Virus record (IMG/VR): IMGVR_UViG_3300047476_000242
Location: 1-27,908 of that record
Length of the DNA stretch: 27,908 nucleotides
Reading direction: 5' to 3' (one strand)
DNA from: a virus
In this document: piece after piece, positions 1 through 27,908 of the stretch
Numbering within the stretch: position 1 is the first letter of the stretch
Layout of the letters: every line of letters starts with the position of its first letter
Translations under genes and position numbers: made by a program
Notes under the pieces: model-generated
What the model was told of the DNA's origin: nothing
Database searches by the model: none
The model's input: the letters and a program-made list of their open reading frames with translations, nothing else

Positions 1-1029
1 TTCTTGAAAGAGGCATCAGCATTGACTGGTTCAGGCGCAGGCATCGGCGGTCGCACAGCATACGACCCAGTATTCGTTGCACTACGTTTGGCAAACCCAT
101 TGCGTGGCGCAGGCCGTAACGTAACAACTGACGGTTCAACATACCAATTCCGTGCAAAAGTAGGTAACGCGGGTGCGGCTTGGGGCTATCCAGTAAACAA
201 CAACACTTCAGCAACTACTGAAAACACAAACATTTGGCAATTAACATTGCAAGATTTGAACGTTCAATTCCCGGTCAGAACAGCGGCTTTGGATGACATC
301 GACGGGCTTGAATCAAACCTTGTTTCAGACATGTTGGTTGAATTTAGCCAAGCTGAAGCGTTATCAATGGTTCAAAACGATGATCAAGGCTTGACAACAC
401 TACCTTATGGCGGTTCAAACGGCTTGCGCGGTTTAAATCAATATCCGGGCGTAAACAGCACATACACTGGCGGCACAACTTCAACAGCGGCATTTGGTTC
501 AAGTGGCACTGGTTCATCAAGCGGTTTGCATTCACTAGCAACTTATGACCAGTTGACAACAAACGGTGACGCATTGGCAAACAATGTGACATATAAAGAC
601 GTTGTAAACTTCATTTACGCATTGCCACAACAATACTGGACAGAATCAGCGAAATTTATGATTAGCCCATTAATGCTTGCCGCAATTCGTGGTTTGACAG
701 ACAGCCAAGGCCGCCCAATTTACGTTGACGGTTTAGCACGCACTGACGGCATTGTTGGTTCATTGCTTGGCTTTGATGTTGTTGTGAATAAATACCTTGA
801 TGTGCCTTCAGCCGATACAGCGGCAGGCACAGACGATTTATTCCCAATGTATTTTGGTGACTGGCAACGTGGTTTTGCAATCGTTGATCGCATGAACATG
901 GTATTGCGCCGTTACGACCAAACATTACCGGGTTCAATCACTTTCTACGGTGAAAAACGTTTAGCATCAAGCGTTGTTGACCCATTTGCGATTGTTCGTT
1001 ACCGTTCAACTGCAACTGTTACTAAGTAA
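1..1029 (+). CDS. Major capsid protein (HK97-type), copy 1, 5' partial
   Basis: Partial gene: the reading frame is open to base 1, so the start lies upstream. The TTG at base 4 is not a start, because the homologous residues of the next gene (about residue 31 onward) lie inside that protein. The 342 visible residues align along their length with the next gene: both share the ASALTGSG motif, then GGRT, LRxANPxR, GLRGL, PxQYW and a C-terminal RxDQTxPGxxTxYxEKRxAS-xxDPF block. That size and the place ahead of head-tail connector genes fit an HK97-fold capsid protein that builds the procapsid shell. Family placement is by pattern and context, not by a search. It could be the main capsid protein or one of two co-assembled shell proteins. 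A strong intrinsic terminator follows the stop codon. Confidence 0.85.
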   Translation, partial: FLKEASALTGSGAGIGGRTAYDPVFVALRLANPLRGAGRNVTTDGSTYQFRAKVGNAGAAWGYPVNNNTSATTENTNIWQLTLQDLNVQFPVRTAALDDIDGLESNLVSDMLVEFSQAEALSMVQNDDQGLTTLPYGGSNGLRGLNQYPGVNSTYTGGTTSTAAFGSSGTGSSSGLHSLATYDQLTTNGDALANNVTYKDVVNFIYALPQQYWTESAKFMISPLMLAAIRGLTDSQGRPIYVDGLARTDGIVGSLLGFDVVVNKYLDVPSADTAAGTDDLFPMYFGDWQRGFAIVDRMNMVLRRYDQTLPGSITFYGEKRLASSVVDPFAIVRYRSTATVTK

Positions 1030-1037
1030 TTAAAGGC

Positions 1038-1062
1038 GGGGCGGGGAAACCTGCCCCCTTTT
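1038..1062 (+). terminator. Intrinsic terminator between the capsid genes
   Basis: An 8-bp GC-rich stem (GGGGCGGG, 1038-1045, with CCTGCCCC, 1050-1057, one G-U pair) closes a GAAA tetraloop and is followed by C and TTTT at 1059-1062. It lies between the two capsid paralogs, so it may attenuate transcription into copy 2 or stabilise the 3' end of the copy 1 mRNA. Confidence 0.75.
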
Positions 1063-1085
1063 AAATCCTTTTAGGAAAATAAACC

Positions 1086-2132
1086 ATGAAAACCGAACAA
1101 ATTTTAAAAGGCATTAAGGAAGCATTGATTGACGGTAAGTCAGTGGTCAATTTTTCCGAAAAAGTCGATTCAAACGAAGCGTCAGCATTAACAGGCAGTG
1201 GCCTTAATGTTGGTGGTCGCACTTACTTTGATGATGCGTTTGCGGCATTGCGTTATGCAAACCCATTCCGTCAAGGTTCACGCCAAATTATTGGCAAAGG
1301 TTCAGCCGCACAATTTGTGGCAAAAACAGGTAACGCAACAAGCGCAACAAACCCATTTGGTTACACAGTTGACGCAAACAGCGGTTCACCTGATATTTCA
1401 ACAGCATTTTGGCAATTGCCAATGCGTGTTATTTCAGCACAACTGCCAATTCGTAGCGCAGTATTATCAGACATCAACAATATTGAATCAGCGGTTGTTA
1501 ATGATTTAATGTTAGAATTTTCAGCCATTGAGGCATCATCAATGGCATTAAACGTTGACCAATCAGGTTCAACAACAACAACTTTAGGCGGCACAAGCGG
1601 CTTGCGTGGTTTAGTAAACTACAACACAAGCACAAGCGCGGCCGCATACGGCACAAGTGGCACTGCAATCACAAATGGTTTGCATACCGTGTTAAAAGAA
1701 GAATTTAGCGCATCAGCAATTGGATATGATGACATTGTGAACGCGGCATCACTATTGCCAGCACAATATTGGTCAATGCCAAGCACTGCATGGCACATTC
1801 ACCCAACATTGCTTGCACAAATCCGCAAATTAAAAGGTTCAACTGGCGGCGCACCAATGTTTGTTGAAGTTGGCAGTGAAGACGGTGGCGCGGGCGCATT
1901 CTTGTTTGGTTTCCCAGTAGTTCCAAACCCATATTTGGCCGCACCAGCCGCAGGCAAGATTTCAGCCGTGTTGGCATGTTGGGATTGTTTCATCACTATC
2001 GTTGACGGTGAAGAAATGTCAATCCAACGCTTTGACCAAACACAACCCGGCACAGTAACGCTTTATGCTGAAAAACGCATGGCATCAACTGTTCGCGATC
2101 CATTTGCAGGCGTGTTTTTAATCGGGGCTTAA
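1086..2132 (+). CDS. Major capsid protein (HK97-type), copy 2
   Basis: Complete 348-residue capsid protein, a clear paralog of the partial gene before it. The start ATG has AGGA about nine bases upstream. The first ~30 residues (MKTEQILKGIKEALIDGKS...) are charged and helical in character, like a short delta-domain or scaffold segment, and the conserved ASALTGSG motif follows at about residue 32. The C-terminal part keeps the PGTVTLYAEKRMASTVRDPF block. The two copies differ most in the middle loops (about residues 85-110 and 160-205). In HK97-like phages one capsid gene is usual, so the pair may form a mixed shell, or one may serve as a minor or vertex protein. The family assignment is firm by context; the division of labour is unknown. 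Confidence 0.85.
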   Translation: MKTEQILKGIKEALIDGKSVVNFSEKVDSNEASALTGSGLNVGGRTYFDDAFAALRYANPFRQGSRQIIGKGSAAQFVAKTGNATSATNPFGYTVDANSGSPDISTAFWQLPMRVISAQLPIRSAVLSDINNIESAVVNDLMLEFSAIEASSMALNVDQSGSTTTTLGGTSGLRGLVNYNTSTSAAAYGTSGTAITNGLHTVLKEEFSASAIGYDDIVNAASLLPAQYWSMPSTAWHIHPTLLAQIRKLKGSTGGAPMFVEVGSEDGGAGAFLFGFPVVPNPYLAAPAAGKISAVLACWDCFITIVDGEEMSIQRFDQTQPGTVTLYAEKRMASTVRDPFAGVFLIGA

Positions 2133-2134
2133 TC

Positions 2135-2782
2135 ATGGCTGATACTTATGGCATGACAACTTTTGCGGCAACGCGCAATCCGTTCAATTACGATAAGTTT
2201 GAACAGATTGACCGTGCCATAACAACCAATTGGCTTACCCTTGAAGAAATCACCAATCAACTAAACTTGTTTGGTGATGAATCACAAGATGCTTATTTGG
2301 AAAGTTTGGAATTGGCCGTTCGTATGCACATTGAAGACTACTTGGGAATGCCTATTTTCCCAGTGACATATCGTGTATATTACGGCATCAGTTCACAATA
2401 CAACACGCCATTAAGTTTAGATTTGCCTGAAGTTTCAACAACTGATTTGCAGATTAACAGTGTGAAATTCTACAATGCTGACAACCCAAGCATTTTAGTA
2501 ACTATTCCATCAACGGAATATTATTTTGATGCAACTGGCAACAAGGTGATTTTGAACACTGGACTGCCTTCAAACATTAGCACAAATCGCACATCGCCAA
2601 TTGTTGTTGAATATACGGTCAATCCAAACATAATTGCCCAATATCCTGTAATTAAACAGGCCGGGTTGTTATTGTTTACGCATTTGTATAATAATCGCAG
2701 TGATACAACGGCAACAGGGCTTCAAAAAATTCCGTTTGGGGTTGATGCCTTATTACGACCATATAAACCGCTTGTGATGTAA
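2135..2782 (+). CDS. Head-tail connector protein (gp6-like / phiE125 gp8 family)
   Basis: A 215-residue protein directly after the capsid gene, start ATG behind GGGG with a 7-base spacer. The helical segment at about residues 34-72 (LTLEEITNQLNLFGDE...LAVRMHIEDYLGM) is typical of gp6-like connectors, where long helices form a dodecameric ring under the portal. The C-terminus (HLYNNRSDTTATGLQKIPFGVDALLRPY) has the PFGVDALLRPY ending seen in the phiE125 gp8 type of connector. It should act as the adaptor between the portal and the head-completion protein encoded next. Confidence 0.83.
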   Translation: MADTYGMTTFAATRNPFNYDKFEQIDRAITTNWLTLEEITNQLNLFGDESQDAYLESLELAVRMHIEDYLGMPIFPVTYRVYYGISSQYNTPLSLDLPEVSTTDLQINSVKFYNADNPSILVTIPSTEYYFDATGNKVILNTGLPSNISTNRTSPIVVEYTVNPNIIAQYPVIKQAGLLLFTHLYNNRSDTTATGLQKIPFGVDALLRPYKPLVM

Positions 2783-2791
2783 GGAATAGGC

Positions 2792-3136
2792 ATGGCAATT
2801 GCACGCTTTGAAAATGTGGATGTGAACACCCTGACTTTTGGCGTTAATGCCTTTGGTGAAGGGTCAACCACAATCACAAGAAAGTTTACTGGCAGGCCAT
2901 TGGTTCAAGATGTAAAAAATTCAGTTGCAATCACTGAACGTTATCGTGTTTACCAAGATTTGATAAGCATGAAATTTAATTACACGCCGTGGATGAAAGA
3001 TGTTGTTGATAATCAAAACTTGTATTCAATCACATGGCGCGGTAAGGATTGGCGAATTACCGATTGCGTTGAAAGCAATGATAGAATGTCAGTGACATTA
3101 ATGTGTTACCGTTCCGATCCTGCAACGAAGGTTTAA
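2792..3136 (+). CDS. Head closure / head-tail adaptor protein
   Basis: A 114-residue protein in the slot used by SPP1 gp16-like or HK97-like head-tail joining proteins. It is beta-rich, with a central YRVYQDLISMKFNYTPW segment and a C-terminal WRGKDWRITDC-RMSVTLMCYR segment that resembles the end of head-tail adaptor proteins (I/YxWRGxxWRI...). Start ATG lies after AAGGAATAGG. Role is inferred from position, size and this pattern; it would plug the connector and present a surface for the tail. Confidence 0.7.
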   Translation: MAIARFENVDVNTLTFGVNAFGEGSTTITRKFTGRPLVQDVKNSVAITERYRVYQDLISMKFNYTPWMKDVVDNQNLYSITWRGKDWRITDCVESNDRMSVTLMCYRSDPATKV

Positions 3137-3137
3137 A

Positions 3138-3554
3138 ATGACAACACAAAACAACATTGCACAATACGCAACCGCGATTCAAGCGCAACTTAAAACCGTT
3201 GTTGGTTCAGTGCCAGTTTACTCACTGTTCAACAGAAATTTTGCAACTGAACCATTGTTTGTGACATGGCAATTGCGTGATGTTCACCAAGATGTTTACA
3301 CAGGCATTTATCAAAGCAACAAAGGTATTGATAGGCCAACGTTTCAGATTAGTGTTTTTTCAGGCAGTTCGCAAAGCGGCTTTGAATTGGCAAACACCAT
3401 TATTCAAGCATTGCATGGATATACTGGCCAGTTTGGCGGCGTTGGTGGTTTTTATATTGCAAAAGCAGATGTGACCATGTTATATCATGGTTATGATGAC
3501 GAAATAAAACTGTATAATATATTTATGGATTGCACGATTGACATTCCTGCATGA
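3138..3554 (+). CDS. Tail terminator / tail completion protein (gp17-like, DUF3168-like)
   Basis: A 138-residue protein starting one base after the stop of the adaptor gene. The order connector, adaptor, this gene, tail tube is the standard place for the tail terminator ring protein (SPP1 gp17, lambda gpU). The PTFQISVFSGSSQSGFELANTIIQALHGY stretch (about residues 68-96) fits the DUF3168/gp17 pattern, in which a strand with a V/IxVFS-like motif is followed by a helix. The C-terminal part (about 105-135) has alternating strands ending in MDCTIDI. It likely ends tail-tube polymerisation and joins the tail to the head. Confidence 0.72.
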   Translation: MTTQNNIAQYATAIQAQLKTVVGSVPVYSLFNRNFATEPLFVTWQLRDVHQDVYTGIYQSNKGIDRPTFQISVFSGSSQSGFELANTIIQALHGYTGQFGGVGGFYIAKADVTMLYHGYDDEIKLYNIFMDCTIDIPA

Positions 3555-3596
3555 TAAGACAGTAATTTATTAATTTTTTAAAAAGGAAATAATATC

Positions 3597-4091
3597 ATGG
3601 CTTTACCTGATAAAGTTTTACCGGGGTTTAGTGCAACCTTATACGCACAACCAACATCAACACCAACACCGTTGACCGTTGCAAATTTAAGCGTTTACGC
3701 AAGCGTTTCAGCAATTGCAGTTTCAGGCAATGAAGTGCCAGTTGAAGCGATTCCTGCATTTGGTTCAGACGATGCAGTTGCATCATTTGGCGTTGCTGGT
3801 TCACGTCAAGGCGATAAAATCCCAGTGCAAAATGCACCAACATCAATGTCAATTACAGCGGCATGGAATCCAGCCGATGAACAATTGCTATTGATTCGTG
3901 GCGATTCTTACAATGGCACGATTGACCGCACTTTCGTTATTAGCGCAACTGACGGCACAAACATTGTTAATTACGCATTCAACGGTCGTGTTGGCAATTT
4001 TCAAATTGATGCACAACCGGGTGCTGAAGCGAAATGCAACTTCACAATTCATCCGCGTGGCAATCAATTCGGTTGGTCAAACAACACTTAA
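3597..4091 (+). CDS. Major tail protein (tail tube)
   Basis: A 164-residue beta-rich protein with AAAGGA about nine bases upstream of the ATG and a strong terminator behind it, as expected of an abundant structural protein. Sequence is rich in A, S, T and V, with a FVISATDGTNIVNYAFNGRVGNF segment (about residues 113-136) and a final PGAEAKCNFTIHPRG part that fits the tail-tube fold of siphophages. It follows the tail terminator gene and precedes the chaperone and tape measure genes. Call is by position and composition. Confidence 0.75.
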   Translation: MALPDKVLPGFSATLYAQPTSTPTPLTVANLSVYASVSAIAVSGNEVPVEAIPAFGSDDAVASFGVAGSRQGDKIPVQNAPTSMSITAAWNPADEQLLLIRGDSYNGTIDRTFVISATDGTNIVNYAFNGRVGNFQIDAQPGAEAKCNFTIHPRGNQFGWSNNT

Positions 4092-4100
4092 TCGTTTTGC

Positions 4101-4151
4101 CCCCTGCCGTCAATCAACTGCTAGTTTAGAGGGAAACGGTAGGGGTTTTTT
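4101..4151 (+). terminator. Intrinsic terminator after the tail tube gene
   Basis: Ten-base arms CCCCTGCCGT (4101-4110) and ACGGTAGGGG (4136-4145), with one G-U pair, are followed by six T (4146-4151). A second small stem (AACT-GCT-AGTT, 4116-4126) sits in the loop. Placed right after the tail tube stop codon, it probably limits expression of the downstream tail assembly genes. Confidence 0.85.
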
Positions 4152-4165
4152 AAAAGGCATAAGAC

Positions 4166-4396
4166 ATGAGTGATGTTAAGATTAGCAACAACAATGAATT
4201 GCTTGGTTTTTTATTAACGCAAGCAAGTAGCGGTCAAAAAGACTGGTTTGGGTTTACACAGCAACGCATCACGGGCATTTATTTGACCCATCAATTAGCG
4301 GCGCGACATGGCGATAAAATGACACCAAAACAAGTTGTGTCATACGCAAAAGAATTAAATGATGAAATTTATCAGGGTTTCATTAAGGTTAAATAA
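4166..4396 (+). CDS. Small hypothetical protein in the tail module
   Basis: A 76-residue protein of unknown function. Start ATG is preceded by AAAAGG with an 8-base spacer, immediately behind the terminator at 4101-4151, so transcripts reaching it are those that read through. Sequence is soluble and likely helical (GFTQQRITGIYLTHQLAARHGDKMTPKQVVSYAKELNDEIY). Its stop overlaps the next start (TAATG), so it is translated together with the gp10-like gene. No motif that I recognise. Confidence 0.75.
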   Translation: MSDVKISNNNELLGFLLTQASSGQKDWFGFTQQRITGIYLTHQLAARHGDKMTPKQVVSYAKELNDEIYQGFIKVK

Positions 4397-4998
4397 TGTC
4401 AACAAACACCAAGTTTGAAATTACAGGATTGGGCGAAACATTAAATGTGTTCAAGCAACTTGAATCAGAAATTGGTGATAAGCAAGCACGTTCAAAAATT
4501 TTGATTCCCGCAATTAAAGAGGCAATGCAACCTGTTTTAAATATGGCAAGAATGCTTGCCCCAAATGACACAGGCATGTTACGAAATACTTTGACAATTG
4601 TGGGTCGTAGGCCAACAAATCGTGACCGCAAATCAAAATATATCACATCAAGTGATACCGTCATTGCTATGGTGACAACCAAAAATATACCCAAGAAATT
4701 AAAAAATAAATTTATGCAAACGCACGCAGGATTGATTTCTGATTATGCCAATGCAAAAAAAGGTTCAGAATTTAAAAATATTGCTGGCCAAAAATTAAAA
4801 GCGGCAAAAAGAAGTTTTTATGAAAATCACGGCATTCCTTATGATGCCCGTGCAGTTGCAAACGAATTTGGAACGGGTAAGATGGGCGCAAATCCATTTA
4901 TGCGTGTTTCATTGGAAAGCCAAGCCATGAAGGTTAGTCAAATGCTTGGTCAAATATTACGACAAAAGATTGAACAATATAGGAGTAAGGCAAAATGA
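4396..4998 (+). CDS. HK97 gp10-like neck/tail component
   Basis: A 200-residue protein with the hallmark of the HK97 gp10 family: MLAPNDTGMLRNTL (about residues 53-66; family pattern APxDTGxLRxxL) and a C-terminal ANEFGTGKMGANPFMRVSLES (about 153-173; family pattern E-GT-PFMRPA). The middle (about 75-145) is very lysine-rich. In HK97 this gene lies between the head-tail joining gene and the tail terminator gene; here it lies after the tail tube gene and overlaps the chaperone gene start (ATGA). The assignment to the family is good; the exact place in the virion is inferred. Confidence 0.8.
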   Translation: MSTNTKFEITGLGETLNVFKQLESEIGDKQARSKILIPAIKEAMQPVLNMARMLAPNDTGMLRNTLTIVGRRPTNRDRKSKYITSSDTVIAMVTTKNIPKKLKNKFMQTHAGLISDYANAKKGSEFKNIAGQKLKAAKRSFYENHGIPYDARAVANEFGTGKMGANPFMRVSLESQAMKVSQMLGQILRQKIEQYRSKAK

Positions 4999-5474
4999 GT
5001 AAATTAGCATCAGCACTTGGCAAGAAGTATGAAGAAAACCGCGTTTCGGTTATGACGCGCCAATTTGAATTGGGCAATCATACATTTAAAGTTCGTGTTC
5101 CTAGTGTCGGCGAAATTGAGGCAATTTACAATTATTTTAAAAACCCAAATCAAGATGATGTTGATGTTGCATTTGAAGAAATGACAGTTGGGTTGAAAGA
5201 ATTGCAAGAAGAAAGCAATGATATTATTCAGCATATTGACAATGACATTATCGTTGACGGTCGGTCAATGCGAGAGGCCGCCCGAAACAAAACAGTCTTG
5301 CAACATAGAATTGTTGAGTATATTAAGTTTTTAATTCCTGAAACTGGCGAAATGCCATCGGATTTAACTTATAAAGATGTTGAAGAAGAATGGCCATTGG
5401 CAATTCAGTTAATGATGGTTGATAAAATCAACGAAGTTATATCGCCTGATTATAAAGAAATTCGGGGAAAGTAA
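4995..5474 (+). CDS. Tail assembly chaperone, short form (lambda gpG-like)
   Basis: A 159-residue acidic, helical protein encoded just before the tape measure gene, the place of lambda gpG. It would coat the tape measure protein during tail assembly and is normally not part of the virion. The stop codon TAA directly follows the codons CGG GGA AAG, which contain the slippery heptamer G-GGA-AAG; ribosomes that slip back one base bypass the stop and make the longer GT-like protein. The central region (about residues 38-85, NYFKNPNQDDVDVAFEEMTVGLKELQEE) is rich in D and E. No enzyme motif. Function rests on context and the frameshift site. Confidence 0.83.
   Translation: MSKLASALGKKYEENRVSVMTRQFELGNHTFKVRVPSVGEIEAIYNYFKNPNQDDVDVAFEEMTVGLKELQEESNDIIQHIDNDIIVDGRSMREAARNKTVLQHRIVEYIKFLIPETGEMPSDLTYKDVEEEWPLAIQLMMVDKINEVISPDYKEIRGK
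5465..5471 (+). other. Programmed -1 ribosomal frameshift site GGGAAAG
   Basis: The heptamer G GGA AAG lies in the correct zero-frame phase (cgG GGA AAG TAA), the same heptamer used in lambda G/GT. After slipping, reading resumes at GTA (5471) and stays open to 5815. A small hairpin GCGC-AAGTTC-GCGC (5489-5502) starts 17 bases downstream and might stimulate slipping. Confidence 0.88.
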
Positions 5475-5815
5475 GTGGTTCATTAAGGGCGCAAGTTCGC
5501 GCATCAATGCTTTTTAATGGACATACGCAACAATCAATTGATGCAATAGATGAAATTACAATGAATGAAATTGTAATGATGTATTCTGACGGGATGGTTG
5601 GCAATCAAGCAATCCTTTCTGTTTTTGGTTCATTAACCGCAGGGGTTTTTAACTACACACGCGCACCACATACTGCGCCATTTAGTTTAAAATCAATACT
5701 TGGCACAAGTTACGGTTATATTTACCCCGAACAGGAAGTGAAGCCAAGTGACGCATTGCTAACATTTATGTCGCAAGCACAAGGGTTTGATATAAGTAAA
5801 TTTAAAAAGGGTTAA
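5471..5815 (+). CDS. Tail chaperone T-domain, -1 frame extension of the upstream gene (gpGT-like)
   Basis: This segment of 114 codons is read in the -1 frame relative to the G-like gene. No stop lies between the slippery site and the in-frame ATG at 5507, and no Shine-Dalgarno precedes that ATG (GCAAGTTCGCGCATCA), so independent initiation is unlikely. The full frameshift product would be 273 residues, 4995-5471 joined to 5471-5815. The T part contains a predicted helix (AIDEITMNEIVMMYSDGMVG) and a tail with PEQEVKPSDAL...FDISKFKKG. By analogy with lambda, the T domain recruits tail-tube subunits to the tape measure complex. The tape measure gene starts four bases after its stop. Confidence 0.85.
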   Translation, partial: VSGSLRAQVRASMLFNGHTQQSIDAIDEITMNEIVMMYSDGMVGNQAILSVFGSLTAGVFNYTRAPHTAPFSLKSILGTSYGYIYPEQEVKPSDALLTFMSQAQGFDISKFKKG

Positions 5816-5818
5816 GTT

Positions 5819-7702
5819 ATGGCAATTATTTCAAGACTTGCGGTTTTATTGGGATTGGATTCTGCGGAATTCAATGCGGGTCTTGGTAAGGCCGAAACAA
5901 AACTTGCAGGATTTAAAGGAAGCACTGCGGCAACTGGAATTGCACTTGGCGCACTTGGCGCGGCGTTTTCCGCATCGGCAATTGGTGCGGCAAAATTTGC
6001 AGACCAAATCAACGATGTTGCAGTTGCCAATGAAGTTTCAGTTGGTTCAGTTTTAAAATTATCCGAAGCATTAACACTTGCTGGCGGTAAATCCGAAGAC
6101 GCTGGCCGCTTGTTTGCGGCATTTTCAAATAAGATTGAAGAATCATTAAGTGAAAGCGGCAAGAAAGGCCGTGAATCATTCCAAAAATTAGGCGTTACCC
6201 TTGAAGATTTAAAAACATTAAACAGTGAAGACTTGTTCGGCAAGACTTTGCAAGGGTTGGCACAAATTGAAGACCCGCTAATTCGTAACGCACGCGCCGC
6301 CGATGTATTTGGTAAGGCAGTAAAAGGCGTTGACATCAAAGGGTTAAACGAAGAATTTCAAAACAACAAAACCAATTATAAGGAAACAGAAAAGGCATTC
6401 AAGGATATTGCCGCGGCAATGGATATTCTTGACAAGATGACTTTCAAATTAAAAGTTTCACTTGCAACAAATATTGGCGCAGGGTTTAAAAATGGTTTGT
6501 TGGGCTTAAATGCTTACATGGAAGGGTTGGACAAGTTAAACATTAAACAACGGGCATTAAACGCGTTGTTAAGTTTGACACCTTTTGGCGCAGTATCAAG
6601 TTCAGTCACAGCAATGTCAGCCGGCGCAAAATCAGTTAAAGAACCAAGCAAACCTGAAAAGTCGGTTGAAAATGTTGTTCGTGAAGTTAAGCAATTAAAA
6701 GAAGTTACTGACGCGGCAAACAAAGCCAAGAAGGATGCCGAAAAAGAATTGGCAGACGCGGCAAAAGACACAGCGCAATGGGCAATTAAACGTGAAGCGG
6801 ATGAACGTTCCGCCCGCGAAGCGCGTGCAAAAGAAGTTGTGCAAATGGTTATTAAACAGCATCAGTTGTATGAAACAACCATGAAACAGGCGCAACTTGA
6901 TAAAGAACGCCTTGAATATCAAAAAACGCTAGTCAATATGTCAGACACCCAACGCGACAAAGCATTGGCATTGTTTGATATTGAAAAAGAAATGGTGCAG
7001 ATTCAAAAACAAAATCCAGCTTTTTCACCTGACATGTTGGAACGTATTAAGCAAGCAAAAACGGAAGCGGTATTGGCGCAAGAAGAATTGACACGCGCAC
7101 AAAATACATTTCAAGCCGGTTGGAATCGCGCTTATGAAAATTTTGTGGAACGTGCAAAAGATTCAGCATCAATTGGCGCAAGCGCATTTCAATCAATGGC
7201 ATCAAGCATGGAATCAGCCCTTGATAATTTTGTTCGTACTGGCAAATTGTCATTTAGCGATTTAATAAACAGCATGATTAGCGATTTATTACGCATGATG
7301 ATGAAAGCCCAAGTAAGCAATATTTTTGGCAGTATTTTTGGCGGCGGTGAAGGGATGGGAAGTTTCCTGACATCAAGTTCAACCAATTTTGGCAACGGTG
7401 GCGGCTTGTTGGGATTCTTGGGTTTTGCAGACGGTGGCGAACCGCCAGTTGGCGTTCCATCAATTGTTGGAGAACGTGGCGCAGAATTGTTTGTGCCGAA
7501 AACCGCTGGCACAATAGTTCCAAATCATTCATTATCACAAGCATTGGGAAGCCAACCGCAAACCGTGTATAATGGCACAGTTGTTCAAAATTTAAGTGCG
7601 ATTGACACACAGTCAGCCGTTCAGTTTTTATCAAGAAATAAAAATGCGGTTTGGAGTGCAAACCAATCGGCACAACGTAGTTTGCCAATGTCGCGGGGAT
7701 AA
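5819..7702 (+). CDS. Tail tape measure protein (lambda gpH-like)
   Basis: A 627-residue protein, start ATG behind AAAAAGGG. Order of regions: an N-terminal VLLGLDSAEFNAGLGKAE segment; an Ala/Gly-rich hydrophobic stretch (about 36-60); alpha-helical, lysine/glutamate-rich coiled-coil segments (about 280-430); and a C-terminal part with LDNFVRTGKLSFSDLINSM (about 463-481), then FGSIFGG and a terminal GFADGGEPP-PSIVGERGAELFVP motif (about 533-560). This C-terminal signature is the one seen in lambda-type tape measures. The protein sets tail length and is later ejected; at the usual ~0.15 nm per residue a tail near 90-95 nm is expected (inference). The chaperone pair just upstream supports the call. 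Confidence 0.92.
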   Translation: MAIISRLAVLLGLDSAEFNAGLGKAETKLAGFKGSTAATGIALGALGAAFSASAIGAAKFADQINDVAVANEVSVGSVLKLSEALTLAGGKSEDAGRLFAAFSNKIEESLSESGKKGRESFQKLGVTLEDLKTLNSEDLFGKTLQGLAQIEDPLIRNARAADVFGKAVKGVDIKGLNEEFQNNKTNYKETEKAFKDIAAAMDILDKMTFKLKVSLATNIGAGFKNGLLGLNAYMEGLDKLNIKQRALNALLSLTPFGAVSSSVTAMSAGAKSVKEPSKPEKSVENVVREVKQLKEVTDAANKAKKDAEKELADAAKDTAQWAIKREADERSAREARAKEVVQMVIKQHQLYETTMKQAQLDKERLEYQKTLVNMSDTQRDKALALFDIEKEMVQIQKQNPAFSPDMLERIKQAKTEAVLAQEELTRAQNTFQAGWNRAYENFVERAKDSASIGASAFQSMASSMESALDNFVRTGKLSFSDLINSMISDLLRMMMKAQVSNIFGSIFGGGEGMGSFLTSSSTNFGNGGGLLGFLGFADGGEPPVGVPSIVGERGAELFVPKTAGTIVPNHSLSQALGSQPQTVYNGTVVQNLSAIDTQSAVQFLSRNKNAVWSANQSAQRSLPMSRG

Positions 7703-7705
7703 GAT

Positions 7706-8386
7706 ATGTCATTAAATACAATTTTAAGAATATCGGAATCGGTTGGAATTAACGACCAACGATTTGTTGGCCAAATTGTCAGCCGCAACCAACGCATTTC
7801 AACTTCAGAAATTTTAACCGTTGTGCCATTTGAATTTGACATGAAGCCAATGAATTATTTGCTTTATAGTCAAAATCGCACATTGCTTGCCGAATTACGT
7901 TATGCCGATAAGGCAACTGAACAATACTTGAATTTTGGTTCAACAGGTTGGTTAAACTACATCAAATATCAAGGTGACATGACTGAAGCCGAAATTGGCG
8001 CATGTGCATGGCAAGCCGCTTCAGCAAATAAAACATTGGTATTGGGAAGTTTGCCAACGATGGGTTCAACTGAATACATTGTTCGCACTGGCGATTTCTG
8101 TCAGGTTGGCCGTTACGCTTATATTGCAACCGCAGATGTTCAACGTGGCGCAGGGTCAACTGTAAACATTCCTGTTCACCGAAATTTAATTGATGAAGTT
8201 GTCAGCCCGATTGGCGCGGTGATTGGTCAATATGGCACAACAATCAACATGGGCGGCGGCACTTTTGTTGGCGTTACATTCCCAGTGATTTTGCGTGAAT
8301 ATCCAACTTACACATTAATTCCAATGACTGACGATTCATTTATTCAATGGAATGGCAACTTCAACGCGTTTGAGGCGGTACTATAA
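7706..8386 (+). CDS. Distal tail / minor tail protein
   Basis: A 226-residue protein directly after the tape measure gene (GGGG, 7-base spacer, ATG) and overlapping the next start (TAATG). It is beta-rich with no transmembrane segment. Position, between tape measure and hub, matches distal tail or baseplate proteins such as lambda gpM/gpL. A middle segment, VRTGDFCQVGRYAYIATADVQRG (about 130-152), has the look of a tail-tube/Dit-like beta element, but I do not recognise a specific family. Function is inferred from location. Confidence 0.6.
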   Translation: MSLNTILRISESVGINDQRFVGQIVSRNQRISTSEILTVVPFEFDMKPMNYLLYSQNRTLLAELRYADKATEQYLNFGSTGWLNYIKYQGDMTEAEIGACAWQAASANKTLVLGSLPTMGSTEYIVRTGDFCQVGRYAYIATADVQRGAGSTVNIPVHRNLIDEVVSPIGAVIGQYGTTINMGGGTFVGVTFPVILREYPTYTLIPMTDDSFIQWNGNFNAFEAVL

Positions 8387-9006
8387 TGAATGTAATTGCG
8401 CCAGTTGATAACACCAACAACATTCGGATGGCTGATTTTGTGCGTGTCACAACGCCAACCGCAGTTTATCGTTTTGCAACAACACCAAGCGCGTTGACTA
8501 TTCCTGCAATTGATTCCGAACCGTTTGATGGTCTTGGCGTGTTGATAAGTATTGGCGAAGTGACCCGTGACATCAAATCAACTGCAAACGAAACAAGCGC
8601 AACTTTGGTTGGCCTTGACACTGCATTGCTTGGTTGGGTTTTAAGTCAAGAAATTAAAGGTTCACAAATTGAAATGTGGCATGGATTTTTTGACACTGAA
8701 GGCGCATTGATTACTGGCGGCGGTTCGGGTGGAAGTGGCTTATATCAATATTTTAACGGGTTCATTAATTCATTTTCAATCAGTGAACAATGGATGGAAG
8801 AAATAAGACAATACGTTGGCACAATTAGTGTCAGCGCATCAAGCATTCAAATTATTCTTCAAAATAGAACCGCTGGCCGTTATACAAACGACAATGCTTG
8901 GCAATTTTTTAATCCCGGCGATGTATCAATGAATCGTGTTGCATTCATTGAAACAATCAATTACTTTTTTGGTAAAGATAAAGACCCAAACGCATACAAG
9001 ACATGA
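8386..9006 (+). CDS. Minor tail protein near the tail tip
   Basis: A 206-residue protein with overlaps on both sides (TAATG at its start, ATGA with the next gene), so part of a translationally coupled tail-tip block. Beta-rich, with a glycine/serine loop GGGSGGSG at about residues 112-119 and a C-terminal GRYTNDNAWQFFNPGDVSMN segment resembling the C-terminal region of many phage tail-tip proteins of the lambda gpL/DUF2163-like type, where an NR-x-GR element precedes a conserved FxPGD. The exact family needs a profile search. It likely lies between the tail tube and the gpJ-like hub. Confidence 0.6.
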   Translation: MNVIAPVDNTNNIRMADFVRVTTPTAVYRFATTPSALTIPAIDSEPFDGLGVLISIGEVTRDIKSTANETSATLVGLDTALLGWVLSQEIKGSQIEMWHGFFDTEGALITGGGSGGSGLYQYFNGFINSFSISEQWMEEIRQYVGTISVSASSIQIILQNRTAGRYTNDNAWQFFNPGDVSMNRVAFIETINYFFGKDKDPNAYKT

Positions 9007-9428
9007 TTCGATTTGCTACAAGACACGATAATAATGCCATCATTAATATGATGAAACAGTTTGCGATTGATGCCAAATATCCAATGGCCAAAAACCCAAT
9101 GAATTGGTCGCAAACGCATATTGAAAAAACACTTGATGAATTATATGCTGGTCGCGGATTTGTATTGATTGATGATAAATATACGGGAATTTTGATTGCA
9201 GTAAGAACGCAATCGTTTTGGATTCCTGAATTTATACAGTTGCAAGAAGTCATGTTGCATGGCAAAAACAAGTTTATAATTGGCAGGCTGATTCGTGATT
9301 ATGCAAGAATAGCAAAACAATATGTTGAACAAGGCAAGATTAACGAAGCAGTTATGTTTTCAAACAATGATTGCGATTACACTGGATTTGATATGATTAA
9401 ATTTGAATCAGCATGGCGGGTTAAATAA
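9003..9428 (+). CDS. GNAT-like acyltransferase in the tail module
   Basis: A 141-residue protein. The N-terminus IRFATRHDNNAIINMMKQFA is a typical first strand-helix unit of GNAT N-acetyltransferases (IRxAxxxD-xxI), followed by GRGFVLIDDKYTGILIAV (about 50-67, strands 2-4) and a helix containing GRLIRDYARIAKQYVEQGK (about 93-111) where the acyl-CoA pyrophosphate loop would be expected. The classic Q/RxxGxG/A is not clearly kept, so cofactor binding is uncertain. It is overlapped by genes on both sides (ATGA and TAATG). Small GNAT-like genes are recurrent in siphophage tail-tip clusters; substrate unknown. It might modify a tail protein or be an accessory protein with a dead fold. Confidence 0.6.
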   Translation: MIRFATRHDNNAIINMMKQFAIDAKYPMAKNPMNWSQTHIEKTLDELYAGRGFVLIDDKYTGILIAVRTQSFWIPEFIQLQEVMLHGKNKFIIGRLIRDYARIAKQYVEQGKINEAVMFSNNDCDYTGFDMIKFESAWRVK

Positions 9429-12400
9429 TGGCAGGCGCAGTTGTAGCGGCATTGGTTTCCGCAGGCGCAAGCGCAGTTGTCGCAAACGTTATTGCATTTG
9501 CAATTACAATGGTTGCATCATCAGTGTTGTCAAAGGTATTTGCACCCGATATGCCGGGTCAAAATGGAACGCCAAGTCAGCCCAATCCGGGCAATCGTCA
9601 ACAGTTACCGCCAGCGGGTGATAATAAATTGCCGGTTGTTTATGGAACGGCCTATGTTGGCGGCGCAATTATTGATATGTCAATCAGTGAAAACAATCAA
9701 GACATTTATTGGGTGTTTGCTTTATCCGAAGTGACCAACACCGAAACAGGCGGCACGCCCGACACAATTACTTTTGGCGATATATATTGGGGCGGTAAAA
9801 AATGCGTGTTTAGCACAACCTTTGGTGAAGAATACAAAGTTGTTGGTTTGCTTGATGAATCAACAAACGAAACGCAAAACATTTCAGGTTACATGGATAT
9901 TTGGCTTTATAACAATGGTTCAAATTCACCTGTAAACAGCACAACAAATGCAATCACTGTAATGAACACAAGTGGCCTTGTTTATAAATGGCCGGGCAAT
10001 AAACTTATGACAAATTGTGCTTTTGCAATTGTTCATTTACGTTACAGCCAAAGCCGCAATCTTACTTCATTAAATCAAACGCGTTTTCAACTTACCAATT
10101 CACGCAAAGCCCCCGGCGATTGCTTTTTGGATTATTTAACATCAACACGTTATGGCGCGGCAATTCCAGTTGCACAAGTTGACACTGCAAGTCTTGATGA
10201 TTTGAATTCATATTCAAACGCGCCAATTGGATTTACAACTTACACTGGCGGTTCAAGCACAATTTCAAGATTTCAATTTAATGGCACAATAGACACCAAC
10301 CAAAAGATTATGCAAAATTTGCAGGCAATGGCCGATTCTTGCGATTGTTTGCTTAAATACAATGAAATTAATGGCACTTGGGGTGTTATTGTTCAAAGGC
10401 CAACATACACAGTGGCAATGGCTTTAAATGACAGCAATATTGTTTCGGCAATTAATGTTTCGCCAATTGATATTTCAAATTCATTTAATATTATTGAAGT
10501 GAAGTTTCCTGACGGTAGTGAAAAGGACACATTTAACAGCGCATCATTTGATTTGGCAGTTTTAAATCCATCATTGCTTTCGCCAAATGAACCTGTAAAC
10601 AAACAATCAGTAAATCTTTATTTGGTCAACAACAACGTGACGGCACAATACATTGCCAATCGAATGCTTGAAGCCGCTCGCGAAGACTTGCAAGTTCAAC
10701 TTGATATTGATTACACAGGGTTGCAACTTGAAGCGGGTGATATTGTTACAGTAACAAATGCCAATTATGGTTGGGATGAAAAGATTTTCAGAATTATGAA
10801 AGTCACTGAAAAATTTACAGACAACGGTCAAGTTTTTGCAACATTAAGTTTGTCAGAATTTAATCCTGCCGTTTATGATGATTATAATGTTACGCAGTTT
10901 ACGCCAGCCCCAAACACTGGAATTGGTTCACCATCGGCATTCGGTACAATTCCCGCACCTGTTATTTCAACGGTGTTGCCAAACGCGGCCAATCCTGCGT
11001 TTTCAGTTGTTGTGACAACATCAAGCGCAGGCATTACACAATATGCAGAAATTTGGTATTCCGCTTATCAATACCCAACAGAATCACAACGTATTTTTGC
11101 AGGCACAACTGAAGTCAATGCAAACGGCGACCCTTATGACATCAACACCGTGATGCCTGCCGTGCAATTATTTAACATTCCCGCTGGCAATTGGTATTTC
11201 TTCAGTCGAATGGTAAACAGTATTGCATCTAGTGATTTTTCATTGGCTTCAACTGCAATTCAATGGCGACCAACAACCTTTCAATTTGTTGACAGATATA
11301 TTGGCGTGGCTTATGCCGATGATATTTCAGGCGGTGGATTTAGTTTAAGTTCAACTAACAAATCTTATTATGGATTGTGCAATCAATCATCAACAACAAT
11401 ATCAACAACGCCTTCAGATTATAAATGGTATTTAGCTGATCCGTTGTTTGGCACAAATATTCACCTTGTATATACAAACTACCAAAACAGAAAATTTGGC
11501 TTTGACACTGATTTTGCCGCATACGCAGGCGGTTCGGGGGCTTTCGTTCCTAGCACAACATCAAAATTCGACATTCGACTATGGTCGGCACTTGACCCGC
11601 TATCATTAACGCCAAATCTTATTGATTTGGATCGTAGCACAGGCCAAGTTATTCAAACAGGCACAACGACATCAAACACAAACGGTGGGCAAATCTACAT
11701 TGACAACACGCCCGATGGAAAATTGATTGCATCTCTTGATGTATTTTTGCCGCAAATTGCGGAAGGCACTTATTTGACAGGTTCAGCCGCCACAATTACG
11801 GTTGACAGATTTGGTCGCGTTGTTGGATTTAGCACACCTGATAATTTCTATTTCAGCGCGGAATATTTCACTGCAACAAGCGGTCAAACTGTATTTACGC
11901 CAGCAACCCGCGATGCAACTTACATTACAGGTCAAGATTTGATTTTCCAAAACGGTTTGTTGCTAACGCCAACGTCAGACTATACCGAAACATCATCAAC
12001 ATTTACTTTGACAACTGGGGCAACTGCGGGTGATATTGTTGCGGTTTTATCAATGCGGGCAATTTCAAGCGTTACATATTATGAACCATTGTCACTAATT
12101 GTTGATTCAACTTCAACCAATACAGTTGTTTGGACTGCAACGCAAATGCCATATCAACTAATTAACATTGGCGATAAATTAACATTTAGTAACGTGGGAA
12201 CGCCAACGCAATACACGGTTACAGGGGTAAATTACACAACGCGCACAATCACGTTTAGTACGAACCCAACTGCAAGTGCGGGTGATTCAATTTATCGTTA
12301 TCGCGCTTCAAATAGTTCATATCCTGCATTTAGTCGTTATGTTTTTGATTTGACATCGGCAGGAAGTTACACGCCAACAGATTGGGCGATTCAAAGCGGC

Positions 12401-12763
12401 TATGAATTAATCTTTTTAAACGGCACTATAGTCAACGAACAAGATTACGACCTTGTTTTGGGGGCTGTCACTAATTTTCCAGCGACAACCACAGGGCAAA
12501 TGACGTTTATTCAATTTGCTGGTAACAATTTGAACGTGCCAATTGGCAATATGGCAAATGTGGTAACATTTACAACTAGCGGAATTGCAACTTATTCATT
12601 TAATTTTAATGCAAATGCGTTTGATTTGTACGCTAATGGTTGCTTGTATCAGCCAACTGCGGATTACACAACCGCAACTAATAGTTATACACTGTCACCA
12701 ACACCAAACAACGCATCAACAATTTTAGTGCAACAAACTTTCGCGTCAGCGGGCGCGGCTTAG
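9428..12763 (+). CDS. Tail tip hub / host specificity protein (gpJ-like)
   Basis: The largest gene, 1111 residues. It begins with an Ala/Val-rich hydrophobic segment (about 1-40), then a proline/asparagine linker and KLPVVYGTAYVGGAIIDMS (about 67-85), a pattern common at the start of gpJ-like hub proteins. The region LEAGDIVTVTNANYGW-KIFRIMKV (about 435-465) is the conserved hub domain element in this family. From ~500 on there are repeated beta-sandwich (fibronectin-like) units, then a long T/S/N-rich C-terminal part with several repeats of the type QDLIFQNGLLLTPTSDYTE (about 836-854, again ~995 and ~1070) that likely form receptor-facing repeats. Predicted role: central tail-tip protein contacting the receptor and opening the cell envelope. 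Confidence 0.82.
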   Translation: MAGAVVAALVSAGASAVVANVIAFAITMVASSVLSKVFAPDMPGQNGTPSQPNPGNRQQLPPAGDNKLPVVYGTAYVGGAIIDMSISENNQDIYWVFALSEVTNTETGGTPDTITFGDIYWGGKKCVFSTTFGEEYKVVGLLDESTNETQNISGYMDIWLYNNGSNSPVNSTTNAITVMNTSGLVYKWPGNKLMTNCAFAIVHLRYSQSRNLTSLNQTRFQLTNSRKAPGDCFLDYLTSTRYGAAIPVAQVDTASLDDLNSYSNAPIGFTTYTGGSSTISRFQFNGTIDTNQKIMQNLQAMADSCDCLLKYNEINGTWGVIVQRPTYTVAMALNDSNIVSAINVSPIDISNSFNIIEVKFPDGSEKDTFNSASFDLAVLNPSLLSPNEPVNKQSVNLYLVNNNVTAQYIANRMLEAAREDLQVQLDIDYTGLQLEAGDIVTVTNANYGWDEKIFRIMKVTEKFTDNGQVFATLSLSEFNPAVYDDYNVTQFTPAPNTGIGSPSAFGTIPAPVISTVLPNAANPAFSVVVTTSSAGITQYAEIWYSAYQYPTESQRIFAGTTEVNANGDPYDINTVMPAVQLFNIPAGNWYFFSRMVNSIASSDFSLASTAIQWRPTTFQFVDRYIGVAYADDISGGGFSLSSTNKSYYGLCNQSSTTISTTPSDYKWYLADPLFGTNIHLVYTNYQNRKFGFDTDFAAYAGGSGAFVPSTTSKFDIRLWSALDPLSLTPNLIDLDRSTGQVIQTGTTTSNTNGGQIYIDNTPDGKLIASLDVFLPQIAEGTYLTGSAATITVDRFGRVVGFSTPDNFYFSAEYFTATSGQTVFTPATRDATYITGQDLIFQNGLLLTPTSDYTETSSTFTLTTGATAGDIVAVLSMRAISSVTYYEPLSLIVDSTSTNTVVWTATQMPYQLINIGDKLTFSNVGTPTQYTVTGVNYTTRTITFSTNPTASAGDSIYRYRASNSSYPAFSRYVFDLTSAGSYTPTDWAIQSGYELIFLNGTIVNEQDYDLVLGAVTNFPATTTGQMTFIQFAGNNLNVPIGNMANVVTFTTSGIATYSFNFNANAFDLYANGCLYQPTADYTTATNSYTLSPTPNNASTILVQQTFASAGAA

Positions 12764-12773
12764 GGGTATAAAT

Positions 12774-13598
12774 ATGAGTCAAGCATTTAATTTAAGTCAA
12801 TTTGCAAATAAAGTAAACACTAGCGGTCAAGCGGATTTAACAACCGCTGTGACAGGCACTTTGCCTATTGCTAACGGCGGAACAAACAACAACGCTTTGG
12901 GAGTAACTGACGGCGGTATTGTTTACGCTGATGGAACAAGACTTCAAACGACAGCGGCAGGAACGGCTGGTCAATTATTGACATCTCAAGGCACAGGAAC
13001 GCCAACTTGGGAAAATCCGCCGCAAGGTGGTTTTAGTAATGCTATGGTGTTTGAAACTAGCGGCACTTTTGACGCTTCATCTTTAGGCGTAACAAAAGCA
13101 AAAATTACAATTTACGCTGGCGGCGGTGGTGCGGGTGGTGGTTCGTCAACAGTCGCAGGAAAAGCAGGCGGGCAAGGTGGGTATGCCGTTGCTATAGTTG
13201 ATGGACTTAGTGGGACATATACAGTTACCGTTGGAAACGGCGGATCAGGCGGTAATTTTGGTAGCAATTCAGGTGCAACTGGCGGCACTTCATCTTTTGG
13301 CTCTTTAGTTTCGGCAACAGGCGGTGCTGGCGGCGGGGCATATAATACAGGCACTCAAGGTTCAATCGGTGTTGGTACAGTTTCGTCAGGATATTTAATT
13401 AGAACAAGCGCGTCAGGGCTTTTAACTAGCACGGGTTATCCAGCCATTGGAATTTTTATAGGCAATAATAATACATCTAGCCAAACGGGGGTTGCGTTTT
13501 CAAAAACTGCTAACTTAGGTGCTTCAATTGGAGGCAATGGAGTAAGTAATAGTTTTGGTCGTGGTGGCATTGGCGGCGTTGTTTTAGTGGAGTATTAA
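12774..13598 (+). CDS. Tail fibre adhesin with glycine-rich C-terminus
   Basis: A 274-residue protein, start ATG behind AGGGG. Region 1 (about 1-85) has the LPIANGGTNNNAL motif common at fibre shaft entrances, followed by QLLTSQGTGTPTWENPP. Region 2 (about 108-274) is a string of glycine-rich runs (AGGGGAGGGSS, GKAGGQGGYA, GGSGGNFGSNSG, GGAGGGAYN, GRGGIGG) alternating with variable loops and ending in VVLVEY. This matches polyglycine-type receptor-binding tips such as T-even gp38 adhesins and related short fibres. The variable loops would set host range. Function is inferred from composition and position after the hub gene. Confidence 0.75.
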   Translation: MSQAFNLSQFANKVNTSGQADLTTAVTGTLPIANGGTNNNALGVTDGGIVYADGTRLQTTAAGTAGQLLTSQGTGTPTWENPPQGGFSNAMVFETSGTFDASSLGVTKAKITIYAGGGGAGGGSSTVAGKAGGQGGYAVAIVDGLSGTYTVTVGNGGSGGNFGSNSGATGGTSSFGSLVSATGGAGGGAYNTGTQGSIGVGTVSSGYLIRTSASGLLTSTGYPAIGIFIGNNNTSSQTGVAFSKTANLGASIGGNGVSNSFGRGGIGGVVLVEY

Positions 13599-13599
13599 A

Positions 13600-13824
13600 A
13601 TGAAAAAAGCACTTATATCACCTAATGAACCTGTGGTAAATTTTGACGACACAACAGGTTATCGTTGCGCGGAAGTGGTAGCACAAACATTTGAAGTTGC
13701 ATTACCGTTATTTTGGGTTGACTGCGATGACGCTTGCGTTTCTGACCAATGGTATTACAACACAAAAATAAAAGAGTGCGTGCCAAAACCAATTGAGTCA
13801 GTGCCGCCTGAACCAACAGAATAA
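13600..13824 (+). CDS. Small fibre-associated protein
   Basis: A 74-residue protein starting one base after the adhesin stop, hence co-translated. It opens with MKKALISPNEPVVNF and contains VAQTFEVALPLFWVDCDD, a pattern I associate with small unnamed genes behind phage fibre genes. Five cysteines (RCAEV, DCDDACV, KECV among them) and a proline-rich acidic end (PIESVPPEPTE). Could be a fibre cap, chaperone or small decoration; I cannot say which. Confidence 0.7.
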   Translation: MKKALISPNEPVVNFDDTTGYRCAEVVAQTFEVALPLFWVDCDDACVSDQWYYNTKIKECVPKPIESVPPEPTE

Positions 13825-13853
13825 TTGGCAATAGAGTGAAAGCCATGTAAAAT
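13825..13853 (+). promoter_or_regulatory. Sigma-70-type promoter before the second fibre block
   Basis: TTGGCA (13825-13830), 17-base spacer, TAAAAT (13848-13853): five of six matches in each hexamer at ideal spacing. It starts at the stop codon of the small fibre gene and would transcribe 13934 onward, with an untranslated leader of about 70 bases. The 109-base gap holding it has no coding capacity. Confidence 0.65.
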
Positions 13854-13933
13854 GTTTTCACCTACAAGATAATATACGACCGCGTTATGATGAGGGCATC
13901 GTGCGCGTTAAATTTACCGAGTAGGGGAAAAGC

Positions 13934-14416
13934 ATGGCTATTTTTAACAAAAACACATTGACGCAAGTAAGTGGGTTTGATAACCCAATTATTGCGGGCG
14001 AATTAGTATATAACCAAAAAACTTTTTGGGCTTTATCTTTAGCGACCGAAGGCGTGCCTGTAGATTTAACAGGCGCAACTATTAGCGCACAAATTATTCG
14101 CAGACAACTTTCAAACATTCAAGACAGCCGCTATGGGCTAACATTTGACATCGCGGATTATACGACATCAACCCCGTCACCAATTGACTTGGTTATTTCA
14201 AACCGAGTGGACTTAACAGGGTCATTCACGCTTGAAATTGATGAATCAACTTGGTCAGTTATTTCAACCGATACGCAATTAGATATTAACGCGACAAATT
14301 GCGCGGGCTTTTCGGGTCGCATCAAAATTAGTTTTCCAGCATCAGGCGTTACGCCAGCCCAAGACAGCATTATTTTCTTGTTGTTTTTAATTCGTTCCGA
14401 TGGCGTGGTAAATTGA
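13934..14416 (+). CDS. Hypothetical tail fibre / baseplate-upper-type protein
   Basis: A 160-residue beta-rich protein, start ATG behind TAGGGGAAAAGC. Near the middle of its first half, FWALSLATEGVPVDLTGATISAQIIRR (about 32-58) resembles the N-terminal beta sandwich of BppU-like baseplate/fibre proteins, in which a PxDLTGAT motif is common. The rest alternates short strands with DLTGSFTLEIDE (about 93-104). It is the first gene behind the promoter at 13825 and is followed after one base by another fibre-like gene. Structural role is likely; the precise part is unknown. Confidence 0.6.
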   Translation: MAIFNKNTLTQVSGFDNPIIAGELVYNQKTFWALSLATEGVPVDLTGATISAQIIRRQLSNIQDSRYGLTFDIADYTTSTPSPIDLVISNRVDLTGSFTLEIDESTWSVISTDTQLDINATNCAGFSGRIKISFPASGVTPAQDSIIFLLFLIRSDGVVN

Positions 14417-14417
14417 T

Positions 14418-15338
14418 ATGGATTTAACTATCAACAAATCAAACACGGCTGACGTTTCTGTTTTAATCAATTCAACGGAAGTCACCATTCAAAAGTCAAA
14501 CAATGTATCGGTGGAAGTAGCGACAGCAAAACCTTTGAACATTGAAGTCAACAAGGTTGCCGATAATCTTGGTTCAATGGCTTATCAAAACAGCGATGAC
14601 GTTGATATTACAGGCGGCACAATTACAGACTTGACGCAATTACAAACCGATTACATTGATTTTGACACAGCCATATCACCCCCAATGGTTGTTGGTCGCA
14701 TGGCATGGAATGTAAATGACGGCACAGTTGATTTGGGAATGAAAGGCGGCAATGTAACGCTTCAAATTGGTCAAGAATTATTGCAACGGATTTATAACAA
14801 CACAGGCGCAACATTAACTGACGGTCAAATTGTTGTTGTTGAGGGTTCGCAAGGTCAGCGATTAACTGTTCAATTGGCGCAAGCAAATTCTGATTTAAAT
14901 TCAGCCACAATTTTAGGCATGGTGACTGAACCTATCTTAAACAACACCGAAGGATTTATCACGGTTTACGGAATTGTTCGCGGCGTAAATACGCAAGGCA
15001 TTGATGACGGCACAATCCTTTGGTTATCACCAACAACGCCGGGTGCTTATACTGCCACAAAACCCGTTGCCCCTGACCACCTTGTTATGGTTGGTTATGT
15101 TGTCAAAGGAAAATCCGTTGGCGGCGGTTCAATCTACGTTCACGTTCAAAACGGTTACGAATTAAACGAATTGCATGACGTTTTAATTACAAATCCACAA
15201 ACAAACGATTTAATCAGGCGCAACGGTTTGGGATTATGGACTAATCAACAAGGCGCAACTGGTTCATTTACAAGTTCAGACGGAAAAGCAATCACTGTTG
15301 TTGGTGGTCTTATTACTAGCATTGTTGCTGGCGATTGA
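14418..15338 (+). CDS. Tail fibre protein
   Basis: A 306-residue protein. The N-terminal part carries NLGSMAYQNSDDVDITGGTI (about 50-69), a motif found in many fibre and tail-spike shafts. A middle part with RIYNNTGATLTDGQIVVVEG (about 124-143) and beta repeats (ILGMVTEPILNN, GFITVYGIVRGVNTQG, GTILWLSPTTPGAYT) resembles a beta-rich domain recurrent in phage fibres and cyanophage/Podoviridae structural proteins. The C-terminus ends in GKAITVVGGLITSIVAGD, another common fibre tail ending. Start ATG lies one base after the previous stop. Probable receptor-binding or fibre shaft component. Confidence 0.68.
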   Translation: MDLTINKSNTADVSVLINSTEVTIQKSNNVSVEVATAKPLNIEVNKVADNLGSMAYQNSDDVDITGGTITDLTQLQTDYIDFDTAISPPMVVGRMAWNVNDGTVDLGMKGGNVTLQIGQELLQRIYNNTGATLTDGQIVVVEGSQGQRLTVQLAQANSDLNSATILGMVTEPILNNTEGFITVYGIVRGVNTQGIDDGTILWLSPTTPGAYTATKPVAPDHLVMVGYVVKGKSVGGGSIYVHVQNGYELNELHDVLITNPQTNDLIRRNGLGLWTNQQGATGSFTSSDGKAITVVGGLITSIVAGD

Positions 15339-15339
15339 T

Positions 15340-15522
15340 ATGGCACAATCCCCGCAAGATTTGCTTGAACAATATGTTGACAGAATGATTGGCAAAACAA
15401 TTGTTGGGGCTGGCACAACCGAAGACGATAGTTTTGAAATAGATTTAAGCGATGGCAGTGTCATTGTTTTTTGGGGCGATGAATTGTCGATGTTAATTGA
15501 TAGCAGTGAATTGTTAAATTAG
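15340..15522 (+). CDS. Small hypothetical protein, 60 residues
   Basis: The start is taken as ATG 15340, one base after the fibre stop; an in-frame ATG at 15298 would add 14 hydrophobic residues that are only the shadow of the fibre gene. The protein MAQSPQDLLEQYVDRMIGK... is acidic, with a short helix and a beta hairpin EDDSFEIDLSDGSVIVFWGDELSML. No motif recognised. Its reading frame, spacing and codon use look genuine. Confidence 0.6.
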   Translation: MAQSPQDLLEQYVDRMIGKTIVGAGTTEDDSFEIDLSDGSVIVFWGDELSMLIDSSELLN

Positions 15523-15533
15523 AAAGCCAACCT

Positions 15534-15791
15534 ATGGATGACCAAATAAAACGACTTGACCGAATCGAAGAAAAACTTGATAAGGTTGGCGAAGCAATAA
15601 TTTCGTTGGCGCGTATGGAAGAACGCATGATTACATTATTCAAACGAATGGATATGTATGACCAACAGCAATCAGCGTTGGAAGCGCGTGTCACAAACGT
15701 TGAAATGAAAAACGCATCAGCCGCATGGATTGAACGTGTTATTTGGTTGGTGATTGGTGCAATGGTTGTTTACTTTATAAACGGAAAATAA
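15534..15791 (+). CDS. XhlA-like lysis protein (coiled coil plus C-terminal membrane helix)
   Basis: An 85-residue protein: a long charged amphipathic helix (about 1-58, DQIKRLDRIEEKLDKVGEAI...) followed by a single C-terminal membrane segment (about 64-82, AAWIERVIWLVIGAMVVYFI). This layout matches haemolysin XhlA-type proteins that sit with holins and endolysins. The endolysin gene starts at the base after its stop. Likely inner-membrane accessory to holin function. No clear Shine-Dalgarno is visible before the ATG. Confidence 0.7.
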   Translation: MDDQIKRLDRIEEKLDKVGEAIISLARMEERMITLFKRMDMYDQQQSALEARVTNVEMKNASAAWIERVIWLVIGAMVVYFINGK

Positions 15792-16205
15792 ATGATTAAT
15801 TCACGAAACATAAATGATTTAAATTCAAAAGTTGCGGCAATGGCAAGTGAATTTATTAATCGTTGCAAAGCCGCTGGCATTGATGTGATTATCACTTCAA
15901 CATATCGCAACATTGAATCGCAAAATGCTTTGTATGCACAAGGTCGCACAACACCGGGCAAGAAAGTGACAAACGCAAAGGGCGGTCAATCATTTCACAA
16001 CTGGAAGGTTGCATTTGATTTTTGCCCAATTGTTAATGGCAAAGCGGCGTGGAGTGACGCGGCATTGTTTACCAAGTGCGGTGAAATTGCTGAAAGCGTT
16101 GGTCTTGAATGGGCTGGCCGTTGGGTTAAGTTTAAAGAATTAGCGCACTGCCAATATACTGGCGGATTAACACTTGCAGACTTTCAAGCGGGAAAAACAA
16201 TATAA
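15792..16205 (+). CDS. Endolysin, M15 peptidase (L-alanyl-D-glutamate type)
   Basis: A 137-residue cell-wall peptidase. The M15C zinc motif is clear: SFHNWKVAFDF gives H69 and D76, and the C-terminal FKELAHCQYTGG gives E116 as the likely catalytic base and H119 as the third zinc ligand. IITSTYRNIESQNALYAQGR (about 33-52) is the conserved early block. The T5 endolysin has the same order and spacing. No signal peptide, so release through a holin is expected. It is coupled to its neighbours: it begins right after the XhlA-like stop and ends in a TAATG overlap with the next membrane protein. It cuts the peptide stem of peptidoglycan. Confidence 0.92.
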   Translation: MINSRNINDLNSKVAAMASEFINRCKAAGIDVIITSTYRNIESQNALYAQGRTTPGKKVTNAKGGQSFHNWKVAFDFCPIVNGKAAWSDAALFTKCGEIAESVGLEWAGRWVKFKELAHCQYTGGLTLADFQAGKTI

Positions 16206-16477
16206 TGGATATGTCAAAAATAACATCAATGCTTTTCCCTGTAATGGTTTCAGCCATTGCATGGTTATTAAGTCAAATCACAAACCTTCAAGCCGATGTC
16301 ATTGACATTAAATCCAAAATGCCTGCATTGATAACACCGCAAGGCACGCCAACAGATAGCCCAATTTCAGCGGAAAACCGTGCAAGATTAAAAGAAGACT
16401 TGATGGCAAAAATAAATGATTTGCAAGTTCAAGTGAAGTTGATTGAAGAAAGAGAAAAGCAAAGGGGCAACAAATGA
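16205..16477 (+). CDS. Single-pass membrane protein in the lysis cassette
   Basis: A 90-residue protein with an N-terminal membrane helix (about 8-25, MLFPVMVSAIAWLLSQI) and then a helical, charged domain with a likely coiled coil (about 55-88, AENRARLKEDLMAKINDLQVQV). It overlaps the endolysin stop (TAATG) and the next holin-like gene (ATGA), so all are made together. It may be a holin partner, an antiholin or a pinholin regulator; the sequence does not decide. Confidence 0.68.
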   Translation: MDMSKITSMLFPVMVSAIAWLLSQITNLQADVIDIKSKMPALITPQGTPTDSPISAENRARLKEDLMAKINDLQVQVKLIEEREKQRGNK

Positions 16478-16677
16478 ATTTTGACAGTATTGGTGGCCGC
16501 AGATTCTTTTTTGCCGTTGGTTTGACAGGATTATCGGCATTTCTACTTTATGCAGGCAAATTAACAAGTGGCGATTTCACAAGTGTTGTTAATTTTAATG
16601 TGATTGCCCTTGTTGCCGGACACACCGCAGACAAGTTTGCAAACAGGAAAACAAAAAATGATAATGATGTTGGTTAA
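16474..16677 (+). CDS. Holin-like protein, two membrane helices
   Basis: A 67-residue protein with two predicted membrane helices, about 10-27 (RFFFAVGLTGLSAFLLYAG) and about 35-52 (FTSVVNFNVIALVAGHTA), and a short, highly charged C-terminus (KFANRKTKNDNDVG), the layout of a class II holin. It sits after the endolysin and overlaps the Rz-like gene by 20 bases. It would let the endolysin pass the inner membrane. Assignment is from topology and context. Confidence 0.65.
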   Translation: MNFDSIGGRRFFFAVGLTGLSAFLLYAGKLTSGDFTSVVNFNVIALVAGHTADKFANRKTKNDNDVG

Positions 16678-17137
16678 AACTTACTGGAAACAACTTGCGG
16701 CAGTGGCCTTAATTCTATTTGTTTTTCTTTTTGGATGGTATAAGGGCAACGCATATCAAAAAGCCAAATTTGAAGCGTTTGTGCAAAGCCAAAAGGAATT
16801 GGCAATTCAACAACAAGCCCGCAATGATTTAATTAAAAAGAATCAAGATTTGGTCTTGGTTCAATCGTCAAATGCTTACAATGACACAATCAAAAGGATA
16901 AATGACCATTATGCAAAAAATAAGCCTATTATTATTAATCGCGTTGACGGGTTGCACAACACTGACCCCAGTTCCAACACAATGCCCAACGTTCAAAAAA
17001 CCGCCGGCGCATTTACCGAAAGCGGGCGAAACGAAAACGCAATTTCTCTTGAACATGATTGCGCCATAACAACGGCACAATATAACGCGTTGCATGAAAC
17101 ATGGGATGATTTGTGCAAAGTAAATCAATGCGAATAA
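16658..17137 (+). CDS. Rz-like inner-membrane spanin
   Basis: A 159-residue protein. I take ATG 16658 (MIMMLVKTYWK...), preceded by CAGGA; the open frame runs further upstream but that part lies in the holin gene. N-terminal membrane helix (about 10-29, QLAAVALILFVFLFGWYKG) and a long periplasmic helical region (about 30-85), as in i-spanins. A second gene, Rz1-like, is nested in another frame between 16911 and 17069, which is the lambda-type arrangement and strongly supports the call. Acts with Rz1 to fuse inner and outer membranes in the last step of lysis of a Gram-negative host. Confidence 0.82.
   Translation: MIMMLVKTYWKQLAAVALILFVFLFGWYKGNAYQKAKFEAFVQSQKELAIQQQARNDLIKKNQDLVLVQSSNAYNDTIKRINDHYAKNKPIIINRVDGLHNTDPSSNTMPNVQKTAGAFTESGRNENAISLEHDCAITTAQYNALHETWDDLCKVNQCE
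16911..17069 (+). CDS. Rz1-like outer-membrane lipoprotein spanin, nested in Rz
   Basis: A 52-residue reading frame wholly inside the Rz-like gene in a different frame. It begins MQKISLLLLIALTGC, a compact lipoprotein signal with lipobox LTGC, so the mature protein starts at Cys15. The mature part is proline-rich (TLTPVPTQCPTFKKPPAHLP), as in lambda Rz1. AAGGA lies at 16894-16898; an in-frame ATG at 16902 is too close to it, so ATG 16911 is preferred, although its 12-base spacer is slightly long. The nested lipoprotein and its position are diagnostic of a two-component spanin and imply a host with an outer membrane. Confidence 0.87.
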   Translation: MQKISLLLLIALTGCTTLTPVPTQCPTFKKPPAHLPKAGETKTQFLLNMIAP

Positions 17138-17154
17138 TCGCTGAAGGATAAGAC

Positions 17155-18315
17155 ATGATTGATGTTGGTTTAAAGCAGTATGCGACTGAAAAACAGTTGC
17201 ATTACATAAACGCAATCAATGAACATGGAAGTTACCGAAAAGCGGCCGCCGCATTAAATTGCAGTAAGGGTTCAATACAAAAAGCGGTTGAATTGGTAAG
17301 AATGAAAGCCGCAAAGCATGGTTATGCCCCTGATTTTGGCATGGTTCATTCAGTTCCCGAACCGTTTATTGTCAAAGGCCATTCGACACTTTACGATAAA
17401 GACGGCAACACAAAGTTGCAATGGGTAAAGACAACCGTTGAAGACACCAAACTTCAACAAATGATGTTGGAAGCAATTGAAGCGTTGAAAGAAGACATCC
17501 CGCGTGTCAAACCTATTGCCGCACCTAAATATGGCAATCAAAACCTTTTAAACTGCTATGTCATAACCGATTATCATTTAGGCATGCTGGCGTGGAGTGA
17601 GGAAACAAAGGGCGGCGATTGGGATATTGACATTGCACAGGATTTAATCATAAAGTGGTTTGAACAAGCAATCGAACAATCACCCAATGCAGACACCGCA
17701 GTTTTTGCACAGATGTCAGATTTCTTGCATTTTGATGGCATGGATGCCGTTACGCCTGCATCAAAACATTTGCTTGATGTTGACACAAGGTTTGCCAAGT
17801 TGGTTCGGTCAGCAATCAGGGTATTGCGAACAGTGATTGATATGTTGCTGGCCAAGCATCAAAAAGTTCATGTCATTATGGCAGACGCAAACCATGACCC
17901 AGTTTCACAAATATGGTTGCGCGAATGGTTCAGCGTGTTATATGAGAATGAACCGCGTATCACAGTGGACAAATCGCCAAACCCTTATAATGCGTTTGAA
18001 TTTGGTAAGACCGCATTGTTTTTCCATCATGGCCATAAACGCAAAGTGACAAATGTCAGTGAAGTATTTGCAGGCCAATTCCGTGAAATGTTTGGTCGCA
18101 CAAAATATGCCTATGCACATACAGGCCATTTGCATTCGATTGATGTGAAAGAAAACAACTTGATGATTGTAGAACAGCATCGAACGCTTGCCCCTGCGGA
18201 TGCGTATGCCGCACGCGGCGGTTGGTTGTCAGGTCGTGATGCCAAAGTGATTACATATCACAGCCAATTTGGTGAAGTCAGCCGATTAACCATTAATTCC
18301 GACATGCTAAAGTAA
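17155..18315 (+). CDS. HTH plus calcineurin-like metallophosphoesterase
   Basis: A 386-residue protein, start ATG with AAGGA upstream. An N-terminal helix-turn-helix (about 18-48, NEHGSYRKAAAALNCSKGSIQKAVELV) of the type seen in transposase and phage DNA-binding proteins is joined to a metallophosphoesterase domain (about 130-345). Metal-site motifs: DYH (D139, H141), SDFLHFDG (D189), ADANHD (N246, H247), HHGH (291-294) and GHLH (324-327). All five blocks of the calcineurin fold are present. The enzyme probably cuts a phosphodiester or phosphomonoester, possibly DNA or a nucleotide; the substrate is not known. Genes of this architecture occur in other phages between lysis and early regions. 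Confidence 0.85.
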   Translation: MIDVGLKQYATEKQLHYINAINEHGSYRKAAAALNCSKGSIQKAVELVRMKAAKHGYAPDFGMVHSVPEPFIVKGHSTLYDKDGNTKLQWVKTTVEDTKLQQMMLEAIEALKEDIPRVKPIAAPKYGNQNLLNCYVITDYHLGMLAWSEETKGGDWDIDIAQDLIIKWFEQAIEQSPNADTAVFAQMSDFLHFDGMDAVTPASKHLLDVDTRFAKLVRSAIRVLRTVIDMLLAKHQKVHVIMADANHDPVSQIWLREWFSVLYENEPRITVDKSPNPYNAFEFGKTALFFHHGHKRKVTNVSEVFAGQFREMFGRTKYAYAHTGHLHSIDVKENNLMIVEQHRTLAPADAYAARGGWLSGRDAKVITYHSQFGEVSRLTINSDMLK

Positions 18316-18367
18316 ATTAATGATTTTCACTATTGTTTGCATGGAATATTAAGCAGATTATTAGATG

Positions 18368-18383
18368 CAAGCAATTTTGCTTG
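18368..18383 (+). promoter_or_regulatory. Hairpin just upstream of pqqA
   Basis: CAAGCA-ATTT-TGCTTG forms a perfect 6-bp stem, ten bases before the pqqA ribosome-binding site. It has no T tract, so it is a poor terminator; it could be an mRNA processing or stability element. The 90-base gap here also has weak promoter-like hexamers (TTTTCA-17-TATTAA at 18324-18352), which I do not regard as proven. Confidence 0.35.
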
Positions 18384-18392
18384 GTATTTATT

Positions 18393-18397
18393 AAGGG
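18393..18397 (+). promoter_or_regulatory. Ribosome-binding site of pqqA
   Basis: AAGGG, eight bases before ATG 18406. The strength and spacing match the other genes of this phage and show that the 23-codon frame is set up for translation. Confidence 0.75.
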
Positions 18398-18405
18398 CTA
18401 ACATC

Positions 18406-18477
18406 ATGTGGACAAAACCAGCGGCAACAGAAATGCGTTTCGGATTTGAAGTGACAATGTATGTGATGAATAAATAG
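18406..18477 (+). CDS. pqqA: PqqA-like coenzyme PQQ precursor peptide
   Basis: A 23-residue peptide that opens MWTKPAATEMRFGFEVTMY. It has every hallmark of PqqA: 23-residue length, MWxKP start, RxGFEVTMY core, and the Glu-x3-Tyr pair (E15 and Y19). In known biosynthesis PqqE (a radical SAM enzyme working with the PqqD chaperone) crosslinks this Glu and Tyr, and they become the carbon skeleton of pyrroloquinoline quinone. The gene has its own ribosome-binding site and lies at the end of the rightward late block. No pqqB, C, D or E gene is in the window, so the peptide must depend on host enzymes. Likely an auxiliary metabolic gene that supports PQQ-dependent dehydrogenases during infection; decoy or other use is possible. 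Confidence 0.93.
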   Translation: MWTKPAATEMRFGFEVTMYVMNK

Positions 18478-18480
18478 TTG

Positions 18481-18508
18481 AAAAAATAGGGGGCGTTTTA
18501 AGCCCCCT
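18481..18508 (-). terminator. Intrinsic terminator of the leftward operon, beside pqqA
   Basis: Perfect stem GGGGGC/GCCCCC (18489-18494 and 18502-18507). On the minus strand it is followed by TATTTTTT, a good U tract, so it ends leftward transcripts from the 18567 gene. In the rightward direction the hairpin is followed only by TTAAACG, so it would be at most a weak stop for pqqA transcripts, though it may protect their 3' end. Confidence 0.78.
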
Positions 18509-18566
18509 TAAACGTTGCGTGCGGAGATTCACGCCAAATGGCATTTTCATGCCAGTTCATTTTATT

Positions 18567-18788
18567 TTAAATTTTATCGTAATGCAATCCATCATTAGAA
18601 TTGCGACCAATATTTTCAATCCTTTGTTCGCCATCACCCCAGCTTGTGTCAACAACATCAACTGGCAATGGAGGCGGAATATATTTTTCTTTTTTCTTCA
18701 CGCCAAAAATTTTTTCAAATTGCTTTTCACCTTCAGGCGAAAGAACCCTTGAAATTAAATTGTCGCCAGTTATGTCATTTTTTGCCAT
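18567..18788 (-). CDS. Hypothetical protein, last gene of the leftward operon
   Basis: A 73-residue protein; I use the second of two adjacent ATGs (18788) because AAGGTGG lies six bases upstream of it. Sequence is charged and soluble: MAKNDITGDNLISRVLSPEGEKQFEKIFGVKKKEK, then a proline-rich YIPPPLPVDVVD element. No family recognised. Its start overlaps the small membrane protein gene 18775-18954, and the bidirectional-looking hairpin at 18481-18508 lies downstream. Confidence 0.7.
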   Translation of the reverse strand: MAKNDITGDNLISRVLSPEGEKQFEKIFGVKKKEKYIPPPLPVDVVDTSWGDGEQRIENIGRNSNDGLHYDKI

Positions 18789-18954
18789 CATTCACCACCT
18801 TTTCAACCGAATCAATAAACGCCGTTAAAAACCCCAACGGAATTGCCATCAACACATACCACCAATTGTGTTCGGATGTAATAAACCAAGCAATCCCAAG
18901 TTGACCAATCAAGTCAACGATTGTGTATTGTTTTTTTGCTAAATAGTGAATCAT
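18775..18954 (-). CDS. Small membrane protein, 59 residues
   Basis: The reading frame starts at ATG 18954, overlapping the stop of the preceding gene (TAATG), and ends 14 bases inside the next gene. Two hydrophobic segments, about 12-26 (IVDLIGQLGIAWFIT) and about 31-48 (WWYVLMAIPLGFLTAFID), suggest a two-pass membrane protein. The overlaps on both sides and the AAGGTGG ribosome-binding site of the next gene within its end support a true gene. Function unknown; could act on the host membrane or in superinfection control. Confidence 0.72.
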   Translation of the reverse strand: MIHYLAKKQYTIVDLIGQLGIAWFITSEHNWWYVLMAIPLGFLTAFIDSVEKVVNDGKK

Positions 18955-19097
18955 TATTTTTTACCAATCAATATATGTGTTTCATTGCCGCGTGAAAACG
19001 AAACAATGCAACCGTTTTCTTTATCAATCATGCGCGAAACATACATTCCAGTTATGAAAGAAAACAAACAACATGCAATTAAAAATTTATTATCCAT
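18954..19097 (-). CDS. Small membrane-anchored protein, 47 residues
   Basis: MDNKFLIACCLFSFITGMYVS: short N-terminal hydrophobic helix (about 5-20), then a polar tail with RMIDKENGCIVSFSRGNETHIL. Start ATG 19097 overlaps the stop of the winged-helix gene (TAATG), and its own stop overlaps the next start. These tight couplings are the main evidence. No lipobox with certainty (ACC at 8-10 is possible but unconvincing). Function unknown. Confidence 0.7.
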   Translation of the reverse strand: MDNKFLIACCLFSFITGMYVSRMIDKENGCIVSFSRGNETHILIGKK

Positions 19098-19549
19098 TAT
19101 GCTACCCCGTCAAATAATGAAAAAGATGAACCAATTGATGCGCCAACCGATTTTCGTTTTGGGCGTTGCCAAGCATAGTCACTGCCGGGTCGGTCAAGGT
19201 TGCGAATGATTCGACCGTGTGGGGATGCCACATCACGCATTTTGTTGTGGGCAATGTCAGAAATAGACATCATGCGTTCAGACAATTCTTGTTCAATTTG
19301 CTTTTCAGTGCGCGGCACATATTCACGCGCAGTTGACCGATAAAAACGTAAATTGCCAATTTGCTTTAATTTTACAGCGCGAATGTGACCGTGTTTTATT
19401 AAAAACCGCAAATGAAATTTAAGCGTGCCAACCGACATTTCAAACATTGTTGACAATTCAGGTTGTGTTTTTACTTCATTTAATAATGCGTTGTAAATTG
19501 CCAATCGCTTTTGGTCGCATATTTTATAACGTTCAAGATTCGTTTTCAT
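19097..19549 (-). CDS. Winged-helix DNA-binding protein
   Basis: A 150-residue protein. Residues about 14-70 form a winged-helix domain: RLAIYNALLNEVKTQPELSTMFEMSVGTLKFHLRFLIKHGHIRAVKLKQIGNLRFYRST can be read as helix 1, helix 2, recognition helix (SVGTLKFHLRFLIKHG) and wing. It resembles small ArsR/MarR-type or phage regulators. The C-terminal half is charged (RTEKQIEQELSERMM, then GRIIRNLDRPGSDY). It is preceded by a 72-base leader and sits in the leftward early operon, so it may control early/late switching. No ligand-binding site is visible. Confidence 0.72.
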   Translation of the reverse strand: MKTNLERYKICDQKRLAIYNALLNEVKTQPELSTMFEMSVGTLKFHLRFLIKHGHIRAVKLKQIGNLRFYRSTAREYVPRTEKQIEQELSERMMSISDIAHNKMRDVASPHGRIIRNLDRPGSDYAWQRPKRKSVGASIGSSFSLFDGVA

Positions 19550-19621
19550 GTCGTTTTCTTTCTTATATGGATGGGCTTACTTTCACACCCCCTGCATGAT
19601 TTCAGCCCAATTCTTTACATG

Positions 19622-19891
19622 CTAGAACGGAATATTTTCGTCAGCAACATCAGGCAAGCCACCATCATTTTGATGATTGTTTGATTGATTATTGTTTGCA
19701 GTTTTTTCTTCAGGTTTAAACATTTGAAACCATCCGTCAAAGTTTACTGGCATTGATTCAATAATCAAAGCAATTCCAGCATCGTTTTTGGCTTCAATAG
19801 CAACGCCGCAACGATGCCAGCGTGTTTTCATTTCACCCGCTTTGTTTTTGTATTCACCGGCTTTCGCCATAACATTAAATAGAACCGCCAT
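19622..19891 (-). CDS. Small single-stranded-DNA-binding-like protein with SSB C-terminal tip
   Basis: An 89-residue protein. The first ~60 residues look like a minimal OB-type fold (MAVLFNVMAKAGEYKNKAGEMKTRWHRCGVAIEAKND...GWFQMF). It is followed by an N/Q-rich linker (about 64-78) and ends in PDVADENIPF, the acidic tip (DxxIPF) that bacterial SSB proteins use to call other repair and replication proteins. It overlaps the exonuclease gene end by 17 bases and lies in an exonuclease/annealing gene set, which fits a role in coating single strands during recombination. Shorter than canonical SSB, so I call it SSB-like rather than SSB. Confidence 0.72.
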   Translation of the reverse strand: MAVLFNVMAKAGEYKNKAGEMKTRWHRCGVAIEAKNDAGIALIIESMPVNFDGWFQMFKPEEKTANNNQSNNHQNDGGLPDVADENIPF

Positions 19892-20507
19892 TTTTAATAC
19901 CTTTCAATTGTTGTGTCAACGTTTCCGTTTCCGTTAAAAATTTAATAACTTCACTTTCTAGTTCGGCAATGTATTCATTATCACGATTAACGCGATAAAT
20001 ATATAAAGCCAAATCATCACCAACTTCAGGGCAATAGGACACAAAATCAACCCATTTGCGGCCAGTGCAAGCCAATTGCCATTGCATTTGATGATAATAC
20101 TTTGCAGGCGATTTGCCTGATAATACTGTTTCAACATGATTGGCGGCCGTTGGGCATTTAATTTCAATCAGCCCTTCATTGCCAACCATTCCGTCAGGTG
20201 ATGCGCCAGCCATTTCAATGGTTGGATGATTAACAAACGCAATTTCAGTGACAAACACACCTGACAACGCCTCATATAATGAACGTGCAACGGGTTCAAG
20301 CATTGTGCCGCGTTCCATGTGATGATTGGTAAACCCTTCATCCTTTGCACCTGTTAAGCGTTCGCAAACCAATTGAATACGGTAGTTGCGGCGCGTGGCC
20401 GCTTCACCTGATTTGCCAGTTGCCATAACATCAGCAACGCGACTGGCAGTTACTTTACCCAATCGCATGGCAAACCATTCGGGCGTGCCTTGTTCAATGT
20501 TTTGCAT
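19875..20507 (-). CDS. YqaJ-type viral recombinase / 5'-3' exonuclease
   Basis: A 210-residue protein from ATG 20507 (AAGGTG six bases upstream); the open frame extends 22 codons further but those lie in the preceding gene. Lambda-exonuclease/YqaJ motifs in order: GTPEWFAMRLGKVTASR (7-23), MERGTMLEP (64-72), GASPDG (101-106, metal ligand D105), LIEIKCP (113-119, catalytic E115 and K117) and YHQMQWQL (138-145). This is the complete PD-(D/E)XK set. It should degrade one strand of double-stranded DNA ends, giving a single strand to the ERF annealing protein encoded just upstream in the operon. Confidence 0.93.
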   Translation of the reverse strand: MQNIEQGTPEWFAMRLGKVTASRVADVMATGKSGEAATRRNYRIQLVCERLTGAKDEGFTNHHMERGTMLEPVARSLYEALSGVFVTEIAFVNHPTIEMAGASPDGMVGNEGLIEIKCPTAANHVETVLSGKSPAKYYHQMQWQLACTGRKWVDFVSYCPEVGDDLALYIYRVNRDNEYIAELESEVIKFLTETETLTQQLKGIKNGGSI

Positions 20508-20646
20508 CAAGTTCACCTTTTTTAACTGGATTTGCAAGGCGGTATTTGTCACCCAAATATGCAATCGCTTCAATTAATTTTTTATCGTAAATTTTGCGGT
20601 GTTTTGGGTCAGGATTTTTCATGCCATAAAGTGAAATGATTGTCAT
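20494..20646 (-). CDS. Small hypothetical protein, 50 residues, between ERF and YqaJ genes
   Basis: Start ATG 20646 has AAGGA nine bases upstream; the gene ends 14 bases inside the exonuclease gene. Sequence: MTIISLYGMKNPDPKHRKIYDKKLI then EAIAYLGDKYRLANPVKK, basic and helical. It fills the space between two recombination genes with tight coupling, so I consider it real. Possibly a small partner of the annealing or exonuclease protein; no known motif. Confidence 0.72.
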   Translation of the reverse strand: MTIISLYGMKNPDPKHRKIYDKKLIEAIAYLGDKYRLANPVKKGELDAKH

Positions 20647-20647
20647 T

Positions 20648-21220
20648 TTATTTTCCTTCAAAAAGTGATTTCATTTGGTCTTTAGCAGTGACAACGGCTT
20701 TAGTTGCCGCAACATCGCCTTTGCATAACACAATGACAGTTTGATATGCCGTCATTAATTCATCCATTGTCTTGCAATTTGTTATTTGCTTGACCAATGT
20801 TTCAGTAGAAATGCGGTTGCCTTCATCACGATTGCTTGCCCTATCGCCATCATCATCATCAGCATATAGGCCGCAAATAGCAGAAAGAGAATAGCGGCGT
20901 AAATAGGTAAGTGCCGAACCAAACCCCTGCGGGTCTTGTTTTGATAGCGGGCATGTTGCAGTGTCTTCAACCCATTCCCCTGAAATGTGCAATAAACGCG
21001 TTGTAAGATGCAAGCGGCCATCATCACTTGGTGTTGGTGATTGCATGAATACAATATTGTTGTTGTTCAAATGATTCTTGACTGCATCAATCACGCTTGA
21101 TAAATCAGCATAGTTATTTTTTAGATGCGGATTTTTTGCGTTTTCCACAGCAAACTTAATTGATTTTTGCGCCAATAGCAAATCAGGCGATATTTTGATA
21201 AGTGATTCTGAAGTTTTCAT
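20648..21220 (-). CDS. ERF-type single-strand annealing recombinase
   Basis: A 190-residue protein from ATG 21220, which overlaps the previous stop (ATGA). The N-terminal domain has the ERF pattern: KFAVENAKNPHLKNNYADLSSVIDAVKNHLNNNNI (about 22-57; family pattern NP-K-YADL-VIDAV...L...GI) and later DPQGFGSALTYLRRYSLSAICGL (about 95-117; GSA-TYxRRYxL). An acidic stretch YADDDDGD follows. The C-terminal domain is helical. Together with the YqaJ exonuclease and SSB-tailed protein it makes a recombination set comparable to P22 Erf/lambda Red. Confidence 0.93.
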   Translation of the reverse strand: MKTSESLIKISPDLLLAQKSIKFAVENAKNPHLKNNYADLSSVIDAVKNHLNNNNIVFMQSPTPSDDGRLHLTTRLLHISGEWVEDTATCPLSKQDPQGFGSALTYLRRYSLSAICGLYADDDDGDRASNRDEGNRISTETLVKQITNCKTMDELMTAYQTVIVLCKGDVAATKAVVTAKDQMKSLFEGK

Positions 21221-21315
21221 AAGCAATACCACCATTTAATTAATGTGTAAGTGAAGAATAAGAATGCAACCAATGTAAATACATACAACGGCCAGTCGTG
21301 TTTTGTTTTGTTCAT
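21217..21315 (-). CDS. Single-pass membrane micro-protein, 32 residues
   Basis: The ATG at 21315 has GAGGG eight bases upstream; the stop TGA overlaps the ERF start (ATGA). Sequence MNKTKHDWPLYVFTLVAFLF then FTYTLIKWWYCL: a basic N-terminus and one membrane helix (about 9-28). The longer frame upstream to 21402 is only the shadow of another gene. Strong ribosome-binding site and overlap support it; function unknown. Confidence 0.68.
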   Translation of the reverse strand: MNKTKHDWPLYVFTLVAFLFFTYTLIKWWYCL

Positions 21316-21316
21316 G

Positions 21317-21538
21317 TTAATTGCCCTCGATGCTAAATATTTCGTTTTCGATGTCTTCAATAACAGACGATGAAAGAATTGACCAAATGTTGGTTGTGTC
21401 ACCTGTCAGTTCAACTGAACGGATGTCAATGTCATAAAGTGTTGGGGAATCGCCAGTGCCATAAGCGTCACGGCATTTTTCACAGGTATAGTAAACATCA
21501 AGGTCGATTCCGTTGATGGTGATGGTTTGAACAGACAT
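21317..21538 (-). CDS. Small acidic hypothetical protein, 73 residues
   Basis: MSVQTITINGIDLDVYYTCEKCRDAYGTGDSP: beta hairpin with a CxxC pair (C19, C22), then an acidic segment DIDIRSVELTGDTTNIWSIL and a helical acidic end SSSVIEDIENEIF. AAAGGA precedes the start. Small acidic early proteins of this kind often bind or mimic nucleic-acid-binding surfaces, but I have no evidence for a target. No family recognised. Confidence 0.7.
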   Translation of the reverse strand: MSVQTITINGIDLDVYYTCEKCRDAYGTGDSPTLYDIDIRSVELTGDTTNIWSILSSSVIEDIENEIFSIEGN

Positions 21539-21562
21539 ATTGTTTCCTTTCGTTTCCAGTAA

Positions 21563-21583
21563 GGGGCTTGCGCCCCGTTTTTT
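21563..21583 (+). terminator. Intrinsic terminator facing rightward inside the leftward operon
   Basis: GGGGC-TTGC-GCCCC (21563-21576) is followed by GTTTTTT on the plus strand, a regular intrinsic terminator for rightward RNA. The genes on both sides are read leftward; on that strand the hairpin is followed by TTACTGG, so it would not stop leftward transcription. It may stop antisense RNA or serve as an intercistronic RNA stabiliser. Confidence 0.65.
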
Positions 21584-21851
21584 AATTAATTTGTAAATTT
21601 ACAGCTTTAAAAATCGCTTCAGATTTGTAAAACCCTTTGTTTGGTTCAATAATAATACCGTTTTGTTCAATTTGCCAACAAGCAGAACCGCCTTTGTCAG
21701 TTTCATAAAAACAAGTTACATTGCCAATTTTAATTTCATGGCGTTTTGCAGGGATTCCATTAAAAAAACGATTTTGTAAAATTGTAATTTTAGTTGATGA
21801 TACTGATAAATTATTTTCTTTTGCGATTAATTTTGCTGTTTTTTCGTTCAT
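21582..21851 (-). CDS. Hypothetical protein, first gene of the leftward operon
   Basis: An 89-residue protein starting at ATG 21851 (MNEKTAKLIAKENNLSV...), with GAAAGAAAAC upstream, a weak ribosome-binding site; the 22 codons further upstream lie in the promoter region. Middle part HEIKIGNVTCFYETDKGGSACWQIEQNGI looks like a small beta sheet. The last segment NKGFYKSEAIFKAVNLQIN is helical. Being first in the early operon it is probably expressed early; function unknown. Confidence 0.68.
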   Translation of the reverse strand: MNEKTAKLIAKENNLSVSSTKITILQNRFFNGIPAKRHEIKIGNVTCFYETDKGGSACWQIEQNGIIIEPNKGFYKSEAIFKAVNLQIN

Positions 21852-21880
21852 GATGTTTTCTTTCGTTTCGTTTAATATGC

Positions 21881-21950
21881 GTTGTGCATGTGATAAATAT
21901 ACAGATAAATTATACATTGTGCAAACTATTTATACATTTTTTAAAAATAA
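21881..21950. promoter_or_regulatory. Divergent promoter/operator region
   Basis: This gap separates the leftward (from 21851) and rightward (from 21969) early blocks. It holds two TTGTGCA direct repeats (21882-21888, 21917-21923), each followed 8-10 bases later by TATACA (21898-21903, 21931-21936), and a third TATACA (21911-21916). On the minus strand TTGCAC (21924-21919), 17 bases, TATATT (21901-21896) is a candidate leftward promoter. The repeats may bind a phage regulator such as the winged-helix or Cro-like protein. A rightward promoter is not clear-cut. Confidence 0.5.
21909..21919 (-). repeat. Control motif CAATGTATAAT, copy A
   Basis: Read on the minus strand; one of three intergenic copies of CAATGTA(T/G)AAT. 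It contains a perfect TATAAT. The 11-mer TGTATAAATAG lies six bases upstream of it (21936-21926 on the minus strand), as it does directly upstream of copy B. Confidence 0.55.
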
Positions 21951-21968
21951 TTTGAAAGTGTGGTTTTT

Positions 21969-22316
21969 ATGCAACAATCCGAACATCAAGAACAAGTTGC
22001 CGTGATTCAATGGTTTCGCATGGCATATCCAAAGTTGATAATGTTTTCCATTCCCAACGCGGCAAAGCGTAGCCCGCAACTGGCCAGTTACATGAAAGCC
22101 GAAGGAATGTTGGCTGGCGTGTCGGATTTGTTTTTAATGAAACCAAACAAAACGCATCATGGCTTGTTTATTGAAATGAAGTCAAAGGCTGGCAAAGTTT
22201 CAGACCAGCAAGAATATTTTATTGGCATGGCAAAAGCAAATGGGTATGCGGCTTGCGTATGTTATTCATTTGATGAAGCACAGGCGGCAATTACAAATTA
22301 CTTGCATGATGTATAA
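21969..22316 (+). CDS. VRR-NUC domain nuclease
   Basis: A 115-residue protein, start ATG 21969 preceded by GAAAG; a GTG at 21960 would add three residues. It is a minimal PD-(D/E)XK nuclease of the VRR-NUC family: conserved EHQEQVAVIQWF (5-16), PNAAKRS (29-35), GVSDLFL (50-56, metal ligand D53), LFIEMKSKAGKVSDQQ (66-81, catalytic E69 and K71). Stand-alone VRR-NUC proteins are common in phage replication regions and are thought to cut branched DNA. First gene of the rightward block; motif copy B starts within its end. Confidence 0.9.
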   Translation: MQQSEHQEQVAVIQWFRMAYPKLIMFSIPNAAKRSPQLASYMKAEGMLAGVSDLFLMKPNKTHHGLFIEMKSKAGKVSDQQEYFIGMAKANGYAACVCYSFDEAQAAITNYLHDV

Positions 22317-22331
22317 ATAGCAATGTAGAAT
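22303..22331 (+). promoter_or_regulatory. Candidate promoter and control motif copy B before the replication genes
   Basis: TTGCAT (22303-22308), 17 bases, TAGAAT (22326-22331). The -35 match is weak (three of six), the -10 match is five of six. CAATGTAGAAT at 22321-22331 is preceded directly by TGTATAAATAG (22310-22320), both also present in the divergent region. It lies at the end of the VRR-NUC gene and would drive the replication initiator gene. Confidence 0.45.
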
Positions 22332-22424
22332 GATTTTGGCTAGGTTATGCAGACCGAAAAGCGGAATCATCACCCGCCTGCCAATTTTCCTATAGATGAC
22401 AACCTTATGATGAGAGGGCAAAAC

Positions 22425-23180
22425 ATGGATTGGTTCAGACACGATTCAAATGCTAATTTAGACGACAAACTTCAGGAAGTATTGCTTGATTACGGCCTTG
22501 AAGGGTATGGTCTTTATTGGTATTGCATTGAATTAATTGTTGGCCGAGTGGCCGCAGATAACATCACATTTGAATTAAAGCACGATGCAAGGGTTATTGC
22601 CCGCAATACAGGTTCAACGCCGCAAAAAGTCGAAGAAATGATGAAACGATTTGTTGATGTTGGATTGTTTGAAAACTTTGACGGCACGATTACTTGTTTA
22701 AAGGTTGCAAAGCGTTTAATGACATCCGCAACAAGCAACCCGCAAATGCGAAATTTAATTCAAAATATTAAAGAAAATCAAGGTGTTGAAGAACCATCAC
22801 GACACCGTCATGACGGCGTCATGCTAGATAAGATAAGAATAGATAAGATTAGAGAAGAAAAGAAAACAAAATACACGCCGCAAATTCCTGCGGAATTATT
22901 GGCTGATTATTTAAAGTTAAGAAAAGCCAAGAAAACAGGCGAATTAACCGAAACCGCTTTTAAAGGGATTGAACGCGAGGCGTTAAAGGCTGGCATTGAT
23001 GCGGAACGTGCAATTCAAATATGTTGTGAACGTGGATGGGTTGGCTTTAAGGCTGAATGGATTCAGGCAAAATCACAAAAACAATCATTTCAGGATTCAC
23101 GCGAGGCGGCCGCAAGAACGGCATTTGGTTCATTGCTGACAAATCAGTTTCAGGTTGAAAAGGTGATTGGTGATGAATAA
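22425..23180 (+). CDS. Replication initiator-like protein (DUF4373 / Lin1244-type N-terminus)
   Basis: A 251-residue protein. I use ATG 22425, behind GAGAGGG with a 6-base spacer, because the family starts with M-W-F-HD (here MDWFRHDSNANLDDKL); an in-frame ATG at 22347 would add 26 residues without a good ribosome-binding site. The N-terminal domain (about 1-105) is a winged-helix of the DUF4373 kind: LLDYGLEGYGLYWYCIELI, then IARNTGSTPQKVEEMMKRFVDVGLFE. A charged linker (KIRIDKIREEKK) leads to a helical C-terminal domain (about 140-250) with ERGWVGFKAEWI, seen in phage primosome proteins. Probably binds the origin and, with the P-like loader next, recruits the host helicase. Confidence 0.8.
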   Translation: MDWFRHDSNANLDDKLQEVLLDYGLEGYGLYWYCIELIVGRVAADNITFELKHDARVIARNTGSTPQKVEEMMKRFVDVGLFENFDGTITCLKVAKRLMTSATSNPQMRNLIQNIKENQGVEEPSRHRHDGVMLDKIRIDKIREEKKTKYTPQIPAELLADYLKLRKAKKTGELTETAFKGIEREALKAGIDAERAIQICCERGWVGFKAEWIQAKSQKQSFQDSREAAARTAFGSLLTNQFQVEKVIGDE

Positions 23181-23553
23181 ACAACCTTTACCATTGGAAT
23201 GGATTGAACGCATATTTCAACGCTTGCATGGCCGATTTGGCAATTCATTCACAGACAAATTTAAAATGGGTCAGTATGACAACCAAGGCAACGACATTGG
23301 ATTGTTAAACGCCAAGCATGTTTGGTCTGAAGAATTGGCAGGCATATCACCTGAACGCATAAAGAATGGTTTGCTGGCAACTTATGAATACGCGCCATCA
23401 TGTGACCAATTTAAGGCGCAATGCAAATCAACACCTATTGCACACCAAGACTTTGCAAAACTGCCAGCACCGCCAAAGGATTTGCAGAAAGCCGCAGAAA
23501 ATTTGGCCAAGATAAAAAATATTCTACAAACAACATGGCATGAAACGTTATGA
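23173..23553 (+). CDS. P-like helicase loader
   Basis: A 126-residue protein starting at ATG 23173, inside the end of the initiator gene. The LEWIERIFQRLHGRFGNSFTDKF block (about 8-30) and NAKHVWSEELAGISPERIKNGLLAT (about 47-71) match the small phage replication proteins of the lambda P/helicase-loader type, where an initial IFxRL-xxYG motif precedes W-xEL-G-xxxxIxxGL. A proline-containing element PSCDQFKAQC follows, as usual in this group. It would load the host replicative helicase onto the origin. No ATPase motif, consistent with the non-ATPase loader type. Confidence 0.75.
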   Translation: MNKQPLPLEWIERIFQRLHGRFGNSFTDKFKMGQYDNQGNDIGLLNAKHVWSEELAGISPERIKNGLLATYEYAPSCDQFKAQCKSTPIAHQDFAKLPAPPKDLQKAAENLAKIKNILQTTWHETL

Positions 23554-24134
23554 AGTCAGAATTTACAATTCAACAAATTGACAAACAAACATGTGCTGGC
23601 ATTCTTTTAAAGTTTCATTATTTAAAAGATATTTCAAAAGGATTTAAAACTGGATTTAATTACGGATTGTTTAAAGAAAATAATTGTGTTGGTGTTGTTA
23701 TATTTACAGGTTTTCCAGTTCCCGAATTGGCAAAAGGCATGTTAGGTCTTGAACGCAATCAGCAAGACGGTCTTTTTGAATTAAGTAGATTGTGTTTAAT
23801 TCCTGAAATACAACAAACTGAACATAATATTGCAACATGGTTTGTTTCAAGGGCAATAAGGCAATTAAGAAAAGACACCAATGTTCGCGTCATATTATCT
23901 TATGCGGATGTTGATTTTCATAATGGCACAGTTTATAAAGCCGCAAATTTTACTTATTACGGAATGACTGCTAGTAAAAAAGATTTTTGGATTAAAAAAT
24001 TTGATGGCACATTTATTAAACATAGTCGTGGAAAAGTTAAAGGAATTGATGGCGAATGGCGTGAACGTTCAAGAAAGCACAGGTTTGCAATGATTTTTGA
24101 TAATTCATTAAATGTGTTATGGCAAAAACAATAA
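23550..24134 (+). CDS. Mom-like DNA modification protein (GNAT fold)
   Basis: A 194-residue protein overlapping the loader stop (ATGA). It shows the pattern of the phage Mom-like family: an early HYLK (23-26), YGLF and CVGVVIFTGFP strands (38-56), FELSRLCLIPEI (76-87), then NIATWFVSRAIRQLRK (93-108), and the signature ILSYADVDFHNGTVYKAANFTYYG (115-138). In phage Mu, Mom converts adenine to N6-carbamoylmethyl-adenine and so protects phage DNA from restriction. Whether this protein makes the same base is not known, but DNA hypermodification is the best prediction. The C-terminal part is basic (KHSRGKVKGIDGEWRERSRKH), suited to DNA contact. Confidence 0.75.
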   Translation: MKSEFTIQQIDKQTCAGILLKFHYLKDISKGFKTGFNYGLFKENNCVGVVIFTGFPVPELAKGMLGLERNQQDGLFELSRLCLIPEIQQTEHNIATWFVSRAIRQLRKDTNVRVILSYADVDFHNGTVYKAANFTYYGMTASKKDFWIKKFDGTFIKHSRGKVKGIDGEWRERSRKHRFAMIFDNSLNVLWQKQ

Positions 24135-24137
24135 AAT

Positions 24138-24148
24138 ATTCTACATTG
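24138..24148 (-). repeat. Control motif CAATGTAGAAT, copy C
   Basis: Identical to copy B and in the opposite orientation (read on the minus strand). It lies in the 42-base gap after the Mom-like gene. Copies B and C therefore bracket the initiator, loader and Mom-like genes. Confidence 0.5.
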
Positions 24149-24168
24149 TCATTAATTTATAGTATAAA
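24140..24168 (+). promoter_or_regulatory. Candidate promoter for a leaderless mRNA
   Basis: TCTACA (24140-24145, four of six), 17 bases, TATAAA (24163-24168, five of six). The expected start point, near 24175, falls on the ATG at 24177, and that ATG has no Shine-Dalgarno sequence. The element overlaps control motif copy C. Confidence 0.5.
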
Positions 24169-24176
24169 ATTACACA

Positions 24177-24353
24177 ATGATTGAACGGCGATATACAGTG
24201 ATTGATGAATTTGGCGAACCAATCCGCAAATTTTACACGCGGGGTGACGCACGGGCGTTTATTGAAAAACGGCCTGAAATGAAAATTGTTGTTGCACCAA
24301 AAAAAGATATATTTGACAAATTGCTTGATGATGTTGGTCAAGCCCCATTTTAA
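24177..24353 (+). CDS. Small hypothetical protein, 58 residues, possibly translated from a leaderless mRNA
   Basis: ATG 24177 begins MIERRYTVIDEFGEPIRKFY, followed by TRGDARAFIEKRPEMKIVV and KKDIFDKLLDDVGQAPF. Looks like a small beta-alpha fold with a charged C-terminal helix. Upstream is an A/T-rich promoter-like stretch and no ribosome-binding site. The AAGGA of the following Cro-like gene lies at its stop codon, so the two are probably read together. Function unknown. Confidence 0.7.
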   Translation: MIERRYTVIDEFGEPIRKFYTRGDARAFIEKRPEMKIVVAPKKDIFDKLLDDVGQAPF

Positions 24354-24362
24354 GGACAAAAC

Positions 24363-24533
24363 ATGACCGGTGATGAATTAAAAAAATACCGAAATCAAAT
24401 GGCGTTGACACAAACGCAACTGGCCGCCGCAATTGATAGAACACGGGACATGATTGCCAAATATGAATCAGGCAAATACCCAATCCCGCAAAAGATTAAA
24501 GAAAAGATTTGGGCAATGGCGCGTGGAAGTTAA
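24363..24533 (+). CDS. Cro/C1-type helix-turn-helix protein, 56 residues
   Basis: A compact XRE-family DNA-binding protein. MTGDELKKYRNQMALTQTQL is helix 1 and the start of helix 2, and AAAIDRTRDMIAKYESGKYP is the turn and recognition helix, with the typical LTQ-LA-(8)-I-YE-G spacing. AAGGA precedes the start. It has no second domain, so it resembles Cro rather than a CI repressor. It may bind the repeats in the divergent region or the motif near 24140. Overlapped by the next gene. Confidence 0.85.
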   Translation: MTGDELKKYRNQMALTQTQLAAAIDRTRDMIAKYESGKYPIPQKIKEKIWAMARGS

Positions 24534-24786
24534 ATGGGAAACTTGGGGCAAGTATGCCGTAAAGACAAAAGGCTATTCAATCAGCAAGGCAATGATTGAC
24601 GGCAAATGGCTTTATACATTATGGAAACTGCCCGCAACATCACTTGGAAACTTTGGGAGTGCAAATGACGCAAAAAAAGCGCACTTGGAATTTGTCAGAA
24701 ATGAACCGACCAAATCTGATTCAGTTGATTCAGGAATTGGATTGCAAGCAGGATTGGCAAATAATTATTCAAAAGCCAAAGGATAA
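24523..24786 (+). CDS. Hypothetical protein, GTG start, overlapping Cro-like and NinB genes
   Basis: An 87-residue frame. I use GTG 24523 (VEVKWETWGKYAVKTKGYSI...) because there is no ATG in a suitable place; the frame is open further upstream, inside the HTH gene. The part VKTKGYSISKAMIDGKWLYTLW-LGNFGSANDAKKAHLEF (about 13-62) looks like a small phage beta-alpha domain of the type GYxISK-xxxGK-xYTLW. The C-terminal 40 residues overlap the NinB gene by 122 bases, unusually long for this genome. Start and C-terminus are less certain than the body. Confidence 0.55.
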   Translation: MEVKWETWGKYAVKTKGYSISKAMIDGKWLYTLWKLPATSLGNFGSANDAKKAHLEFVRNEPTKSDSVDSGIGLQAGLANNYSKAKG

Positions 24787-25033
24787 AAGAACGCTTGAAC
24801 AAAATGCAAGGTTGTGGCCGTTATACAAAAGCATTGGTGATTGCTTGGGTTACACTGAAGACGAAATGCACCTTTTAATGGGGTATAAGTTTTTAAGACG
24901 GCATGAATATGTTGGTGATGTAATGGTTGAATACATTGAAAGCACAACTGAATTAGACACAAAACAAATGGCGCAGTATCAGGAAAGCATTGAAATTTGG
25001 GCATCACAAATGGGCTGGTCTTGGGATGAATAA
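24665..25033 (+). CDS. NinB-like recombination protein
   Basis: A 122-residue protein from ATG 24665, which has GGGAG six bases upstream. The NinB pattern is clear: KPKDKRTLEQNARLWPLYKSIGDCLGYTEDEMHLLMGYKFL (about 37-77; family RTxxQNxxLWPLL...) and a C-terminal STTELDTKQMAQYQESIEIWASQMGW (about 92-117; family STT-L---M--F---IE-FA---GI). In lambda and related phages NinB (Orf) helps RecF-pathway/Red recombination. Together with ERF, YqaJ and the Ref-like nuclease it forms part of a large recombination set. Confidence 0.88.
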   Translation: MTQKKRTWNLSEMNRPNLIQLIQELDCKQDWQIIIQKPKDKRTLEQNARLWPLYKSIGDCLGYTEDEMHLLMGYKFLRRHEYVGDVMVEYIESTTELDTKQMAQYQESIEIWASQMGWSWDE

Positions 25034-25487
25034 CAAAGTAGCATTGTCATTAACTGAAGTATTGCAGGCGGCAAACGCAGGAATATATCGCGTTGTTGAA
25101 AACATAAAGATTAATCGCGGCGGCACGCATGGGTTAAAGAATAACAACGATTGGAATTTGCATATTGAAGGTGCGTTGGCTGAATGTGCGTTGGCAAAGT
25201 TTTTGAATGTGTATTGGGAAGGCAAGGGAAGTTTCAACGGCGTGGATGTTGGAAGCGTTGATGCCCGTTCGACCCGACACGAAAAAGGTTGTTTGATTAT
25301 TCATCCCAGTGATGATGACAATCGCAAATATTATTTATTAACTGGATTTGATGGGAATTACATTGTGCGAGGCTGGATTTGGGGGCGCGATGCTAAAAAT
25401 CAAATTTATTGGACTGACCCAACAGGTAAAAACAGACCGGCTTACTTTATACCGCAAAGCAAACTTAATGGAGTGGATGCAAAATGA
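25026..25487 (+). CDS. Hypothetical protein, possible PD-(D/E)XK-like fold
   Basis: A 153-residue protein, ATG 25026 overlapping the NinB stop. Conserved-looking blocks: WNLHIEGALAECALAKFLNVYW (about 38-59), GVDVGSVDARSTRH (about 67-80), CLIIHPSDDDNRKYYLL (about 83-99), YIVRGWIWGRDAKNQ (about 104-118) and FIPQSKL near the end. The E-GALAExA helix, a D-x5-D-x-R strand and a later strand pair recall nuclease folds, but the lysine of the catalytic motif is replaced by R (DAR), so activity is unclear. Similar unnamed proteins occur in phage replication regions. Treat the fold as a hypothesis. Confidence 0.6.
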   Translation: MNNKVALSLTEVLQAANAGIYRVVENIKINRGGTHGLKNNNDWNLHIEGALAECALAKFLNVYWEGKGSFNGVDVGSVDARSTRHEKGCLIIHPSDDDNRKYYLLTGFDGNYIVRGWIWGRDAKNQIYWTDPTGKNRPAYFIPQSKLNGVDAK

Positions 25488-25759
25488 TTCTTGAACAAGA
25501 TATTCGTGAAAAGTTTGAAAAATGGGCTGGTCAGCAAAATCACAACCTGACACGACACCCAACAAACAACGATTTTTATTATAACCGCGATGTTTCAATG
25601 TTATGGGTGTGTTATGCCGAAGCGTATGCACAAGGCCGCATGGATGAAAACGCAAGCATTCAAGATTTGCTTGAAGACGCATTTGATGATGCCCCTGAAA
25701 CAGAATTGCCAGTTGTCGCAAATATTTTGTATGAACGCAGTGAAGGTTTGGATGAATAA
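25484..25759 (+). CDS. Small acidic hypothetical protein, 91 residues
   Basis: Start ATG overlaps the previous stop (ATGA). Sequence contains IREKFEKWAGQQNHNLTRHP then DFYYNRDVSMLWVCYAEAYAQGRMDENASI, a helical pattern I have seen in short phage proteins with a W-x-A...GR core; the C-terminus is strongly acidic (DLLEDAFDDAPETELP). No known activity. Probably an early helper or regulator. Confidence 0.7.
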   Translation: MILEQDIREKFEKWAGQQNHNLTRHPTNNDFYYNRDVSMLWVCYAEAYAQGRMDENASIQDLLEDAFDDAPETELPVVANILYERSEGLDE

Positions 25760-25762
25760 ACA

Positions 25763-25954
25763 ATGTTGTTGAGTGATTATCCTTATTATCACCCATTGCG
25801 TAACACGCCATTAATTGAAATTGGTGCTGAATATCAGATAAAAGACAGTAAAGTTTGGGCAAAGGTAACGCCGCCTTATGGAATCGCCAATAAAACTTTT
25901 AATGAATTGGGCGCAGTTTGGACAAAATGGGATAAATGGAAAGCCACAAAATGA
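25763..25954 (+). CDS. Small hypothetical protein, 63 residues
   Basis: Start ATG 25763 follows the previous stop by three bases, the stop overlaps the Ref-like gene start (ATGA). Contains PYYHPLRNTPLIEIGAEYQI (about 7-26) and a tryptophan-rich basic end WTKWDKWKATK. No motif recognised. Overlap and spacing support a real gene. Confidence 0.65.
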   Translation: MLLSDYPYYHPLRNTPLIEIGAEYQIKDSKVWAKVTPPYGIANKTFNELGAVWTKWDKWKATK

Positions 25955-26235
25955 CAAAGGCTGAAAAGCAAAGGTTTCAAAGGATGGTTGATTTGGGATG
26001 TATTATTTGTTTGCGTGGTGGTTGGGGACATTCACAACCTGAAATTCATCACATACGCAAAGGTCAAGGGGTAGGCCAGCGGGCTAGTCACGACAAAACA
26101 ATTCCATTATGCCCAGCACATCACCGCACTGGGGGATATGGCGTTGCTATACACGCAGGGCAAAAGGCGTTTGAAAATAAATTTGGGGATGAACATTTTT
26201 TGTTAGAATATACCAATCAATTAATAGGGGCGTAA
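25951..26235 (+). CDS. Ref-like HNH nuclease (RecA-dependent nuclease family)
   Basis: A 94-residue protein from ATG 25951. It shows the small Ref-type core: CIIC (17-20), EIHHIRKG (31-38), RASHDKTIPLCPAHHRTG (44-61) and IHAG (67-70), with H33, H34, C17, C20, C54, H57 and H58 as likely zinc and catalytic residues. P1 Ref is a nuclease that cuts at D-loops made by RecA and increases recombination. The P1 protein has an extra N-terminal arm that is absent here. Fits the recombination-rich gene set of this phage. Confidence 0.85.
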   Translation: MTKAEKQRFQRMVDLGCIICLRGGWGHSQPEIHHIRKGQGVGQRASHDKTIPLCPAHHRTGGYGVAIHAGQKAFENKFGDEHFLLEYTNQLIGA

Positions 26236-26236
26236 C

Positions 26237-26641
26237 ATGAAACAGACATTTACAGTTATTGAAGGCCGCATGAATGAACAAACGGTCACGCTTGGCGAAT
26301 TCTTTTTAACACTATTGCACAGCGCAACAAATACACATATTTTACATTTGCAAACTAAGTCATACGCTGAACACAAAGCGTTGCAGGGCTTTTATGAAAA
26401 CATTGCCGATTTAACTGACAGCATCATTGAAGCGTGTCAAGGTAAGAACCAACACATTGTGGAATATCCACACGCATACACACCGCCAATGGCAAATGGT
26501 CTTGATGAATTGAAAGCGTTGTCATTGTATGTGCAAGCAAACCGCAGTGTTGTTGGTGCTGATACAGAATTGCAGAATTTGGTTGATGAAGTGATGGCAT
26601 TGATTGATTCAACCATTTATAAACTTACATTCTTAAAATAA
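26237..26641 (+). CDS. Ferritin-like / DUF5856-like protein
   Basis: A 134-residue, fully helical protein, GGGG six bases before the ATG. The pattern LLHSATNTHILHLQTKSYAEHKALQGFYENIADLTDSIIEA (about 26-66) with H-H-L-T-x8-H and E at helix positions is like a Dps/ferritin-like four-helix protein of the phage DUF5856 type. In true Dps the iron site lies between subunits; here H35, H38, H46 and E54/D58 could bind metal. Function in phages is not established; possible role in DNA protection or nucleotide metabolism. The family call is by pattern. Confidence 0.62.
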   Translation: MKQTFTVIEGRMNEQTVTLGEFFLTLLHSATNTHILHLQTKSYAEHKALQGFYENIADLTDSIIEACQGKNQHIVEYPHAYTPPMANGLDELKALSLYVQANRSVVGADTELQNLVDEVMALIDSTIYKLTFLK

Positions 26642-26650
26642 GGATTGATT

Positions 26651-26923
26651 ATGAAACCTGAAGTTCAAGCGGCAGTGGATAAGTTAATCGCCAGTTATGG
26701 TGATGTTAAGCGTGAAGCCAAATCAATACAACTTGACCCAGTTGATGTTCGTGATGCATTCCTAAAATCAATGCCCGGCACAGTTGAACATTATGTGTTG
26801 GCCTTGTTGCATGACAATAACCCAGTCGGCACAATGACTGCGACAGTGATTAACAAGGGAAAGAAGTCAAAGGCAATGTTGATTAATGATGTGGTATTTC
26901 CTGATTCAGTCATTGAAGACTAG
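26651..26923 (+). CDS. Hypothetical protein, 90 residues
   Basis: ATG 26651 with AAGGATT upstream. Sequence MKPEVQAAVDKLIASYGDVKREAKSIQLDPVDVRDAFL is helical, then VEHYVLALLHDNNPVGTMTATV and a short C-terminal beta part with KGKKSKAMLINDVVFPDSVIED. No family recognised. It is followed by a 20-base gap and the Cys-rich gene. Confidence 0.68.
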   Translation: MKPEVQAAVDKLIASYGDVKREAKSIQLDPVDVRDAFLKSMPGTVEHYVLALLHDNNPVGTMTATVINKGKKSKAMLINDVVFPDSVIED

Positions 26924-26943
26924 ATAAAAAAGGATAAGATAAG

Positions 26944-27162
26944 ATGAAGAAAATTTATAATAATGTTGTTGAAGCATTAGCGGATGATGACGAAACAATG
27001 CAATCACCATGCAAACATGGCAACATTGTTATTAATCACGCTTGTTATTGCCATAATGAATCGCCTGATGCGCCTAGAAAGTGTCATGTTTGGCGCAACG
27101 TATTAGATTGGAATAAAAGCAATTGCGAATTGTTTGAAAATGCCGACAGCCCCGCTGAATAA
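26944..27162 (+). CDS. Cys-rich small protein, possible zinc-binding
   Basis: A 72-residue protein, AAAAAAGGATAAGATAAG before the start. Cysteines and histidines cluster in CKHGNIVINHACYCHNE (23-39) and RKCHVWRNVLDW (45-56), C61 near the end; this could hold one or two zinc ions. No exact family recognised; similar short proteins with a CxHG-CxC-CHxWR order occur in phage early regions. It overlaps the HNH gene by 23 bases. Confidence 0.65.
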   Translation: MKKIYNNVVEALADDDETMQSPCKHGNIVINHACYCHNESPDAPRKCHVWRNVLDWNKSNCELFENADSPAE

Positions 27163-27559
27163 CAAGTGCCGTGAATTGGGGTGCAATAACCCCAAGACAT
27201 CCCGTTCAACGTTTTGTGTCAATCATGGTGGTGGCATAACAGAAAAGGGAAAAGAGAACAGCAAGTTATACAGTCAAGGTTATTGGAAGAAGCAAAGACA
27301 GGCACAATTAAGCAAAGCCCCGTTATGTGCGGCATGTTTAATTAATGGTAAGGTGATACAGGCTGAACACATTGACCATGTATTCCCACATCGACAGAAT
27401 GCCGAACGCTTTAGACGCAACCTGTTTCAGTCATTATGCCCAACATGTCACACCATTAAGACACAGTTTGAGAATCGTGGGGTATATCTGTATTACAGCA
27501 AGCACGGTGTCATTACATACAATGATGCTGATTACAATAGAGTGATGAAGGATAGATAA
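27140..27559 (+). CDS. HNH endonuclease, likely near terminase genes
   Basis: A 139-residue protein from ATG 27140 (MPTAPLNNKC...). Zinc pairs C10/C15 and C26/H29 (CVNHGGG) precede the HNH core: CAAC (63-66), EHIDHVFPH (76-84; catalytic H77/H80), N94, LCPTCH (99-104). This is the small HNH protein usually encoded next to the terminase small subunit; in HK97-like phages it helps terminase cut cos sites. The window ends before the terminase genes, so this neighbourhood is expected, not seen. Confidence 0.88.
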   Translation: MPTAPLNNKCRELGCNNPKTSRSTFCVNHGGGITEKGKENSKLYSQGYWKKQRQAQLSKAPLCAACLINGKVIQAEHIDHVFPHRQNAERFRRNLFQSLCPTCHTIKTQFENRGVYLYYSKHGVITYNDADYNRVMKDR

Positions 27560-27562
27560 GAT

Positions 27563-27874
27563 ATGAACAAGACAGACATATTAAGAACGGCTGAAGAATG
27601 TATCACGGTCGATAGGCAATCCACACACGGGAACGCTGAAGACAACTTCAGTCGCATTGCCGCACTATGGACAGCATACTTTGACAATGCTTATTACTTT
27701 GATGCAAAGGATGTGGCCGCAATGATGGTGCTATTTAAGATGGCACGCTACAAAGCCAACCCATCACACCCTGACAACATGATTGATGCGTGTGGGTATG
27801 CCGCTTTTGCAGGCGAGATGGGATATGCAAGAAATATTGAGATGCCTGACATCCCCGAATTCAACGATTATTGA
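27563..27874 (+). CDS. DUF6378-like phage protein
   Basis: A 103-residue protein, AAGGATAGATAAGAT before the ATG. Helical, with DRQSTHGNAEDNFSRIAALWTAYF (17-40), DAKDVAAMMVLFKMARYKANP (47-67) and DNMIDACGYAAFAGEM (71-86), the ordered blocks of a family (DUF6378) found in many phages near replication or terminase genes. The acidic and histidine residues (H22, E26, D27, D50, D71, D75) resemble an all-alpha NTP pyrophosphatase (MazG-like) site, which would fit nucleotide-pool cleaning; this is inference. It is followed by 34 bases with a small inverted repeat, TTATTC/GAATAA, at the window edge. Confidence 0.75.
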   Translation: MNKTDILRTAEECITVDRQSTHGNAEDNFSRIAALWTAYFDNAYYFDAKDVAAMMVLFKMARYKANPSHPDNMIDACGYAAFAGEMGYARNIEMPDIPEFNDY

Positions 27875-27908
27875 TTTATTCATTGAGAAAAACGAATAAC
27901 TTAAATAT

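Follow-up and report, generated by a model that had tools for sequence, protein, structure and literature searches.

A standalone gene for the PQQ precursor peptide PqqA in a phage of probable Methylophilaceae hosts, and its candidate role in PQQ supply

A linear viral contig of 27,908 bp (IMG/VR record IMGVR_UViG_3300047476_000242; this whole stretch is called the window below) carries a genuine full-length gene for PqqA, the precursor peptide of PQQ, at positions 18406 to 18477 of the plus strand, and carries it without pqqB-E. Phage pqqA is under purifying selection and recurs in phages of largely unrelated genome types. We put at roughly 80% the probability that the gene is a functional, standalone pqqA of host type, serving as an auxiliary metabolic gene that would sustain the supply of PQQ. 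The usual auxiliary metabolic gene specifies an enzyme or a subunit of one, whereas phage pqqA encodes a raw material that is spent once per cofactor molecule. Phage PqqA as such has already been reported; what is new is its standalone form, its breadth, and the near-universal oversight of the gene.

The pqqA gene and the phage that carries it

The pqqA frame comprises 72 bases (23 codons) from an ATG start to a TAG stop, and its product is MWTKPAATEMRFGFEVTMYVMNK. A sequence-only reading had proposed this peptide as PqqA and named the TIGR02107 and PF08042 profiles as the check. Both profiles were matched over the whole model, TIGR02107 (an NCBIfam equivalog) at 40.4 bits (cut-off, 20; E 1.8e-10) and PF08042 (Pfam) at 42.4 bits (cut-off, 21.1; E 6.4e-11), so that each score is about twice the curated cut-off and the proposed identity is confirmed. 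The conserved E15 and Y19, in E-x3-Y spacing near the C terminus, are the residues joined by PqqE; the Glu and Tyr of PqqA are crosslinked by PqqE together with PqqD (PMC10906245). The record contains no other PqqA match. Just as the same reading had it, the gene has its own AAGGG ribosome-binding site; the site lies at 18393 to 18397 on the plus strand, 8 nt upstream of the ATG, and an AGG, GGA, or GAG motif lay just 5' of each of the 173 distinct genes for phage PqqA that were tested. In peptide, E-x3-Y core, MWTKPA start, and ribosome-binding site, the window gene resembles the PqqA family (TIGR02107/PF08042) of the Methylophilaceae. Purifying selection on the gene, and its recurrence in phages both related and unrelated to this one, mark the frame as more than a chance ORF.

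The gene lies within a genuine phage genome. Phage genes flank it, and 23 of the 43 window ORFs are shared with P19250A, a phage grown on the Methylophilaceae strain IMCC19250, in agreement with the earlier claim of a phage location. The window is of the P19250A type, with 14 collinear ORFs from capsid to tail at 40 to 81% identity in addition to YqaJ and ERF. Its structural genes encode two tandem capsid-family proteins, a head-tail connector, a lambda-type tape measure, and a J-like tail protein, and further genes encode an M15 peptidase, YqaJ, ERF, NinB, HNH and VRR nucleases, and a Mom-like protein. Among the window proteins scanned, none was recognised as a methanol dehydrogenase.

To place the host, we scanned one genome per species from 84,980 bacterial and archaeal species with the 15-residue tail EMRFGFEVTMYVMNK. 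The matches listed were mostly named Methylophilaceae (Methylotenera, Methylophilus, Methylopumilus, and OM43), and the remaining matches listed were betaproteobacteria, Nitrosomonadales, Pseudomonadota, or unclassified. Given these matches and the ORFs shared with P19250A, the host is, with high probability, a Methylophilaceae methylotroph. All 121 Methylophilaceae genomes contained pqqA, 118 of them in at least two copies (range, 1 to 12, dispersed), which further supports the assignment to a PQQ-making methylotroph.

Standalone pqqA across cultured and environmental phages

As the sequence-only reading had stated, none of pqqB-E is present in the window: tblastn with Methylotenera PqqB, C, D, and E returned no match there. 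The same searches found no pqqB-E in the complete genomes of P19250A, Venkman, MEP301, MEP401, and MW202481, in a 50-kb segment of Melnitz, or in about 400 viral loci, many of which are fragments. The sole match among the viral loci fell in a bacterial-looking contig deposited as an Acinetobacter phage (L128), and a second query set, PqqB-E taken from that contig, gave the same outcome. The inferred hosts do have pqqBCDE, and 22 host pqqA loci adjoin pqqB-E genes; the extra Methylophilaceae copies, however, are standalone in layout, as in the window phage. Since those copies likewise stand apart from pqqBCDE, the missing neighbors of the phage gene are compatible with its membership in the PqqA family. 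The window gene differs from the Methylophilaceae copies in lying in a phage genome that lacks pqqB-E and in its DNA, which matches none of the examined host copies with an identical product.

A tblastn search of 50,697 phage records with the window peptide returned 12, and repeating the search with a divergent PqqA as query gave the same 12. Nine were phages of Methylophilales/Methylophilaceae hosts (P19250A, Venkman EXVC282S, MEP301, MEP401, MEP402, and four Melnitz records), and all nine Methylophilales isolates surfacing in this set encode a lone pqqA; the nine are those found, and leave out MEP431-434, HIM624-A, and Venkman EXVC038S (taxonomy entries). A tenth record, MW202481, is an uncultured podovirus with no host given, whose peptide is identical to that of the window. 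The last two were deposited as Acinetobacter phage, and the one inspected looks chromosomal: in CAKLQF020000010.1 (L128, "Acinetobacter phage MD-2021a"), ppk and pqqBCDE adjoin pqqA as in a bacterial chromosome, and we rejected it as phage evidence. The window shares 0 to 1 ORFs with Venkman, MEP301, and MEP401, from which we conclude that these phages and the P19250A-like window represent different genome types. P19250A, Venkman, MEP301, MEP401, and Melnitz thus resemble the window in a lone, unannotated pqqA while being of largely unrelated genome types.

The earlier suggestion that gene callers would miss so small a gene proved correct. None of the ten phage records labels pqqA as such, and in five of the ten the site is bare of annotation. 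In Melnitz (MZ577097, L126; one of the four records, inspected) and MW202481 (L127), an opposite-strand ORF is annotated at the site instead, and that hypothetical protein is probably spurious. PHROGs held no family matching the peptide, and the papers on Venkman, MEP301, MEP401/402, and Melnitz make no mention of phage pqqA. Because both gene callers and the phage protein database miss this conserved gene, its spread among phages is undercounted. In the open-access literature that we searched, we found no report of standalone pqqA across methylophages. The closest precedent is VP_266 from Lake Baikal, which encodes PqqA together with methanol dehydrogenase and for which boosted methanol oxidation was proposed (Coutinho et al. 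2020; PMC7678222). Both VP_266 and the window encode PqqA and are tied to a Methylophilaceae host, but VP_266 was assigned as T4-like and carries methanol dehydrogenase, whereas the window is of the P19250A type and carries pqqA alone. That study also states that P19250A encodes none of the PqqA and methanol dehydrogenase genes of VP_266; contrary to this, P19250A does encode pqqA. Elsewhere, pqqA has been listed among viral genes of reservoir sediments (PMC13188868).

By three pattern scans of IMG/VR, pqqA was placed in at least about 290 contigs, which belong to several unrelated phage types and show no pqqB-E. At 50% shared ORFs, a first set of 191 loci formed 30 groups and a second set of about 110 loci formed 13, counts that short contigs inflate; group representatives carried portal, terminase, and tail-sheath genes of differing types. 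A pqqA match accompanied only 5 of 80 YqaJ relatives, and YqaJ is unsuited as an anchor for a denominator of relatives because it is spread over many phages. About 106 viral contigs (within L348-L457) carried a distinct PqqA type and its variants, again without pqqB-E. The divergent PqqA query found no cultured phage with this second type among the 50,697 records. We lean toward the view, as somewhat better than an even bet, that supply of a single-use precursor is a general, convergent phage strategy in PQQ-dependent bacteria, near-universal in methylophages, found as well in unrelated phages that infect a second host group and carry a distinct PqqA type, and overlooked because the gene has only 72 nt.

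A candidate role in PQQ supply

Each molecule of PQQ uses up one PqqA peptide, while PqqB-E are catalysts and can be used again. In the role that we favor, Glu15 and Tyr19 of one phage peptide would become one PQQ through the reusable host PqqB, C, D, and E. Infection is expected to lower new gene expression by the host, and phage pqqA would maintain the sole consumable of the pathway. The phage peptide would be crosslinked by host PqqD/PqqE and completed by host proteases and PqqB/PqqC, and the resulting PQQ would keep periplasmic methanol dehydrogenase supplied, and energy and carbon flowing, up to lysis. That PqqA is single use and PqqB-E reusable would explain why the precursor alone is carried. 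From these sequence comparisons, we infer that the gene is expressed, that its peptide is matured by the host, that PQQ rises, and that the phage benefits.

Several reports bear on whether precursor supply could matter. Methylophilaceae have been described as carrying 3 to 12 pqqA genes, the other pqq genes being mostly single copy (PMC4109929); a methanol-using bacterium has five pqqA copies that differ in expression (PMC9851590); and PQQ in Acetobacter rose by 29% with one engineered construct, which was evidently pqqAB (PMC7936290). The multicopy reports and the 29% gain make precursor supply a plausible lever. The phage gene suggests that infected methylotrophs are limited by their supply of PqqA, which fits the odd multiplicity of host pqqA, although an extra phage dose might have little effect given up to 12 host copies. 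The proposed role would tie phage infection to environmental methanol oxidation. Cyanophage auxiliary metabolic genes of the psbA type provide the fastest-used component of a host energy pathway. The likeness to pqqA is a working one and implies no family relation, as the window supplies a ribosomal peptide consumed for a cofactor rather than an enzyme subunit. Phage-host pairs for a direct test are at hand in P19250A, Venkman and Melnitz (both with H5P1 as host), and MEP301. The medium of the Melnitz host includes 1 nM PQQ (PMC9004378), an amount that could hide the consequences of losing phage pqqA.

As expected of an auxiliary metabolic gene, this host-type metabolic gene has been kept by selection in different phages. 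Pooled pN/pS was 0.14 for 155 distinct phage coding sequences (the pairs compared are not phylogenetically independent), and synonymous differences stood at 0.55, close to saturation, so that the real pN/pS is probably below 0.14. The peptide is often that of the host: of 191 phage peptides, 93 are identical to one from a host, and the window peptide occurs letter for letter in 36 of 130 host genes from Methylophilaceae chromosomes. The DNA, by contrast, is not shared. Exactly this peptide is encoded by 51 phage and 28 host DNA versions, none of them common to both, and the host version nearest to the window gene differs at 9 positions.

These data bear on three other readings, each of which we consider improbable. 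In the first, the phage peptide is a decoy that ties up PqqD/PqqE, cuts PQQ synthesis, and redirects host metabolism; phages encode the precursor and never the enzymes, and substrate mimics can in principle inhibit enzymes of this kind. A decoy would, however, be expected to lose Glu or Tyr, and the phage peptide matches host PqqA letter for letter, as given above. Two of our search patterns required both residues, for which reason a pattern for the start only was used as a check; of its 120 matches, 26 were chance hits to MWTKPA and were dropped. Both Glu and Tyr were kept in 92 of 92 complete genes, with one further gene running off the contig end and one disrupted. The disrupted copy, at position 602 on the match strand of contig L098, leaves the PqqA reading after MWTKPAATEMRFG.

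In the second, pqqA is a small passenger cassette, captured repeatedly from multicopy hosts and tolerated with no real benefit. Capture should be easy with so many dispersed host copies, and related phages hold the cassette in either orientation, but a neutral 72-nt ORF would decay, and a single disrupted copy was seen. Purifying selection is strong and synonymous sites are nearly saturated, and this, together with the presence of pqqA in nine of nine surfaced isolates of largely unrelated genome types, argues against a passenger as well.

The third reading accepts that PQQ is made from the phage peptide and gives it another role in infection, such as redox protection, in place of methanol dehydrogenase. 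PQQ does have roles other than that of methanol dehydrogenase cofactor. A peptide family annotated as PqqA has been discussed in the context of phage interaction (PMC11118758), but the core Methylophilaceae genome includes XoxF-type methanol dehydrogenase along with PQQ synthesis (PMC4109929), and nothing in our analysis points to a different use. Least probable is that the phage copy serves as an attachment or recombination site, offering homology for integration into host pqqA much as tRNA genes do for some phages: host targets are dispersed and multicopy, and the YqaJ and ERF recombination genes lie nearby, but no integrase was recognised among the window proteins scanned (PHROGs, best 25 of 28 families), no phage coding sequence for the window peptide equals a host one, and, because the variation is mostly synonymous, it is the peptide that is conserved and not the DNA. 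Supply of PQQ precursor is therefore the reading that we retain.

Signals and genes around pqqA

The window pqqA starts 90 nt past the last gene of a rightward block, at the junction with a converging recombination block. That last gene (17155 to 18315, plus strand) encodes a phage protein of the DNA repair exonuclease type (phrog_704, E 5.9e-134), and a homologue with 88% identity also precedes pqqA in the related contig L200. The converging block, on the minus strand, comprises genes for a small protein (19622-19891), the YqaJ exonuclease (19875-20573), and the ERF recombinase (20648-21235). Homologues of this block (19622 to 21235) adjoin pqqA in P19250A and in contigs L071 and L145, where pqqA instead lies downstream of the recombination block and on its strand. 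Similar stem-loop leaders accompany pqqA in both arrangements, and the variable placement is consistent with a self-contained pqqA unit that was gained or moved more than once.

In the window, a leader stem-loop, CAAGCAATTTTGCTTG, lies at 18368 to 18383 on the plus strand, and alignment with related phages showed leaders resembling it in L200, L131, L220, L145, and L014. Stem-loops of at least 7 pairs were enriched within the 50 nt or so that precede phage pqqA (67 of 131, against 30 expected from shuffles); their sequences differ and their position is similar, and hosts show a weaker excess. The leader is possibly an mRNA-stabilising or regulatory element. A scan for the sigma-70 consensus just upstream of pqqA gave no site above chance, and transcription by read-through from the rightward block is possible. 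Downstream, a strong hairpin (AGGGGGC-GTTTTAA-GCCCCCT, 18488 to 18508) has its T-run on the minus strand, so that termination of the converging leftward genes is its likeliest function; it may also cap the pqqA transcript.

Some features farther from pqqA were also noted. The genes at 4 to 1029 and 1086 to 2132 (plus strand) form a tandem pair with 43% identity, both apparently of the phage capsid family, and P19250A has side-by-side homologues of both. The gene at 23550 to 24134 (plus strand) encodes a Mom-family protein (PF25680, E 2e-27), which likely modifies DNA and could thereby protect the phage genome. Finally, an int-alpA RNA (RF02996; 41.1 bits, over the gathering score) at 22333 to 22399 on the plus strand overlaps the listed start of the ORF at 22347, which suggests that the true start of this replication-type protein lies further downstream.
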